From an uncultured Clostridia bacterium (lineage in GTDB: Bacteria; Bacillota; Clostridia; Lachnospirales; Anaerotignaceae), in contig CALWGF010000009.1 of assembly GCA_944379995.1 (NCBI GenBank), positions 1 to 64,000 on the forward strand: a DNA stretch of 64,000 nt. Reading direction: 5' to 3'. A program made the translations under genes and the position numbers. How positions within the stretch are numbered: position 1 is the first letter of the stretch; every line of letters begins with the position of its first letter. Under the pieces are notes generated by a model. It did no database searches and was not told where the DNA came from. It saw nothing but the letters and a program-made list of their open reading frames with translations. Shown here one piece after another: positions 1 to 64,000 of the stretch.

Positions 1-24
1 TCTTCAGACATAGCTTTAGGAGTA

Positions 25-66
25 GGGCTATGCCCGCATATGAAAAACCACCGGCTAGGCCGGTGG
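25..66. terminator. Paired hairpins at the left edge
   Basis: Two hairpins are visible: a short one (GGGC/GCCC, loop TAT, 25-35) and a strong 8-bp one at 48-66 with a TAG loop, followed by an AT-rich stretch with only a weak T-run. It probably ends a gene lying left of the window. Strong GC hairpins in an AT-rich genome also occur at ends of IS200/IS605-type elements; no transposase is visible to support that. Confidence 0.4.
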
Positions 67-228
67 ATATTTATTATTAAATTTTACTATATAGCTATGA
101 AATTAAAATTAAATTTGTTAATACTTTTTGAAATGGTGTTAAATAGCTGTAAACCTTGTTGATATTCGTTTTTTGGTATGGTATCTTGTTTTTGCAATAA
201 TAAATATGCAATGTGGAGGGAGCAAAAA

Positions 229-1773
229 ATGAAATTTAATTTAAAAAAAGCTATTTTATCATTGTTAATGTGTACAGCAATTGTTTCATCAGCAATAGTA
301 TATAATGGAAATAATAATACTGCTGAAGCAGAAAGTACAAGAACAACTTTAGAAGAAAAACTTACAAGTGTTACAAAAACACCTAAATATATATTTATGT
401 TTATTGGTGACGGTATGAGTTATCCACAGTTTCAGGCTGCATCTGACTATCTTGGAGCTGTAAAACAAGGTAATTCTCCAAAAATACTTAAAGGTGGAGA
501 ATATTTAAGTTTTATGAATTTCCCTGTTGCTGGTTCTGCAACTACATATGACTCAACTTCATTCTGTCCTGACTCTGCATCAACAGCTACATCAATTTCA
601 ACAGGTTATAAAACATATAGTGGTGTAATAAATATGGACGAAACAAAAACAGTTTCTTATGAAACAGTAGCAGAAAAACTTAAAGACCAGCTTGGTTATG
701 AAATAGGTGTTATTTCAAGCGTTAACCTTAACCATGCAACACCAGCAGCTTTCTATGCTCATCAACCTTCAAGAAACAACTATTATGAAATAGGTGTTGA
801 AATGGTAGAAAGTGATTTTGATTATTTCGCTGGTGGTGGACTTTTAAGCCCAAATGGTTCTGATGGAACAAAAGAAAGCATTTATGATATTGCTAAAAAA
901 GCAGGATATACAATAGCAACAACACAGTCTGAAGCTGAAAAAATTAATGAAAATACAGATAAAGCTATTGTTATAGGTGAAACTCTTGCAGATAGTGATT
1001 CTCTTTCATATGAAAATGATAGAGCTAATAGTGAATGGGCTTTAGCTGATTATGTTAAAAAAGGAATTGAAGTTCTTGATAATGATAAAGGTTTCTTTAT
1101 GATGGTTGAAGGTGGGAAAATTGACTGGGCTTGTCATGCTAATGATGCTGGTTCAGCTATTTCAGATACAATAGCTTTAAGTAATGCTGTTGATGAAGCA
1201 ATAAAATTCTATAATGAACACCCAGATGAAACACTTATACTTGTAACAGGTGACCATGAAACTGGTGGTCTTACAATAGGATATGCAGGTACAGATTATG
1301 ATACATACCTTTCAAATATTCAAAATCAAGAAATTTCATATGCTAAATATGATAGTGATTATGTTGCTGGATATAAAGAAAACCAGACAGCTTTTGATGT
1401 TGTACTTAAAGATATAGAAGAAAACTTTGGTCTTGTAGCAAAAGAAAATGCAACATCAGCAACAAATGAAAAACTTATTCTTACAGACTATGAATATGAA
1501 ACATTAAAATCTGCATATGAAAAAACACTTAAAGGTGAAAAGGCTGATAAAGAAAACCAGGCAGAATATGTACTTTATGGAACATATGAACCACTTACAG
1601 TAACAATTACTCATATATTAAATAATAAATCAGGTATCAACTTTGCTTCTTACTCACATACAGGACTTCCTGTTGCAGTATTTGCAAAAGGTGCAGGACA
1701 ATCACTTTTCGAAGGATTTTATGATAACACAGACATATATAAAAATTTAGCAGGGTTATTAAACCTTGATTAA
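229..1773 (+). CDS. phoA: Alkaline phosphatase, exported
   Basis: A 514-residue alkaline phosphatase that hydrolyses phosphate monoesters outside the cell to scavenge phosphate. The ATG at 229 is chosen because GGAGGG lies 9-10 bases upstream; an in-frame ATG at 178 has no such site. Residues 1-34 look like a signal peptide with a hydrophobic core. Metal and catalytic motifs are intact: IGDGMS (Asp about 61), PDSAST (nucleophile Ser about 116), ATPAAFYAH, VEGGKIDWACHANDAG, TGDHETGG and a late SYSHTG histidine motif. It appears monocistronic, ending at a strong terminator (1832-1861). A Pho regulon would be expected from the family, but I could not identify a convincing Pho box in 67-228. Confidence 0.93.
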   Translation: MKFNLKKAILSLLMCTAIVSSAIVYNGNNNTAEAESTRTTLEEKLTSVTKTPKYIFMFIGDGMSYPQFQAASDYLGAVKQGNSPKILKGGEYLSFMNFPVAGSATTYDSTSFCPDSASTATSISTGYKTYSGVINMDETKTVSYETVAEKLKDQLGYEIGVISSVNLNHATPAAFYAHQPSRNNYYEIGVEMVESDFDYFAGGGLLSPNGSDGTKESIYDIAKKAGYTIATTQSEAEKINENTDKAIVIGETLADSDSLSYENDRANSEWALADYVKKGIEVLDNDKGFFMMVEGGKIDWACHANDAGSAISDTIALSNAVDEAIKFYNEHPDETLILVTGDHETGGLTIGYAGTDYDTYLSNIQNQEISYAKYDSDYVAGYKENQTAFDVVLKDIEENFGLVAKENATSATNEKLILTDYEYETLKSAYEKTLKGEKADKENQAEYVLYGTYEPLTVTITHILNNKSGINFASYSHTGLPVAVFAKGAGQSLFEGFYDNTDIYKNLAGLLNLD

Positions 1774-1807
1774 TATATTAATATAAAACCTCTAAAGCAT
1801 AAAAACC

Positions 1808-1821
1808 TAAAAATACCCCAA
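1808..1821. repeat. 14-nt motif shared with 9120-9133
   Basis: TAAAAATACCCCAA occurs exactly here and again at 9120-9133. In both places it lies between a stop codon and the terminator hairpin. It may be a small dispersed repeat or a 3'-UTR signal; two copies could also be chance in AT-rich sequence. Confidence 0.4.
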
Positions 1822-1831
1822 GACTAAAAAA

Positions 1832-1861
1832 AATAAACGGTCATTTATATGACCGTTTATT
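1832..1861 (+). terminator. Terminator after phoA
   Basis: A perfect 12-bp stem (1832-1843 / 1850-1861, loop TTTATA) is followed by a T-run. The next gene's ribosome binding site begins only about eight bases after it, so the downstream gene may depend partly on read-through. Confidence 0.85.
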
Positions 1862-1883
1862 TTTAATGAAAGGACGACAAAAT

Positions 1884-3017
1884 TTGAAAATTAAAAATAT
1901 AAATTACAGTATGCCACTTATTATAAGTATAATACTTTTTGCTATACTTATTTTTATACCAACTGGATTTGAAGATGCTGTTATATATAAAGAGTCAGAA
2001 AAATGTAAGGCAGAAGTTATATCAGTAAATAATGATAGAATAATAGATACAGGACTTGTGCGTTCTGGTGAACAAACCTGTGAACTTAAAGTGCTTAATG
2101 GAAAATTTAAGGGTGAAATTGTTGAAGGATATAATCCCTTGAATGGTTCTTTGGAAAATGATAAAATATTTGAAGTAGGTGATAAAGCACTTATACTTAT
2201 AAGCTATACAGGTGATGAAGTTTTATCTGTAAGTATGGTTGACCATTATAGAATAAATTATGAAGCTATTCTTGCAGGTATATTTGTTATATTTCTTGTA
2301 ATATTTGCAGGTAAAACAGGCGTAAGAGCTGTTGTTTCATTTGGTGTAACTGTTCTTATGCTTTGGAAAGTACTTATTCCTTTTTACCTTAAAGGATATG
2401 ACCCAGTAATTATAGGTCTTATTATAACAGCAATACTTATTGTTATTATAATATCTCTTGTATATGGCTTTGACAAAAGATTTATTTCAGCATCAACAGG
2501 TGCATTTGCAGGGCTTATTGTAACTTGTATATTAGGTATTATATTTACAAAAACACTTAAAATACATGGTGCTGTTATGTCATATTCCGAAAGTCTTTTA
2601 TATTCTGGATACCCTGACCTTAATCTTACAAATATATTTATGGCAGGAATATTTATAAGTTCATCTGGAGCTGTTATGGATTTGGCTGTTGATATTACAT
2701 CTGCTGTAACTGAAGTTGTTGATAAAAAACCAGATATTTCTTGGAAAGAGGCTTCTATATCTGGTATGAATGTAGGTAAGGCAGCAATGGGTACTATGAC
2801 AACAACACTTCTTTTGGCATATTCAGGGGGATATTTAGCTATGCTTATGGTATTTATGGCACAAGGAACTCCTATATATAATATATTAAATTATAAATAT
2901 GTATCAGCTGAAATTATAGATACAATAGTAGGTAGTTTTGGGCTTGTAAGTGTTGCACCGCTTACTGCTGTAACAAGTGGTTTTTTCCTTACTAAGCATA
3001 ACAATAAAAATCAATAG
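1884..3017 (+). CDS. YibE/F family membrane protein
   Basis: A 377-residue protein of the YibE/YibF family (PF07907). Function is not firmly known; members are polytopic membrane proteins, sometimes described as exporters. TTG at 1884 is preferred because AAAGGA sits about ten bases upstream; the in-frame ATG at 1866 overlaps the terminator's T-run and has no ribosome binding site. One N-terminal membrane segment (about 8-25) is followed by an extracytoplasmic stretch rich in charged residues (about 26-120), then six or seven closely packed hydrophobic helices from about 125 to the end. The short C-tail is basic. It stands between two terminator-bounded genes. Confidence 0.75.
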   Translation: MKIKNINYSMPLIISIILFAILIFIPTGFEDAVIYKESEKCKAEVISVNNDRIIDTGLVRSGEQTCELKVLNGKFKGEIVEGYNPLNGSLENDKIFEVGDKALILISYTGDEVLSVSMVDHYRINYEAILAGIFVIFLVIFAGKTGVRAVVSFGVTVLMLWKVLIPFYLKGYDPVIIGLIITAILIVIIISLVYGFDKRFISASTGAFAGLIVTCILGIIFTKTLKIHGAVMSYSESLLYSGYPDLNLTNIFMAGIFISSSGAVMDLAVDITSAVTEVVDKKPDISWKEASISGMNVGKAAMGTMTTTLLLAYSGGYLAMLMVFMAQGTPIYNILNYKYVSAEIIDTIVGSFGLVSVAPLTAVTSGFFLTKHNNKNQ

Positions 3018-3151
3018 TTACATAAATGTAAAAATTGGTATTGATTAATTGTTAAATGTAATATATAATTAAAAAGATGTTATATAATTATTTCATATAA
3101 TATTTTAAAAAATCCATTGTATATTTTGTAAATACATGGTAGTATATATGT

Positions 3152-3190
3152 AAGTGTTTTTACTATGATTTTAATAAAATAAAAATACTT
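3152..3190 (+). other. Hairpin in the 5' leader of the SLH gene
   Basis: AAGTGTTTTT (3152-3161) pairs with AAAAATACTT (3181-3190) with one G-T pair, about 40 bases upstream of the start codon of a presumably highly expressed surface protein. No U-run follows, so it is not an obvious terminator; it could stabilise the mRNA. Confidence 0.35.
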
Positions 3191-3231
3191 GTAGTACTAA
3201 ATAGCTTTTAATAATTGGGAGAGAATTATTT

Positions 3232-6200
3232 ATGAGAAGAAGAGCTACAAAAAAAGCAATTTCAATGGCTTTAGCTGCAGCAATGGCTTTTTCACAAGTT
3301 CAGGTTTTTGCAGCATCAAGTGATATTAAAGGTCATTGGGCAGAAAGTGCAATTACATCTTGGCAGGACAAAGGTTTAATTACTGGTTACACAGACGGAA
3401 CATTTAAACCTGATAACAGTATAACTCGTGCAGAGTTTGCTTCAATGGTAAATAAAGCACTTGGACTTACTGAAAAAGGAGATGTTCCTTTTAGTGATGT
3501 TCAGTCAGGAAGCTGGTACTATGATGCAATTTCTATTGCTGTTAAAGCAGGATATTGCTCAGGATATGAAGATGGAACATTTAAACCAGATGCAACAATC
3601 ACAAGAGCAGAAGCAGCTGTTATGATTGCACTTGCAAAAGGTTTAACACAGAATACAGCAGCTGCAAGTGGATTTGCTGATGCTGCTAATATCCCAGCAT
3701 GGGCAAAAGGTTATGTTGGAGCAGTTGTTAGTGCAGGATACATGAGCGGTCGTCCTGATGGAACATTTGATGCAACAAACACAATTACAAGAGCAGAAGC
3801 TGTTTCTTCATTAGACAGAGCTATGGGAAATACAGCAACTACAGATAAAGATGTTGTTGTAACAGAAGATGACGCAGTAATCGATGGACAGACAATAGAA
3901 GGAAACCTTATTATTGACAAAGCTGTTGGAGAAGGCGAAGTTTACGTTAAAAATTCAACAGTAGCTGGTAACATTATTGTACAGGGTGGTGGAGATGACT
4001 CTATATATCTTGAAAATGTTACAGTAAAAGGTAAAGTTATAGTAGAAAAATCAGGTGTAAGAGTACAGTTTGAAGGAACAACAGAAACAACAGATGTTGA
4101 AGTAAAAGCTGTATGTGAACTTAAAGGAAGAAACTTTGAGGGAAAAGTTGGAACAATTACAATAGCAGAAGAACTTGGAACAAGCGAAGCAGTTAAAGTA
4201 AACGTTCCAGCAGAAGCAGTTGTTATTTCAGCAAAAGCAAGTGTTTATGTAAATGCAAATGTTGATAAAGTAACAATTGCAAGCGATGCTAAAGATTCAA
4301 AATTAGAAGTTACAAGCAGTGCAAAAGTAGGAACAGTAGTAGCTGATGGTAAAGTAGCTATTTCAGGTTCTGGTAAAGTAGAAAAACTTGAAGCAAATGC
4401 TGATGGTATTACAGTTTCAAGCAGCACAACAATAACAAAAACAGAAGTAGCTGACGGAGTTGAAAAACCAAGCACACCAAGCACAGGTGGCGGCGGTGGC
4501 GGAAGCTCATCAGGCGGAAATACTTCAAGTAATAAAGTATCAGTTACTTTAAAAGATGGTGAAAATTTACAGACAATTCTTACAAAGGAGAAAACAAGTA
4601 AAAACTTAACTGTAAAAATACCAGCAGGCAATTATACAGTGCCACAAGGTGGTGTCTTAACATATGAAGGTAAAGGAAATTTAACAATTAACTGTGATGC
4701 AGGTGCTAACTTTACAGAAGCATTAACTAAGAGTGCTGTTGCATTAACAATTGATGCTCCTAATGTAACTGGTACTGTAACTGTTGAAGGTGCAACAAAA
4801 GGAATATCAGGATTAACATTTAATGCACCAACTGCAACTGTTAAAGCAGAAGTTCCAGTTGCTAAAGTAGCAATAAAAAGTGCTAAGAGTCTTGATGTTG
4901 CAACAGGTACAGCAACAACTGTAACAGGTACTGTTGATACAGTAAATATAAAAGATGCTACAGATGTAGTAGTATCAAATGCTGTTACAACAATTAATGT
5001 AACAAAAGCTGATAAAGTAACAGTAAATGATGCAGTTGCTAATATTACTGTAAATGGAGAAACAACAATTGCAGGTAGTGGTGCAATTACTACAATTAAT
5101 GCAGATAAAGCAATAACAATTGAAAGTACAGGTGCTATTGATGTTGTTAATGCAAAAGCTGATATAACAATAGATGCAGCAGCAACAAATGTATCAGAAG
5201 TAGCAGTAAGCGGAGATGCTGATGTAACAGTAAATGCAGATGTTGCTAAAGTAACAGTAGCAGATGGAGCTACAACAAAAATTACAGTAAAAGACGGTGC
5301 AACTGTAGCAACTGTTGATACAAAAGCAGATATTACAGTAGCTGGTGCAGGTACAATTACAGATATTTATGTAACAGCTGAAGGTAGTGCAGAAGATAAA
5401 ACAACTATTACAGCAGAAGGTACTATAAAAGTAGATACTGTTACAGGTGACAATACAGAAATAAATTCTGATGGTCTTAATACTGAAGAAGGCGGAAAAG
5501 TTCCAACTGAAGTAACAGGACTTACAGAAATCACAGGATTTACATCAACAGAAGATTTTGCAGTAACAGTAGAAAGTGATGAACACTTAACAACAGCAGA
5601 ATTAGCAGCTAAAAAACTTCCAAAAACTGTTGAATTAACATATGATACAGATGGAAAAGTAAATGCTAATATTACAGGATGGACATGTGAAAACTATGAT
5701 GCAAGCAGTAAAGAAGCACAGACATTTACAGCTACATATGAAATGCCATTAGGATATAAAGATGAAGTTGAAGCTATTACAGTAAAAGCAACAGTAACAT
5801 TAAGTGTTACACAGACAGAAGCAGAAACTATTAAAAATATTACTGTTGGTGATAGAGAAGCAACAGTTAATGAAAGTCAGCCAGTACAGGTAAATGACGG
5901 AAAATATACAGTTGGTGCAGTAAGATATGATGAAGGAAGCAAAACATATACAATTCCTGTAAATGGTACAAAAGCTTTAGTTGGTGAATCTTCAAGTTCA
6001 ACAGGTAGTGGAAAAGCTGGAAAATATGTAGGAATTGGTGTAACATTACAAGGTATAAGTGATATTAGAAATGTTTACTACTCATCATCAAAAGATTCAG
6101 GATTTGAAGCATTAACAGTAGATGAGACATTAAGAACAGAATTACAGAATAATTCATTTATATTCTATTTAGATGCAACAGGTAAGAATGAGGCAGATGG

Positions 6201-6291
6201 AGCAGAGGTAAAAGGTTCTGTATATAGATATATCAAACTTGGTGAAGATGGTGATGTAATTACATTAAAATTTGATTATACACCAGCATAA
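3232..6291 (+). CDS. SLH-domain surface protein with Ala/Thr/Val-rich repeats
   Basis: A 1019-residue exported protein, held on the wall by three SLH domains (about residues 31-75, 86-135, 147-197), each carrying a TITRAE-type motif and a GY-DGTF segment. Residues 1-28 are a signal peptide ending VFA-A. A Gly/Ser-rich linker lies near residues 418-430. From there to about 730 it is a monotonous Val/Thr/Ala/Asp alternation (VTVNA, TITxxG) suggestive of a beta-solenoid; the last third looks like beta-sandwich modules. GGGAGAG precedes the ATG. The TAA at 6289 is followed in the same frame by 200 more codons of identical style, so this may be a truncated form of a 1220-codon gene. Its exact role (S-layer component, adhesin) is inference. 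Confidence 0.85.
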   Translation: MRRRATKKAISMALAAAMAFSQVQVFAASSDIKGHWAESAITSWQDKGLITGYTDGTFKPDNSITRAEFASMVNKALGLTEKGDVPFSDVQSGSWYYDAISIAVKAGYCSGYEDGTFKPDATITRAEAAVMIALAKGLTQNTAAASGFADAANIPAWAKGYVGAVVSAGYMSGRPDGTFDATNTITRAEAVSSLDRAMGNTATTDKDVVVTEDDAVIDGQTIEGNLIIDKAVGEGEVYVKNSTVAGNIIVQGGGDDSIYLENVTVKGKVIVEKSGVRVQFEGTTETTDVEVKAVCELKGRNFEGKVGTITIAEELGTSEAVKVNVPAEAVVISAKASVYVNANVDKVTIASDAKDSKLEVTSSAKVGTVVADGKVAISGSGKVEKLEANADGITVSSSTTITKTEVADGVEKPSTPSTGGGGGGSSSGGNTSSNKVSVTLKDGENLQTILTKEKTSKNLTVKIPAGNYTVPQGGVLTYEGKGNLTINCDAGANFTEALTKSAVALTIDAPNVTGTVTVEGATKGISGLTFNAPTATVKAEVPVAKVAIKSAKSLDVATGTATTVTGTVDTVNIKDATDVVVSNAVTTINVTKADKVTVNDAVANITVNGETTIAGSGAITTINADKAITIESTGAIDVVNAKADITIDAAATNVSEVAVSGDADVTVNADVAKVTVADGATTKITVKDGATVATVDTKADITVAGAGTITDIYVTAEGSAEDKTTITAEGTIKVDTVTGDNTEINSDGLNTEEGGKVPTEVTGLTEITGFTSTEDFAVTVESDEHLTTAELAAKKLPKTVELTYDTDGKVNANITGWTCENYDASSKEAQTFTATYEMPLGYKDEVEAITVKATVTLSVTQTEAETIKNITVGDREATVNESQPVQVNDGKYTVGAVRYDEGSKTYTIPVNGTKALVGESSSSTGSGKAGKYVGIGVTLQGISDIRNVYYSSSKDSGFEALTVDETLRTELQNNSFIFYLDATGKNEADGAEVKGSVYRYIKLGEDGDVITLKFDYTPA

Positions 6292-6894
6292 GCAAAAAGT
6301 GATGTTGTAACATTAGAATCAGTAAAAGTAAATGATGTAGCTGCAACAGATGAAAATGGTGACGGAACATATGATGTAGCAATATCAGAAGAAGATTTTG
6401 CAGATGTAACAACAACAGATGTAGTAGTAACAGTAACAGCAGGAAGTAATGCAACAGTTGGAGAAATTACAAAAGATGATGAAGCTAGTGTGGAAGGAAC
6501 AAAAGTTGTATTCAAATTTACAGTAACAGCTGAAAATGGAACAGCAACAAAAGATTATACAGTAAATGTAACAAAAGCAGCAGTACAGGAAGATGTAACA
6601 ACAGCAGCATTCTCAGTTGTAGCATATGACAATACAATAACATTAACAGCAACAGAAGGAACATTTGATGAAACAGAAGGAATAAAAAAAGAAAACTATA
6701 CAGTAGCTCCAGGTTCATCAGATATAGCAGTAGCACCAACAAGTGTTGAAGTATCAGGAAATAAAGCAATATTAACATTTGAAACAGCTGTAAAAACACC
6801 AGGTTCAGATGTAACAGTAACAGTAAAAGCAGGTGCATTTGCAGAAGGAACAGTTGTAACAGAAGTAACAGGTGCTGCAAGCACAGTAGAATAA
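6292..6894 (+). pseudogene. In-frame 3' continuation of the SLH gene after a TAA
   Basis: After the TAA at 6289-6291 the same reading frame stays open for 200 codons, to TAA at 6892. The translation begins AKSDVVTLESVKVNDVAATD and keeps the same Val/Thr/Ala-rich composition and GAA/ACA/GTA codon habit as the gene upstream, including a cadherin-like or Big-like segment (TVTAENGTATKDYTVNVTKA). A GTG at 6490 could start a 134-residue protein, but I see no ribosome binding site there and no signal peptide. The simplest reading is a nonsense mutation in one long gene; stop read-through or an assembly error are alternatives. Confidence 0.75.
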
Positions 6895-6945
6895 TAATCT
6901 AAACAAATATTTAACTAAATTATATATAATATAATTTAACCACAA

Positions 6946-6971
6946 AAGAAGTCACAGCAATGTGGCTTCTT
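6946..6971 (+). terminator. Terminator after the SLH gene
   Basis: An 11-bp stem (6946-6956 / 6961-6971, one G-T pair, loop GCAA) runs straight into seven T. Its position after the second stop at 6892, not after the TAA at 6289, supports 3232-6894 being one transcription unit and originally one gene. Confidence 0.88.
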
Positions 6972-7005
6972 TTTTTATTTAAAAAATTCTCAAAAATTTT
7001 ATTTT

Positions 7006-7021
7006 TGTTGTAAATACAACA
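7006..7021. promoter_or_regulatory. CRP/FNR-type palindromic operator for cupin-hcp
   Basis: TGTTGTAAATACAACA is a perfect 7-bp inverted repeat with a 2-bp spacer. Its centre (between 7013 and 7014) is 41.5 bases upstream of the start predicted from the -10 TATAAT at 7043-7048, the classic position for a class II CRP/FNR activator. I see no good -35 hexamer, as expected for an activated promoter. A nitrosative-stress regulator of this family (HcpR-like) is the likely ligand; the regulator gene is not in the window. Confidence 0.6.
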
Positions 7022-7042
7022 GAATTATATTTTTAATTTGTA

Positions 7043-7048
7043 TATAAT
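7043..7048 (+). promoter_or_regulatory. -10 element for cupin-hcp
   Basis: TATAAT, 37 bases ahead of the cupin start codon and 22 bases downstream of the palindrome's end. No recognisable -35 hexamer precedes it at normal spacing. Confidence 0.55.
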
Positions 7049-7084
7049 ACAAACATAAGTTGATTACTTGAAAGGGTTGATATT

Positions 7085-7423
7085 ATGGAATATATTAAAA
7101 ATATAACTCACGAAAGTATTGTTAATTTATGTGACCTTGTCGAAATTAAAGAAGGTCAGATTGTTAGCCGTACTTTGGCACAAAACGGTGCTGTAAGTAT
7201 TACTCTTTTTGCTTTTTATAAAGGTGAAGAAATAAGCACTCATAAATCTGAAGGCGATGCTATGGTTACTGTTATTGAAGGTACTGGAAAATTTACTATT
7301 GACGGTAAAGAATATATTTTAAATCAGGGTGAAACAATAGTTATGCCCGCAGGTAAACCTCACGCCGTTTATGGTGTGGAAAACTTTAAAATGCTTTTAA
7401 CAGTTGTATTTCCAATAAAATAA
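7085..7423 (+). CDS. Small cupin-domain protein
   Basis: A 112-residue single-domain cupin (Cupin_2 type). The double cupin motif is visible: ISTHKSEGDAMVTVIEG followed by GETIVMPAGKPHAVYG, giving His ligands near residues 58 and 98 for a bound metal. It starts at ATG 7085 behind AAAGGG. It lies 21 bases upstream of hcp and shares its promoter, so a role in nitrosative or oxidative stress is plausible by context; substrate and reaction are unknown. Confidence 0.8.
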   Translation: MEYIKNITHESIVNLCDLVEIKEGQIVSRTLAQNGAVSITLFAFYKGEEISTHKSEGDAMVTVIEGTGKFTIDGKEYILNQGETIVMPAGKPHAVYGVENFKMLLTVVFPIK

Positions 7424-7444
7424 TAAATAATAAGGAGAATTAAA

Positions 7445-9085
7445 ATGGATAATAATAAAATGTTTTGTTTTCAATGTCAAGAAACAGCAGGTTGCAAAGG
7501 TTGTACAATTTCAGGTGTTTGTGGTAAAAAGCCTTTAACTGCTAAACTCCAAGATATGCTTATATTCGTTACTAAAGGTCTTTCAGAGGTAACAACATAT
7601 TTAAGAAATAAAAAAATTACAGTTCCTACTTATATAAATAGACTTGTAAACGAAAATCTTTTTATCACTATTACAAATGCTAATTTTGATGATGAAGTTA
7701 TTAAAAACAGAGTTTATGAAACAATAGAAGAAAGTCAGAAATTTATTAAAGAAAATAATATTACTGAAAATTTCGTTTCTGCTAATTTTGTATGTTCAAA
7801 TGATACTGAACTTATGGAAAAAGCCGAAAAAATAGGTGTTCTTTCTACTGAAAATGAAGATGTAAGAAGCCTTAGAGAAATGATTGTTTATGGTTTAAAA
7901 GGTATGGCTGCTTATCTTAAACATGCTAATGCTCTTAATAAAGATAGTGAAGAAATAAACGCATTTTTACAGAGTACTCTCGCAAAAACTCTTGATAACA
8001 GTCTTTCTGTTGATGACCTTGTAGCTCTTACTCTTGAAACAGGTAAATTTGGTGTTGATGTTATGGCTCTCCTTGACTCTGCTAATACAGAAGCCTACGG
8101 AAACCCTGAAATTACTAAAGTTAATATCGGTGTAAGAAATAATCCTGCTATACTTGTTTCTGGTCATGACCTTAAAGACCTTGAAATGCTTCTTAAACAG
8201 ACAGAAGGCACAGGAGTTGATGTTTATACACACTCTGAAATGCTTCCTGCTCACTATTATCCAGCATTTAAGAAATATAGCCATTTTGCAGGTAACTATG
8301 GAAATGCTTGGTGGAAACAGAAAGAGGAATTTGAATCATTCAATGGTCCAATACTTCTTACAACAAACTGTCTTGTGCCACCTCTTGCAAGCTATAAAGA
8401 TAGAGTTTATACAACTGGTGCAGTAGGTTTTGAAGGCTGTACACATATTGAAGGTAAAACAGGTGAGGAAAAAGATTTCTCTGTTATTATTGAACATGCT
8501 AAAAAATGTAAATCTCCTACTGAAATAGAAACAGGTGAAATTATAGGTGGTTTCGCTCATAATCAGGTTCTCGCTCTTGCCGATAAAATTGTTGACGCTG
8601 TAAAGAGTGGTGCTATTAAAAAATTTGTTGTTATGGCAGGCTGTGACGGTCGTAGCAAATCAAGAGATTATTATACAGAATTTGCTAAGGCACTTCCAAA
8701 AGACGCTGTTATACTTACAGCAGGCTGTGCTAAATATAAATATAATAAACTTGACCTTGGTGATATTGGTGGTATTCCTCGTGTACTTGATGCAGGTCAA
8801 TGTAATGATAGTTATTCTCTTGCTGTTATTGCTCTTAAACTTAGAGAGGTATTCGGTCTTGAAGATATAAATCAGCTTCCTATAATATATAATATTGCTT
8901 GGTATGAACAGAAAGCTGTTATTGTTCTTCTTGCACTTCTTTATCTTGGAGTTAAAAATATTCACCTTGGACCAACACTTCCTGCTTTCCTTTCACCAAA
9001 TGTGGCAAAAGTTCTTGTTGAGAACTTCGGTATTGCAGGTATTACAAATGTTGAAGATGATATTGAATTATTCTTCGGAAAATAA
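7445..9085 (+). CDS. hcp: Hydroxylamine reductase / hybrid-cluster protein
   Basis: A 546-residue Hcp, cytoplasmic, which reduces nitric oxide or hydroxylamine in anaerobes. The N-terminal [11 protein letters not shown] segment provides Cys8-X2-Cys11-X8-Cys20-X5-Cys26 for the conventional iron-sulfur cluster. Later cysteines in [32 protein letters not shown] and [10 protein letters not shown] match the hybrid-cluster ligands. Length agrees with the anaerobe-type class. AAGGAG precedes the ATG. It is cotranscribed with the cupin gene and ends at a terminator shared with the convergent DUF4317 gene. Confidence 0.95.
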
Positions 9086-9137
9086 TTATATTTCTTATAA
9101 GTTTTCTAAACTAAACACATAAAAATACCCCAAAAAA

Positions 9138-9164
9138 AATAAGGCTGTATGTTACAGCCTTATT
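9138..9164. terminator. Bidirectional terminator between hcp and DUF4317
   Basis: A 12-bp stem with a TGT loop, flanked by A-run and T-run, serves both convergent genes. The 14-nt motif also seen at 1808 is immediately upstream (9120-9133). Confidence 0.85.
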
Positions 9165-9165
9165 T

Positions 9166-10374
9166 TTATATATCCTGTTTTTCTCCATTTATGCTTATAT
9201 TTTCATTATCTGAAACAGGTATCATAATATATTTTATACCATCAATTATTTCTGTCTTTAATTGTTTTTGTTCTGATGTTTTTATTACAATATTATTTTC
9301 TTTTACTTCTGTTTTGATTTCTTCAAGCTCTTTTGTAAGACTTACAACTTGATTTTGTAATGCTTTTTCATTTCTTCTTTTTTCAGCAAGAGCAAGAGCT
9401 TTGTTATCAAGTATATTTTCAGCAAGAGGTATATTTTCGCCAAACTCTGATTTATATATTGATTCTATTTTTTCTGCTGTTTCTTTTGGTATTTCCATAT
9501 CGTTTACAATATCTGCTATTGTGTCTGATGTAAGCATAACTTCATCTTTGTTATATATATTTGTGTTTTCGTCAACAATAGCATTTATACTTTCTTGTAT
9601 TTCCATAAATATGTCTTCTGCTTCTTCATCATCATTAAAAGCATGTGAAATTATACTTTTGAATATTGTTTTTTGTTCTGTTGATGTCTGCTTTGGTTCA
9701 CAGCCTAAAACATTTTCCATAAAATCAGCACGTGGCTCTTTTGGGTTCTTTGTATAATACATTAATGAGTGTATATCTGTTTCTCTATCTGAAAAAGCAG
9801 GGAATACAAAGCCTATTTCTGGCAATCCTACTATTTTATCTCTTATTCTTGCTCCTATTCTGTTTTCTCCTTCAATATAGCTTAAACCTGCTTTTGATAT
9901 ATCAACAGGACATATTCCACAAAGTATATAGTCAAAAACAGTTTCAGACTCATCAAGAGCATTATTATCTGTTGTTTTTGTAATTACATCATATGCATCT
10001 TTAAATAAAAGTATAATATAGCTTTTTTCTGTTTCATATTTTTCTATTACTGTATCATAAAACACATTTAATATATCTTCGTTATTAAGTCCTGTATCTT
10101 TAATTGCCATAAGAAGACCTTGTTTTCCTTCTTGTGTTTCTTCTTCTTTTTTAAAAGGTAATTCAAGTATATTGTTTCCAACCGTTCCTGAAAGAGTTTT
10201 ATTTGCAATTTCAAGATATTTGAAAAGCTCTTCTTCTTCTATATTAAGAAATGTTTCTGAAAATGTAAGAACCTTATTTTTGTTTGTATCTACATAGCAA
10301 CCACACATTTTTGTAAATGTACATTTATCTTTTTTTAATCGTCTTTTAAGTTCCAAAACGTCTTTTTTAGTCAT
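9166..10374 (-). CDS. DUF4317 family protein
   Basis: A 402-residue protein of the DUF4317 family, common in Clostridia and of unknown function. The N-terminus (MTKKDVLELKRRLKKDKCTF followed by a GCYVD segment) is typical. No signal peptide or membrane helices are visible. Residues about 330-370 are highly charged and probably coiled coil (ALAEKRRNEKALQNQVVSL). GGAGG lies just upstream of the start on the minus strand. It is monocistronic and convergent to hcp. Confidence 0.8.
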   Translation of the reverse strand: MTKKDVLELKRRLKKDKCTFTKMCGCYVDTNKNKVLTFSETFLNIEEEELFKYLEIANKTLSGTVGNNILELPFKKEEETQEGKQGLLMAIKDTGLNNEDILNVFYDTVIEKYETEKSYIILLFKDAYDVITKTTDNNALDESETVFDYILCGICPVDISKAGLSYIEGENRIGARIRDKIVGLPEIGFVFPAFSDRETDIHSLMYYTKNPKEPRADFMENVLGCEPKQTSTEQKTIFKSIISHAFNDDEEAEDIFMEIQESINAIVDENTNIYNKDEVMLTSDTIADIVNDMEIPKETAEKIESIYKSEFGENIPLAENILDNKALALAEKRRNEKALQNQVVSLTKELEEIKTEVKENNIVIKTSEQKQLKTEIIDGIKYIMIPVSDNENISINGEKQDI

Positions 10375-10532
10375 TTGTTATACCTCCTTTGTTCTATAAA
10401 TATTATAACGTATGTTCGATTTGTTTGCAATATTAATAGTTGCATGCATTTTCTGCATATTATGATATAATATTATAAAATATATCAAAATATAAATTTT
10501 GTATAAAATTACAAAAAATGATATATTAATAC

Positions 10533-10561
10533 TTTACTTTTAAAAAACAATATGATAGAAT
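10533..10561 (+). promoter_or_regulatory. Promoter of the MATE leader RNA
   Basis: TTTACT and TAGAAT are separated by 17 bases, with TG one base before the -10 (extended -10). Transcription would begin near 10568, just before the structured leader. Confidence 0.5.
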
Positions 10562-10567
10562 ATATTC

Positions 10568-10652
10568 GTTCATCGGAGGGTGAGTAACCATTGAAGTTAT
10601 GAGCTGGATAAGATGACGGGTGAAATTCCCGTTTTCTTATTCAGCTCTTTTT
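10568..10652 (+). ncRNA. Structured leader with terminator; candidate guanidine-IV (mepA) riboswitch
   Basis: A G-rich GGAGGGTGA leads into a small hairpin (GTAAC 10584-10588 / GTTAT 10596-10600, 7-nt loop), abutting a long terminator (13-bp stem 10601-10613 / 10635-10647, inner ACGGG/CCCGT stem) with a run of seven T. From established knowledge, guanidine-IV (mepA-motif) riboswitches precede MATE exporter genes in Clostridia and act through a terminator. That fits the context, but I assign the class by context, not by matching a consensus. A very similar core is at 56095-56159. Confidence 0.55.
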
Positions 10653-10691
10653 TATTATTGCTTTATAAATTAAAAGGAGATGATTTAGAAA

Positions 10692-12047
10692 ATGAATGAA
10701 AAAAGTCTTGTGGAAGGTAAAATTTTAAAATCTTTAATTACATTTGCCTTTCCTGTATTAATAGCGTTGTTTTTACAAGCTATGTATGGTGCAGCAGACC
10801 TTATTATTGTAGGGAAATTTGCAAGCACAGGAGAACAGTCAGGAGTTGCAACAGGTAGTCAGCTTTTTAATATGATAACTATGGTTATTACAGGTCTTAC
10901 TATGGGTGTTACAGTACTTGTTGCTGAAGCTATTGGTTCTGGTAAGAAAGATAATGCAGGACGTGGAATAGGTACTGGAATTTGTATTTTTATTACTGTT
11001 GCTTTAATTATTACTGCTGTTGTTGTACCTTTTTCCGATAATCTTGCAAATTTTATGCACTCACCTAAAGAAGCATTTTATCAAACAAGTGGTTATGTAC
11101 GTATTTGTGGTATAGGTACTATTTTTATTGTTGCTTATAATGTTATAGGTGCTGTATTTAGAGGTATGGGTGACTCAAAAACTCCTCTTGTTACAGTTGC
11201 TATTGCTTGTATAATAAATATATTTGGTGATTTATTACTTGTTGGTGTTTTTCATATGGGAGCAAGAGGTGCTGCTATTGCGACAGTAACAGCACAAGCT
11301 ATAAGTGTTATTATATCACTTTGTTTTATAAGTAAAAAAAATCTACCTTTTAACTTTTCTAAAAAATACATAAAATTTAATAGTGTATATTTAAAAAAGA
11401 TATTACGTGTAGGAATACCTATTGGTTTACAGGAATTATTGGTACAATTTTCATTTTTATTTATACAAGTTATAGTTAATGGTATGGGTGTTACAGAGTC
11501 GGCGGCTGTTGGTGTTGCAGAAAAGGTTTGTGTATTTTTAATGCTTGTTGCTTCTGCTTATATGCAGTCAATTTCAGCTTTTGTTGCTCAAAATAATGGT
11601 GCTGGTAAATATGAACGCTCAAAAAAAGCCTTGTTTTATGGTATGGCAACTGCTTTTATTGCAGGTGCTTTTATGGGAACGTTAGCGTTGTTTTTTGGAG
11701 ATAATCTATCAGCATTTTTTTCAAAAGAAACAGATGTTATATTAGCTGCTCATAGTTATTTGAAAGCTTATGCAATAGATTGTCTTTTAACAGCTATATT
11801 ATTCTGTTTTATAGGATATTTTAATGGTTGTGAAAAAACAGTATTTGTTATGATACAAGGGGTTGTAGGTGCTTTTTTTGTAAGAATACCTGTTGTATAT
11901 TTTATGAGCCAAATTGAAGAAACAAGCCTTTTTTATATAGGTTTGGGAACTCCTGTATCTACTATTGTACAAATTATACTTTGTTTATTTGCTTATAATA
12001 TATATTCTAAAAATAGATTAAGTAAAAAAATTACTGTATATATATAA
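10692..12047 (+). CDS. MATE family efflux transporter
   Basis: A 451-residue MATE-family antiporter that exports cationic or drug-like compounds using a Na+ or H+ gradient. Twelve hydrophobic segments in two six-helix halves are visible; the first begins LITFAFPVLIALFLQAMYGA and the second repeats the pattern after about residue 235 (ILRVGIPIGLQELLVQ). The motif GAVFRGMGDSKTP is typical of the family. AAAAGGAG precedes the ATG. The gene is controlled by the attenuator-like leader upstream; if that is a guanidine riboswitch, guanidinium or related compounds are likely substrates. Confidence 0.92.
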   Translation: MNEKSLVEGKILKSLITFAFPVLIALFLQAMYGAADLIIVGKFASTGEQSGVATGSQLFNMITMVITGLTMGVTVLVAEAIGSGKKDNAGRGIGTGICIFITVALIITAVVVPFSDNLANFMHSPKEAFYQTSGYVRICGIGTIFIVAYNVIGAVFRGMGDSKTPLVTVAIACIINIFGDLLLVGVFHMGARGAAIATVTAQAISVIISLCFISKKNLPFNFSKKYIKFNSVYLKKILRVGIPIGLQELLVQFSFLFIQVIVNGMGVTESAAVGVAEKVCVFLMLVASAYMQSISAFVAQNNGAGKYERSKKALFYGMATAFIAGAFMGTLALFFGDNLSAFFSKETDVILAAHSYLKAYAIDCLLTAILFCFIGYFNGCEKTVFVMIQGVVGAFFVRIPVVYFMSQIEETSLFYIGLGTPVSTIVQIILCLFAYNIYSKNRLSKKITVYI

Positions 12048-12057
12048 TATAAAAAAG

Positions 12058-12079
12058 CCTTTGTGTTAATTCGCAAAGG
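12058..12079 (+). terminator. Terminator after the MATE gene
   Basis: An 8-bp stem (CCTTTGTG / CGCAAAGG with one T-G pair), loop TTAATT, followed by a T-run. Confidence 0.8.
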
Positions 12080-12156
12080 TTTTTTTATATAAATAGACAA
12101 TACGTTTTATTTATGATAAAATTTTATTATAAGTTACATTAAAAAGGAGTGAATGT

Positions 12157-13272
12157 ATGAATTTTAAAAAAAATGTTATTTATATTGTTATAGCTTTTGT
12201 TTTTATTATGATTATTAAATATAGTGATTTCATTATTTCAAAAGCAGGTATGCTTATATCAATAGCAAAACCTATTATTATAGGTTGTGTTATGGCATAT
12301 ATAATAAACATTTTAACTTCAGGTATAGAAAATATAGGTGTTTTTAAATCTCAATCTTCACCACTTTATAAGTTTCGTAGACCTATAAGTATATTATGTT
12401 CATTTGTTATAATATTTTTAGTAATTACTTTACTTATAAAAATTATTATTCCTCAGATTACAGAAGCTGTTGGTGTTATTATTGCAGGTGTTCCACCTAT
12501 AATTGAAAAACTTAGTAAATGGTTAGTTAATACAGTTTCTGTTCCAGAAGTTGGAAATTTTGTGAACTCTCTTGATATAAGTTGGCCTTCTCTTATTCAG
12601 AAAGCAACAACATATTTAACAACAGGTATAAGCGGTGTACTTTCATCAACATTTGTAATAGTAAATGGTGTTACAGGTGTTATAATGCATTTTGTAATTG
12701 CTCTTATATTTGCAATATATATACTTGCTGGAAAAGATAAACTCGCTTATCAATTTAATATAGTTTTTAAAACATATTCTAATGATAAGATTTATAATAA
12801 AGTTATGTATTTTTTAAATATTGCTAATGATACATTTAAAAAATTTATTATAGGTCAGTTTACAGAAGCTATTATTATAGGTGTTTTATGTACAGTTGGT
12901 ATGATGCTTTTAAAATTCCCTTATGCAACAATGATTGGTACATTAATAGGTACAACAGCTCTTTTGCCTGTTGTTGGTGCATATCTTGGGGCATTTATAG
13001 GTGCTTTTATGATATTTACTGTAAATCCTATACAGTCAATAGGTTTTTTAGTATTTATAGTTGTATTACAACAGCTTGAAGGTAATTTAATATATCCAAG
13101 AGTTGTTGGTTCGTCTATTGGTTTACCTGGTATATGGGTTCTTGGTGCTGTAACTATTGGAGGAGGTATAGGCGGAATTACAGGTATGCTTATTGCTGTA
13201 CCTTTAACAGCTACTATATATAAAATTTTGAAAGAAGATGTTAAGAAAAAAACAGAATATATTACAAATTAA
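12157..13272 (+). CDS. AI-2E family transporter
   Basis: A 371-residue polytopic protein of the AI-2E transporter family (PF01594; YdiK/TqsA/YdbI-like). About eight hydrophobic segments are present, with the family's conserved core near the C-terminus (LEGNLIYPRVVGSSIGLPG, then GAVTIGGGIGGITGMLIAVP). Members have been linked to autoinducer-2 export or to Na+/H+ antiport; substrate cannot be decided here. AAAAAGGAGTG precedes the ATG. It is separated from the MATE gene by a terminator and from the LacI gene by 58 bases. Confidence 0.88.
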   Translation: MNFKKNVIYIVIAFVFIMIIKYSDFIISKAGMLISIAKPIIIGCVMAYIINILTSGIENIGVFKSQSSPLYKFRRPISILCSFVIIFLVITLLIKIIIPQITEAVGVIIAGVPPIIEKLSKWLVNTVSVPEVGNFVNSLDISWPSLIQKATTYLTTGISGVLSSTFVIVNGVTGVIMHFVIALIFAIYILAGKDKLAYQFNIVFKTYSNDKIYNKVMYFLNIANDTFKKFIIGQFTEAIIIGVLCTVGMMLLKFPYATMIGTLIGTTALLPVVGAYLGAFIGAFMIFTVNPIQSIGFLVFIVVLQQLEGNLIYPRVVGSSIGLPGIWVLGAVTIGGGIGGITGMLIAVPLTATIYKILKEDVKKKTEYITN

Positions 13273-13330
13273 TTTATTATTACAATTAAAATTATTATGT
13301 TTTTAATAAAAGGAGAGTAAGATATTAAGT

Positions 13331-14344
13331 ATGGCAACGCTAAAGGATATTGCGAAAAAAACAAAGGTTTCCCAGTCTACTGTTTCAAGAGTTTTGAATA
13401 GGGATTCAAGTCTTAGTGTTTCCGACGAAACAAGAGAAAAAATTTTTAAAGTTGCATCAGAACTTGGCTATAAAACAGTCGGTCAAAGATATAATGATGA
13501 AGTGTTTGCAAACAAAAGAATAGGTATTGCTCAAATGTTTGAATTTAAAGAACAGTTTGAGGATATATATTATTTACTTATGAAAAATATTCTTGAAGAA
13601 GAATGTTTTTCAAGACATATTAATACAGTTACCCTTTTTCGTAATAATGAAAGAAAATTTATTAAAAATGATGATGAAAAACTTGATGGAATTATTGCTG
13701 TTGGCAGATTTACAACAGATGAAATAGAAAGTTTAAAAAAATATACCAATAATATTGTTTTTATTGACTCTTCTCCAGATGAACAAAAATATCATAGTAT
13801 TATACCTAATTATCATTTAGCAGTACGTATTGCAATAAATGAATTTATTAATAAAGGTCATAGCGATATTGCTTTTATGGGTAGCTGTTATACTTTTGGT
13901 GATACAAAAGAAATCACTCTTGATCCTAGATTTTATTATTATAAAAATTCTATGATAGATAGAAAAATATTTAATGAAAAATATGTTATTGATTGTGAAA
14001 TGAATTCTCAAAGTGGTTATGAAAAAATGAAAGAATATATTAAAACAGGGCAGAAAATGCCTACTGCAATATTTATTACTAGTGATACTATTGCTCCAGG
14101 GGTTTTGAAAGCTTTGCAGGAAGAAAATATTTCAGTTCCTCAAGATATAAGTATTATTACTTTTAATAATACAAGTCTTTCGGAATTTTCAAATCCTCCG
14201 TTAACTTCTATTGAAGTTTATATGCGAGAAAATGTTAAAGCAAGTCTTTTATGTTTTGACCAACTTTGGAGTGGTGAAAGCCACGTAAAAAAAATTGTTA
14301 TATCTTGTGAACTTATAGATAGAGGTAGCGTTAAAAATATTTAA
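13331..14344 (+). CDS. LacI/GalR family transcriptional regulator
   Basis: A 337-residue regulator. Residues 1-50 form the LacI helix-turn-helix and hinge (MATLKDIAKKTKVSQSTVSR, then NRDSSLSVSDETREKI); the rest is a periplasmic-binding-protein-like sugar domain ending in GSVKNI. The AGGAG site lies about fourteen bases before ATG. The next gene is a beta-galactosidase, so control of galactoside use is a reasonable inference. A possible operator lies at 14651-14680. It ends at its own terminator, so it is not cotranscribed with the enzyme. Confidence 0.9.
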   Translation: MATLKDIAKKTKVSQSTVSRVLNRDSSLSVSDETREKIFKVASELGYKTVGQRYNDEVFANKRIGIAQMFEFKEQFEDIYYLLMKNILEEECFSRHINTVTLFRNNERKFIKNDDEKLDGIIAVGRFTTDEIESLKKYTNNIVFIDSSPDEQKYHSIIPNYHLAVRIAINEFINKGHSDIAFMGSCYTFGDTKEITLDPRFYYYKNSMIDRKIFNEKYVIDCEMNSQSGYEKMKEYIKTGQKMPTAIFITSDTIAPGVLKALQEENISVPQDISIITFNNTSLSEFSNPPLTSIEVYMRENVKASLLCFDQLWSGESHVKKIVISCELIDRGSVKNI

Positions 14345-14389
14345 TTTTGTTGTTTTCATATTAAATCTTAATAAAAAATATTAAATTAT

Positions 14390-14449
14390 AAGGAATATTA
14401 TGTTACCAAATATGAAAAATCATATTTTTAGAGTGATATAATATTCCTT
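14390..14449 (+). terminator. Long terminator hairpin after the LacI gene
   Basis: An 11-bp outer stem (14390-14400 / 14439-14449) continues through wobble pairs into an inner AAATATGA / TCATATTT stem, followed by a T-rich stretch. The stem is AT-rich but long. Confidence 0.7.
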
Positions 14450-14520
14450 TTTATTTTGAATTTTAATAAAAATGTAAGTAAAAAAATTACTAAAAAATAA
14501 ATTATAAAATAGTAAAAATA

Positions 14521-14549
14521 TTGACTGCATAAATTTAACATGGTAATAT
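14521..14549 (+). promoter_or_regulatory. Promoter of the beta-galactosidase gene
   Basis: TTGACT and TAATAT with a 17-base spacer ending in TGG. Predicted start is near 14556, leaving an AT-rich leader of about 190 bases before the coding region. Confidence 0.65.
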
Positions 14550-14650
14550 TATATCATAAATAAAAATAAAATATGTGTGTAATTATATTATAAATATAGA
14601 ATAACTCAAAATATTTATAATGATTTATATAAAAAAGTATTAAGTAAAAA

Positions 14651-14680
14651 TATTACTAAATTATAAAATATTTAGTGATA
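14651..14680. promoter_or_regulatory. Inverted repeat, candidate LacI operator
   Basis: TATTACTAAAT (14651-14661) and ATTTAGTGATA (14670-14680) form an 11-bp inverted repeat with one mismatch and an 8-base spacer, downstream of the promoter. It may be a roadblock operator for the LacI-type regulator encoded just upstream; LacI operators usually have little or no central spacer, so an RNA hairpin is an alternative. Confidence 0.35.
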
Positions 14681-14744
14681 TATAAGAGATTTAATAAATA
14701 ATATGTATATTTTAAAGAAATAAAGAAAGGTTGGGTATGATTAT

Positions 14745-16679
14745 ATGTGGTTAGGTGTTGACTATTATCCAGAACAATGGGATATATCTATGATAGATGA
14801 GGATATGAATAATATTTTAGAACTTGGTTGCAATGTTATAAGAATTGCTGAATTTTGTTGGCATATTATGGAGAAAAAAGAAGGTGAATATGATTTCTCT
14901 TTTTTTGACCATGTAATTGAAAAAGCAAAACAAAAAGGTCTTAAAGTTATTATGGGTACTCCTACTGCTACTATTCCTGCTTGGCTTGCTAAAAAGCACC
15001 CTGAAATTCTTTCAGAATTTGAGAATGGCAGAAAAAGAACTTTTGGTGGTAGACACGTTTATTGTTTTAATAGCCAACATATGTATGAATATTCAGAAAA
15101 AATAATAAGAAAACTTATTGAGCATTATAAAAATGAAGAAGCCATTGTTGCTTGGCAAATTGATAATGAACTTGGTCACGAAGGTAGTGATATTTGTTAT
15201 TGTGAACAATGTCATAAAGCTTTCCAAAAATTCCTTGAAAATAAGTTTAATGGAGATATTGAAATTTTAAATTATACATATGGAACTACTTTCTGGTCAC
15301 AGGAATATAACGATTTTGACGAAATCCCACTTCCAACAGAAACTATTACAACTCATAATCCATCATTAAGACTTTATTGGGAAAGATTTAGGAATGAAAG
15401 TATTGTAAAATTTGCAAAATTCCAGTCAGAAATTATTAAAGAAATTTCCCCTAATGCTGTTGTTATACACGATTTTCCGGGAGGTGGACTTGATAAACAT
15501 TGTGACTATTCTGATGTTGCAAAACATATTGATGTTGTTGCATATAATAACTATCCTGTATGGGGTGGTCAAAAAGAACCTATTCCACCACATGAAATTG
15601 CTTTTGGTCTTGATTATATAAGAGGTTTAAAAGGAGAAAACTTTTGGATTACTGAAGCTATTATGGGGGCTCAAGGACATGATGTTACAGGTTTCTTACC
15701 TAGACCAAATCAAGCAAAAATGTGGTCTTATCAAGGTATGGCAAGAGGTTGTTCATCGCTTATGTATTTCAGATATAGAGGTGCTACAAAGGGTGCTGAA
15801 CAATTCTGTTATGGTGTAATTGACGCTGATAACAAAAAAAGAAGAAAATTTTATGAAGTGCAGGATTTCTTTAAAACAATATCAAAATATGATGATGTAC
15901 TTCAAAATCCCGTTGAAAGTAAAGTTGCTATAATTTACGATTATGACTCGATAGCTTCTTTTAGAATACAGAAACAAAGTATTCTTCTTGATTGTCATAA
16001 CGAAATGAAAAAATTATATAAACCATTTTATGATAACAATGTAATGGTTGATGTTATACCTTCTGACGCTGATTTTTCAAAATATAGTATTATTATACTT
16101 CCTCAAATGATTGTGGGAAAAGATGAGTTTAGAGCAAAAGTTAAAGAGTATGTAAACAATGGTGGAAATGCTATATTTACATATAGAAATTCTGTAAAAG
16201 ATAAAAATAATAATCTTACTTTAGGTGCTGTTATTCCTGTTGGATATGACGATTTAACAGGCGTTTATGTTGAAGAAACAGAAAGTCTTCAAGACTTAAA
16301 TGCATTTCCTATTGTAGGTTGTGGTGAATGTGAAGGAAAAGAGGGCACAGGCGGTATATTTAGAGATATGCTTGTTACTACAACTGCCCAAGTTATGTTT
16401 AAATATGGTGATAAATTCTATAATGAATATGCTTCTATAACTAAAAATAGCTATGGTAAAGGAAAAGCATATTATTTAGGCTGTTCTCCAGATGAGAATA
16501 CTCTTAAAGAGTTTATGGAAAGTGTTATGAAAGAAGTAGGTATTAAAACTAACTTTATTGCTAAGGGTGTTGAAGTTGTAAAACGTGGTGATAAAACAAC
16601 TTTCTTAATAAATCATAATGATTATGGTGTAAATGTAAATGATATAACATTAGAGGCTTTTGAATGTAAAATAATATAA
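14745..16679 (+). CDS. Beta-galactosidase, GH42
   Basis: A 644-residue GH42 enzyme that removes terminal beta-galactose from lactose or galacto-oligosaccharides. The start MWLGVDYYPEQW is the family's usual N-terminus. The acid/base Glu is in WQIDNELG (about 141) and the nucleophile Glu in FWITEAIMG (about 302). A zinc-type cysteine cluster CYCEQC follows the first motif, as in many GH42 proteins. A trimerisation domain (about 390-590) and a short C-terminal beta domain complete it. No signal peptide, so it acts in the cytoplasm on imported sugar. Regulation by the adjacent LacI protein is likely. Confidence 0.93.
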   Translation: MWLGVDYYPEQWDISMIDEDMNNILELGCNVIRIAEFCWHIMEKKEGEYDFSFFDHVIEKAKQKGLKVIMGTPTATIPAWLAKKHPEILSEFENGRKRTFGGRHVYCFNSQHMYEYSEKIIRKLIEHYKNEEAIVAWQIDNELGHEGSDICYCEQCHKAFQKFLENKFNGDIEILNYTYGTTFWSQEYNDFDEIPLPTETITTHNPSLRLYWERFRNESIVKFAKFQSEIIKEISPNAVVIHDFPGGGLDKHCDYSDVAKHIDVVAYNNYPVWGGQKEPIPPHEIAFGLDYIRGLKGENFWITEAIMGAQGHDVTGFLPRPNQAKMWSYQGMARGCSSLMYFRYRGATKGAEQFCYGVIDADNKKRRKFYEVQDFFKTISKYDDVLQNPVESKVAIIYDYDSIASFRIQKQSILLDCHNEMKKLYKPFYDNNVMVDVIPSDADFSKYSIIILPQMIVGKDEFRAKVKEYVNNGGNAIFTYRNSVKDKNNNLTLGAVIPVGYDDLTGVYVEETESLQDLNAFPIVGCGECEGKEGTGGIFRDMLVTTTAQVMFKYGDKFYNEYASITKNSYGKGKAYYLGCSPDENTLKEFMESVMKEVGIKTNFIAKGVEVVKRGDKTTFLINHNDYGVNVNDITLEAFECKII

Positions 16680-16766
16680 CATTATGCTTTTATAATATTT
16701 GTATTAATAAAAATATATTTGACTATTTGCTTTATATATTTAATTAAAAAATTTTTTTAAAATTTT

Positions 16767-16796
16767 TGAACGGATTTTAAATTTCCAATCGTATTA
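16767..16796 (+). promoter_or_regulatory. Candidate ECF-type promoter
   Basis: TGAACG near 16767 and CGTATTA at 16790-16796, separated by about 17 bases, resemble ECF promoters (GAAC and CGT cores). It precedes an operon encoding an ECF sigma factor, so autoregulation is likely. The second ECF operon in the window has a similar element at 51599-51624. Confidence 0.5.
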
Positions 16797-16834
16797 TAAA
16801 TGAAAAGGATTTATAATACTAGGAGGGATTTAAT

Positions 16835-17230
16835 ATGAAAAAAATAATTAAAATTATGGTGGTAACAACATTAGTAGGTATTAGTATGGCAACATATGCT
16901 TTTGCAGGATATGGTAATGATTTTTTTAAAAATAATGTAAATTATGTAGACACAAACGGTGACGGAGTATGTGATAACTATGGAACAATGGAAAATGGTG
17001 CAAATTATGTAGACGCAAATAGTGACGGAGTATGTGATAACTACGGAACAATGGGAAACGGTGTAAACTATGTAGATGCAAACGGTGATGGAATATGTGA
17101 CAACTATGGAACAATGAGAAATGGTGTAAACTATGTAGATGCAAATGGTGACGGAATATGTGACAACTATGGAAATAAAGTATGTCCTAAAAATGGTATG
17201 GGTAGAAAATGGGGACTTATGAACAAATAA
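16835..17230 (+). CDS. Exported Ca-binding-type repeat peptide
   Basis: A 131-residue exported protein. Residues 1-25 are a signal peptide ending TYAFA-G. The body is four copies of a 21-residue unit with core NYVDANGDGICDNYG; each core has the D-x-N-x-D-G-x-C-D spacing of an EF-hand or dockerin-like calcium loop and one Cys. The last DNA copies are nearly identical, indicating recent duplication. A basic tail (GRKWGLMNK) closes it. AGGAGGG precedes ATG. It is the first gene of the sigma/anti-sigma operon and may be its signal, target or partner. No homologue with a known function is recognised. Confidence 0.75.
   Translation: MKKIIKIMVVTTLVGISMATYAFAGYGNDFFKNNVNYVDTNGDGVCDNYGTMENGANYVDANSDGVCDNYGTMGNGVNYVDANGDGICDNYGTMRNGVNYVDANGDGICDNYGNKVCPKNGMGRKWGLMNK
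16940..17173 (+). repeat. Coding 63-bp tandem repeats
   Basis: Four 63-bp units (the last one partial) encode the Asp/Asn-rich calcium-loop motif of the exported peptide. The third and fourth copies are the most alike. Confidence 0.8.
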
Positions 17231-17246
17231 TGAAAGAGGGTTCATT

Positions 17247-17729
17247 GTGAGAAGTGAACAAGAACTTAATAGAGCCATTGAACAGTATTCAAATACTGTT
17301 CGAAGGCTCTGTATGATACATCTTAAAAATTATTATGATACAGAGGACATATTTCAAACAGTGTTTTTGAAGTATGTCCTTAATTCTGTTGAATTTGAAA
17401 ATGATGAACACGAAAAAGCATGGTTTATTCGTGTAACTATTAATGCTTGTAAAGATTTGATAAAAAGTTTTTTCAGAAGTAAAACTGTTCCTTTAGATGA
17501 AATTTTAACCTATTCTGAAAATATTTCTAATGACAAAAAAGAAGTTTTGGAAGCTGTGCTTTCATTACCTTTAAAATATAAAAATGTTGTGTATTTGCAT
17601 TATTATGAAGGTTATACTGCTCCAGAAATAAGTAAAATTTTAAATAAGAATGTAAATACAGTATATACACTTTTAAAACGTTCAAAAGAAATGTTAAAAA
17701 ATAATTTGGGAGGTGAGTTTTATGAGTGA
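17247..17729 (+). CDS. ECF-type RNA polymerase sigma factor
   Basis: A 160-residue sigma-70 family factor with only regions 2 and 4. Region 2 includes YYDTEDIFQTVFLKY and KAWFIRVTINACKDLI; region 4 includes LPLKYKNVVYLHYYEGYTAPEISKIL and VNTVYTLLKRSKEML. It starts at GTG 17247 behind AAAGAGGG. The 3' end overlaps the next gene by eight bases, indicating translational coupling with its membrane anti-sigma factor. Likely activated by a cell-envelope signal. Confidence 0.9.
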   Translation: MRSEQELNRAIEQYSNTVRRLCMIHLKNYYDTEDIFQTVFLKYVLNSVEFENDEHEKAWFIRVTINACKDLIKSFFRSKTVPLDEILTYSENISNDKKEVLEAVLSLPLKYKNVVYLHYYEGYTAPEISKILNKNVNTVYTLLKRSKEMLKNNLGGEFYE

Positions 17730-18504
17730 AAAAATAAAAAGTGCTTTTGATGAAATATATGCTGAAAATGAACTTAAACAAAATACAAGGGAATATGTAC
17801 TTAAAAAAATTGAAAAAAGACATAAAAAATCAAATACTATAAAATATGTGTATTCACTTGCTGTATGCCTTTTTATTTTTATAATAGGTGGTTATAAAAT
17901 ATATTTTAATACTACTTCTATTATAAGTATTGACATAAATCCTTCTTTGGAACTTGAAATTAATTGTTTTGATAAAGTTATTTCAGTAGAAGGATATAAT
18001 GATGATGGTGAAATTTTAGCTAATAATATTGATGTTCATTTTGATAATTATAATGATGCAATTTATGAAATTATAAATAGTAGTGAAATTTCAAATAGTA
18101 TTTCTGAAAATGGCTTATTATCTATTGGTGTTGTTGAAATGGATACAAAACAATGTGAAAAAATATTATATGATATTGAAAAATATACTGAAAATCAAAA
18201 TAATATGTATTGCTATTCAATGAAAGAAAGTGACGTTTTAGAAGCTCATAAAATTGGTCTTTCCTGTGGTAAATATCATGCATTTTTACAGTTGCAATCA
18301 TTAAACCCTAATATTACTACTGATGAAGTAAGTCAAATGACTATGAGAGAAATAAGAGATTTAATAGAAAGTCTTTCTAATAACAATGATATTGAATTTG
18401 AAAATGGACAGGGTAATGGTCAATGTAATGGACGAGGAAACGGACAGGGCAATGGTCAATGTAACGGGCAAGGTAAAATGCAAGGTAAGAATTTTAATAA
18501 TTAA
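17722..18504 (+). CDS. RsgI-like membrane anti-sigma factor with Gly/Asn/Gln repeat tail
   Basis: A 260-residue single-pass membrane protein. ATG 17722 is chosen because GGGAGGTGAG lies directly upstream; the GTG at 17713 sits inside that site. Residues 1-40 are cytoplasmic and basic (sigma-binding), one membrane segment spans about 42-60, and the outer domain begins with SIDINPSLELEIN, a signature of RsgI-like proteins. The C-terminus carries two near-identical 12-residue units (GQGNGQCNGRGN, GQGNGQCNGQGK). It should hold the sigma factor at the membrane until an external signal arrives. The ligand of the tail is unknown. Confidence 0.8.
   Translation: MSEKIKSAFDEIYAENELKQNTREYVLKKIEKRHKKSNTIKYVYSLAVCLFIFIIGGYKIYFNTTSIISIDINPSLELEINCFDKVISVEGYNDDGEILANNIDVHFDNYNDAIYEIINSSEISNSISENGLLSIGVVEMDTKQCEKILYDIEKYTENQNNMYCYSMKESDVLEAHKIGLSCGKYHAFLQLQSLNPNITTDEVSQMTMREIRDLIESLSNNNDIEFENGQGNGQCNGRGNGQGNGQCNGQGKMQGKNFNN
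18406..18477 (+). repeat. Two 36-bp coding repeats
   Basis: Tandem 36-bp units encode the Gly/Asn/Gln/Cys tail of the anti-sigma factor. Confidence 0.7.
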
Positions 18505-18517
18505 ATGCATTTTATTG

Positions 18518-18546
18518 TTGATTTTCAAAAACATATTTGTTATAAT
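18518..18546 (+). promoter_or_regulatory. Promoter of the Mn riboswitch-mntP unit
   Basis: TTGATT, 17-base spacer, TATAAT. Transcription would start near 18553, just before helix P1 of the riboswitch. Confidence 0.7.
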
Positions 18547-18552
18547 GTAAAA

Positions 18553-18677
18553 AACTTCGTAAGGGAGTAGCAAGCACATTTTATTGTGTAGCAAGTCAAC
18601 ATACTGACCATTTTATTGGTCTGGCTTGTTTTAAATTGCGAGACTTATGTATAACTGTTTAGCTATACTATAAGTCT
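18553..18677 (+). ncRNA. yybP-ykoY manganese riboswitch
   Basis: The conserved elements of this class are in order: GGGAGTAGCAAGC (first loop), GTCAACATACTGACC (second conserved loop), and TTGCGAGAC closing the aptamer. P1 forms between CGTAAG (18558-18563) and CTTATG (18644-18649). AGACTTAT (18641-18648) can instead pair with ATAAGTCT (18670-18677), a hairpin that removes the 3' side of P1 and is followed by U-rich sequence. Mn2+ binding would therefore favour expression. It precedes mntP, the expected target. Confidence 0.88.
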
Positions 18678-18707
18678 ATCTATTTTTATATAATATATGG
18701 ATTATTT

Positions 18708-18737
18708 AACCGGTTTAGCTTTTCAGTTAAATCGGTT
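18708..18737 (+). terminator. Second hairpin terminator upstream of mntP
   Basis: A 10-bp stem (AACCGGTTTA / TAAATCGGTT, one G-T pair) followed by seven or more T, 47 bases before the mntP start. It adds a second attenuation point to the riboswitch. Confidence 0.75.
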
Positions 18738-18783
18738 TTTTTATTTGTTTTTATTAATTTATTTTTTAAAGGAGAGTAAAAAA

Positions 18784-19368
18784 ATGGAGTGGAGTTTTGT
18801 ATTTGTAATTAATAGTATATTGCTTGGAGTGGGACTTGCTATGGACGCTTTTTCTGTTTCTGTTGCAAATGGTCTTAATGAGCCTTATATGAGTAAAGGT
18901 AAAATGTGGAGTGTTGCTGGAACATTCAGTTTTTTTCAGGCTTTAATGCCTATGATTGGTTGGATTTGTGTTCATACTATTGTTCAGTATTTTAAAGCTT
19001 TTGAAAAATTCATACCTTGGATTGCTCTTATACTTCTTTTATTCATTGGTGGGAAAATGATTATTGAAGGTATAAAGGGCGGTGATGATGATGAATGTTC
19101 ACCTTCTGTGGGTGTTGTAGCTCTTTTTATACAAGGTGTTGCTACATCAATAGACGCTTTATCTGTTGGTTTTACTATTGCTGATTATAAATTTATTATG
19201 GCATTAACATCTGCTTTAATTATTGCTGTTGTAACATTTATTATATCTATGGGTGGTATAAGTATAGGCAAAAAGTTCGGTACAAAATTTTCTAATAAAG
19301 CCGAAATTTTAGGTGGAATTATACTTGTATTCATAGGTTTTGAAATTTTTATAACAGGTATTATGTGA
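18784..19368 (+). CDS. mntP: Manganese efflux pump MntP
   Basis: A 194-residue membrane protein that exports Mn2+. ATG 18784 is chosen for the AAAGGAG site seven bases upstream; an in-frame upstream ATG lies within the leader. Six hydrophobic segments in two three-helix repeats are seen, each starting with a characteristic acidic motif: GVGLAMDAFSVSVANG (about 16-31) and GVATSIDALSVGF (about 119-131), the Asp residues being the known Mn-binding positions. A short acidic loop (KGGDDDECS) separates the halves. Controlled by the Mn riboswitch upstream. Confidence 0.93.
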   Translation: MEWSFVFVINSILLGVGLAMDAFSVSVANGLNEPYMSKGKMWSVAGTFSFFQALMPMIGWICVHTIVQYFKAFEKFIPWIALILLLFIGGKMIIEGIKGGDDDECSPSVGVVALFIQGVATSIDALSVGFTIADYKFIMALTSALIIAVVTFIISMGGISIGKKFGTKFSNKAEILGGIILVFIGFEIFITGIM

Positions 19369-19405
19369 TTTGTGATAAAATAAAAGGGAATGGAGGTAAT
19401 AAATT

Positions 19406-20497
19406 ATGAATTCTCTTTTTGATAAAATAAATATAGGTAATATTTGTTGTGAAAATCGAATTTTAAGAAGTGCTACTTGGGAAGGTATTTCAGATGAAAA
19501 AGGCTTTATGTGCCAAAAACAATATGATATTTATGAAGAACTTGCTAAAAATAATGTTGGGCTTATATCAACAGGTTATGCTAGAATATTGGAAAGTGAC
19601 TGTCCAAATGCAGGTATGATGGGTATTTATGATGATTGCTTTATACCACAATATAAAAAACTTACTGATATTGTTCATAAATATAAAAGTAAAATTATGA
19701 TGCAAATTGCATATGGCGGTTCTAAAACAACATATAAAGTTGGTGAACGTGTTATATATTGTCCTTCAGGAATTCCAGAAACATCAACAGGTACACAGGG
19801 TAAAGAAATGACTGTCGATGAAATAAAACTTGTTGCGAAAGCTCATGGTGATGCTGCAAAACGTGTTAAAGAAAGTGGTTTTGACGCTGTTGAAATTCAC
19901 GCAGGTCATAATTATCTTTTAAATCAGTTTTTAAGCCCTTATTATAATAGAAGAACTGATGAGTATGGTGGTTCTTTTGAAAATCGTATAAGAGCCGTTT
20001 TAGAGTGTTATGATGAAGTTAGAAATGCTGTTGGTTCTGATTTTACTGTTATGATTAAAGTTACTTGTACTGATTTTGTAGAGGGTGGTTTTACATTTGA
20101 AGATTGTATGAAACTTTGTAAAATACTTGAACAAAAAGGTATTGATGGAATTGAAATTTCTGGTAATATACATGGAAAAGCTGAAAAAATGATAGGTGAA
20201 GTTTTTGAAGGAAAAACTATATTAAAAGAAGGCTATTTCTTAGAATATGGAAAAGTAATTGCAGAAGAATTAAATATACCTGTTTATGTTACTGGTGGTT
20301 TTAGAAATCCTGAAAATATGAATAAAATACTTTCTGAAACTAAAGTTTCTGGATTTGGTTTAAGTCGTCCTTTTATGACAGAACCGAATATTGTTAATAG
20401 ATGGATTAATGGTGATTTACATACTGCAAAATGTGTACATTGTTCTAAATGTAGAACTTTAGATGGTAATTATTGCACTGTTTTTAATTTTAAATAA
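19406..20497 (+). CDS. Old yellow enzyme-like NADH:flavin oxidoreductase
   Basis: A 363-residue TIM-barrel FMN enzyme. The family motif HAGHNYLLNQFLSP followed by RTDEYGGSFENR is intact (about 168-196), and the phosphate-binding end (VTGGFRNPENM, GFGLSRPFMTEP) is present. The protein ends CVHCSKCRTLDGNYC, a Cys-rich tail that resembles the cluster region of 2-enoate reductase-like members, but the C-terminal flavin domains are absent. Substrate is unknown; an alpha,beta-unsaturated carbonyl compound is usual. GGAGGT precedes ATG. Confidence 0.87.
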   Translation: MNSLFDKINIGNICCENRILRSATWEGISDEKGFMCQKQYDIYEELAKNNVGLISTGYARILESDCPNAGMMGIYDDCFIPQYKKLTDIVHKYKSKIMMQIAYGGSKTTYKVGERVIYCPSGIPETSTGTQGKEMTVDEIKLVAKAHGDAAKRVKESGFDAVEIHAGHNYLLNQFLSPYYNRRTDEYGGSFENRIRAVLECYDEVRNAVGSDFTVMIKVTCTDFVEGGFTFEDCMKLCKILEQKGIDGIEISGNIHGKAEKMIGEVFEGKTILKEGYFLEYGKVIAEELNIPVYVTGGFRNPENMNKILSETKVSGFGLSRPFMTEPNIVNRWINGDLHTAKCVHCSKCRTLDGNYCTVFNFK

Positions 20498-20498
20498 T

Positions 20499-20516
20499 AT
20501 TTAAACTAAATTTAAC
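20499..20516. repeat. 18-bp direct repeat, copy 1
   Basis: ATTTAAACTAAATTTAAC, immediately after the oxidoreductase stop codon; an exact second copy lies at 20633-20650, just before the diguanylate cyclase promoter. No coding region lies between them. Confidence 0.6.
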
Positions 20517-20632
20517 GAATGATATTATGTATTATAAATGATTTTGTAAATTTAGTATTGCAAAATATATTGATTTTTCTTAATTTTAAACAAATAATAT
20601 TAAATATTTTATTATTTTTAATCTCAAATAAC

Positions 20633-20650
20633 ATTTAAACTAAATTTAAC
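20633..20650. repeat. 18-bp direct repeat, copy 2
   Basis: Exact copy of 20499-20516, seven bases upstream of the -35 hexamer at 20658. Could be a regulator site or the trace of a small duplication. Confidence 0.6.
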
Positions 20651-20657
20651 AAATCTC

Positions 20658-20686
20658 TTGACGTATTTGTAACATAATGATAAAAT
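20658..20686 (+). promoter_or_regulatory. Promoter of the GGDEF gene
   Basis: TTGACG, 17-base spacer, TAAAAT. Transcription would begin near 20693, giving a leader of about 150 bases. Confidence 0.7.
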
Positions 20687-20703
20687 TTATTTGTTTAAAA
20701 TTG

Positions 20704-20748
20704 TCAGAAGTCTGATAAAGAGTACCTTTTTTTGCAAAGGTGCTCTTT
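20704..20748 (+). terminator. Leader attenuator upstream of the GGDEF gene
   Basis: A small TCAGA-AG-TCTGA hairpin is followed at once by a 13-bp terminator stem (20717-20729 / 20736-20748, one T-G pair) and a T-run, all between promoter and coding region. The gene is therefore probably controlled by transcription attenuation. I see no match to c-di-GMP riboswitch consensus. Confidence 0.65.
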
Positions 20749-20842
20749 TTTAAAGCTGCACATCATTAATATTATCACATAAAAACAGCTTAGACTGATT
20801 AAAATGAAATATTTTTTATTTTTATACGGAGGGGCTTATAAA

Positions 20843-22759
20843 ATGAGAAAAAAGTTGCTTATTGATATAGTAGTAATTATATTGATAAGTTCCATATTTT
20901 TACTTGCTTTATCATGGTGTATAACAAAGAATGAAAGAATAAAAATGGAGTCTTCATATCTTGATATTACTATAAGTCAAGTTGTTGAAAATATGGAAAA
21001 TAATTCTAACAATCTTGAAAAAGCACATAATATTTTTCTAAATGATTATATTAACCGTTCAAATTTTATTTCATATTTTATAGAAGAAGATGATAATGGC
21101 ATTATAGATTTAGATGAATGGAATAAAATTATTGATGTAACAGAAGTAAGAGATATTTATATTATTGATAAAAATGGTACTATTACTCAAAGCAGTAAAA
21201 ATGAGGCTATTGGCATAAATTTTTATAATACAAGTACATTTGAAACATTTATACCTCTTATAGAAGGAAAAGAAAAAAAGGAATATGCTGTAATTTATGA
21301 TGGTATTTCTGTTATAGACGGTATGGAAAGAGTATATGTTGGTATAGCATTAAAAGATAATGGAATTTTAATGGTTGATGCTGATAAAGAAATACTGCAT
21401 GAATATGAACAAGCTATAAGTGTTAAAGAGATTATTTCAGCAGTACCTACAAGAGTTGGAGAAAGAATTTTTGCTGTTAGTAAAGATACAGGAAATATTA
21501 TGGGTTCTTCTGACATGAGTCTTTATGATATAGATAATAGAATTATATTGGATTATGTTAAATATGTTTTAAATAACCCTCAAATAGTTTCTATTAATGA
21601 TGGAAAAGAACTTATGTTATCAAAAGAATATAATGATACATATGTTGTTATGTCAGTTTCTATGGAGCAAATTATAGAATATGTTAAATCAAGTGTTATA
21701 CAGTATATTATTATTATATTTGTTATATGCTTTTTAATAATTGGTTTTTTATATGTAAGTATAAAAAAACTTATAATTGATGATATTGATAATATAGGTG
21801 CAAAACTTAATGAGTTTTGTGAAGGTAAAAATGATATTGTTTTTAATTCTGCGAAAACCACTGAAATATCACAACTAATAGAAAAACTTTATAAAGTTAT
21901 AAATGCATTAGAAACAAAAAATGAGCGTATAAGTAGTATTGTTTCTATGATGGGTGACGGTTTTGGTGCTTATGAGTATTATTCTGAACTTAATCAGATT
22001 TATATTTCTGAAAATTTACCAGAATTAATAGGAAAATCGGAAGAAGAAATAAAAAAGAGTATTAAGAAGTTTTTTGAAGAAGAAAATTCAAGAATACAAA
22101 AATCCGGTGGTGTTTTTGATGAAAAAAATGAATATGAAACTTATAACAATAAAATTGTTAAAGTAAGAAGAAAGTTATATAAAAATGCAATTTATGCATT
22201 TATTGAAGATATAACTGAGCAAAAAGAAAGAGATACTAGATTAAGTACTGAACTTAAACGTACAAAAGAAGCTAATGCAAGAGATACTTTAACAAAACTT
22301 TATAATAGAAAGAAAGTAGAAGAGGAAGTAAATAAGTTTATAAAATCAGAACATACACATAAAGGTGTTATAATACTTATAGACCTTGATAATTTTAAAA
22401 ACGTTAATGATATGTATGGTCATTTAAAAGGTGATGAGTTATTAATAAAATTTGCTGGTATTTTGAGTAATCATTTTAGAGATACAGATATAATTTCTAG
22501 AATTGGTGGAGATGAATTTATTATATTTATTAACAATAATGTTGATGAAGAAGTATTAGTTAATAAAATAGAAAACCTTCTCGAAATTATAAAAAAAGAA
22601 CTTAATGAGAATTTTAATGATGTAAATGTTTCTGGAAGTATAGGTATTGCGTATATTGATGATAATATTAATACGTTTGAAGATGCATATAAACAAGCTG
22701 ATGAAGCTATGTATTCAGCAAAAAATCAAGGTAAAGATTGTTTTTTTATAAGTAAATAA
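20843..22759 (+). CDS. Membrane-bound diguanylate cyclase (GGDEF)
   Basis: A 638-residue sensor that makes c-di-GMP. ATG 20843 is chosen for GGAGGGG seven to nine bases upstream. Two membrane segments (about 5-26 and 285-307) flank an extracytoplasmic Cache-like sensor domain with an IYIIDKNGTI motif. A PAS-like domain (about 365-455) follows, then a GGDEF domain with LYNRKKVEEEV, DLDNFKNVNDMYGH and the active RIGGDEF site (about 551-557). RDTD precedes it at the spacing of the inhibitory I-site, so product feedback is expected. No EAL domain. Confidence 0.9.
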   Translation: MRKKLLIDIVVIILISSIFLLALSWCITKNERIKMESSYLDITISQVVENMENNSNNLEKAHNIFLNDYINRSNFISYFIEEDDNGIIDLDEWNKIIDVTEVRDIYIIDKNGTITQSSKNEAIGINFYNTSTFETFIPLIEGKEKKEYAVIYDGISVIDGMERVYVGIALKDNGILMVDADKEILHEYEQAISVKEIISAVPTRVGERIFAVSKDTGNIMGSSDMSLYDIDNRIILDYVKYVLNNPQIVSINDGKELMLSKEYNDTYVVMSVSMEQIIEYVKSSVIQYIIIIFVICFLIIGFLYVSIKKLIIDDIDNIGAKLNEFCEGKNDIVFNSAKTTEISQLIEKLYKVINALETKNERISSIVSMMGDGFGAYEYYSELNQIYISENLPELIGKSEEEIKKSIKKFFEEENSRIQKSGGVFDEKNEYETYNNKIVKVRRKLYKNAIYAFIEDITEQKERDTRLSTELKRTKEANARDTLTKLYNRKKVEEEVNKFIKSEHTHKGVIILIDLDNFKNVNDMYGHLKGDELLIKFAGILSNHFRDTDIISRIGGDEFIIFINNNVDEEVLVNKIENLLEIIKKELNENFNDVNVSGSIGIAYIDDNINTFEDAYKQADEAMYSAKNQGKDCFFISK

Positions 22760-22782
22760 TAAGTAAATAATAAGTAAATATT
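22750..22782. repeat. 11-bp tandem repeat spanning the stop codon
   Basis: Three copies of AAGTAAATAAT (the third with a mismatch) begin in the last codons of the GGDEF gene and supply its stop, plus further in-phase-shifted stops. Looks like replication slippage. Confidence 0.7.
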
Positions 22783-22795
22783 AAAATATATTAGA

Positions 22796-22821
22796 GGTTT
22801 GTTTCTTAATGGAAATAAACC
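22796..22821 (+). terminator. Terminator after the GGDEF gene
   Basis: A 10-bp stem (GGTTTGTTTC / GAAATAAACC, one G-T pair) followed by six T. Confidence 0.75.
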
Positions 22822-22883
22822 CCTTTTTTGTTGTATTTAATATATTTTTGTTTTAAAATATATTAAAAAAGGGGAAATTATTT

Positions 22884-23504
22884 ATGGATAATATCGAAAA
22901 AGAATTAAAGTTAGCTTTACAATATATTGAACCATATTGGAGAATGCAAAATAACTATCAAGATTATAAAAGTAGTTTTATATATGATGCAAAAACTTTT
23001 GAAGAAGTTATAACTTTATCTTCTGAATATGGTATTGATGTTAAATATGCAATTCATAGATGGTACAATTTTCATACCTCTTTAAGATGTGAATATATAT
23101 TTACAGAGTTTGGTGCTGTTAAAGATAAAAATTATAAAAATAAAGAAATTGATATATATATTAATGATGTACCCTTTGATGTAAAATTAACTGTGTATCC
23201 TATGGCTTTAAAAGAACACCCCTTTAATTTAAGAAAAAGAGAAGGAAAAAATAAAATGATAGAATGGTTTTATATTCACCAATCGCAAGAAGGTCGTATG
23301 CATATGTTAAATAGACTTTTTATTGTGTGTGATGGTAAAACTCAAAAAGAAAGCCTTGCTCTTAAATGTGATTTTGACATTATAAGAGAAAAAATAGGAA
23401 ACTATATGAAAGTAGTTAATGAAAAAGGTTTAAATAGTGTTACATTTAATTGTAAAGGAAAAGAATATACAGTTAATAGTGATATTATTTATATAACAAA
23501 ATAA
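22884..23504 (+). CDS. Hypothetical protein, possible PD-(D/E)XK fold
   Basis: A 206-residue soluble protein, behind AAAAAGGGG. I do not recognise a named family. Residues about 70-115 read E-F-G, then KEIDIYINDVPFDVKLTVYP: an acidic residue, an Asp in a beta-strand, and D-V-K in the next strand, which is the order of a PD-(D/E)XK nuclease core (E, D, D-x-K). The surrounding region is rich in aromatic residues and has conserved-looking KYAIHRWYNFHTS and GKNKMIEWFYIHQSQEGR segments. It stands alone between terminators, with no methylase or helicase partner nearby. Nuclease activity is inference. Confidence 0.5.
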   Translation: MDNIEKELKLALQYIEPYWRMQNNYQDYKSSFIYDAKTFEEVITLSSEYGIDVKYAIHRWYNFHTSLRCEYIFTEFGAVKDKNYKNKEIDIYINDVPFDVKLTVYPMALKEHPFNLRKREGKNKMIEWFYIHQSQEGRMHMLNRLFIVCDGKTQKESLALKCDFDIIREKIGNYMKVVNEKGLNSVTFNCKGKEYTVNSDIIYITK

Positions 23505-23512
23505 ATATAAAT

Positions 23513-23555
23513 ATCCTATATTGTAAAATTTAATTTTTGTTTTACAATATAGGAT
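23513..23555. terminator. Bidirectional terminator
   Basis: A perfect 16-bp stem (23513-23528 / 23540-23555) followed by a T-run, between two convergent genes. Confidence 0.85.
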
Positions 23556-23599
23556 TTTTTATTTTATGCATTTACAGTTTCTTTTTTATTAGAAGCCTG

Positions 23600-24052
23600 T
23601 TAAGTTTGATTTTTAAATATTGTACGGAAAATTAAACGTGTGAGAGGACCACAATAACATAATTGCCATATAATTGCCATTGGCATATTACAACCAAAAG
23701 TATGTATCCAAGTACCAAAACTTGGCTCTTTAAAAAGTATTGTAGCAATAAGACTCATAACAGGACACATAATACATACAATCATAAGTGATATTGCATA
23801 AGTTATAAACTGTGGTCTATCAGTTGGACGCATAAAAGTAAATGCTAAACCTGTTGCAAATTTTTCAACAAAGAAAAATTCAAGTATAAAAGCGATTGGA
23901 ACCATAATAGGCATTTCATGAAGAGCAAGTAAGAATGTTTGATTACTAACCCCACCAGTATTTAATGCTACGTTATAAACTATCATACCATATACCATTA
24001 TTACTGCCATAATTATAGTAAATATTACATTTTGAAATTTGTTTTTTGGCAT
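23600..24052 (-). CDS. DUF2798 membrane protein
   Basis: A 150-residue protein with four hydrophobic helices arranged as two repeats (about 9-28, 45-65, 80-102, 115-140), matching the DUF2798 family of small membrane proteins. A motif NVALNTGGVSNQTFLLAL lies between the first helices. AAAGGAGTAATT precedes the start on the minus strand. Function unknown. Confidence 0.7.
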   Translation of the reverse strand: MPKNKFQNVIFTIIMAVIMVYGMIVYNVALNTGGVSNQTFLLALHEMPIMVPIAFILEFFFVEKFATGLAFTFMRPTDRPQFITYAISLMIVCIMCPVMSLIATILFKEPSFGTWIHTFGCNMPMAIIWQLCYCGPLTRLIFRTIFKNQT

Positions 24053-24376
24053 TTTTAATTACTCCTTTTTTATAATTTTTTAGTTATTTACTGCACGTTT
24101 AAGGATTATATCATAAAAAATAATTATTTCGTAAGTAAAATTTTAAATCAAAAACATAAGAATTTTTAAATTAAAAGCCTATACAAAATGTAATAAACAT
24201 AGAATTTTTTGCATTTATAAATTTTATATATATACAAAAAATATACTATTAATATAATTAAAAAAATTGTATTTTTATTTAAAAATAATAAAAATAAGTA
24301 AATTTTGCTAAATTAAAAAATCCTTGTTATATGTAATATACAAATAACAAGGATTTTTTGTTGTTAATAAATAAAA
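24053..24376. other. Very AT-rich gap between DUF2798 and proS
   Basis: No open reading frame of note. It holds the promoter zone of the DUF2798 gene (minus strand) and, at 24315-24359, the proS terminator. I see nothing else. Confidence 0.5.
24315..24359 (-). terminator. Terminator after proS
   Basis: A 16-bp perfect stem (24315-24330 / 24344-24359) with A-run and T-run flanks, just downstream of the proS stop on the minus strand. Confidence 0.85.
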
Positions 24377-25813
24377 TTAATATGCTCTGCCCCAGTAAAC
24401 CATGTGTTTAGCTTTTTTACCACAGCATACACAAGTATCTGAAATTTCTTCTTGTTCAAAAGGAATACATCTTGAAGTTGCAGCAGTTTTTTCTTTAATT
24501 GCATCTTCACAAGCTTGGTCACCACACCACATAGCTTTAATAAATCCTGGTGTTTCATTAATGATTTTTTCAAATTCGTCCATATTTTTAGCAACATAAG
24601 TTTTGCTATCACGAGAAACTCTTGCTTTTTCAAGAAGATTTTTCTGTATATCATCAATAAGTTCTTTAACTTTTGTTTCAAGTTCGTCCATAGAAACAAC
24701 TATTTTTTCACTTGTATCACGTCTAGCAAGTACAACCTGATTGTTTTCAATATCTTTAGGGCCTACCTCAAGTCTAATAGGAACACCTTTCATTTCATAT
24801 TCAGAGAATTTCCAACCTGGTGAACGGTCTGTATCATCAACTTTTACTCTTACAATAGAAGAAAGTCTTTCTTTAAGTTCATTTGCTTTATCAAGAACAC
24901 CTTCTTTTTGTTGAGCAATAGGAACAATTATAACCTGTATTGGAGCAATAGCAGGAGGAAGAACAAGACCACTGTTATCTCCGTGAACCATTATTATAGC
25001 ACCTATAAGACGAGTTGTCATACCCCAAGATGTTTGATGTACATACTGAAGTTTGTTTTCTTTATCTGTGTACTGAATATCGAAAGCGTGAGCAAAACCG
25101 TCACCAAAATTATGGCTTGTTCCAGACTGTAACGCTTTTCCGTCGTGCATAAGACTTTCTATTGTATAAGTAGCTTTTGCACCAGCAAAACGTTCTTTTT
25201 CTGTTTTTTCACCTTTAATAACAGGTATTGCAAGTATGTTATGGCAGAAATCAGAGTAAACATTAAGCATTTTTATTGTTTCTTCCTGTGCTTCTTCAGC
25301 TGTTGCATGAGCTGTGTGTCCTTCTTGCCATAAAAATTCCATTGTTCTTAAAAATGGTCTTGTTGTTTTTTCCCATCTTACAACAGAACACCATTGATTA
25401 TAAAGTTTAGGTAAATCTCTGTGTGACTGTATTATATTTGAATAATGTTCACAGAAAAGTGTTTCAGAAGTAGGGCGAACACAAAGTCTTTCTGTAAGTT
25501 TGTTTTCACCACCGTGAGTAACCCAAGCAACCTCAGGAGCGAAACCTTCAACATGGTCTTTTTCTCTTTGAAGAAGACTTTCAGGTATAAACATAGGCAT
25601 ATATACGTTTTCGTGTCCTGTTTCTTTAAATCTTCTGTCAAGTTCTTTCTGTATAAGTTCCCATATAGCATAGCCGTATGGTTTAATTATCATACAACCT
25701 CTAACACTTGAATAGTCAACAAGTTCAGCTTTTTTTACAACGTCTGTATACCATTGTGGAAAATCAACTTCCATATCTGTTATGGAAGAAACAAATTTTT
25801 TGTCTTTAGCCAT
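24377..25813 (-). CDS. proS: Prolyl-tRNA synthetase, archaeal/eukaryotic type
   Basis: A 478-residue class II synthetase of the short ProS3 type (no bacterial editing insert), charging tRNA-Pro in the cytoplasm. Seen: [10 protein letters not shown] near the N-terminus, [16 protein letters not shown] (motif 1 region), [20 protein letters not shown] (motif 2), [19 protein letters not shown] (motif 3), the anticodon-binding domain (about 285-385), and a C-terminal zinc-like domain with Cys residues ending [16 protein letters not shown] lies before the ATG. Expression is controlled by a T-box leader. Confidence 0.96.
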
Positions 25814-25842
25814 TTTAAAAATACTCCTTTCAAAATTTAAAC

Positions 25843-26086
25843 ATAAAAAAAGCCTTCGTCCACAAAAAAGGGACCAAGGTAAATTTCGGCGGTGCCACCC
25901 TAATTGATATTTAAAATAAAAATATCCTCTTAAAACCTTTTAACGGGGGAAACCGTCGCACTTTTTATTCCTGCGAAGCTCAGGGAGCAGGTTCGAAATA
26001 TTTTCATAAAGGCTTTCATCAACCGCCTTCTTTCTGAAATGAAATATATATCTACTATTTCCCTTCATAGCTTTTACAAAATATAC
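25843..26086 (-). ncRNA. T-box riboswitch for proS
   Basis: Read on the minus strand, the leader starts with a Stem I containing GAAGGGAAATAGTA, proceeds to the 14-nt T-box AGGGTGGCACCGC (complement of 25889-25901), then a terminator stem CCTTGGTCC / GGACGAAGG with a T-run. A proline-type triplet (CCT in GAACCTGCTCC, about 25984-25995) is a candidate specifier. Uncharged tRNA-Pro would stabilise the antiterminator and switch proS on. Confidence 0.92.
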
Positions 26087-26092
26087 AAGTGT

Positions 26093-26121
26093 ATAATAAA
26101 CCAGAATTTATATTGTGTCAA
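26093..26121 (-). promoter_or_regulatory. Promoter of T-box-proS
   Basis: On the minus strand TTGACA (26116-26121), 17-base spacer, TATTAT (26093-26098). Start near 26086. Confidence 0.8.
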
Positions 26122-26259
26122 TATTTAAAGTAAAAATATAAATACATATGATATTTTATTTTTAACACTATTATATAGTAGATACTATTTCTTGTAAATA
26201 TTATTACTGTATGATAGGATATACATAGAAATAATTTGACATAAAAAGGAATGAATATT

Positions 26260-27378
26260 TTGAAAGATTATAGACTTGAAAAACTTGCAGATATACTTGT
26301 AAACTATTCAACACAAGTTAAAGAAGGTGATAGGGTAGCAATATCAGGAGAAGAAGTTTCCCTTCCTTTTATAAAAGCTGTTGCAAAGGCTGCTATTAAA
26401 AATGGCGGAATTGTAAAGTATTTTGTTGATATTCCGGAAATAGATGAATGTATAATTAAAGAGGGAAATGAAGCACAGCTTAAAGAACCTAATTTCCGTT
26501 TCGGGGAATGTGCAAAAAGTGATGTTTGGATAAGTGCTTGGGGAAGTGATAATTTAAAAACACTTGCTTCTGCTGATGGTGAACGACTTAAAAAAAGACG
26601 TCTTGGAAATAGTGAAAATCGTAAAATATATAATAAACGTTCGGCAACAGGTGAACTTCGCTGGTGTGGTACACAGTTTCCCGCAAACGGTGATGCTCAA
26701 AGTGCAAATATGAGCCTTGATGAATATGAGGATTTTGTATATAAAGCTGGTTTTATATATGAAAATGACCCTGTGGCTAAATGGAAAGAAATGGAGGAGT
26801 TCCAAGAAAAGTGGGTTAAGTATTTAGACACTAAAAAAGAACTTCATATAATAAGTACAAATACAGATATAAAAGTTAATATTTCAGGTAGAAAGTGGAT
26901 AAACTGTTGCGGTAAAGAAAATTTCCCAGACGGAGAAATATTTACTTCACCAGTTGAAAATGATATAAACGGATATATTACTTTTTCATATCCTGCAATA
27001 CTTAATGGTGATGAATTTGAAAAAGTAAAATTTACTGTTAAAAATGGTAGAATAGAAGAAATTTACTGCGAAAATAAAACTGCTCTTGAAAAACTTATAT
27101 CATATATAGATACTGACAATGGCTCAAGATTTTTCGGAGAAGTTGCAATAGGCACAAACTATGGTATAGACAGATATACAAAAAATATACTTTTTGATGA
27201 AAAAATGGGTGGTACAATGCATATGGCTGTTGGTGCTGCTATGGAAGAAGCTGGCGGTGTAAATCAATCTGCAATACATTGGGATATGATTAACGATATG
27301 ACAAAATGCGGTGAAATTTACGCTGACGGAGAATTGTTTTATAAAAAGGGTAAATTTTTAAATGAAGTGTTAAAATGA
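26260..27378 (+). CDS. M29 family aminopeptidase
   Basis: A 372-residue thermophilic-type (AmpS/AmpT) metallo-aminopeptidase, cytoplasmic, removing N-terminal residues from peptides. TTG 26260 is chosen since AAAAGGA (26244-26250) abuts an in-frame ATG at 26251, too close to use. Typical segments: NYSTQVKEGDRVAISG at the N-terminus, DISGRKW-type strand, and C-terminal metal-site region with FFGEVAIGTN, MGGTMHMAVGAAMEEAGG and SAIHWDMINDM carrying Glu, His and Asp ligands. Divergent from the T-box-proS unit. Confidence 0.88.
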   Translation: MKDYRLEKLADILVNYSTQVKEGDRVAISGEEVSLPFIKAVAKAAIKNGGIVKYFVDIPEIDECIIKEGNEAQLKEPNFRFGECAKSDVWISAWGSDNLKTLASADGERLKKRRLGNSENRKIYNKRSATGELRWCGTQFPANGDAQSANMSLDEYEDFVYKAGFIYENDPVAKWKEMEEFQEKWVKYLDTKKELHIISTNTDIKVNISGRKWINCCGKENFPDGEIFTSPVENDINGYITFSYPAILNGDEFEKVKFTVKNGRIEEIYCENKTALEKLISYIDTDNGSRFFGEVAIGTNYGIDRYTKNILFDEKMGGTMHMAVGAAMEEAGGVNQSAIHWDMINDMTKCGEIYADGELFYKKGKFLNEVLK

Positions 27379-27488
27379 TTTGATTTTAATACAAATTTAT
27401 GGTATTGTAATAAAATAGGTTTTTTATGTAAAGACTAAATTGCTTTTAGTAGCATAAAAATAGAATTTTTTTAGAAGGAGCGATATTA

Positions 27489-28817
27489 ATGGAATATGTT
27501 ACAGGAAGCTGTCAGCCAAAAGATATGGAAGTATCTGACTTAATGCTTTTGGAAGACGGTGCCCAAGCTAAAACTCATGGTATGGTTTACTCCATAAAAG
27601 ATATGGGTGATTTTGGTTTTGTTACTTTAAGAAAAAGAAATGCACTTGTACAATGTGTTTATGAAAAAGAAAACTCAAATTTTGAACTTTCTGATATTAC
27701 AACAGAAGCATCTATTGAGGTTACAGGTACAGTTAAAAAAGATGACAGAGCTCCTAATGGTTTTGAAATACATCTTGTTGACTTAAAAGTACTTTCAATG
27801 CCAAAAGAGCAGACACCTGTAAATCTTTCAAAAAGAAAACTTGGTATGACTCTTGAAACAAAAGTTTCTATGCGTCCTTTAACACTTAGAAATAATCGTG
27901 AAAGAGCTGTATTTAAACTTCAAGAAGGTGTTGTTAAAGGATTTAGAGAATACTTCGAAAAAGAAGGTTATACAGAAATCCGTACACCAAAAATCGTTGC
28001 AAATGGTGCAGAAGGTGGAGCAAATATATTCAAACTTGACTATTTTGGTAAAAAAGCTTATCTTGCACAAAGTCCACAGTTCTATAAACAAACTCTTGTA
28101 GGTGTTTTTGAAAAAGTATTTGAAATTGGACCAGTTTTTAGAGCAGAAAAACATAATACTGCAAGACATCTTAATGAATATATAGGTGTTGATATGGAAA
28201 TGGGCTTCATTGATAGCTTTGTTGATATTATTGAAGCAGAAACAGGTGCTTTAAAACATATGTTTGAAGTACTTAAAAGAGATTATGACAGAGAACTTAA
28301 AATATTAAATATTACTCTTCCTAACATCGACAAAATACCTATGGTAAAATTTAAAGATGTTAAAGAAATGGTTGCCGCTGAATACAACAGAAAAATTAAA
28401 GACCCATATGACCTTGAGCCAGAAGAAGAACAGCTTATTTCAAAACTTTTTGCTGAAAAATATGGTAGTGAATTTGTATTCGTAACACATTACCCTGTTA
28501 AAAAACGTCCTTTCTATGCTATGGACGACCCAGAAGACCCTAAATATACATTAAGTTTTGACCTTCTTTTCAGAGGTATGGAAATTACAACAGGTGGTCA
28601 GAGAATTCACGATTATGATACACAGGTAGCAAAAATGATTAGCAAAGGTCTTGACCCTGCTGATTTCGAAACATACCTTATGATACACAAATATGGTATG
28701 CCACCACATGGCGGTCTTGGTATGGGGCTTGAAAGACTTTGTATGAAACTTATGGACGGTGTAAATGTTCGTGAAGCATCAATGTTCCCAAGAGATATGT
28801 CAAGATTAGTACCTTAA
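27489..28817 (+). CDS. aspS: Aspartyl-tRNA synthetase, archaeal (probably non-discriminating) type
   Basis: A 442-residue class IIb AspRS without the bacterial GAD insertion, so of the archaeal AspRS2 type. N-terminal OB-fold (about 20-110, GDFGFVTLRKRNALVQ) binds the anticodon; catalytic motifs include FKLDYFGKKAYLAQSPQFYKQ, FRAEKHNTARHLNE and the C-terminal GLGMGLERLCMKLM. A Met occupies the place after THG where discriminating archaeal enzymes usually have Trp. With gatCAB next door it most likely mischarges tRNA-Asn with Asp for later amidation. GAAGGAG precedes the ATG. Confidence 0.93.
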   Translation: MEYVTGSCQPKDMEVSDLMLLEDGAQAKTHGMVYSIKDMGDFGFVTLRKRNALVQCVYEKENSNFELSDITTEASIEVTGTVKKDDRAPNGFEIHLVDLKVLSMPKEQTPVNLSKRKLGMTLETKVSMRPLTLRNNRERAVFKLQEGVVKGFREYFEKEGYTEIRTPKIVANGAEGGANIFKLDYFGKKAYLAQSPQFYKQTLVGVFEKVFEIGPVFRAEKHNTARHLNEYIGVDMEMGFIDSFVDIIEAETGALKHMFEVLKRDYDRELKILNITLPNIDKIPMVKFKDVKEMVAAEYNRKIKDPYDLEPEEEQLISKLFAEKYGSEFVFVTHYPVKKRPFYAMDDPEDPKYTLSFDLLFRGMEITTGGQRIHDYDTQVAKMISKGLDPADFETYLMIHKYGMPPHGGLGMGLERLCMKLMDGVNVREASMFPRDMSRLVP

Positions 28818-28854
28818 TTTTTTTAAAAAATATATATAGAGAAGGTGTAAGTAT

Positions 28855-29142
28855 ATGAAAATTACAGATGAAATGATAGATTACATCAGCCAACTTGCCC
28901 GTCTTGAACTTTCCGGAGAAGAAAGAGAAAAGGGTAAAGAGGAAATCGGAAAAATTATAGATTATATGGATACATTAAATACTCTTGATACAACTGATAT
29001 TGAAGCTATGTCACATGCTTTCCCTGTTAAAAATGTATTTAGGGAAGATGTTGTAAAACCTTCTGTTGATAGGGACATTATTACACTTAATGCTCCACAG
29101 AAAAAAGAAGGCTGTTTCAAAGTACCTAAAACAGTTGATTAA
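28855..29142 (+). CDS. gatC: Asp/Glu-tRNA amidotransferase subunit C
   Basis: A 95-residue GatC. The start KITDEMIDYISQLARLELSG and the motif MSHAFPVKNVFREDVV are typical. It stabilises GatA and bridges it to GatB. It is 37 bases after aspS and 14 before gatA in one operon. Confidence 0.95.
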   Translation: MKITDEMIDYISQLARLELSGEEREKGKEEIGKIIDYMDTLNTLDTTDIEAMSHAFPVKNVFREDVVKPSVDRDIITLNAPQKKEGCFKVPKTVD

Positions 29143-29156
29143 AGGAGGAATAAAAA

Positions 29157-30629
29157 ATGGAACTTACAAGTCTTTCTGCCCTTGAATTAGGGAAAAAGAT
29201 TAAATCAGGTGAAGTTGGCGTTGTTGAAGCAACAAAAGCAAGCCTTGAAAATATAGAAAAATATGATAGTACTTACAACTGTTATGTAACAGTATGTAAA
29301 GAAGAAGCATTAAAAAGAGCAGAAGAAGTTCAGAAACTTATTTCTGACGATACACTTACATCACCTCTTGCAGGTGTTCCTGTGGGTGTAAAAGATAATA
29401 TGTGTACAAAAGGTATACAGACATCTTGTGGTTCAAAAATGCTTTCAAATTTCAAACCAACATATACATCAACAGCAGTTCAGAAACTTGAAGATGCTGG
29501 AGCAGTAATACTTGGTAAACTTAATATGGACGAATTTGCTATGGGTAGTACATCAGAAACATCATTCTTTGGTGCTACTAAAAATCCTTGGAATATAGAT
29601 AGAGTTCCTGGAGGAAGTAGCGGTGGTTCAGCAGCAGCAGTTGCAGCAGAAGAAGCATTCTGTACACTTGGTTCTGATACAGGTGGTTCTATAAGACAGC
29701 CGGCAGCATTCTGTGGTGTAACAGGTCTTAAACCAACTTATGGTGCTGTATCAAGATATGGTCTTGTTGCTTATGCATCATCTCTTGACCAAATTGGACC
29801 AATGGGTAAAAATGTTGAAGATGTTGCAGAAGTATTCTCAACAATTATGGGACATGACCCTAAAGATAGTACATCAGTAAAACAAGACGCAAAGAAATTT
29901 GTTCTTGATAATAATATAAAAGGTATGAAAATTGGTATACCTACAAATTACTTTAGAAAAGGTCTTGACCCAGAAGTAAAAGAAAGTATACTTGCATCTG
30001 CAAAAGTTCTTGAAGGAATGGGAGCAGTTGTTGAAGAATTTGAAATGCCTGCTCTTGATTATGCAATACCTGCATATTATATAATTGCATGTGCTGAGGC
30101 AAGTTCAAACCTTTCAAGATATGATGGTATTAAATATGGATATAGTGCAGAAAACTTTGATGGACTTGTTGACCTTTACTTTAAATCAAGAAGCGAAGGC
30201 TTTGGAGAAGAAGTTAAAAGAAGATGTCTTATAGGTGCATTCGTTTTAAGTAGTGGATACTATGATGCATACTATAAAAAAGCACTTCAGGTTAAAGCTG
30301 TTATCAAAAAATCATTTGATGATGCTTTCGAAAAATATGATGTTATTTTAACACCAACTGCACCTACAACAGCACTTAAAATGGGTGAAAACTTAAGTGA
30401 CCCTCTTAAAATGTATTTAGGTGATATATATACTGTATCTGTAAACCTTGCAGGTCTTCCAGGTCTTGTTGTTCCTTGTGGATTTGATAAAGAAGGTCTT
30501 CCAATAGGTATGCAGCTTATAGGAAAACCATTTGGCGAAGATACACTTTTAAATGCAGGTTTTGCTTTCCAAAGCACAACAGATTATCATACAAAGAAAC
30601 CTGTTCTTAAATCAGGAAAGGAGGCATAA
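29157..30629 (+). CDS. gatA: Asp/Glu-tRNA amidotransferase subunit A
   Basis: A 490-residue amidase-signature protein that frees ammonia from Gln for the complex. The Ser-cisSer-Lys triad is carried by PVGVKDNM (Lys about 77), GGSSGGSAAA and GSDTGGSIRQPA (nucleophile Ser). Length is normal. AAAGGAGG precedes the ATG. Four bases separate its stop from the gatB start. Confidence 0.97.
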   Translation: MELTSLSALELGKKIKSGEVGVVEATKASLENIEKYDSTYNCYVTVCKEEALKRAEEVQKLISDDTLTSPLAGVPVGVKDNMCTKGIQTSCGSKMLSNFKPTYTSTAVQKLEDAGAVILGKLNMDEFAMGSTSETSFFGATKNPWNIDRVPGGSSGGSAAAVAAEEAFCTLGSDTGGSIRQPAAFCGVTGLKPTYGAVSRYGLVAYASSLDQIGPMGKNVEDVAEVFSTIMGHDPKDSTSVKQDAKKFVLDNNIKGMKIGIPTNYFRKGLDPEVKESILASAKVLEGMGAVVEEFEMPALDYAIPAYYIIACAEASSNLSRYDGIKYGYSAENFDGLVDLYFKSRSEGFGEEVKRRCLIGAFVLSSGYYDAYYKKALQVKAVIKKSFDDAFEKYDVILTPTAPTTALKMGENLSDPLKMYLGDIYTVSVNLAGLPGLVVPCGFDKEGLPIGMQLIGKPFGEDTLLNAGFAFQSTTDYHTKKPVLKSGKEA

Positions 30630-30633
30630 AACA

Positions 30634-32070
30634 ATGGAATTTGAAACCGTCATGGGTTTGGAAGTCCATGTAGAACTTTCAACTAAAACAAAAATATTCT
30701 GCTCTTGTACAACTGAGTTCGGAGGAGACCCAAATACACACGTATGTGAAGTTTGTACAGGTATGCCGGGAACACTTCCTGTTCTTAATGAGCAGGTTGT
30801 AGAATATGCAATACGTACAGGTCTTGCTACTAACTGTGAAATAACACAGTATAATAAATTTGATAGAAAAAACTATTTTTATCCTGACCTTCCAAAGGCT
30901 TATCAGGTATCACAGCTTTATCTTCCAATATGCCGTAACGGACATATTGATATAGAAGTAAATGGTGTTAAAAAATCAATAGGTATACATGAAATCCATA
31001 TGGAAGAAGACGCAGGAAAACTTATTCACGACCCTTGGGACGATTGTACACTTGTTGACTATAATCGTTGTGGTGTTCCACTTCTTGAAATTGTAAGTGA
31101 ACCAGATTTCAGAAGCGGTGAAGAAGTTATTGCATATCTTACAAAACTTAAACAAATTTTACAGTACATTGATGTTTCTGACTGTAAAATGGAACAAGGT
31201 TCAATGCGTGCTGACGTAAACCTTTCTGTTAGACCTTTCGGACAAGACGAATATGGTACAAGAACAGAAATGAAAAATATCAACTCTTTTAAAGCTATTG
31301 CAAGAGCAATAGAAGGTGAAAGAGCAAGACAGATTGAACTTATTACAGAAGGTAAAAAAGTTGTTCAGGAAACAAGAAGATGGGACGATAATAAAGGTTC
31401 ATCATTTGCTATGCGTTCAAAAGAAAATGCACAGGATTACAGATATTTCCCAGAACCAGACCTTGTACCTATTGAAATAAGTGATGAATGGATTGAAAGA
31501 GTAAGAAAATCTCTTCCAGAACTTCCAACAGAGAAAAAAGAAAGATATATGAAAGAGTATAAACTTCCTGAATATGACGTTGATATTATTACAGGAACAA
31601 AAGCTCTTGTTAAAATATTTGAAGAAGCTAATGCTGTATGTAATAATCCTAAAGAAGTTTCAAACTGGATTATGGTTGAAGTTTTAAGACTTGCTTCTGA
31701 AACAAATACAGACCCTGATGATATTAGCTTTGACCCTAAAAATCTTGGTGTACTTATAAATCTTGTTAAAAATGGTGTTGTAAACAGAAACACAGCAAAA
31801 GAAGAAGTTCTTGCAAAAATGTTTAGTGATAATGTTGAGCCAGAACAGTACATTAAAGATAATAACCTTCAAATGGTAAGTGATGACAGCCTTGTAAGAG
31901 ATATTGTTACATCTGTTATTGCTGCAAATCCAAATTCTATTGAACAGTATAAAGAAGGTAATGAAAAAGTAGTTAAATTCCTTATGGGACAATCTATGAA
32001 ACAGCTTAAAGGAAAAGCAAATCCTGCTGTTGTTACAAAAGTCCTTGAAGAAGAACTTGCTAAACTTTAA
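30634..32070 (+). CDS. gatB: Asp/Glu-tRNA amidotransferase subunit B
   Basis: A 478-residue GatB that phosphorylates and amidates Asp-tRNA-Asn or Glu-tRNA-Gln. ATG 30634 follows AAAGGAGG with correct spacing and gives the usual start MEFETVMGLEVHVELSTKTK. Zinc-type cysteines are in FCSCTTEFGG and HVCEVCTG. The cradle domain extends to about 290 and the helical tail ends with KGKANPAVVTKVLEEEL. Last gene of the aspS-gatCAB operon. Confidence 0.97.
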   Translation: MEFETVMGLEVHVELSTKTKIFCSCTTEFGGDPNTHVCEVCTGMPGTLPVLNEQVVEYAIRTGLATNCEITQYNKFDRKNYFYPDLPKAYQVSQLYLPICRNGHIDIEVNGVKKSIGIHEIHMEEDAGKLIHDPWDDCTLVDYNRCGVPLLEIVSEPDFRSGEEVIAYLTKLKQILQYIDVSDCKMEQGSMRADVNLSVRPFGQDEYGTRTEMKNINSFKAIARAIEGERARQIELITEGKKVVQETRRWDDNKGSSFAMRSKENAQDYRYFPEPDLVPIEISDEWIERVRKSLPELPTEKKERYMKEYKLPEYDVDIITGTKALVKIFEEANAVCNNPKEVSNWIMVEVLRLASETNTDPDDISFDPKNLGVLINLVKNGVVNRNTAKEEVLAKMFSDNVEPEQYIKDNNLQMVSDDSLVRDIVTSVIAANPNSIEQYKEGNEKVVKFLMGQSMKQLKGKANPAVVTKVLEEELAKL

Positions 32071-32078
32071 TATAAAAA

Positions 32079-32108
32079 TGAAAGATGCTCTTTTTAGAGC
32101 ATCTTTCA
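32079..32108 (+). other. Hairpin after gatB
   Basis: A perfect 13-bp stem (32079-32091 / 32096-32108) with a TTTT loop, but not followed by a T-run. It may be a processing or stabilising hairpin or a weak terminator. Confidence 0.6.
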
Positions 32109-32109
32109 T

Positions 32110-32354
32110 ACTGTCAAAAAATCTATTTTCAAAAATTTTAGATACCGCTGAAGGGTAAAGGGAAACAAATAGTTTCCCTTTTTTAATCCGCAAACGGAAT
32201 TGACTTCCGTTGAGGAAAACAGCGGGTTTCAAGGAATTTATGACGATGGAACTCGTCTGTTTATACCTACAGTAAATTCGTCAAAATCTTGATTTTGACG
32301 AGAGTGTGTCGATTTTTTCGACACACTCAAAGGTGTTCTAAAAAGAACACCTTT
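32110..32354. other. Multi-hairpin intergenic block
   Basis: Between gatB and the Cys-rich gene are successive hairpins: 32157-32181 with T-run; 32193-32211; 32279-32300 (perfect 10 bp); 32302-32328 (perfect 11 bp); and the bidirectional terminator 32329-32354. CCGCTG (32145-32150) can pair with CAGCGG (32220-32225), enclosing the first two. No open reading frame fits. It could encode a structured RNA or be a stacked insulation zone between convergent genes. Confidence 0.55.
32329..32354. terminator. Bidirectional terminator upstream of the hairpin block end
   Basis: Perfect 11-bp stem with AAAA loop, followed by seven T on the plus strand and A-run/T-run on the minus strand. It ends the Cys-rich gene on the minus strand. 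Confidence 0.85.
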
Positions 32355-32364
32355 TTTTTATTAC

Positions 32365-33279
32365 TTATTTACAACCGCAGCCACAGCCACAAGAGTCATT
32401 TGAATTATTTGAGTTGTTATTTGTTAATCTTCCTGTGAAGCCTGGTTCAAAAAGGCTCATAGGGAAATCAAGGTTGTTGAAGAAGTCGCAAGGGTCATCT
32501 GTTGTTGATGTACCTTTGCATTCTTCTGGAATACAATATCCTTCTGTTTTTACAACAATATTTACAGGTCTGAAAAGTTTAATTACTGCAAAAAGACCTA
32601 TTGTTACTGATACAGAAACTGGGTATGATGTGTTTGCAGGAAGATTTCTTGAAGAACCACAAGAATTATTATTCCAATCACAACCACAGTCACAACCACA
32701 ATCGCAGCCACAATTACAACCGCAGTTACAATCACAGCAAGAATTTTGACAGAATTTTAATTCAGCAAGAAGGCTTATTCCTTTTCCTTCAACAGATACA
32801 AAAGGTCCGGAAGAAAGAAGGTCATTACTACAATAAAGGTCTGAAGCTACAACAACATCTGCATCATCAGAACCATATAATGTTACTTTTGAATTATAAG
32901 ATGAAGTTGCTTTTGTTGAGCAGATTTCACAGCCGTCAGCAGTTTTAAAAATAAGAGTATAAACAAAATTAAATCTTACTTCTATATCCCAATAACATTT
33001 TTTGAATGGGTTTTCTTTTTTGCTTACAATATTAATTTTTGAAAGAGATAAATCTCTTACTGAAACTGATGCTGCATTTGTAGGTGGTACAATAACCTCA
33101 TTGTCTTTGCAACAGTCATCAAAACAACTGTAAGAATATACTCTTGCAGCTCCTAAATTATGAGGTGTTAAACATTTCTGAATTCTACATTGGTCAAATA
33201 TTTTCTGGGCAATAATACATTCCTCTTTTGATTGACATTTTGAGTCCATACAGTTAGCTCTAAGTTCAAATTTTGACAT
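32365..33279 (-). CDS. Cys-rich protein with CxC ladder, possible spore-coat component
   Basis: A 304-residue protein, not assigned to a named family. The N-terminus is Cys-rich (ANCMDSKCQSKEECIIAQ). Two similar beta-rich halves follow (about 75-175 and 200-270). Between them lies a ladder CDCNCGCNCGCDCGCDCG of alternating Cys and Gly/Asp/Asn, and the C-terminus ends SCGCGCGCK. No signal peptide or membrane helix. Such cross-linkable or metal-binding Cys ladders occur in clostridial spore-coat or exosporium proteins, so a spore role is a reasonable guess; a metal-binding protein is the alternative. AAGGAG precedes the start on the minus strand. Monocistronic. Confidence 0.6.
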   Translation of the reverse strand: MSKFELRANCMDSKCQSKEECIIAQKIFDQCRIQKCLTPHNLGAARVYSYSCFDDCCKDNEVIVPPTNAASVSVRDLSLSKINIVSKKENPFKKCYWDIEVRFNFVYTLIFKTADGCEICSTKATSSYNSKVTLYGSDDADVVVASDLYCSNDLLSSGPFVSVEGKGISLLAELKFCQNSCCDCNCGCNCGCDCGCDCGCDWNNNSCGSSRNLPANTSYPVSVSVTIGLFAVIKLFRPVNIVVKTEGYCIPEECKGTSTTDDPCDFFNNLDFPMSLFEPGFTGRLTNNNSNNSNDSCGCGCGCK

Positions 33280-33361
33280 ATTATAAATCTCCTTAAGGTT
33301 TTATCTTTTGATATATAGTATGCTTAATTTAAAAAAAGGTGAAAAAAATAAGCCGTATGTT

Positions 33362-33841
33362 TTACGGCTTAATATCTTCGTCTTTATCTAATATTGTAAA
33401 TCTTGATGTACCTGTTATAATATCAAATATATAATTTGGAATTGAAAAAACAATTAATAATGCTATAACACAAAGTCCTGAAAGTTTAAACGCACGAACT
33501 CCATTAGTTACGGCATAAGGTATATTTTCCATAATAACACCATAAGCTGCATAATACATATTTGCACCAGGAACAAGAGGAAATATAGGTGGTAATACAT
33601 AAAGCATTACTGGAAGTTTTCTTGACGATGAATATAACTTTGCTATAAATGCTATTGTTGCAGCTCCTAAAAATGTTGCTGTCATTGGGTCACCTGTATT
33701 TATATAATATGCATAATATATACCATAGCCAAAAGCACCTGTTATTCCACAAGCTATAAGCTCATTTTTAGGTGTTTTATATATTATTGCAAAAAAAAGA
33801 CAAGCAAAAAATGAAAAAAAACTTTGTGCTATAATGCTCAT
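33362..33841 (-). CDS. ThrE-type exporter, C-terminal half subunit
   Basis: A 159-residue membrane protein of the YjjB / ThrE_2 type (DUF3815). The ATG at 33841 is preferred because AAAGGAGGC lies directly upstream and it gives a MSIIAQSFFSFFACLFFAI start. Five hydrophobic segments are seen, with VLPPIFPLVPGANMYYA typical of the family. It overlaps the end of the upstream partner gene by four bases and together they form a split threonine/serine exporter-like protein. Confidence 0.85.
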   Translation of the reverse strand: MSIIAQSFFSFFACLFFAIIYKTPKNELIACGITGAFGYGIYYAYYINTGDPMTATFLGAATIAFIAKLYSSSRKLPVMLYVLPPIFPLVPGANMYYAAYGVIMENIPYAVTNGVRAFKLSGLCVIALLIVFSIPNYIFDIITGTSRFTILDKDEDIKP

Positions 33842-34611
33842 AGTATGCCTCCTTTTGTTATTATTGTCCAAAGTTCCACTGAAAAAGCAATTCCTGTTGC
33901 AATGGCGACACCTGTTATAAGTGCTTCTAATGCACGAATACCTCCAGCAATATGTTCACCCTTTAAAATATCATCAACTGCATGAGTAAAAGGAACACCG
34001 GGGGCAATAGCAATAAGTGAACCTATAATTATTTTATCGAGTTGTGTGCCAAATCCATATCTCATAAAAAGGACAGAAGTAAATCCTACTATAAATCCAC
34101 CAAATATATTAACAAGAAATGTTATAACTCCTTTTGAATTTAATGTTTGTACAAATATACCTAAACACATACCTACAAAAAAAGATGTAAAAGCGTCCCA
34201 ATAGTTTCCATTAAACATAACTGTTCTAAAAGCAGCAGCACCACCAAATGCAAGGGTAGTTACAAGAAAACTATATCCTGTTTTTTTGTTTATTGTATCT
34301 AAACGAGCAAGTGCTTCATCAGCTGTTATAATATTATCTTTGAAGTTTTGTATTATTTCTTCAATAAGTGCTATTCTTTCCATATGCATTGATTTTTTTT
34401 GCACATGTTTTACCATTGTAAGAACTCCTGTTGAAGGACTTTCTATTGTAACAACTATACCGGAAGTAGTTACAAAAACCTCATTTTTAATAAAATTTTT
34501 AGTTGAAAGTATATTTTTTATAGCATCTTCTATTCTTGAAGTACTGCAACCGTTTACAAGCATTAATTGACCTGTATTTATTGCAAGCTCCAATACCGAT
34601 TTACTATCCAT
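33838..34611 (-). CDS. ThrE-type exporter, N-terminal half subunit
   Basis: A 257-residue protein of the YjjP / DUF1212 (ThrE N-terminal) family. A soluble region (about 1-110) begins with NTGQLMLVNGCSTSRIED and includes VTIESPSTGVLTMVKHV; about five membrane helices follow, with IAIAPGVPFTHAVDDIL near the end. Substrate (threonine, serine or another small metabolite such as succinate) cannot be inferred. Cotranscribed with the C-half gene. Confidence 0.85.
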   Translation of the reverse strand: MDSKSVLELAINTGQLMLVNGCSTSRIEDAIKNILSTKNFIKNEVFVTTSGIVVTIESPSTGVLTMVKHVQKKSMHMERIALIEEIIQNFKDNIITADEALARLDTINKKTGYSFLVTTLAFGGAAAFRTVMFNGNYWDAFTSFFVGMCLGIFVQTLNSKGVITFLVNIFGGFIVGFTSVLFMRYGFGTQLDKIIIGSLIAIAPGVPFTHAVDDILKGEHIAGGIRALEALITGVAIATGIAFSVELWTIITKGGIL

Positions 34612-34912
34612 ATGTAAAAATTACACCTCTTTATAAATGTTAATCAATAATATCTTTATATAATTATTAACTTTTTCTAAAAAAATGTCAATAATTATCA
34701 TAATTATAATATATTAAACATTTTTTTAGGCAAAATATATTAAAAATAATATTTTATATTGTATTAAGTAAATATATATTAACGAAAATATGATTATTGA
34801 CCATTTTATAATACTAAATCATTTGTATTAAATTTTGAATTGTGCTATACTTGTTTACATCAAAAAGACATTTGATTTTATGTGAAGAATATTTAATATG
34901 GAGGTATGTAAA
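34612..34912. other. Divergent intergenic region with glyA promoter
   Basis: AT-rich, no coding sequence. It contains the glyA promoter (34823-34851) and the promoter zone of the divergent exporter genes. I see no riboswitch (a glycine or THF element would be possible here). Confidence 0.5.
34823..34851 (+). promoter_or_regulatory. Promoter of glyA
   Basis: TTGTAT, 17-base spacer, TATACT, with TG one base upstream of the -10 (extended -10). Confidence 0.55.
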
Positions 34913-36151
34913 GTGAGTGAATTTAATTTTGATGAAATTAGAAATGTAGACCCTGAAATTGTGGAATGTATTGAGGCTGAACTCAAAAGACAAAGAGAGA
35001 ATATAGAACTTATTGCCTCAGAAAACTTTGTTTCTAAAGCCGTTATGCTTGCTATGGGTACTCCTCTTACAAATAAATATGCTGAAGGATATCCTGCAAA
35101 AAGATATTATGGTGGTTGTGAAAAAGTTGATATTGCAGAAAATCTTGCTATTGCAAGAGCAAAAGAACTTTTTGGTGCAGAACATGTAAATGTTCAGCCA
35201 CACTCAGGTTCTCAGGCTAATATCGCTGTATATTTTGCAATGCTTAAACCAGGAGATACAATACTTGGTATGAACCTTGACCAAGGTGGACATCTTACAC
35301 ATGGTAGCCCTGTAAATATATCTGGTAAATATTTTAATGTTATACCTTATGGTGTAGATGAAAATGGATATCTTGATTATGATGCACTTGAAAAAATAGC
35401 AAAAGAAAATAATCCAAAAATGATTGTTGCTGGAGCTAGTGCATATGCAAGAACAATAGATTTTGAAAGAATTAGTAATATAGCAAAAAGTGTAGGGGCA
35501 TATTTAATGGTTGATATTGCTCATATTGCCGGACTTGTTGCAACAGGACTTCACCCATCACCTGTTCCATATGCAGACTTTGTAACTACTACTACACATA
35601 AAACATTACGTGGTCCAAGAGGTGGTATGATTATGTGTAAAGAGGAATATGCAAAAGCTATTGATAAAGCTATATTCCCTGGAATACAAGGTGGTCCACT
35701 TATGCATATTATTGCAGCAAAAGCAGTTTGTTTCAAAGAAGCTTTACAGCCTGAATATAAAGAATATATGTTAAATGTTGCAAAAAATGCAAAAGCTCTT
35801 GCAAATGCATTAATTGAAAATGGTGTTGATATTGTTTCTGGTGGTACAGATAATCACCTTATGCTTGTTGACCTTAGAAAACTTAATCTTACAGGTAAAG
35901 AAGCTGAAAAAATGCTTGACTCAGTAGGTGTTACATGTAATAAAAATACAATTCCTTTTGACCCACAGTCACCATTCGTTACAAGTGGTGTAAGACTTGG
36001 TACTCCTGCTGTTACATCAAGAGGAATGAAAGAAGAAGATATGAAAGAAATAGCTGCAATAATTGCTATGACTCTTAAAGATTATGAAAATAATAAAGAA
36101 GAAGCAAAAGCAAGAGTTAAAGCACTTACTCTTAAATATCCTTTATATTAA
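34913..36151 (+). CDS. glyA: Serine hydroxymethyltransferase
   Basis: A 412-residue PLP enzyme converting serine and THF to glycine and 5,10-methylene-THF. GTG 34913 is chosen because GGAGG (34900-34904) is at ideal spacing; the in-frame ATG at 34898 overlaps that site. Family landmarks: [46 protein letters not shown], the PLP-Lys motif [15 protein letters not shown], and the C-terminal [16 protein letters not shown]. Ends at a bidirectional terminator. Confidence 0.97.
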
Positions 36152-36159
36152 TTAAAATA

Positions 36160-36190
36160 AAAAAGCTCTTTGTTTTACAAAGAGCTTTTT
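36160..36190. terminator. Bidirectional terminator between glyA and nfo
   Basis: A 14-bp stem (36160-36173 / 36177-36190) with flanking A and T runs between convergent genes. Confidence 0.88.
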
Positions 36191-36192
36191 TT

Positions 36193-37026
36193 CTATTCTA
36201 TATAATTATTTCTTAATATTTCAATTTCTTTGGCATATCCTGAAAGTTCATTTGGTGTTTCAAGGAAAAATGGTAAATGTTTTAATTTAGGGTGGTTTAT
36301 AATTCTTGTTATAGCTTCAATACCTATATAACCTTCACCGATTTTTTCGTGTCTGTCTTTGTGACTTTCAAAAGGATTTTTACTGTCATTAAGATGAATT
36401 GCTTTAAGTTTATTAATACCTATTATTTTATCAAATTCATTAATAACACCGTCAATATCATTTACAATATCATATCCGGCATCATATACATGACAAGTAT
36501 CAAGACATACACCAACTTTATGTGAAAGATTAACTCTTTCTATTATACTTTGTATTTCTTCGAAACTTTTTCCTACTTCTGTACCTTTTCCAGCCATAGT
36601 TTCAAGTAATACTGTTGTTGTTTGTTCTTCTTTTAAAAGTGAATTAAGCATATCTGCTATAAGTTCAATACCTTTTTCACTACCTTGACCAACATGGCTA
36701 CCTGGGTGAAAATTATAAAGATTGTTTGGTAAATATTCCATTCTTTTTAAATCATCTTCCATTGTAATAAAAGCAAATTCTCTTACTTTTTCGTCAGCAG
36801 AGCAAGCGTTTAATGTATATGGTGCATGTGCTAATATTTTTGAAAAATTGTTTTCATTCATAATACTAATAAGACTTTTTACATCATCTGTATCAATTTC
36901 CTTTGCTTTACTTCCTCTTGGATTTCTTGTAAAAAATTGAAATGTATTTGCATTTATTTTTAAAGCTTCTTCTCCCATATTTTTAAAGCCTTTTGATGAG
37001 GAAAGATGACAGCCTATATTTAACAT
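36193..37026 (-). CDS. nfo: Endonuclease IV
   Basis: A 277-residue AP endonuclease of the TIM-barrel family that cuts 5' of abasic sites. Zinc ligands are visible in [72 protein letters not shown] and FFLETP. Length is normal. The start [13 protein letters not shown] is typical, and AAAGGAGG precedes it. Divergent to an AlkD-like gene 87 bases away. Confidence 0.95.
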
Positions 37027-37113
37027 ATTAAAAATAACCTCCTTTAAGAATATTTACTATTATATTAGTTTTATTGTATTATTACAATAAATAAATTTAA
37101 TAAGGGTGATATT

Positions 37114-37803
37114 ATGGACTTTGAATATATAAAAAAATGTATTAATGAAAATTCAGAAACAAAATATAAAGAATTTTCATCAAAACTTGTACCAAATATA
37201 GATAATATAATAGGTGTTAGATTGCCATATTTAAGGAAATTAGCAAAGGAAATATCTTCAAGTGAAATTGCAGAATATTTTTTGTATAATTATAAAGAAG
37301 AATATTTTGAAGAAACAATGTTAAAAGGCTTTGTTATAGGATATATAAAGTGTGATATAAATAAAAAGTTTGAGTATATTGATTTTTTTGTTCCTAAAAT
37401 AAATTGTTGGTCAATATGTGATAGCTTTTGTTCAACACTTAAATTTGTTAATAAAAATAAATATGAAACATATGAGTATTTAAAAAAATACAGAAATTCT
37501 TATAAAGAATATGATAATAGATTTATAACAGTTATGTATATGACATATTTTTCTGATGAAAATTATATTTATGATATTTTGGAATACTTTAATAATGTAA
37601 AATCACAAGAATATTATTCACAAATGGCAATAGCTTGGGCTTTGTCGAAATTCTATTTTGAATTTAATGATTTAATAAATAAATACTTATTGGATTGTAA
37701 TTTATCTGATTTTACTTATAATAAAACAATACAAAAAATAATAGAGTCAAAAAAAGTAACTAATTCACAAAAAGAGTATGTTATCTCATTAAGAAGAAAG
37801 TAA
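37114..37803 (+). CDS. AlkD-like DNA alkylation repair protein
   Basis: A 229-residue HEAT-like all-helical protein of the AlkC/AlkD family (PF08713), which removes alkylated purines. Typical parts: GVRLPYLRKLAKEI, a FEETMLKGFVIGYIK helix, INCWSICDSFC with the conserved W and D, and MAIAWALSKFY. It is divergent from nfo; glycosylase and AP endonuclease act in sequence, so the pairing is functionally sensible. Weak AAGGGTGAT ribosome site. Confidence 0.87.
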   Translation: MDFEYIKKCINENSETKYKEFSSKLVPNIDNIIGVRLPYLRKLAKEISSSEIAEYFLYNYKEEYFEETMLKGFVIGYIKCDINKKFEYIDFFVPKINCWSICDSFCSTLKFVNKNKYETYEYLKKYRNSYKEYDNRFITVMYMTYFSDENYIYDILEYFNNVKSQEYYSQMAIAWALSKFYFEFNDLINKYLLDCNLSDFTYNKTIQKIIESKKVTNSQKEYVISLRRK

Positions 37804-37870
37804 GAATTATTTCATTGTTTAATATATATTTTTATCTTATAATAGTATAAAGTTAAAGGAGGCATTAAAA

Positions 37871-39955
37871 TTGAAAAGGAATATTTTAGTCGGAATACTG
37901 ACAACTATGATTATTACAAATAATGTATTGGCTGGTGAAGTTGTTAAAAGTACTGTTATAAATGGCTATACAACATCTTCAAGACCTAATCCGGTTTATA
38001 ATATAAATCCTTATAATATATCAACATATAAAGGAGTTGGAGAAGGAGGAAGTTTAAAACTTTTTGGTAATGGCGAAATTGTTGAAATACCACTTGAAAC
38101 TCCATTATATAAATTAAGTGAGGGATATTCAGATAAAATTATAAATAAAGATGGTGTATGGGGTGTTGAAAGAAATGTAGGTGTATATGAATTTACTGGT
38201 GCTGAAAACTGGGAATTATATACTGCAAATGATTATAATAATACTTCAACAGTAATATTTACTTGTAATTCACCAATAGAAAATTCAATTCTTAATGGAT
38301 TATGTACACATTTTGATGTATTATCAGATAAAGATATGAAAACAACTATTTATGATGGAATATCTTTTTCAACAGATGGAAATAAAATTTTTATGCGTTT
38401 TATGAATGTAAGAAATGTTACCACAGTAGAAAATATTAAAAACTTTTTATATAGTCAAAATATAAATGGAACACCTGTAAAATTGTTATATTTTATTGAT
38501 GAACCTGTATTTGAAGCTTTTGACGAAGATATACAAAATAAACTTAATGGTATTTTTGATGAAGATAATATAAAAAATATAGGATATACAGATGTAAATC
38601 TTCAAAAAATAGAATTTAATGGTATTGAAAAAAATCTTAATACAGACATATTTAATACATATACAACAAATGATGAAAAACTTGATAATTTTCTTACTGG
38701 TATTACAGATTTAAAAATATATAATAGTGGTGACGAAAGTTATTTTATAAGTGAAGTTTATGCTGATAGTAATAATATTAAAATATCTATAAAAGACAGC
38801 AATAATATAATATACACAGGATTAATGTCATATTCTGAATTAAACTTTATTAATGATAAAAACACAGAAGTTGTATTATCAAATGAAAAAAGCGATGTTA
38901 TAATACGTATGCAAATTAATCTTTCAAAAACAAAAGTGCCTTTTGGTACAATTTCATTAAATGATAATACTATTTTATTAAATGATAGTTGTAAAACAAA
39001 TATGCAAGTAATAGTGCCAGAAAAAATATATTATACAGATAATGGAAATACAGAGGTTTATTTAAGTAATACAATTATATCTGGAGAAAGTACAGCTAAT
39101 AGAGATTTTAAAGTTTATTCAAAAGGTGAATATACATTTAATGAAACAAATAATAGTATAAAACCTGATATAGATAATGAAAATATAGTTGTATATTATT
39201 CATTTGATGATAAAAATAAATATTCTGTTGAATTTGAATATATTCCAAAACAAAATATAGATAAAACACTTAATGTTATGTTTTTAGGTGATAGCTTAAT
39301 AAATGAAGAGTATTATTCAAAGTATGTAAAAGAACTTTTTAATAATGATGGTGTTAAATTAAACCTTATAGGAACAAGAGGAACAGATGATAATAAACAC
39401 GAGGGACGTGGTGGCTGGTCTGCATATAATTATTGTCATAGTGTTTCTACATCAGGTTATACAAATCCATTTTTAAATAATGGAAAATTTGATTTTAAAT
39501 ATTATATGGAACAAAATAAATTTGAAACACCAGATTATATTATATTAAATTTTGGTATAAATGACCTTAATCTTAATGGTCATAATAGTTTCAATGAAAT
39601 ATTTGAAAACTTTGATACCATAATTAATAGTATACATGAATATAATAAAGACATTAATATTATTATAAATACTCCTGTATTACTTTATGAAACAGATAAA
39701 ACAAATACAGCGAAAACAACAAGACTTGTGTTTAATGAAGTTCTTATGGAAAGATATAGTGAAGGATATGAAAATGTAGTTGTGTGTCCTTCTTATACTG
39801 TTTTAAATCCTAGAACAGACTATAAACTTATTGAACAAAATAATAATGATACTATGATAGTAACAGATACAACACACCCTAATATATATGGTTATAAAAA
39901 TATGGCAGATATTACATATACATATATAAACTATGTTGAATATTGTTCAAAATGA
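37871..39955 (+). CDS. Exported SGNH/GDSL hydrolase
   Basis: A 694-residue secreted protein. TTG 37871 follows AAAGGAGGC at good spacing and gives a signal peptide (MKRNILVGILTTMIITNNVLA). Residues about 30-465 show no named domain but are beta-rich and Asn/Asp-rich. The catalytic domain is C-terminal: VMFLGDSLINEEY (block I, about 470), GRGGWSAYNY, IILNFGINDLN (block III, about 558) and DTTHPNIYGYKNM (block V, about 666). Probably an esterase acting on acylated glycans or similar. No anchor is visible. Confidence 0.8.
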   Translation: MKRNILVGILTTMIITNNVLAGEVVKSTVINGYTTSSRPNPVYNINPYNISTYKGVGEGGSLKLFGNGEIVEIPLETPLYKLSEGYSDKIINKDGVWGVERNVGVYEFTGAENWELYTANDYNNTSTVIFTCNSPIENSILNGLCTHFDVLSDKDMKTTIYDGISFSTDGNKIFMRFMNVRNVTTVENIKNFLYSQNINGTPVKLLYFIDEPVFEAFDEDIQNKLNGIFDEDNIKNIGYTDVNLQKIEFNGIEKNLNTDIFNTYTTNDEKLDNFLTGITDLKIYNSGDESYFISEVYADSNNIKISIKDSNNIIYTGLMSYSELNFINDKNTEVVLSNEKSDVIIRMQINLSKTKVPFGTISLNDNTILLNDSCKTNMQVIVPEKIYYTDNGNTEVYLSNTIISGESTANRDFKVYSKGEYTFNETNNSIKPDIDNENIVVYYSFDDKNKYSVEFEYIPKQNIDKTLNVMFLGDSLINEEYYSKYVKELFNNDGVKLNLIGTRGTDDNKHEGRGGWSAYNYCHSVSTSGYTNPFLNNGKFDFKYYMEQNKFETPDYIILNFGINDLNLNGHNSFNEIFENFDTIINSIHEYNKDINIIINTPVLLYETDKTNTAKTTRLVFNEVLMERYSEGYENVVVCPSYTVLNPRTDYKLIEQNNNDTMIVTDTTHPNIYGYKNMADITYTYINYVEYCSK

Positions 39956-40024
39956 TAATTTAGAACCTTATGGTTTTAAATATATAATTGTTTTTCTAAA
40001 ACATAAAAAAAGGAGGGAAACTTA

Positions 40025-41218
40025 ATGAAAAACAATTTCAAAATGAGTTTGCCATTAAAACTTATTATTGGAGTTATAGTAGGTATTATACTAGGTATGG
40101 TGGCAAATGAATCTGTTATGAATGTTGTTGTAACTGTAAAATACATTCTTGGACAGTTTATTAATTTCTGTGTACCATTAATAATAATAGGCTTTATAGC
40201 ACCGTCTATTACAAAATTAGGAAGTAATGCATCAAAAATGCTTGGTATTGCACTTTTGATTGCATATATTTCATCAATATGTGCTGCTTTTATATCAGCT
40301 GCGGCAGGATATGCAATTATACCAAATTTATCAATCGTTACAGAAACAGATAGTTTGAAAAAACTTCCAGAAGTTATATTCCAGCTTGATATTCCACAGA
40401 TTATGTCTGTAATGAGTGCACTTGTATTTTCAATTATTGCTGGTCTTTCAGCAGTATGGGCAAAAGCTAAATTTTTTGCAAACATTCTTGATGATTTCCA
40501 AAGAATGATATTAATTGTTGTTAAGAAGATAGTTATACCACTTCTTCCATTTTTTATAGCAGTAACATTCTGTTCATTAAGCTATGAAGGGGCAATAACA
40601 AAACAGCTTCCAACATTCTTAATAATAGTTATAATAGTTATTATAGGTCATTATATATGGCTTGCTGTATTATATGGAATTGCAGGTTTATATTCTGGAA
40701 AAAATCCAATAGAAGTAATAAAATATTATGGTCCTGCATATATTACTGCAATAGGTACAATGAGTTCAGCAGCAACACTTGCAGTTGCTCTTGAATGTGC
40801 AAAAAAATCAAAAGTACTTAGAAAAGATATGGTTGATTTTGGTATACCTCTTTTTGCTAATATACATCTTTGTGGTTCTGTATTAACAGAAGTATTTTTT
40901 GTAATGACAGTAAACCAAATTTTATATGGTTCACTTCCTCCAGTTGGCTCAATGATTTTATTCTGTTTACTTCTTGGTATATTTGCAATAGGTGCACCGG
41001 GAGTTCCGGGGGGAACTGTAATGGCTTCTTTAGGTCTTATAACAGATGTTCTTTTATTTGATGGTACAGGTACAGCTTTAATGCTTACAATATTTGCTTT
41101 ACAGGATAGTTTTGGTACAGCTTGTAATGTAACAGGTGATGGAGCATTAACACTTATGCTTACGGGATATGTTGAAAAACATAATATAGAAGAACAAAAA
41201 ATTGATTTTAACTTATAA
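40025..41218 (+). CDS. Dicarboxylate/amino acid:cation symporter (DAACS family)
   Basis: A 397-residue membrane transporter with about eight helices and two re-entrant hairpins. Conserved segments: MSLPLKLIIGVIVGIILGM, SSAATLAVALECAKKS (first serine-rich hairpin), GAPGVPGGTVMASLG and the DSFGTACNVTGDGALTLM helix with the cation-binding Asp/Asn. Substrate could be glutamate, serine or C4-dicarboxylate. AAAGGAGG precedes the ATG. Confidence 0.92.
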   Translation: MKNNFKMSLPLKLIIGVIVGIILGMVANESVMNVVVTVKYILGQFINFCVPLIIIGFIAPSITKLGSNASKMLGIALLIAYISSICAAFISAAAGYAIIPNLSIVTETDSLKKLPEVIFQLDIPQIMSVMSALVFSIIAGLSAVWAKAKFFANILDDFQRMILIVVKKIVIPLLPFFIAVTFCSLSYEGAITKQLPTFLIIVIIVIIGHYIWLAVLYGIAGLYSGKNPIEVIKYYGPAYITAIGTMSSAATLAVALECAKKSKVLRKDMVDFGIPLFANIHLCGSVLTEVFFVMTVNQILYGSLPPVGSMILFCLLLGIFAIGAPGVPGGTVMASLGLITDVLLFDGTGTALMLTIFALQDSFGTACNVTGDGALTLMLTGYVEKHNIEEQKIDFNL

Positions 41219-41228
41219 AAATTAATAT

Positions 41229-41258
41229 AAAACTCCTTCTTTATATAGAAGGAGTTTT
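41229..41258. terminator. Bidirectional terminator
   Basis: A perfect 12-bp stem (41229-41240 / 41247-41258, loop TTATAT) followed by T-rich sequence, between convergent genes. Confidence 0.85.
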
Positions 41259-41280
41259 GTTTTATAAAAAATATAAAAAG

Positions 41281-41709
41281 TTATAAAAATTCTATAAATA
41301 AAAAATCTAATAATGAACCTATCATTTTACCTATTGCCATTGATAATATAAATAGTGTAATACCATTAAGTATTCTTAAACGTCGTGTAAATATAGGTAC
41401 TACGTTTAAAACCTCTGCTAATGATACTGCTAGTACACCTATAAAAATACCTGTACAAAGTGAGAATAAAACAGTAAGTATTGGTATTGACGGAATAGGG
41501 AATTTAAAAAATGTAATAATTGTTCCTATAATACCACCTATTACTATTGTATCTTCATAAAGTGGTATATGAGTTACAGATTTTGTTTTTTGTGCCATTC
41601 TTGGAATAATGCCTATCATTGCTATAAATGCAAATACACCACCAGATATTACTACTCCAGAAGAAAAACCGAAAAATATACAAAATAACGATTTTAATAC
41701 ATCATTCAA
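41281..41709 (-). CDS. spoVAB: Stage V sporulation protein AB
   Basis: A 142-residue membrane protein with four or five hydrophobic helices; the motif FFGFSSGVVISGGVFAFIAMIG followed by IGIIPRMAQKT is typical of SpoVAB. SpoVA proteins load dipicolinic acid into the forespore. Its start overlaps the end of spoVAA by four bases. The other spoVA genes are not adjacent in this window. Confidence 0.88.
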   Translation of the reverse strand: MNDVLKSLFCIFFGFSSGVVISGGVFAFIAMIGIIPRMAQKTKSVTHIPLYEDTIVIGGIIGTIITFFKFPIPSIPILTVLFSLCTGIFIGVLAVSLAEVLNVVPIFTRRLRILNGITLFILSMAIGKMIGSLLDFLFIEFL

Positions 41710-42320
41710 CTTTTATCCTCCTTTTTCTCTAAAGAGGCTATAATACTGTCTATTGTTTCTTTTTCATATGTTGTCATTTGTACTTCAATAGGAGTAGGGT
41801 CTTTTGTTATATATTTTTTTGAAAAATGATTAAAGAATACTATTATTCCACCACCTAAACCTAATGTATATGGTATAACTATTAAAGGTGAATTTTCAAT
41901 ATAATTACCAAAACAAAAATAATATAAACTGCCAAATATTTCTGGTATTTCTGCATCTGCATGAAAACTCATAATAGTTGTTGCTGAACCTGCTAAAAGT
42001 ACAGCACAAACAAATAATACTTTTGCATACTCAACAAATTTTGAAGATGTTCTATCTTTTATTTGATATTCTATAAGAGTGTCTGTTTCTCCAAGATTTG
42101 ATATTGTTGCATCAGGGTATTGTGAATTAATAGCTTTTACAATATCCATAACAGATATAACTCTTTCACAATCAGTATCAGAATTTATGTTTATTACAGG
42201 AATACTAACTATGTTTTGAAAATTGCCTTTTGATACAAAAACATCGCAAATATCTTTTATATATACTGTTTTTCTTTTTATAATGCGGACTTTCTTTTTA
42301 GGCTTTATATATATATCCAA
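41706..42320 (-). CDS. spoVAA: Stage V sporulation protein AA
   Basis: A 204-residue protein: a soluble N-terminal part (about 1-95) and two membrane helices (about 98-118 and 148-168) with an intervening loop containing SFHADAEIPEIF. First gene of the two-gene spoVAA-spoVAB operon; GGAGGAATG precedes the start on the minus strand. Forespore expression is expected from the family; I could not identify a clear SigG promoter. Confidence 0.88.
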   Translation of the reverse strand: MDIYIKPKKKVRIIKRKTVYIKDICDVFVSKGNFQNIVSIPVININSDTDCERVISVMDIVKAINSQYPDATISNLGETDTLIEYQIKDRTSSKFVEYAKVLFVCAVLLAGSATTIMSFHADAEIPEIFGSLYYFCFGNYIENSPLIVIPYTLGLGGGIIVFFNHFSKKYITKDPTPIEVQMTTYEKETIDSIIASLEKKEDKS

Positions 42321-42460
42321 TTTTCATTCCTCCTTTATAAATATTTTTCTAATGTTTTTATGTTTTATACATAATTGTTAAATTTTCACCTTCCATTGAC
42401 TGTATATATTAGCTGTGATACCATTAAAAAGCATAATACTTAAAAAGAGGTAGATTTAAT

Positions 42461-42703
42461 ATGAATAAAAAATGGTTGAAAGTATTGGAAATTATATTAA
42501 TAACGGTTGCATTTTTAGGTAAAGGATACATAGGTTTTATAGCATGGATATTATGGTCTATTGAGATATTTACCATAAAATGGTTTAATTTAAAAAGTTC
42601 AGGTGATAATGATGCTATTGAAGCTATAAAAAAAGAAATACCTATTTATATAGGTATATTTATATTCTTTATAGCTGTAAAATTTTTTGCAGGAACATTA
42701 TAA
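42461..42703 (+). CDS. Small membrane protein, unknown
   Basis: An 80-residue protein with two or three hydrophobic segments (about 9-22, 24-37 and 62-78) around a short polar stretch (KSSGDNDAIEAIKKE). AAAAGAGGT precedes the ATG. It is divergent from spoVAA and followed by a terminator. No family recognised. Confidence 0.6.
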   Translation: MNKKWLKVLEIILITVAFLGKGYIGFIAWILWSIEIFTIKWFNLKSSGDNDAIEAIKKEIPIYIGIFIFFIAVKFFAGTL

Positions 42704-42725
42704 AAAGGCGGATTTTTCCGTCTTT
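42704..42725 (+). terminator. Terminator after the small membrane protein gene
   Basis: A 9-bp stem (42704-42712 / 42717-42725, one G-T pair), starting right after the stop codon, followed by more T. Confidence 0.75.
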
Positions 42726-42955
42726 TTATTTTTTGCGGTTTTTTGTAGAATTAAGAAAAATTTTGTTGAAAAGATTTTTTTTTAGTGTACAATAGTTATT
42801 GTATCTTTTGTATAAAATCACTAAATTTTTAATTTTAATATATATAATATTAACGAATATTAAGATTTTTTTAATTTTTTGTAACATTGAAACTTTTTGT
42901 CGTTTTTTATACTCTAAAAGGTATAATAATTTAAACTGAAAGACGGTGTTTTGTT

Positions 42956-43696
42956 GTGAAAAAGATAATTTATGGCATTATTACATTACTTATTATTATT
43001 TTTGCCGTAAATATGATAATAGATAATAATAAAAAAAATATAGATGTTTCTCAAGGTATAAATATACTTAAAGACCTTGAAAGCAGAGATGTTACTGTTG
43101 TTAAAAATGAAATAGACCAGTTTAGAAATGAAACTTTTGTTGATGAAAACAACGATTTTTCAAATCTTACATATAGTCAAAGGTTTGCAAATTCTGTTAT
43201 AATGGGTGACTCTCTTGCAGAAGGGTTCAGCGACTATGGAATTATAGATAAATCAAATGTAATTGCAAATAAAGGTATGGTTGTTTCAAAGGCAGGAGAG
43301 GAGATTTCAAAAGCAATTTCGAAAAATCCTGAAAATATATTTATATCATTAGGAACAAATGATATTGGATATTATAACGGCAATAGCGAGAAATTTATAA
43401 ATTATTATAGACAGCTTATAAATCAAATTAAAGAAAATTTACCAAATACAAAAATATATATTAACTGTATTATGCCGGTTGAAGAAAAGGCTATTGAAAA
43501 TAAACCTTATCTTATACATATAGATGATTTTAATGCTGCACTTAAAAATTTATGTAATGAAACAGATACTACATATATAGATAATAGTATGCTTATAGAA
43601 GGTGTTGAAAATATATATCAAAGTGATGGTATACATTTTAAATATGAATTTTATCCGTTATGGATTGAAAATATGGCAAAATATGCAGGAATTTAA
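42956..43696 (+). CDS. Membrane-anchored SGNH/GDSL hydrolase
   Basis: A 246-residue protein starting at GTG 42956. Residues 3-20 form a signal anchor. The SGNH blocks are intact: VIMGDSLAEGFSD (about 80), FISLGTNDIGYY (about 129) and SDGIHFKYEFYPLW (about 222). First gene of a four-gene cassette with DUF4358, MBOAT and DHHW proteins. In comparable acylation systems, SGNH-type proteins transfer or remove acetyl groups on extracellular glycans, which is the likely role here. A TATAAT lies at 42922-42927. Confidence 0.82.
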   Translation: MKKIIYGIITLLIIIFAVNMIIDNNKKNIDVSQGINILKDLESRDVTVVKNEIDQFRNETFVDENNDFSNLTYSQRFANSVIMGDSLAEGFSDYGIIDKSNVIANKGMVVSKAGEEISKAISKNPENIFISLGTNDIGYYNGNSEKFINYYRQLINQIKENLPNTKIYINCIMPVEEKAIENKPYLIHIDDFNAALKNLCNETDTTYIDNSMLIEGVENIYQSDGIHFKYEFYPLWIENMAKYAGI

Positions 43697-43719
43697 TATA
43701 TTGTGAAAGGGTTTTACAT

Positions 43720-44193
43720 ATGAAATGGTTATTTGTTAAAGCTGTACTTATTGTATGGCTTTTTATGATGATTGTAGGTTTTGTTGGTAAAAATCATGTA
43801 AATGATATTGATTTTGATACATTTGTAAATTCAATTATAAAAGAAGAACATAAAACAGGTATGGTAGAATGTTCTACTTTAAAAATAAAAGAGGTTTATG
43901 GTATAAACAAAGATGAATGTGAAGGTTGTGTTCTTTATATGGCAGAGGATACTATGGACGTTAGAGAAATACTTATTATAAAGGCATCATCTGAAAGTCA
44001 AATAGAAAGCTTTAAAACAAGTATAGAACAAAGACTTGAAAAACAGAAAAAAAGTTTTGATGGATATGGAATAGAACAAACTAAACTTCTTAATGATAGT
44101 GTTATTAAAATAAAAGGTAAATATGTTATGTTTGTTGTAAATGAAAATACTCAACAATTTGAAAAAGCTTTTGATGATGTATTAATGAAGTAA
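43720..44193 (+). CDS. DUF4358 protein
   Basis: A 157-residue protein with one N-terminal membrane segment (about 4-24) and an outer domain. The region around residues 45-110 (STLKIKEVYGINKDECEGCVLYMAEDTMDVREILIIK is the span) matches the DUF4358 family. Function unknown; members are often encoded beside MBOAT/DHHW acylation genes. AAAGGG precedes the ATG; it lies 23 bases after the SGNH gene. Confidence 0.75.
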   Translation: MKWLFVKAVLIVWLFMMIVGFVGKNHVNDIDFDTFVNSIIKEEHKTGMVECSTLKIKEVYGINKDECEGCVLYMAEDTMDVREILIIKASSESQIESFKTSIEQRLEKQKKSFDGYGIEQTKLLNDSVIKIKGKYVMFVVNENTQQFEKAFDDVLMK

Positions 44194-44233
44194 CAAAGTG
44201 ATAAAATAAACAGCAAGGAGTTTATAAATAAAA

Positions 44234-45625
44234 ATGGTATTCAGTAGTATTATATTTATGTTTGTATTTCTTCCAATATTAATTGGAATATATTATATTG
44301 TACCTTTTAAACTTAGAAATTTAATAATACTTTTATTTAGCCTTGTGTTTTATGGTTGGGGCGAACCTGTATATATAATACTTATGATATACAGTATAGT
44401 ATTTAATTATTTTATGGGTATAAATATTGAAAAAGACAAGATAAAAAGAAAAAGAACATTTATATTTGCAATTTGTGTAAATATATTTATACTTGGATTT
44501 TTTAAATATTATGATTTTTTAATAGAAAATATAAATAAAATTTTTAATATATCTTTAGAAGGTCATAGTCTTCCTTTGCCAATAGGTCTTTCGTTTTATA
44601 CATTTCAAGCAATTTCATATATAGCAGATGTATATAAAGGCAAAGTTTCTAGCCAAAAAAATATAATATCTTTTGGTGTTTATATAGCAATGTTTCCGCA
44701 ACTTGTGGCAGGTCCTATTGTACAATATAGTGACATTGATTATCAGCTTAAAAACAGAAAAGAAAGTATTGATAAATTTGGTAAAGGTTCTTTTTATTTT
44801 ATGTGGGGACTTTTTAAAAAAGTACTTTTGGCAAACCGTATGGGTGTAGTTTTTGAAGCAATAACAGCATTAAGTGGTATATCATCATTAACAGCTTGGG
44901 TAGGTATAATAGCTTATACTTTCCAGATTTATTTTGATTTTAGTGGTTATTCTGATATGGCAATAGGTCTTGGATATATGTTTGGTTTTGATTTAAAAGA
45001 AAATTTCAAATACCCTTATATTTCAAAAAGTGTTACAGAATTTTGGAGAAGGTGGCATATATCACTTGGAAGTTGGTTTAGGGAATATGTTTATATACCT
45101 TTAGGTGGTAATAGAAAGGGTGTAATAAAACATATAAGAAATATATTTGTTGTATGGTTTCTTACAGGTTTATGGCACGGTGCAAGCTGGAATTTTGTAG
45201 CTTGGGGTGTTTATTATGGAATTTTACTTTTAATTGAAAAGTATATTTTAAAAAGTTTTATTGAAAAACTGCCTAGCTTAGTAAAACATATATATACAAT
45301 ACTTGCAATAATGATAGGGTGGGTATTTTTCTTTAGTCCAAATTTGTCAAGTGCATTAAACTATTTAAAAATAATGTTTGGATATGGTAATACGGCTATA
45401 TATGATAGTATAGGATTATATTATATAATGTCATATGGTTTATCAATAATATTATGTGTTTTGTGTTCAACACCTTTAATATATAATATTGTTATAAGAA
45501 GTATAGAACTAAAAAAGGGAAAGTGTGCTTTTTTAGTATGTGTTATTCATATAATGTTGTTTATACTTTCAACAGCATATATTGTTGCTGACACATATAA
45601 TCCTTTCCTTTATTTTAGATTTTAG
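44234..45625 (+). CDS. MBOAT family O-acyltransferase
   Basis: A 463-residue polytopic membrane acyltransferase (AlgI/DltB-like) that moves an acyl group across the membrane for polymer O-acetylation. About ten to twelve helices are seen. Motifs: LPLPIGLSFYTFQAISYIAD, FWRRWHISLGSWFREYVYIP with GGNR following, and the catalytic-His segment FLTGLWHGASWNFVAWG (His about 316). AAGGAG precedes the ATG. The DHHW gene follows after eleven bases, indicating co-expression. Confidence 0.93.
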   Translation: MVFSSIIFMFVFLPILIGIYYIVPFKLRNLIILLFSLVFYGWGEPVYIILMIYSIVFNYFMGINIEKDKIKRKRTFIFAICVNIFILGFFKYYDFLIENINKIFNISLEGHSLPLPIGLSFYTFQAISYIADVYKGKVSSQKNIISFGVYIAMFPQLVAGPIVQYSDIDYQLKNRKESIDKFGKGSFYFMWGLFKKVLLANRMGVVFEAITALSGISSLTAWVGIIAYTFQIYFDFSGYSDMAIGLGYMFGFDLKENFKYPYISKSVTEFWRRWHISLGSWFREYVYIPLGGNRKGVIKHIRNIFVVWFLTGLWHGASWNFVAWGVYYGILLLIEKYILKSFIEKLPSLVKHIYTILAIMIGWVFFFSPNLSSALNYLKIMFGYGNTAIYDSIGLYYIMSYGLSIILCVLCSTPLIYNIVIRSIELKKGKCAFLVCVIHIMLFILSTAYIVADTYNPFLYFRF

Positions 45626-45636
45626 GGTGATTGTTT

Positions 45637-46773
45637 ATGAATAAAAGAAATATAAATAAAAAACTGCGTACTGAAATATTTATGGGTTTGTTATTTGTAA
45701 TTACAATATTTTTGCTTTCAATATTTAATATTGTAGCCAAAGACAGGGAGTTTTCTAATAGAGAAAATAGAGTTTTGGCAGAAAGCCCTGCAATTACATT
45801 TTCATCTATAAAAGATGGTACATTTATGAAAAAGTTTGAAACTTATCTTTCCGACCAGTTTGCATTTAGAGATTTTTATATGAATATACGTTCAGTTTCA
45901 GAACTTGCATTAGGTAATAAAGAGTCTAATGGTGTGTATTATGGTAAAAATAAAATGCTTTTTGAAAAAACTGTTGATTTTGGTCAATATGATAGTAAAA
46001 ATAGAGAAGCAATTTCAGCTTTTTTAGATAAATATAGTGATTTGAATAAATATATGATGATTGTTCCCAATAGTGCTTGGGTTATGGAAGAAGAACTTCC
46101 TAAATATGCACCTATAAATGACCAAGAGGCACAAATAAAAGAATGGGAAAATTATTTAGGTGATAAAATACAGTTTATTAATTTGTGTGATACAATGAAA
46201 AGCCATAAAGATGAATATATATACTATAATACAGACCACCATTGGACAACATTAGGTGCATATTATGCATTTTTAGAATTTTCTGGTGTAGCAGGAATTG
46301 AAAGTAATTTTAATAACTACAAAACATATGCTGTAAAAAATGATTTTTCTGGTACATTAGAGTCTAAAAGTGGATATATGGTTGATGATGATGTTATAAG
46401 TGTTTATATTCCAAATGATGAAGAAAATGTAATTGTAACTGATGGTGATAATGTTACAGCATCACTTTATGACAGCACAAAATTAGAAAGTAGCGAACCA
46501 TATGGAGTATTTTTAGGAGGTAATAGTGGTTTTAAAGAGATAAATACAATGTCAGATAGTGGTAGAAATATAATTATATTTAAAGATTCTTATGCAAATT
46601 GTTTTATACCATTTATGACACAATATTTTACAAATATATATGTTGTTGACCCTAGATATTATTATGATGATATTGAAAGTATTATGAAAGAAAAAAATAT
46701 TACAGATATTCTTTTTTTATATAATGGCAATACATTATTTGAGGATAGTTCTATTTATCAAGTTTTACAATGA
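45637..46773 (+). CDS. DHHW family protein (AlgJ/AlgX-like)
   Basis: A 378-residue protein with one N-terminal membrane anchor (about 11-32) and an outer SGNH-like domain. ATG 45637 is preferred over TTG 45631 because AGGGTGA ends just before it at proper spacing. NRENRVLAE and the eponymous NTDHHWTTLGAYYAF motif (about 195-210) are typical, and IIIFKDSYANCFIPF carries the nucleophile Ser region. Together with MBOAT it should complete acyl transfer onto a wall or exopolysaccharide. Confidence 0.88.
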   Translation: MNKRNINKKLRTEIFMGLLFVITIFLLSIFNIVAKDREFSNRENRVLAESPAITFSSIKDGTFMKKFETYLSDQFAFRDFYMNIRSVSELALGNKESNGVYYGKNKMLFEKTVDFGQYDSKNREAISAFLDKYSDLNKYMMIVPNSAWVMEEELPKYAPINDQEAQIKEWENYLGDKIQFINLCDTMKSHKDEYIYYNTDHHWTTLGAYYAFLEFSGVAGIESNFNNYKTYAVKNDFSGTLESKSGYMVDDDVISVYIPNDEENVIVTDGDNVTASLYDSTKLESSEPYGVFLGGNSGFKEINTMSDSGRNIIIFKDSYANCFIPFMTQYFTNIYVVDPRYYYDDIESIMKEKNITDILFLYNGNTLFEDSSIYQVLQ

Positions 46774-46779
46774 ACTTTT

Positions 46780-46807
46780 GAAGGGAAAGATATTAGTCTT
46801 TTCCTTC
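46780..46807 (+). terminator. Terminator after the acylation cassette
   Basis: An 11-bp stem (46780-46790 / 46797-46807, one G-T pair) followed by T-rich sequence. Confidence 0.75.
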
Positions 46808-46869
46808 TTTTATTTTATTGTTTTATATACTATAATATATTTATATTTATTTCATAGGGGGAATAATTT

Positions 46870-47478
46870 ATGAATAATGTAAAAAAGCTTACTGATAGTA
46901 AATTTCTTAATCTTTTTCAGATAGATGCAAAAGATAGAAAAGGAAATGATTTTAAATATTATTTTGCTTCAAGAGGTAAGGGCGAAAACCTTAAATATAA
47001 TAGAAAAGAAGATATACCAGACGGTGTTATGGTATATGCAGTACTTAAAGATGACCCATCAAAAATTGTACTTGTAAAACAATATAGATACCCTATAAAT
47101 GATTATATATACGAAATGCCGGCCGGTCTTGTTGATGAAGGTGAAAGTTATGCAAATTGTGCTATTAGAGAGTTTAAGGAAGAAACAGGTATGACACTTA
47201 AACTTATAAATGATGGTAAAACTCCAATGAGCAGACCTTTTTATACAACAGTAGGTCTTACTGATGAAGCTGTATGTATATATTATGGATATGCAGAGGG
47301 TACTCCTTCAAAAGAATGGCTTGAGGCAACAGAAACTATAAATACTGAAATTGTTGACAGAAAAGAGGCTTTAAGAATATTAAAAGAAGAAAGAGTTGCT
47401 ATGAAATGTGCTTTACTTCTTATGCAGTTTATAAATAGTAGCGATGAAAATCCTTTTGGATTTTTAGATTTAGAATAA
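46870..47478 (+). CDS. Nudix hydrolase, ADP-ribose pyrophosphatase type
   Basis: A 202-residue cytoplasmic hydrolase. The Nudix box reads GLVDEGESYANCAIREFKEE followed by TG, matching Gx5Ex7REUxEExG. YEMPAG just before it is typical of ADP-ribose pyrophosphatases, which clear ADP-ribose to AMP and ribose-5-phosphate. AGGGGG precedes the ATG. Confidence 0.88.
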   Translation: MNNVKKLTDSKFLNLFQIDAKDRKGNDFKYYFASRGKGENLKYNRKEDIPDGVMVYAVLKDDPSKIVLVKQYRYPINDYIYEMPAGLVDEGESYANCAIREFKEETGMTLKLINDGKTPMSRPFYTTVGLTDEAVCIYYGYAEGTPSKEWLEATETINTEIVDRKEALRILKEERVAMKCALLLMQFINSSDENPFGFLDLE

Positions 47479-47514
47479 AAATATATAAAAAATAAAAAGA
47501 GGAAGTGTTTTATA

Positions 47515-48384
47515 ATGAGTGATTATATTATTGAAAATGGAAAAATAAAAATAAGAGTTAATTCAAAAGGTGGAGAGCTTAAAGAAATAGTAAGTAATGA
47601 TAATAAAAGTTATCTTTGGACAAGTGATGCTTCTGTATGGGGTTATTCATCACCTGTACTTTTTCCATTTGTTGGACTTATGAAAGATAAGACATATACA
47701 TATAAAGGTAAAGAATATCATGTTTTACAGCACGGTTTTGCAAGAACATCAGAATTTGAACTTTATGAAAAAAATGATAACAGTATTTCATTTATATTTA
47801 AAGAAAATGAAGAAACTCTCAAAAAATATCCTTTTAAATTTAATTTAATATGTGGATATGAAATAAAAGATAATAAAGTAATAGTTTCTTGGACTGTTGA
47901 AAATAAAAATGATTGTGATATGCCTTTCTTTATAGGTGCACACCCTGCGTTTATGTATCCAGAAGGTAAAAATTCAACAGGTTGTTTCCTTAAATTTGAA
48001 GGATTAGACAGTATAATTTGTAGAGATTTCCTTGAAAGTGGTCATGTTGCAGAAACTACTACAACACATAAACTTGAAAATAATTCTATTGAAATAACAG
48101 AAAATCTTCTTAATGGAAATACTTTTGTACTTGAAAATAATCAAGTTAATAGTATTTCACTTCTTTCACCAGATAAAAAACCATATGTAAAAGTAGACTT
48201 TAATGCTCCTGTTGTTGGAATATGGTCAAAACAAGATGCTAATAATATATTTGTATGTATAGAACCTTGGTATGGTAGATGTGATAGTGAAATAGCAGAT
48301 AGCGAAATTGAAAATAAAGATTGGGTAAATATAATTAAAAGTGGTGAAAAATTTACTGCATCATATACAATAGAAGTTTTATAA
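47515..48384 (+). CDS. Aldose 1-epimerase family protein
   Basis: A 289-residue beta-sandwich protein of the galactose mutarotase-like superfamily (LacX-like). Landmarks are GAHPAFMYPEG (catalytic-His region), FVCIEPWYGRCDS and an N-terminal GGELKEIVSN. The substrate is a hexose or hexose-phosphate; lactose or tagatose context is not present locally. GAGGAAGTG precedes the ATG, 36 bases after the Nudix gene. Confidence 0.85.
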   Translation: MSDYIIENGKIKIRVNSKGGELKEIVSNDNKSYLWTSDASVWGYSSPVLFPFVGLMKDKTYTYKGKEYHVLQHGFARTSEFELYEKNDNSISFIFKENEETLKKYPFKFNLICGYEIKDNKVIVSWTVENKNDCDMPFFIGAHPAFMYPEGKNSTGCFLKFEGLDSIICRDFLESGHVAETTTTHKLENNSIEITENLLNGNTFVLENNQVNSISLLSPDKKPYVKVDFNAPVVGIWSKQDANNIFVCIEPWYGRCDSEIADSEIENKDWVNIIKSGEKFTASYTIEVL

Positions 48385-48451
48385 GTACTTTCACCTGTTT
48401 TTTAATATATACATAAAATATATTGAAAAACAAAAAAGAGGTGAAAATAAT

Positions 48452-48709
48452 ATGATAAATTGGAAAGTAAGACTTAAAAATCCATATTTTTGGCTTGGTA
48501 TTTTAGGGGCAATATTTATGGCTATGGATATTGATTTTGAGGCAGTTACAAGTTGGAAAATTTTTATTGAACACTTTAAAGACCTTATAAATAATCCATA
48601 TACGCTTTTTTCTGTTGTATTTGTTGTTATTGGTATAGTTACTGACCCAACAACATCAGGATTTAAAGATAGTGAAAATGCACTTAGATATACTGAACCT
48701 AAAAAATGA
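48452..48709 (+). CDS. Orphan phage-type holin
   Basis: An 85-residue protein of the phage holin (phi-LC3 / Phage_holin_1) family. The motif MINWKVRLKNPYFWLG, a hydrophobic first helix, and a second helix ending IGIVTDPTTSGFKDS are diagnostic. No endolysin, tail or other phage gene is near, so it is a solitary chromosomal holin, perhaps with a role in lysis, export or wall turnover, or a phage remnant. AAAGAGGTG precedes the ATG. Confidence 0.85.
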   Translation: MINWKVRLKNPYFWLGILGAIFMAMDIDFEAVTSWKIFIEHFKDLINNPYTLFSVVFVVIGIVTDPTTSGFKDSENALRYTEPKK

Positions 48710-48760
48710 TTTTCTAATAAAAATTTAATTCATTAAAAAGGTATATTGAAATACAATTAA

Positions 48761-48785
48761 AGAGCTAGAATTTTTTTTCAGCTCT
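48761..48785 (+). terminator. Terminator after the holin gene
   Basis: A 6-bp stem AGAGCT / AGCTCT extended by GAA / TTC inside, followed by six T. It lies only 50 bases upstream of the TlpA start. Confidence 0.65.
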
Positions 48786-48822
48786 TTTTTGATAAAACGA
48801 AAGGTGGTAATTTATTAATATT

Positions 48823-49872
48823 ATGAAAAAGTTTTTAATGATAGCTATGGCAATATCTTTGGCAGTAGGTACTATTTCAGGTTGTGGAAATACTAGCACA
48901 AATAAAAGTGCTGTAACACAAAGCAATAATACTATAAATAATGAGTATTCTGAAACAGGAATGAAAACAATAAATGGTAATGACTTTAATATATCTGATG
49001 GTACTGTTTTTGTTGACCAGTCTTTTGGTTTTGGACTTAAACACCCAGAGTCTATTTATAGTTTAATAGAAGCCGGAAGTGTTGCAGGATATGTTATAGA
49101 ACCATATTCAATAGGTCTTGCATACTACATTAATGAAAGTGATGTTTTCTATATTTGTGGTATATGGAGATATGAAAAAAATGCCGTTGGTATGGAAGAA
49201 AACTTTAATATGTGGAAAGAGCTTTATACAAATACAGAAGTTTTAGCTGAAACTGATACAGACATTTATTATTGGGGATATAACAAAGATATATCAAATG
49301 TAAATATGGACGAAACAAAAAAAGCAGAACTTCAATCAGTAATAGATGCACTTGATGATATTAAAAATGGAATATGTATATTTAAACCTAGTGCAGTAAA
49401 TACATCTACTATAACAGAAATACCAGCATTTGAAGCAAAAGATTTTGAAGGTAATACAGTTACAAATGATATTTTTGCTGATTATGATTTAACTATGGTT
49501 AATATATGGGCTACTTGGTGTGGACCTTGTGTTGAAGAACTTCCGGGGATAGGAGAACTTTATAAAGAGCTTCCAGAAAAAACAAATATAATTTCAATTT
49601 GTACAGATGCAAATTATGATATTGAACTTGCAAAACAAATTTTAAGTGAAAGCGGTTGTGATTTTATAGCAATTATACCTTCTGAAGGACTTGAAAAAGA
49701 TTTTCTTATGAGTATAAGCTCAATTCCTTATACTGTTTTTGTAAATTCAAAAGGTGAAATTATAGGAAATCCTCAAATTGGAGCACCAGCAACAGGTGAT
49801 AAAGTAAAAGATGCCTATAAAAATATAATAAATGAAAGACTTCAAATGATTAAAGGTGAGCAAAGTGAATAA
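48823..49872 (+). CDS. TlpA-like thioredoxin-fold lipoprotein
   Basis: A 349-residue exported thiol-disulfide protein. Residues 1-21 are a lipoprotein signal ending TISGC, the Cys being lipidated. Residues about 45-195 have no named domain; the C-terminal part is a TlpA/ResA-like thioredoxin fold with active site WATWCGPCVEELPG (Cys about 232 and 235) and a cis-Pro loop SISSIPYTVFVN. It overlaps the start of the CXXC peptide gene by eight bases, so the two are translationally coupled. Probable extracytoplasmic redox partner of the downstream polyferredoxin. Confidence 0.9.
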   Translation: MKKFLMIAMAISLAVGTISGCGNTSTNKSAVTQSNNTINNEYSETGMKTINGNDFNISDGTVFVDQSFGFGLKHPESIYSLIEAGSVAGYVIEPYSIGLAYYINESDVFYICGIWRYEKNAVGMEENFNMWKELYTNTEVLAETDTDIYYWGYNKDISNVNMDETKKAELQSVIDALDDIKNGICIFKPSAVNTSTITEIPAFEAKDFEGNTVTNDIFADYDLTMVNIWATWCGPCVEELPGIGELYKELPEKTNIISICTDANYDIELAKQILSESGCDFIAIIPSEGLEKDFLMSISSIPYTVFVNSKGEIIGNPQIGAPATGDKVKDAYKNIINERLQMIKGEQSE

Positions 49873-49999
49873 ATATTTTAAATATATTATAGTTGCTATT
49901 TCAATAGCATTTATTTTTATAGGTATACAGAGAGGTGAAGAAGGAATTGTTCTTCAAAAAGCAATTAAAATATGTCTTGAATGTATAGGGGTAGGCTAA
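49865..49999 (+). CDS. 44-residue CXXC membrane peptide (CD1871A-like)
   Basis: A 44-residue peptide starting at GTG 49865. One membrane helix (about 6-21) is followed by RGEEG and a C-terminal ICLECIGVG with a CXXC motif. This matches the small CD1871A family known in Clostridia. AAAGGTGAG lies upstream. Its stop and the next start overlap as TAATG. By position it should pass electrons or thiols between the polyferredoxin and the TlpA lipoprotein; that role is inference. Confidence 0.8.
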   Translation: MNKYFKYIIVAISIAFIFIGIQRGEEGIVLQKAIKICLECIGVG

Positions 50000-50844
50000 T
50001 GAAAACAAAAAATAAAATTCGTCATATAATACAATTAGTTGCTACAATATTTACAAATGGATATATTTTAGGTTTTATACAAGGTAAAATATATACAGGT
50101 AATATAAAAACAGTATGTGTTCCGGGGCTTAATTGTTATTCTTGCCCCGGAGCATTAGGCTCTTGTCCAATAGGAGCAATGCAGGCTGTAATTAGTGGTA
50201 GAAAACATAGTTTTTCATATTATGCAGCAGGTATAATAATGTTTTTTGGAGGAGTTTTAGGTAGAGCTGTTTGTGGTTTTTTATGTCCTTTTGGTTTTAT
50301 ACAAGATTTACTTTATAAAATACCATTTAAAAAATATAAATTGCCTGAAAAAATACATAATATACTTATAAAACTTAAATATGTAATAGCAATATTATTT
50401 GTTATTATATTACCAGCTTTTTTAACAAATAAATTTGGTATTGGTTCACCTTATTTTTGTAAATTAATATGTCCGGCAGGTACACTTGAGGGTGGTATAC
50501 CTCTTTTACTTTCAAATGAGGGACTTAGAAGTCAATTAGGACTTTTGTTTAATTGGAAAGCATTTATATTATTTGTTATTGTAATATCATCAATTATAAT
50601 ATATAGACCATTTTGTAAATATTTGTGTCCATTAGGAGCTTTTTATTCATTTTTCAATAAATACAGTTTTTATACAATGAAAATTGATATTGATAAATGT
50701 ACAGGCTGTAAACAATGTGAAAAAGTTTGTGGTATGCAAGTAAAAGTTACTGAAAACATAAATTCTTTGGAATGTATACGTTGTGGAGAATGTAAAAAGG
50801 CTTGTAATTTTGATGCTATTAAATCAGGATTTAAAATTAATTAA
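49999..50844 (+). CDS. 4Fe-4S membrane polyferredoxin (NapH/CcdA-substitute type)
   Basis: A 281-residue membrane iron-sulfur protein. The ATG at 49999 overlaps the preceding stop (TAATG); an upstream in-frame ATG at 49981 lies inside the peptide gene. Four to five membrane helices are seen, with outer and inner Cys groups: LNCYSCPGALGSCPIGA (about 44), CGFLCPFGF, CPAGTLEGG, CKYLCPLGAF. Two C-terminal ferredoxin motifs CTGCKQCEKVC (about 233) and CIRCGECKKACNF (about 258) complete it. Likely carries electrons across the membrane. Confidence 0.9.
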   Translation: MKTKNKIRHIIQLVATIFTNGYILGFIQGKIYTGNIKTVCVPGLNCYSCPGALGSCPIGAMQAVISGRKHSFSYYAAGIIMFFGGVLGRAVCGFLCPFGFIQDLLYKIPFKKYKLPEKIHNILIKLKYVIAILFVIILPAFLTNKFGIGSPYFCKLICPAGTLEGGIPLLLSNEGLRSQLGLLFNWKAFILFVIVISSIIIYRPFCKYLCPLGAFYSFFNKYSFYTMKIDIDKCTGCKQCEKVCGMQVKVTENINSLECIRCGECKKACNFDAIKSGFKIN

Positions 50845-50853
50845 TATATGAGT

Positions 50854-50880
50854 AAAAGGAGGAATTTTATTCCTCCTTTT
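50854..50880 (+). terminator. Terminator after the redox trio
   Basis: A perfect 12-bp stem (50854-50865 / 50869-50880) with a TTT loop, ending in a T-run. Confidence 0.8.
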
Positions 50881-50936
50881 TAAATGTAATAATATATGTT
50901 ATGATTATTATAAGTAATTAAGTGGAGGTTGTTTAT

Positions 50937-51371
50937 ATGAAAATTTCTACAAAAGGCAGATATGCATTAAGACTTATGTTAGACATAGCAATAAATGATA
51001 GTGGTGAACCTGTTAAACTTAAAGATGTTGCAAGACGTCAAAGCATATCTATAAAATACCTTGAAAGTATAGCTTCTATATTATCAAAAGCTAATTATAT
51101 AAAAAGTATAAGGGGGGCACAAGGTGGATATAAACTAACAAAAAGTCCTTCTGAATATACTGTTGGAGATATTTTAAGACTTACAGAAGGAAATATGGCA
51201 CCAGTAGATTGTTTAAGTAGTGAACAAAATAATTGTGAAAGGGCTTTAAATTGTACAACATTAAGAATATGGAAAGAACTTGATTGTGCAATAAAAAGTG
51301 TAATTGATAAATATACATTAAGTGATATGGTAGAATGGGAAAAAGAGAAAGGATACGATTATTTTATATAA
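50937..51371 (+). CDS. Rrf2 family regulator (IscR-like)
   Basis: A 144-residue winged-helix regulator. ATG 50937 follows GTGGAGGT at good spacing. The start MKISTKGRYALRLMLDIA is typical. Three cysteines in the order C-X7-C-X5-C (CLSSEQNNCERALNC, about 89-103) match the cluster site of IscR/CymR-like proteins, here probably a [2Fe-2S] cluster. Target genes are not evident; no iscS/iscU lies nearby. Confidence 0.9.
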   Translation: MKISTKGRYALRLMLDIAINDSGEPVKLKDVARRQSISIKYLESIASILSKANYIKSIRGAQGGYKLTKSPSEYTVGDILRLTEGNMAPVDCLSSEQNNCERALNCTTLRIWKELDCAIKSVIDKYTLSDMVEWEKEKGYDYFI

Positions 51372-51386
51372 AAATAAATAAATAAA

Positions 51387-51413
51387 AAAAATCCCTAAAA
51401 TATAGGGATTTTT
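51387..51413 (-). terminator. Terminator of the tRNA-Leu gene and Rrf2 gene
   Basis: An 11-bp stem (51387-51397 / 51403-51413) with A-run and T-run flanks, bidirectional. Confidence 0.8.
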
Positions 51414-51416
51414 AAG

Positions 51417-51498
51417 TGCCGGTGGCCGGACTCGAACCGGCACGGATTGCTCCGCCGCATTTTGAGTGCGGTGCGTCTGCCAATTCCGCCACACCGGC
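51417..51498 (-). tRNA. tRNA-Leu (anticodon CAA)
   Basis: On the minus strand a complete type II cloverleaf of 82 nt: acceptor GCCGGTG / CACCGGC, D arm with GGCAGAC, anticodon arm CCGCA-CTCAAAA-TGCGG giving CAA (reads UUG), long variable arm, and T arm with GGTTCGAGTCC. The 3' CCA is not encoded. It stands alone. Confidence 0.96.
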
Positions 51499-51598
51499 AT
51501 AATGCATATTATACAGAAATAAACTGCTTTTATATAATAGCACAGTAGTTTTAAAATTGCAATATATTTTTTAAAATTTAAAAATATATGGATATATT

Positions 51599-51624
51599 GG
51601 AACATATTATTAATTTTATTCGTC
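51599..51624 (+). promoter_or_regulatory. Candidate ECF promoter for the SigW-like operon
   Basis: GGAAC (51599-51603), 17-base spacer, CGTC (51621-51624), close to SigW/SigM-type ECF consensus, 45 bases ahead of the sigma gene. Autoregulation is likely. Confidence 0.55.
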
Positions 51625-51668
51625 AAAATAATGTGGTGTATTATGATTATGACAGGAGGTTTTAAAAG

Positions 51669-52286
51669 ATGTCTGACGAAAAAACAGATATTCTTATAAA
51701 ATCGGCTTTAAAGGGGGATATGCAGTCTTTTGAAGAACTTATATACCAATATGAAAAAAAGGTTTATAACGTTGCTTTAAGGGTTTTTAAAAATCCAGAG
51801 GACGCAAAAGATATTTCTCAAGACGTTTTTATAAAGATATATAAAAATCTTGACAAATTTGATAATAAATCATCATTTTCAACTTGGATTTATAGAATTA
51901 CAACAAATACATGTATAGATGAACTTAGAAAAAGAAAAGGAAAAGAAACTGTTTCTATTGATAATGATATTGAAGATGATGAAGGAAGATTTAAACGAGA
52001 GTTTGCAGATAATGAACCTACACCAGAGGAAAAAGTTATTTCTAAAGAAGGTGAAAGTGAAATTATAAAATCTATGAATACGCTTTCAGATGAACATAGA
52101 ACAATTATAGTTATGAGAGATATAGAAGGTCTTAGTTATACTGAAATATCGGAAATTATAGGTGTTTCAATAGGTACTGTTAAATCAAGAATATCTCGTG
52201 CAAGATTACAACTTAAAAATATTATTTTAAAAAGGGAACAAAAAGATTTTAAAGTCGTCAATATAAATGAAAGGAGGGTAAAATAA
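51669..52286 (+). CDS. ECF RNA polymerase sigma factor, SigW-like
   Basis: A 205-residue sigma factor. Region 2: FEELIYQYEKKVYNVALRVF and DAKDISQDVFIKIYKNLDKF; region 4: LSDEHRTIIVMRDIEGLSYTEISEI and IGVSIGTVKSRISRARLQL. GGAGGT precedes ATG. The stop overlaps the anti-sigma start as TAATG. Typical of envelope-stress regulation. Confidence 0.95.
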   Translation: MSDEKTDILIKSALKGDMQSFEELIYQYEKKVYNVALRVFKNPEDAKDISQDVFIKIYKNLDKFDNKSSFSTWIYRITTNTCIDELRKRKGKETVSIDNDIEDDEGRFKREFADNEPTPEEKVISKEGESEIIKSMNTLSDEHRTIIVMRDIEGLSYTEISEIIGVSIGTVKSRISRARLQLKNIILKREQKDFKVVNINERRVK

Positions 52287-53455
52287 TGGAGTGTAAAGAC
52301 TATTTTGAACTTATGAATATGTTTATTGATGAAGAAATTTCAGAAATTGATAAAAATAAACTCATTAAACATATTGAAAGTTGTGAAAGTTGCAGACAGG
52401 AATTTGAAGAACTTAAAGAAATGGTAAATATGTTAAGAGAAGAACCATTAAGCGAACTTCCTGCGGACTATCATAAAGAACTTATGGAAAAAATAAATAA
52501 TGAAAATAATAACAATGTTATTAATTTTAAGCCAAAAAAGAATAAAAATAATATTTATAGATATTTTGGACTTGTAGCTGTGTTTGCTCTTTTTATTGTA
52601 GGAGGAAGCAAAGCAGGGCTTTTTAATATTAGAGATGGTAAATTTGAAAATATGCCTTCAAATGTTGTTAATGAAAATATAAATGATACAGAACAGAATG
52701 ATATAAAAGAAAATAATACAGATAAATCATTAGAAATTACAGAAAATAATGAATTAACACAAAATGAAAATTCAATTACACAACAAAATACTGATAAAAA
52801 TTCAGTAACATCTGAAAATATAGAAAAACAAGTTATGACAAGGAATAATAATATTACAAATAATAATTCTAATTCTAATATAACAGAGAATACTGATAAT
52901 AATACTATTACTGATAATAATAGTACAACAACAGATAATAATACAGTTAATGAAAGTAATGATACTGAAACAAATAGTCAAGTTCCAAATACAGCAAATT
53001 ATAATGATTTAGGAAGTACACAAGTTACACCTAATGGTGTAAGTTCATATACAAATCCATTAATTAAAAGTTTTGATACTTTGAGTATAGTTTCTGTAAA
53101 TACCAGTATAAAATTAAATGATGAAGAATATTATGATTTTATTATAAATACTGCTAATGAATATAAATGTGCTATAATAGAAGAAAATGATTTTACAAAA
53201 ATAGAAATTTCTAATGAAAATTATGATAAATTTATAGAAACATTAAAATCAAAAAATGTTTATACAATAGAAGAAAATAAAGAGGATTTGACAAATTCAT
53301 ATGCAGAACTTAATAAAAATCTTACTGAAATACAACAACAAATAAATAATAATGAAAACTCTAATGAGCTTTTAAATGAGGCTTCTCAAATATCAGAAAA
53401 AATAAAAAATATTGAGCATTATAAATATTTTTCTGATATTTATGTATATAAATAA
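52286..53455 (+). CDS. Zinc-finger anti-sigma factor with outer DUF4349-like domain
   Basis: A 389-residue protein. Residues 1-60 are an anti-sigma zinc finger (zf-HC2) with HIESCESCRQEFEEL, the H-x3-C-x2-C site. A membrane segment (about 92-110) is followed by a long Asn/Thr-rich low-complexity linker (about 120-245), where nearly half the residues are Asn or Thr. The outer end (about 265-385) contains a coiled coil (SYAELNKNLTEIQQQINN) similar to DUF4349. It should bind its sigma partner in the cytoplasm and sense wall or membrane stress outside. Confidence 0.88.
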   Translation: MECKDYFELMNMFIDEEISEIDKNKLIKHIESCESCRQEFEELKEMVNMLREEPLSELPADYHKELMEKINNENNNNVINFKPKKNKNNIYRYFGLVAVFALFIVGGSKAGLFNIRDGKFENMPSNVVNENINDTEQNDIKENNTDKSLEITENNELTQNENSITQQNTDKNSVTSENIEKQVMTRNNNITNNNSNSNITENTDNNTITDNNSTTTDNNTVNESNDTETNSQVPNTANYNDLGSTQVTPNGVSSYTNPLIKSFDTLSIVSVNTSIKLNDEEYYDFIINTANEYKCAIIEENDFTKIEISNENYDKFIETLKSKNVYTIEENKEDLTNSYAELNKNLTEIQQQINNNENSNELLNEASQISEKIKNIEHYKYFSDIYVYK

Positions 53456-53469
53456 AAGGGGGTTTTATT

Positions 53470-54213
53470 ATGAAAAATATTTTTAAAAAGTGTATGGCTT
53501 TTGTTGTTGCAGGTACTATGACACTTGCTTTTGTAGGTACAACAGCATTTGCAGGTGATGTTACACAAAAAAGTATAACTGTTAACGGAACGGGTATAGT
53601 TAAAGTAAAACCAGACATTTGTGATATTTCATTTACAGTTCAAACAAATAATAAAGCAAGTGATGTATCTCAGCAGGAAAATATTAAAATAACAGAAAAT
53701 GTTATGACTGCATTAAAAAATATGGGTATTGATAGCGAAAATATAATAACATCTGGCTATACTGTATATCCTGAATATTATTATAATGAAGAAACACATA
53801 CATCAACAATAACAGGATATAATACAACAAATAGATTTACAGTTACAACAAAACAGATTGATAAAGCTGGAGAAATAGTTCAGACTGCTATTAATGCAGG
53901 TGCTACAAGAAGTAGTGGTGTAAGTTTCTATGTTGAAGATACAAATAAATATTATGGAGAAGCTCTTAAAAGTGCCATTTTAAATGCTTCAAATAGTGGA
54001 AAATATATTGCAGAAGCTCTTGGAGTAAATATTACATCAGTATTAAGTGTTGAAGAAATGCAAAGTTCAAATTCATATGAAAACTATAAAGAAAATTCGA
54101 TAGCATCAGATATGGCTATGTCAGAAAGTGCTGAAGGCGGAGCAGCATCACCTAATATAACATATGATGATATAGAAATATCTGCAAATGTAATAGTTGT
54201 ATATGGATATTAA
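53470..54213 (+). CDS. Exported SIMPL-domain protein
   Basis: A 247-residue secreted protein of the SIMPL (DUF541, YggE-like) family. Signal peptide about 1-27, ending TAFAG. SIMPL landmarks: ITVNGTGIVKVKPDICDISF and TGYNTTNRFTVTTKQIDKAG. Members are linked to stress tolerance. It is the third gene of the sigma/anti-sigma operon, 14 bases downstream, so probably a member of the regulon. Confidence 0.87.
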   Translation: MKNIFKKCMAFVVAGTMTLAFVGTTAFAGDVTQKSITVNGTGIVKVKPDICDISFTVQTNNKASDVSQQENIKITENVMTALKNMGIDSENIITSGYTVYPEYYYNEETHTSTITGYNTTNRFTVTTKQIDKAGEIVQTAINAGATRSSGVSFYVEDTNKYYGEALKSAILNASNSGKYIAEALGVNITSVLSVEEMQSSNSYENYKENSIASDMAMSESAEGGAASPNITYDDIEISANVIVVYGY

Positions 54214-54221
54214 AATTTTTT

Positions 54222-54243
54222 AGGTACGGTTATTGCCGTACCT
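54222..54243 (+). terminator. Terminator after the SIMPL gene
   Basis: An 8-bp stem (AGGTACGG / CCGTACCT, loop TTATTG) followed by T-run. Confidence 0.85.
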
Positions 54244-54313
54244 TTTTATATTTTGAATATTTATATTTTTTATGGTATACTAAATTGTATTAATTTAAGA
54301 TTTAGGTGATATA

Positions 54314-54967
54314 ATGCTAAAAAAATATAAAACAATATTAAATCAAGCAGAAGCTGAAATAGTAGAAAAAAAATCAAGATTTATTGCTACTGTAAGACCT
54401 GTAAAAACAGAGGAAGAGGCTCGTTCATTTATTGATGAAATGAAAAAGAAATATTGGAATGCAACACATAATGTTTCTGCATATCAAATAGGTGATAGAA
54501 ATGAAATACAAAGATGTAGTGATGACGGAGAACCACAAGGAACAGCAGGAAAACCTGTTCTTGATGTGCTTATTGGAGAGAATATAAAAAATACAGCTGT
54601 TGTTGTTACAAGATATTTTGGAGGTACACTTCTTGGAACAGGTGGGCTTGTACGTGCCTATGGAAAATCTGCTAAAGAAGGTATACTTTCAGCTGGTATA
54701 GCGGAAATGATATTATATAGAAAATTTAGTATTGTTACAGATTATCCGACATCAGGTAAAATACAGTATGAAGTTTTACAAGATGGTCATATAATACATG
54801 ATACTATTTATACAGAAAATGTTGAATTTATAGTTCTTGTAGAAATTGATTATGCAGAAAATTTTTATAATAAAATGATAGATATTTCTAATGGTAAGGC
54901 TGAAATAACAAGTATAAATGATATTTATGGTGTTTGGCTTAACGGAAACTTAGAATTAAAAGAATAA
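54314..54967 (+). CDS. YigZ/IMPACT family protein
   Basis: A 217-residue cytoplasmic protein. The N-terminal IMPACT domain shows KKYWNATHNVSAYQIG, CSDDGEPQGTAGKPVLDVL and VVVTRYFGGTLLGTGGLVRAYG; the C-terminal DUF1949 domain follows. Function is uncertain (family linked to translation control or proline peptide handling). AGGTGAT precedes the ATG. Confidence 0.93.
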   Translation: MLKKYKTILNQAEAEIVEKKSRFIATVRPVKTEEEARSFIDEMKKKYWNATHNVSAYQIGDRNEIQRCSDDGEPQGTAGKPVLDVLIGENIKNTAVVVTRYFGGTLLGTGGLVRAYGKSAKEGILSAGIAEMILYRKFSIVTDYPTSGKIQYEVLQDGHIIHDTIYTENVEFIVLVEIDYAENFYNKMIDISNGKAEITSINDIYGVWLNGNLELKE

Positions 54968-55031
54968 TAACTTGTAATATAATATAAAAAATGATAAAAT
55001 GTAACGTGGAAAAATTTTTAGGAGGGTATTT

Positions 55032-55760
55032 ATGTCAGGACATTCAAAGTTTGCTAATATTAAACATAAAAAAGAAAAAAATGATGCTGCAAAGGGTAAA
55101 ATATTTACTATGCTTGGAAGAGAAATTGCAGTAGCTGTTAAAGCAGGTGGTCCAGACCCTGCAAATAACGGAAAACTTCGTGATGTTATAGCAAAAGCTA
55201 AATCAAATAATATGCCTAATGATACAATAGAAAGAAGTATTAAAAAAGCTGCTGGTGCTGAAGATGGTGTAAACTATGAAGCAGTAACATATGAAGGATA
55301 TGGTCCAAACGGCGTTGCTGTTATTGTTGAAGCACTTACAGATAATAGAAATCGTACTTCTGCAAATGTTCGTAATGCTTTTACAAAAGGTAACGGTAAT
55401 ATGGGTACAAGCGGTTGTGTATCTTTTATGTTTGATGAAAAAGGTCTTATTGTAATTGATAGAGAAGAAGTTGAAATGGAAGAGGACGAGCTTATGATGA
55501 CTGCCATTGAAGCAGGTGCAGAAGATTTTGCAGCTGAAGAAGATAGCTTCGAAATTACAACAGCACCAGATGACTTTTCAGCAGTACATGAAGCTCTTGA
55601 AGCAGCAGGAATTCCTATGGCTTCAGCTGAAGTTACAATGATTCCACAGACATATACAGAACTTACAAATGAAGAAGATATTAAGAAAATGAATAAACTT
55701 CTTGACCTTCTTGATGATGATGATGATGTTCAGAATGTGTATCATAATTGGGATGAGTAG
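55032..55760 (+). CDS. YebC/PmpR family DNA-binding or translation factor
   Basis: A 242-residue protein with the standard start [20 protein letters not shown] and conserved [20 protein letters not shown] and [13 protein letters not shown]. YebC proteins were described as transcription regulators and more recently as ribosome factors easing proline-rich stalls. TTTAGGAGGG precedes the ATG. It is the last clear core gene before the accessory region; its stop is close to the presumed element boundary. Confidence 0.95.
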
Positions 55761-55894
55761 TCAAATGTGATGACATGGTCAAAAAAGCCCGAGAAATCAA
55801 CGTTTTCAGAGGTTTTTTTGAAGGATTTTTAGGCTTAAAAAAATTCGATTTTCATAGATGACATGGAAAAAATTAGGCAAAAATTCGATTTCAA

Positions 55895-55920
55895 GCGATG
55901 TGATTTTAAATTCACATCGC
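55895..55920 (+). terminator. Strong terminator at the element boundary
   Basis: A perfect 9-bp stem GCGATGTGA / TCACATCGC followed by seven T. Confidence 0.85.
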
Positions 55921-56094
55921 TTTTTTTGTACCTTAAAATATATGTCAAAATTTAACAAATCCATTTTATGCGTGTTTTTTAAAAAAATATTTCGCAAATT
56001 ATGACAAAAAACAACAATCATAATCATAATAAGTGATTATATTGTGTTTTATAAAATAAAAACTTAATATGAGTGATTTTTATATACTCGTACT

Positions 56095-56159
56095 ATAAAG
56101 GGGGGATGAGTAACTAAAAATTATTTTATGGCAGTACAAATTAAAGTACTGCTTTTTTT
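56095..56159 (+). ncRNA. Leader RNA with the same core as the MATE leader
   Basis: GGGGGGATGA leads into a small AGTAA / TTATT hairpin with a 7-nt loop, then TTATG and a perfect terminator stem GCAGTAC / GTACTGC (56131-56137 / 56146-56152) with seven T. The shared order with 10568-10652 (G-rich run, GAGTAAC, about ten bases, TTATG, terminator) is striking although the genes downstream differ. Confidence 0.45.
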
Positions 56160-56201
56160 ATTGCCATTAATAAGGAAGAAACAATGAAAGGAGAAATTTG
56201 T

Positions 56202-56570
56202 ATGAGAGAAAAAGAAATCAGAGTTTTAGAGGTAAAGCCGCATGAGTACCCAAAAGAATTTATGTTGGAAAATTCACTTGAAGCTATGCAGGAGGCTGTG
56301 GGAGGATTAATTGACATTATAGATTTGGAACAAGATACTTGTATCCTTTTAAATGACGAAGGAAAATTAATTGGATTGGAAGGCAACAGGAGATTTTATG
56401 ATGACATAATTGTTGGCAACTTCTATATTTGTGGAAGTGATGAAGAAGGAAACCTTACTTCATTGACAGATGAGCAAATGGAAAAATACAAAGAAATTTT
56501 TTATGAGCCACAGGAGTTTACAGAAGATGAAATAGAAGAAACAACAAGAATTGAAGTTATTACTTTTTAA
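56202..56570 (+). CDS. DUF3846 protein
   Basis: A 122-residue acidic protein; ATG 56202 follows AAAGGAGA. Residues 1-95 fit DUF3846 (REKEIRVLEVKPHEYPKEF, VGGLIDIIDLEQDTCILLND, GLEGNRRFYDDIIVGNFYICG). The family is common on Firmicute conjugative elements and phages, function unknown. First gene of the accessory block, behind an attenuator. Confidence 0.8.
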   Translation: MREKEIRVLEVKPHEYPKEFMLENSLEAMQEAVGGLIDIIDLEQDTCILLNDEGKLIGLEGNRRFYDDIIVGNFYICGSDEEGNLTSLTDEQMEKYKEIFYEPQEFTEDEIEETTRIEVITF

Positions 56571-56592
56571 ATATAAATGGAGGTTTAAAAAT

Positions 56593-56883
56593 ATGAGAGA
56601 AAAAATTTATAAAGAAACTGAAACTATTGATATTCCAGAAAGCTATCTTGAACAGGCAGGAATAAATCCTAATGAGCAAATAGATGCTATTGTGGGAGAA
56701 GGTTTTATAGTAATTAAACCACGAAATATTCTTGGAAGACTTCCTGAAGACCTTCTTTTATTTTATGAGAGTTTAGGTTTTGAGAGAGAACTTGTAAAAG
56801 AAGTATTGGAAAAAGAAGCAGAGAAAGTAGGAAGCATTGACGAATTGGTTAGGGATATTAAAAAATTTTTTAATAAGCAGTAA
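56593..56883 (+). CDS. AbrB-like small protein
   Basis: A 96-residue protein; ATG 56593 follows TGGAGG at good spacing. Residues 8-42 (ETIDIPESYLEQAGINPNEQ then IDAIVGEGFIVIKP) fit a swapped-hairpin AbrB fold; the rest is helical. Possibly a DNA-binding regulator or antitoxin-like protein. A second such protein is at 61999. Confidence 0.55.
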   Translation: MREKIYKETETIDIPESYLEQAGINPNEQIDAIVGEGFIVIKPRNILGRLPEDLLLFYESLGFERELVKEVLEKEAEKVGSIDELVRDIKKFFNKQ

Positions 56884-56884
56884 A

Positions 56885-56910
56885 AAGGACATGAGTTAAA
56901 TCATGTTCTT
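56885..56910 (+). terminator. Intergenic attenuator hairpin
   Basis: A 10-bp stem AAGGACATGA / TCATGTTCTT (one G-T pair) right after a stop codon, then a T-run, 30 bases before the next start. Confidence 0.75.
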
Positions 56911-56941
56911 TTTTTATACCAAAAAGAAAGAAGGAAAAAAT

Positions 56942-57061
56942 ATGAGAAATGAATTTAAAGAAAACAAATACCCAAAAGCACCAAAGAAAATATTACCTAA
57001 AAAAACAACAAATTTAGTTAAAGTAAAATATCACAGACGTTCAGAAAAATCAGGGAGATGA
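56942..57061 (+). CDS. 39-residue basic peptide
   Basis: A very basic 39-residue peptide (start MRNEFKENKYPKAPKKILPK, end KYHRRSEKSGR) behind GAAGGAA. Its stop overlaps the ribosome binding site of the next gene. Basic content suggests nucleic-acid binding. No family recognised; coding status rests on the ribosome site and tight spacing. Confidence 0.5.
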   Translation: MRNEFKENKYPKAPKKILPKKTTNLVKVKYHRRSEKSGR

Positions 57062-57065
57062 TAAA

Positions 57066-57509
57066 GTGATAAAATTATATCCGAATTCTTTTGAAACAGC
57101 TTTAAAAAATGGCAATTATGATATAGGACTTTATATTGCTTCTTGTAAAGAAAATATAAAGTGTGCAAGAGATATTGAAAAAGCCATTAATGAAAATTTT
57201 GATGGCTATAAATTAGGTAAAGGCTTCGAAAAAGAAATAATAGAAACTTATGGCTTTCAAAGAGTAAACTTTGTACTTGCTTATAATATTCAGCAAAAAG
57301 TTAATGATGGAAGAATTAACACAGAAAATAAGGACTGGGCAAAAAATATAGATATAGAAGATGATAAATTCAATTCATATGACAGAAGAAGTGAATACTT
57401 AATAGATGCAGATGTTGGACTTTTAAATATTTTTGCAAACCGAGTAATAGAAGAAACATCATTTCAAAAAGTGGAGGATTTAGATGACGGTTTGAAATGC
57501 TCATACTAG
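57066..57509 (+). CDS. DUF3849 protein
   Basis: A 147-residue protein starting at GTG 57066 behind GGGAGATGA. Residues about 5-120 fit DUF3849 (IGLYIASCKENIKCARDIEKAI, ENFDGYKL, YGFQRVNFVLAYNIQQKVNDGR, DRRSEYLIDADVGLLNIFAN). Known only from mobile elements and phages; function unknown. Confidence 0.75.
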   Translation: MIKLYPNSFETALKNGNYDIGLYIASCKENIKCARDIEKAINENFDGYKLGKGFEKEIIETYGFQRVNFVLAYNIQQKVNDGRINTENKDWAKNIDIEDDKFNSYDRRSEYLIDADVGLLNIFANRVIEETSFQKVEDLDDGLKCSY

Positions 57510-57599
57510 AATAAAAAGTTTTCTTTTGAAAGAAAGTTTGCTGTGGTAGAATTATATTTATTGATTAAACTATAATATTTACAATCAAAGGAGAAAATT

Positions 57600-57950
57600 A
57601 TGTATCTTGAAAAAGAAAAAGAAAATATAAAATGGTTCAAAGAAAATGAGTTAAGGATCAAATTAAAGAATTTAGGTGAAGAATCAGAAATATGGGTTAC
57701 ACTTAATAAATATAATATTTCTCTAAAACTTATAATGTTCGACTTTGTTTTACAAGTAAAAAGAGATTTAACTTTAGATATATCCATAAAAAAAGTACTT
57801 GATAGACAAAGAGTTTTTATTATAAATTCAAGTTATGCATTGGAATTGGTGGATTATATATCAGAGTTTATAAGTGAATGGAATATTAAAGATACTTTGG
57901 ATACAGTATCAGAATCTGATATTATTTTAAATGAATTTTGGTATGAGTAA
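57600..57950 (+). CDS. Hypothetical accessory protein
   Basis: A 116-residue soluble protein starting at ATG 57600 behind AAAGGAG. Charged N-terminus, hydrophobic core (ISLKLIMFDFVLQVKRDL) and an acidic C-terminus ending NEFWYE. No family recognised. Confidence 0.5.
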   Translation: MYLEKEKENIKWFKENELRIKLKNLGEESEIWVTLNKYNISLKLIMFDFVLQVKRDLTLDISIKKVLDRQRVFIINSSYALELVDYISEFISEWNIKDTLDTVSESDIILNEFWYE

Positions 57951-58021
57951 ATGAAATTTTTTAAACAATAATTGATAAAGTAGAAAATTGCTGAGTTTTA
58001 GTATAGAAAAATAGCCATCTG

Positions 58022-58396
58022 TTGAGTTATTATAATGGCTTAGACTCAAATCAGCACAGAATAGGCGTTTTGGAAAGCAATCTACCGAGGGCAATGTTAA
58101 CCCCAACAAAGCTAAATAAAAGGCAGAATGGCAGGCGAATAAAGGAAGAAGACGAGGAAATGTTCACATTAACAGCAACAGATATTCATGGTATTTTACA
58201 TAAATCAAGAATACGAAGATTGACACAACTTGAAGCATTCAGATTACAAGGTGTTCCAGATGAATATTTTTACAGAGTAGCTGATATATGTTCAGATACT
58301 CAACTGTATAAACAAATAGGTAATGCAGTAACAGTACCTGTTGTAAAAGCAATAGGAGAAAAAATAATGTTTATAGAAGAAAGTGAAAGAGTTTAG
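58022..58396 (+). pseudogene. C-terminal remnant of a DNA cytosine-5 methyltransferase
   Basis: The 124-codon frame encodes only the last part of a C5-methyltransferase: a target-recognition end, motif IX RRLTQLEAFRLQGVPDEYF and motif X SDTQLYKQIGNAVTVPVV. The SAM-binding motif I and the catalytic PC motif (IV) are missing, and no ribosome binding site precedes it. The 70 bases upstream show no coding frame that could supply them. It is a deletion remnant, unlikely to be active. Confidence 0.8.
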
Positions 58397-58414
58397 CAGG
58401 CAGAAATGTCTGCT
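58395..58414 (+). terminator. Intergenic attenuator hairpin
   Basis: A 7-bp stem AGCAGGC / GTCTGCT (one G-T pair) overlapping the remnant's stop codon, then a T-rich run, about 20 bases before the next ribosome binding site. Confidence 0.65.
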
Positions 58415-58442
58415 ATTTTTATTTTAAGGAGGATTTTTTAAA

Positions 58443-58781
58443 GTGATTAGATTATATGTAGCAAGTAAAAAATTAGTAGAAGCAGAAAAAGAAATTTGTA
58501 TAAAATTAGTGTTTCCAACAGAAGAAAACAATATTTGGATAGCACTTCAAAAGACAGAAATGGAATCGTTAGATGATTGTGAAATTTCGGATATTGAGTG
58601 TGATGTTAAAGAAGCAGATGAATTTCTTAAAAAATTGGACTTTGATAAGACTGATATATTTGAAATGAATGTGTTTGCACATATGCTTTTAAATTTTTCT
58701 AAATGTGAGTTGGATAATTATTGTGAGAAGTTAGAAAGATGCAAACCAAAAACTTTAAAAGAAGCGATATATAAAATTTAA
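58443..58781 (+). CDS. Accessory protein, possibly ArdA-like N-terminal domain
   Basis: A 112-residue acidic protein starting at GTG 58443 behind AAGGAGG. The beginning (IRLYVASKKLVEAEKEICIK then LVFPTEE) and an acidic end resemble the first domain of ArdA antirestriction proteins, DNA mimics that block type I restriction. The resemblance is weak. It is followed by a second possible ArdA-like gene. Confidence 0.4.
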   Translation: MIRLYVASKKLVEAEKEICIKLVFPTEENNIWIALQKTEMESLDDCEISDIECDVKEADEFLKKLDFDKTDIFEMNVFAHMLLNFSKCELDNYCEKLERCKPKTLKEAIYKI

Positions 58782-58802
58782 CCTAAAATAGGGGGAATGA
58801 TA

Positions 58803-59282
58803 ATGGATAAATATTTAGATGAACTGAAAAATAAGATTATAGCTGAAATAGATGTTTCAAATATTGAAAATATCATAAAAGAAAATGATGACATTTTAGA
58901 GTTAAATGAATTATTAAATCAATATAATAAGCTTGATGATGGAATGAAAAGAGTGTACCAATTGGGGCTTCAAGTAAGAGAATTTAAAACAGTAAATGAA
59001 ATGACAAAGTTATTTGAATTATTGCCTAATATTTGTGTTGCAAATGGTATAAGAAACGAAAAAGAACTAGGGCATTTTGTTGTGGAAAATGAATTGTTTC
59101 CTGTGGACTTTAATGAAGATGTATTACCTTTTTTAGATTATAAGAAAGTTGGTGAGTATTATCTTAAAACTAATTTAGGTAAGATTATAGACGGTGTATA
59201 TGTAGAAGATACATCATCACAAACAGATTGGTCTATTAATGAAAGTATTGATGAAACCAATAAACAAGACTTTTCAATGTAA
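58803..59282 (+). CDS. Accessory protein, possibly ArdA-like C-terminal domain
   Basis: A 159-residue acidic protein. ATG 58803 is preferred since GGGGGAA lies at correct spacing; ATG 58797 is too close. The section ELNELLNQYNKLDDGM and the end KELGHFVVENELFPVDFNED then LPFLDYKKVGEYYLKT resemble ArdA's second and third domains (LNELA, then DYxxYGR-like). The fit is moderate. Confidence 0.45.
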   Translation: MDKYLDELKNKIIAEIDVSNIENIIKENDDILELNELLNQYNKLDDGMKRVYQLGLQVREFKTVNEMTKLFELLPNICVANGIRNEKELGHFVVENELFPVDFNEDVLPFLDYKKVGEYYLKTNLGKIIDGVYVEDTSSQTDWSINESIDETNKQDFSM

Positions 59283-59314
59283 TTTAAAAAAGCTTAGGAA
59301 GGGGGTGAATATAT

Positions 59315-60277
59315 ATGGTAAACAGCTTTTTTCCTTGGATTGGTGGTAAAAAACTTATGAGAGATATAATACTTGAAAGATTTCCCTTACAATATAATAA
59401 ATACATTGAGGTATTTGGTGGAGCAGGTTGGATACTTTTCGCCAAAGAGCCTGAAGAGTTTGAAGTATATAATGATGCCAATTCAAATCTTACAAATATG
59501 TTTTATGTTGTAAAAAACAGACCTATTGCTTTTCTTGAAGAACTTGGATTTTTACCTTTAAATAGTAAAGATGAGTTTGAGATACTTCTTGATTGGCATA
59601 AGAGAAAAGATTTTACTTTGCCATATTATAAAGAAGAATTGGATATGGCTAAACATTACATATCACCACCGCAGTATGAAGAATATAAAGCAATAATGAA
59701 TAATAAAGCTACAATGGGAGATATAAAAAGAGCTGCTATATTTTATAAACTTATAAGATACAGTTATGCGGCAAGTGGAACAAGTTTTAACGGACAGCCA
59801 ATTAATATTGCCCAAACATTTCAATCAATATGGCTTGCAAACAGAAGGCTAAATGAAAACGGTGTTAAGAGCAAAGATAGTCTTTCATTGGCAGAAGGAA
59901 AAGTAGGTAAAGGAGTTATTATACAGAATAAAAGTTTTGAGGCAATAATAGAACTTTATGATAACCCACTTACATTTTTCTATCTTGATCCGCCTTATTA
60001 TGGAACTGAAAAGTATTATGAGGCTATGTTTAGTAAGGAACAGCATTATATGCTTTATGAAAAGTTAAAAAATATAAAAGGATACTTTATGCTTTCATAT
60101 AATGATTGTGATTTTATCAGAGATTTGTATAAAGAGTTTAATATAGAGTGCTTTGAGAGATTGAATAGTATTTCCCAAAGATATGCTCCAGGAAATACAT
60201 TTAGAGAACTTATTATTACAAACTACAATCCTTATGAGAGAAAAAACAATAAGCCTAAACAGCTTTCGTTGATTTAA
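59315..60277 (+). CDS. DNA adenine methylase (Dam / D12 class)
   Basis: A 320-residue N6-adenine methyltransferase. SAM-binding segment FPWIGGKKLMRDIIL and YIEVFGGAGWILF at the N-terminus; catalytic FFYLDPPYYGTEKYYE at about 222. A helical recognition region lies between. It carries no cognate endonuclease, so it is an orphan methylase that probably protects the element from host restriction. AAGGGGGTG precedes the ATG. Confidence 0.92.
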   Translation: MVNSFFPWIGGKKLMRDIILERFPLQYNKYIEVFGGAGWILFAKEPEEFEVYNDANSNLTNMFYVVKNRPIAFLEELGFLPLNSKDEFEILLDWHKRKDFTLPYYKEELDMAKHYISPPQYEEYKAIMNNKATMGDIKRAAIFYKLIRYSYAASGTSFNGQPINIAQTFQSIWLANRRLNENGVKSKDSLSLAEGKVGKGVIIQNKSFEAIIELYDNPLTFFYLDPPYYGTEKYYEAMFSKEQHYMLYEKLKNIKGYFMLSYNDCDFIRDLYKEFNIECFERLNSISQRYAPGNTFRELIITNYNPYERKNNKPKQLSLI

Positions 60278-60304
60278 AAAGTTGATTTAAAAAAGTTATT
60301 TTAT

Positions 60305-60329
60305 AGGCAGTGACTATTGGTTACTGCCT
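60305..60329 (+). other. Hairpin after the adenine methylase gene
   Basis: AGGCAGT pairs with ACTGCCT, extended by G-T and A-T pairs. The sequence after it is only mildly T-rich, so termination is uncertain. Confidence 0.5.
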
Positions 60330-60448
60330 TATATATTGAAAGGAAAATGTAGGTTTGATAGAATTAGATTACAAAGAAAGTTATAAATAATATTTGTAGT
60401 ATTTAAAGAATTTTTTGAAAATATTAAGAGAGGATTTGAAGTTGATAT

Positions 60449-60922
60449 ATGAATTACAAAATACGATTAATGGAAAAATCAGAATATCATTTATTAAAAG
60501 AATTTTTATATGAAGCTATTTATATTCCAAAAGGTGTTGAACCACCACCTAAATCAGTAATAGAACTTCCAGAGTTACAAGTATATATATGTGATTTCGG
60601 GAAATCAGAGAATGATAAAGCATTAGTTGCAGAGTTAAATGGATATATTATAGGTGCTGTTTGGTCAAGAATTATGAATGATTATGGGCATATTGATAAT
60701 GAAACACCATCTATAGCAATGTCTGTATATAAAAAATACAGAGGATTAGGAATAGGAACAGCTTTGTTAAAAGAATTATTATCATTATTAAAAACAAGTG
60801 GATATAAAAAAGTTTCATTATCTGTTCAGAAGGATAATTATGCTGTGAAAATGTATAGAAATTTTGGATTTGAAATTTTAAATCAAACTGATGAGGAATA
60901 TATTATGGTAGTTAATCTTTAA
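60449..60922 (+). CDS. GNAT family N-acetyltransferase
   Basis: A 157-residue acetyltransferase. The acetyl-CoA site is VYKKYRGLGIGTALLKELL (about 91-109), followed by VSLSVQKDNYAVKMYRNFGFE. The acceptor is unknown. The AGAGGA site is rather far (about 16 bases) from the ATG, and no better start is seen. Cargo of the element, next to a drug-sensing-type regulator. Confidence 0.85.
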   Translation: MNYKIRLMEKSEYHLLKEFLYEAIYIPKGVEPPPKSVIELPELQVYICDFGKSENDKALVAELNGYIIGAVWSRIMNDYGHIDNETPSIAMSVYKKYRGLGIGTALLKELLSLLKTSGYKKVSLSVQKDNYAVKMYRNFGFEILNQTDEEYIMVVNL

Positions 60923-60951
60923 AATTAAATTAAAAAATATAATGAATTTTA

Positions 60952-60982
60952 TTGACCTTTACGGAACGTCATAGATTAAAAT
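60952..60982 (+). promoter_or_regulatory. MerR-type promoter with 19-bp spacer
   Basis: TTGACC and TAAAAT are separated by 19 bases, the over-long spacing typical of promoters activated by MerR-family proteins. The spacer holds an imperfect inverted repeat centred on GAA (TTTACG / CGTCAT region). It precedes the MerR gene itself, indicating autoregulation. Confidence 0.65.
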
Positions 60983-61013
60983 AATTATATCAAGAACAGG
61001 GAGGTTAAAGATT

Positions 61014-61859
61014 ATGATGACAGTAAAGGAATTATCAAAACTTACAGGTATCAGCGTACGCACACTTCACTATTATGATGAGATTGGTTTGTTTCTGCCA
61101 ACAGAAAAAAGTGAAGCGGGATATAGGCTTTATGACGATAAAGCATTGGAAATATTACAACAAATATTATTTTTTCGTGAGTTTGATATTCCATTAAAAG
61201 ATATAAAAGCTGTCATGGAAAATCCCGAACTTGAAAAAAATGAAATTTTGAAAATGCAAAGAAATATGTTGATTAAGAAAAAGGAACGTATTGAAAAGCT
61301 AATAAAAAGTATCGATGATATTCTGAAAGGAGATAATAATATGGATTTTACAATTTTCAACAAAACGGAACTTGAAGAAATGTTTCAAAATATGATTGAG
61401 CTTATGCCAGACGATATTAAAAATCTTTCTATAAAGGAATTTGGAAGTATTGAAGAATGGAAAAAGCATTATATAGAAGTATCGTCTTCAGAAGAAATGC
61501 AGAAAAGTTATAGAAAAGTTGTTGAGTGGTTTGGTGGAAAAGATAAATTTATAGAAATAAGCCAAAAACCTATTAGTAAAGAAGTAGCCATAAGTTATAC
61601 AAAAAGATTAGATAGTATTTTACAGAAGCTTGCAGATAAAATAGGTTGTGATGTTGACTCTTTTGAAGTTAAAGAGATTATAGGAGAGCTTGGATTCGTT
61701 ATGAAACAAATGACTCAGATTAAAGAAGAAAAAGGTTTAATGTTAAGTCAGGTATCATATTATCGCAATGAAAAAATTAAACCAAAGATAGACGAAAAAT
61801 ATGGTGAGGGTGCTTCAGAGTTCTTTGCTAAAGCAATTGAAGAATTTTATAAAAATTAA
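61014..61859 (+). CDS. MerR family regulator, TipA-like
   Basis: A 281-residue regulator. Residues 1-75 are the MerR winged helix (VKELSKLTGISVRTLHYYDE, GYRLYDDKALEILQQI); a coiled coil follows (about 80-105); residues about 115-281 fit the TipAS antibiotic-binding domain, which traps thiopeptides and related drugs. An ATG at 61017 is an equal alternative start. GGGAGGT lies upstream. Confidence 0.88.
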   Translation: MMTVKELSKLTGISVRTLHYYDEIGLFLPTEKSEAGYRLYDDKALEILQQILFFREFDIPLKDIKAVMENPELEKNEILKMQRNMLIKKKERIEKLIKSIDDILKGDNNMDFTIFNKTELEEMFQNMIELMPDDIKNLSIKEFGSIEEWKKHYIEVSSSEEMQKSYRKVVEWFGGKDKFIEISQKPISKEVAISYTKRLDSILQKLADKIGCDVDSFEVKEIIGELGFVMKQMTQIKEEKGLMLSQVSYYRNEKIKPKIDEKYGEGASEFFAKAIEEFYKN

Positions 61860-61878
61860 AAAATATATTTAATTAAAA

Positions 61879-61917
61879 AACAGCAGTAATCATTATAAAT
61901 ATTTGGTTACTGCTGTT
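61879..61917 (+). terminator. Terminator after the MerR gene
   Basis: An 11-bp stem AACAGCAGTAA / TTACTGCTGTT with an 17-nt loop, followed by AAATTAAA and no T-run, so a moderate candidate only. Confidence 0.55.
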
Positions 61918-61950
61918 AAATTAAAAAATTAAATATTTTAATAATATTAG

Positions 61951-61971
61951 AGTCATCATTTTTAGATGACT
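61951..61971 (+). terminator. Attenuator hairpin before the AbrB gene
   Basis: A 7-bp stem AGTCATC / GATGACT with T-rich loop and a run of seven T, ending about 12 bases before the GGGAGG site of the next gene. Confidence 0.75.
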
Positions 61972-61998
61972 TTTTTTATTTGAAAGGGAGGTTTCATT

Positions 61999-62307
61999 AT
62001 GGAATATAAATATTATAAAACAGTAGGTTCAAAAGGAAGAATATATATTCCCTTGTCAATAAGAGAAAGTGTTGGAATTGATAAAGACACAGTAATTCAA
62101 ATCACAAGCAGTAATGGAATTGTTTTGATTAACAAAGCTGAAGTTGTGGCAGAAAATCCTGTTATGCTTTTACAAGAGAATATTAAGAAAGAAAAGGAGG
62201 TGATTGAAAATAAAAGAAATAATATTAAAAACAGAATTAAAAAGTTGTTAGACGAAGGAAAATCCATAGATGAAGTATTGGATGAAGCCCTTCGTTTTTT
62301 AGTTTGA
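61999..62307 (+). CDS. AbrB/MazE/SpoVT family DNA-binding protein
   Basis: A 102-residue regulator. Residues 5-48 are an AbrB swapped hairpin (KTVGSKGRIYIPLSIRESVG, then VIQITSSNGIVLINKAE); the rest is a charged helix. AAAGGGAGG precedes the ATG. Likely regulates the transfer-related genes that follow. Confidence 0.82.
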   Translation: MEYKYYKTVGSKGRIYIPLSIRESVGIDKDTVIQITSSNGIVLINKAEVVAENPVMLLQENIKKEKEVIENKRNNIKNRIKKLLDEGKSIDEVLDEALRFLV

Positions 62308-62322
62308 AAGGAAGTGATATTT

Positions 62323-62505
62323 ATGGATTTTGAAAAAGAGTTATCAAAATATAAAGAAACAGAAAAGTTTGCATATGATTGCCAAAATTTAAGAACAGAG
62401 CATTTTATTAAATACGGACAACTTATTGATGATTTAACTATTGAACAAAAAGTATTGTCAGAAAAAATCAAAGAATTAGAAACATATGAAAGGGGTGATA
62501 TTTAA
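62323..62505 (+). CDS. 60-residue coiled-coil protein
   Basis: A 60-residue charged helical protein; ATG 62323 follows AAAGGAAGTG, preferred over GTG 62314 inside that site. Its stop overlaps the next start as TAATG. No family recognised. Confidence 0.55.
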   Translation: MDFEKELSKYKETEKFAYDCQNLRTEHFIKYGQLIDDLTIEQKVLSEKIKELETYERGDI

Positions 62506-63620
62506 TGAAAAAAGGAATATTGATATTTTTGACAACTATATCTTTAATACTTCCTATAACTGTTTTTGCATCACAGGAAAGCATATTGCCTGCACCTATT
62601 TCAGTTGAAAGAAAAAATATTGATGGTACAGAATATGTAATAAAAATGTATGAATTGCCTATTCAGACAGAAGATGCAACACTTATTGAACCTGACTTTG
62701 AATTAGATGGTTTTATATTTACTCATGAAACAACAAATAAGGAGATAAATGAAACTACTGATATAAAGGAAGTTACAGAACAAGCACAGGCACAAAGCCA
62801 ATCTAAAAATCTTGAAGAAGTTATAAAACAGTTTCCTTCAACAAAAGCCTATGACCAAGATGGATATAAAGGAACATTGACACTTGACACAGGGAGTATA
62901 GTAACAGAAGTTGCAGGATATACAACAAAGAATTATACAGTATCAACTACAAAAGAATATCCTAACTTAATGTATGCAGACCCTTCATATGTATCACAAT
63001 CAACAGTAAAAGATGGATATACATTACCTTTAGTTGATGTAAATTGGACAGTAATGGGAACATCACTTGCAGGAGATACACTTGTTCCAACAGAATATAA
63101 GGCAGTAGCAACATATTCAAAGACATTTAGTTCACAAGTCCCAACAGGGTATATATCAACAGCAAGATATAAAGGTAATGTTACAAAGAAAGTAGCAAAT
63201 ACTGCCGATTTTACAGTTACATATGTAGGAACACTTATTGATGAGGGTATGCCTACTATATTGAAAGTGATTACAGGCTTTGTATTGGTTTTACTTATAA
63301 TCTGTGCCATTACATTATTATTGTTATATTTAAAATCAAGACGAGGTACTTATGTATATAATCTTATAGATAAAGAGTATATTTGCATAGGTCATCAAAG
63401 TATTAATCCTAAAAAGCCTGTTATAGATTTGAATGACTTTGAAGATATGATACAGAGCAATGTATTCCAGTTCATACTTGATAAGAAAACAACATCAGAA
63501 CTTTTTGGAAGAAATATAAATGTTACATATAAAGATGTAACAATAAAACATTTGGTTAATGAGAAAAAAGGCGAATATCGTTTTGAATTAAATTTGGGAG
63601 GTGTGTTAGATGCAGAATAG
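62505..63620 (+). CDS. Exported single-pass membrane protein of the element
   Basis: A 371-residue protein with a signal peptide (about 1-22, ending TVFAS), an outer domain rich in Thr, Ser and Tyr (about 23-255), one membrane helix (about 257-280) and a cytoplasmic tail (about 281-371). Residues 85-100 are Gln/Ala-rich. No family named, but this layout is usual for surface genes of clostridial conjugative elements. The ATG overlaps the preceding stop. Confidence 0.65.
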   Translation: MKKGILIFLTTISLILPITVFASQESILPAPISVERKNIDGTEYVIKMYELPIQTEDATLIEPDFELDGFIFTHETTNKEINETTDIKEVTEQAQAQSQSKNLEEVIKQFPSTKAYDQDGYKGTLTLDTGSIVTEVAGYTTKNYTVSTTKEYPNLMYADPSYVSQSTVKDGYTLPLVDVNWTVMGTSLAGDTLVPTEYKAVATYSKTFSSQVPTGYISTARYKGNVTKKVANTADFTVTYVGTLIDEGMPTILKVITGFVLVLLIICAITLLLLYLKSRRGTYVYNLIDKEYICIGHQSINPKKPVIDLNDFEDMIQSNVFQFILDKKTTSELFGRNINVTYKDVTIKHLVNEKKGEYRFELNLGGVLDAE

Positions 63621-64000
63621 AATGAGTATATTTTTATCATTACTTTTAATATTTTTATTTTCTGTACCTGTGTATGCCCTTGAATTGGATTTAAGTTACA
63701 GCTACAAAACAGAAAATACAGAAGAATTCGTTATAACAGGAAAATCAAATATCAATATAAATGGAGAAATACCTGACTACTTAAGAGATATTTATGATGT
63801 ATCACCACAGACTGTATATAATTCAGAGTATGGTTCAAATGTAATAGTTCCCAATGCTCCAACAGTTAATAACACAACATATGCACCATACTATGCACCT
63901 ATAAATACATATACACAAAGTCCAAGTAGTTTAGTTACAGGTTTATCATATGGTGGAAGTTCAAGTGGAAGTTATACAGCAGATATTTCATCAAATGGTT
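63610..64000 (+). CDS. Exported protein, cut by the window edge
   Basis: An open frame of 130 codons running off the right edge. It starts at ATG 63610 behind GGGAGGTG and overlaps the previous gene by eleven bases. Signal peptide (MQNRMSIFLSLLLIFLFSVP, then VYA-L), followed by a Tyr/Ser/Asn-rich exported region (YAPYYAPINTYTQSPSS). Probably a surface protein of the same element. Confidence 0.7.
   Translation, partial: MQNRMSIFLSLLLIFLFSVPVYALELDLSYSYKTENTEEFVITGKSNININGEIPDYLRDIYDVSPQTVYNSEYGSNVIVPNAPTVNNTTYAPYYAPINTYTQSPSSLVTGLSYGGSSSGSYTADISSNG

Follow-up and report, generated by a model that had tools for sequence, protein, structure and literature searches.

Why does the reading frame of a large surface-protein gene run on, uninterrupted, beyond the stop codon that ends the gene? 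This question is raised by an SLH gene in the window, that is, the whole 64-kb stretch of DNA analysed here, which is contig 9 of a draft genome (2.09 Mb in 25 contigs, 88.8% complete). The first-pass annotation had described a TAA codon at 6289–6291 followed by 200 open codons in the same frame, and had left three explanations side by side: a nonsense mutation, readthrough of the stop, and an assembly error. We verified the observation itself, finding the frame of the ATG at 3232 open from 6292 to 6891, where it runs into the tandem stop TAATAA. We then examined the coding character of the continuation (hereafter, the tail), its homology, and the state of the corresponding genes in relatives.

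The SLH gene and its setting

The gene as it stands codes for a protein of 1019 residues that, from the N-terminus onwards, comprises a signal-like segment, three SLH domains, a β-rich repetitive region, a Gly/Ser linker and a C-terminal stretch with no domain assigned (Table 1). The presence of three SLH domains (PF00395; whole-protein E-value of 1.1e-42 in Pfam) makes it a member of the SLH-domain surface proteins, and its N-terminus, MRRRATKKAISMALAAAMAFSQVQVFAASS, resembles a signal peptide when judged by eye. The gene is flanked upstream by those for an alkaline phosphatase and a YibE/F protein, and downstream by those for a cupin and a prismane-family protein. The terminator listed in Table 1 is the only one found on the + strand between 2900 and 7300, which bears out the earlier statement that transcription is terminated only past the second stop. 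Elsewhere in the window, genes for DUF3846 and DUF3849 proteins, both of unknown function, lie at 56145–57506; they begin a run of small genes (56–64 kb) that may represent a mobile element.

Table 1. Features of the interrupted SLH gene, with positions given in the window
Feature	Position	Strand	Details
SLH surface protein gene	3232..6291	+	1019 aa; starts at ATG 3232, ends at TAA
SLH domain 1 (PF00395)	3319..3441	+	E 1.7e-14
SLH domain 2 (PF00395)	3487..3618	+	E 2.0e-16
SLH domain 3 (PF00395)	3673..3801	+	E 1.3e-12
In-frame TAA, premature relative to the ancestral gene end	6289..6291	+	
Tail: open frame beyond the TAA, a detached C-terminal portion of the SLH gene	6292..6891	+	200 codons
Weak match to a cadherin-like β-sandwich (PF12733)	6403..6576	+	E 0.0067, below the cut-off; first half of the tail
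Last domain of the tail, with homology to the natural C-terminal ends of the uninterrupted G031 and G002 SLH proteins	6577..6891	+	
Tandem stop TAATAA, likely the original gene end	6892..6897	+	
Rho-independent terminator	6944..6973	+	13-pair stem, then a T-run

The tail bears the signature of a coding sequence

When the tail was shuffled 20,000 times with its dinucleotides preserved, no shuffle came out free of stops (mean, 15 stops per shuffle), and the two remaining forward frames of the tail itself contain 30 and 16 stops. Under a codon-usage model trained on the long ORFs of the window, all 200 codons of the tail score as coding, with a total of 153 log units. The SLH gene's own codon table likewise favors the actual frame (−3.0 per codon versus −5.4 and −4.9 in the other frames). 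The earlier claim that the codon habit stays the same after the TAA is only approximately true: within the tail, at 6592–6891, the frequency of A at third positions reaches about 0.75, up from about 0.54 in the codons before.

Of the open stretches in the window, 45 are 200 codons long or longer, and we surveyed these for comparable continuations. Apart from the SLH gene, only two of them extend in frame by more than 31 codons; one extension corresponds to a neighboring gene that has a start and a ribosome binding site of its own, and the other to the antisense of the SLH gene. The SLH gene is hence the sole split gene of this type across the 64-kb window.

The tail is homologous to natural C-termini of uninterrupted relatives

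The last ~105 residues of the tail match the C-terminal end of an SLH protein from another genus (G031), with 38% identity over 93 residues and an E-value of 2e-12, a value that applies to this single comparison. That protein is encoded by one uninterrupted ORF of 1372 codons, and the match extends to nearly identical final residues, ASTVE in the tail and ASTVSE in the homolog. A second match is to the end of an SLH protein from a congener (G002), which at 985 residues is again the product of a single uninterrupted ORF: here, the last 48 residues of the tail show 44% identity, and the alignment stops three residues short of the end in both proteins. These matches occur against a background of C-termini that are highly variable among the relatives. 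A common end of all relatives at the same TAA, with unrelated sequence beyond it, was the pattern that the first-pass annotation had set against an interrupted gene. What we found instead is that the uninterrupted homologs from G002 and G031 continue past the position of the stop and end in a homolog of the domain that closes the tail. Thus, the SLH gene was formerly longer, and the tail is its real C-terminal part.

Related SLH genes are repeatedly broken

Within the same genus, the best match of the window's SLH gene is found in a sister species, Tyzzerella sp. An114 (Lachnospiraceae, Lachnospirales). This ortholog (L032:5043-7763) shows in-frame nonsense codons in an otherwise open frame, as does the window gene. 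It differs in that its stops are early, a TAA at codon 86 and a TGA at codon 245, and are accompanied by deletions inside the gene and probably by a frameshift close to its 3′ end, whereas the window gene has a late single stop. Both of these stop codons recur in an independent metagenome-assembled genome (MAG) of the An114 species (L033), which is 99.8% identical to the isolate (L032) over 3789 bp. At codon 51, the MAG has a third in-frame stop, a TAA in place of the serine codon of the isolate, apparently a within-species nonsense polymorphism. The An114 ortholog is clearly a pseudogene.

Lesions are seen in further relatives as well. The SLH gene of a more distant relative, G048:C1 (L210:15451-18870; about 723450–726870), consists of a 516-codon stretch, a TAG and then 624 in-frame codons, with the TAG splitting the first of two similar repeats; this gene is probably broken or, less likely, read through. 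In G003:C59, one SLH copy (L192) is frameshifted just past the Gly-rich linker and its continuation in the other frame encodes a repeat-like surface region, while the second copy in that genome (L174) is intact. Other long in-frame extensions found in relatives (e.g., L187) are unlike the SLH protein and look non-coding; we did not count them as cases of this kind.

We then compared the incidence of breaks between two sets of SLH genes. The window-type set was defined by at least 43% identity to the N-terminal part of the window protein over at least 385 residues and by complete 3′ ends; the gene of An114, which its own stops break into fragments, was also included in this set, being the top match within the genus. 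The comparison set comprised 40 more distant SLH genes from the same taxonomic family. In a comparison of small numbers that was devised after seeing the data, 4 of the 14 window-type genes are broken versus none of the 40 others (Fisher p = 0.003), and the difference persists upon exclusion of the window gene itself (3 of 13; Fisher p = 0.012). That window-type genes have been broken independently and at differing positions in several relatives suggests that this SLH gene is dispensable or at times selected against, for instance by phages whose receptors are surface-layer proteins.

A recent nonsense mutation as the probable cause

Among the three explanations originally left side by side, the homology of the tail and the An114 nonsense codons found in two assemblies favor the nonsense mutation; readthrough is unlikely, and an assembly error is possible. 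We consider it probable that an SLH surface protein of an often disrupted kind was cut short by a recent nonsense mutation, an account that needs no special stop-reading mechanism. The ancestral gene would have coded for an SLH-anchored surface protein of approximately 1220 residues, and a recent point mutation would have created the TAA at 6289. Ribosomes would now release a secreted, SLH-anchored protein of 1019 residues that lacks the last one or two β domains, with the mRNA continuing to the terminator beyond the old stop and the tail persisting as an untranslated remnant too young to have decayed.

The open coding frame of the tail, its homology to natural C-termini and its lack of a convincing start are direct observations. 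We infer that the TAA change is real in the organism and of recent date, and that cells still produce and anchor the shortened protein, whose export and anchoring are predicted from its SLH domains and from an N-terminus that resembles a signal peptide. A point against this account is that an untranslated remnant is expected to gain a second lesion with time and the tail has none; hence, the mutation must be recent. The simplest account is a recent nonsense mutation in a surface protein that evolves fast and appears to be dispensable.

The most serious competitor, albeit an unlikely one, is an error in the assembly or its consensus, in which case the organism would have a sense codon at 6289 and make one protein of about 1220 residues. 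The draft state of the genome, the abundance of short, similar strings of codons in the SLH gene and the perfectly intact tail would all fit such an error; but a lone in-frame substitution without an indel is atypical of assembly errors, no other gene is split in the rest of the 64-kb window, and related genes carry real nonsense changes on which two assemblies agree. For comparison, the assembly itself offers neither another copy nor a variant of the site, our search for one having returned just a weak 52-base match, and a search for conspecific DNA in viral contigs gave no match.

It is also rather improbable that the 1019-residue form is an established functional truncation, with its new end tolerated or favored and the tail carried along as a passenger that is open by chance. 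The wide variation of C-termini among relatives is compatible with this, as is the apparent location of the stop near a domain junction, just ahead of the weak cadherin-like domain. However, the junction depends on that below-threshold match. The 203 residues preceding the TAA had no detectable homolog in 392 genomes of the order, and the junction thus cannot be placed by homology. A structure prediction for the C-terminal 404 residues, in which the stop codon was treated as an arbitrary residue for folding only, was too poor (mean pLDDT of 41) to support a stop at a domain junction. Moreover, the tail is not intrinsically low in stops, as the shuffles indicate, which makes its long persistence without a second lesion unlikely.

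We regard as very unlikely the proposal that a fraction of ribosomes decodes the UAA at 6289, so that the gene yields two surface proteins, one short and one long. The long intact frame and the terminator placed only past the second stop would suit it, but in bacteria either class-I release factor recognizes UAA, and the genome carries two class-I release-factor genes. No stop-reading anticodon was found among the tRNAs identified (47 tRNA matches in the 88.8% complete genome), and we accordingly rejected a suppressor tRNA. The 100 nt following the TAA are nominally structured (fold z of −2.6); yet 4 of 60 evenly spaced segments of the SLH gene fold with a z of −2.6 or lower. The fold just past the stop is thus not unusual for this gene, and a stimulatory RNA element was rejected as well. 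The relatives provide no stop at a conserved position: the uninterrupted ones have none at that place, while the others have stops of all three types elsewhere, and these differences in type and place speak against a conserved recoding site. A change of genetic code was rejected, given that the original gene end is itself TAATAA and that the other genes of the window are uninterrupted.

Finally, separate translation of the tail as a second gene through reinitiation has next to no probability and was rejected for lack of a usable start. No ATG occurs in the tail, and the sole in-frame ATG/GTG/TTG/CTG codon there is a GTG at 6490. This GTG could begin a 134-residue ORF but lies 200 nt past the stop, and visual inspection showed no clear ribosome binding site for it, in agreement with the earlier annotation. 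The product would lack a signal peptide, and in G002 and G031 the homologous domain forms part of the SLH protein.

Parallels in known surface-layer mutants

The nearest precedent for a recent nonsense mutation in such a gene comes from Clostridioides difficile, in which spontaneous nonsense and frameshift mutants of slpA, a major surface-layer gene (FM2.5 and FM2.6), are resistant to Avidocins, which are phage-tail-like killing particles (PMC10100898). As in the window gene, a point mutation has created a premature TAA in the surface-layer gene of FM2.5 (PMC10100898). The parallel has limits: the C. difficile mutants were selected in the laboratory and their SlpA is severely truncated, while the stop in the window gene removes just about the last 16% of the protein and retains all the SLH domains. 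In phage-resistant csaB mutants of Bacillus anthracis, recovered under phage pressure, spontaneous nonsense and frameshift mutations disturb the surface display of SLH proteins (PMC3545897). There, the affected gene codes for the SLH-anchoring enzyme, unlike the window gene, which codes for the SLH protein itself. Our search of the literature for phase-variable surface-layer pseudogenes returned nothing. By analogy with these systems, killing by phages or phage-tail particles is a plausible cause of the repeated loss of SLH genes.

Implications for surface proteins of gut Lachnospirales

Taken alone, the TAA in the window is an ordinary truncation, and its immediate consequence is one of annotation: the SLH gene should be flagged as disrupted rather than listed as coding for an intact 1019-residue protein. 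More speculatively, and with low confidence, we suggest that this SLH subfamily in gut Lachnospirales might be a recurrent natural target of inactivating nonsense and frameshift mutations at many positions, and that selection by phages, tail-like bacteriocins or host immunity might maintain on, off and truncated versions of the gene in populations. The late TAA of the window would be one such allele and, if so, would trim the exposed tip of the SLH protein while keeping its anchor. The loss of C. difficile SlpA function does arise under killing by phage-tail particles (PMC10100898). The broken window-type loci, together with the nonsense difference between the two An114 assemblies, make frequent loss of function of surface proteins in gut Lachnospirales a testable proposition.
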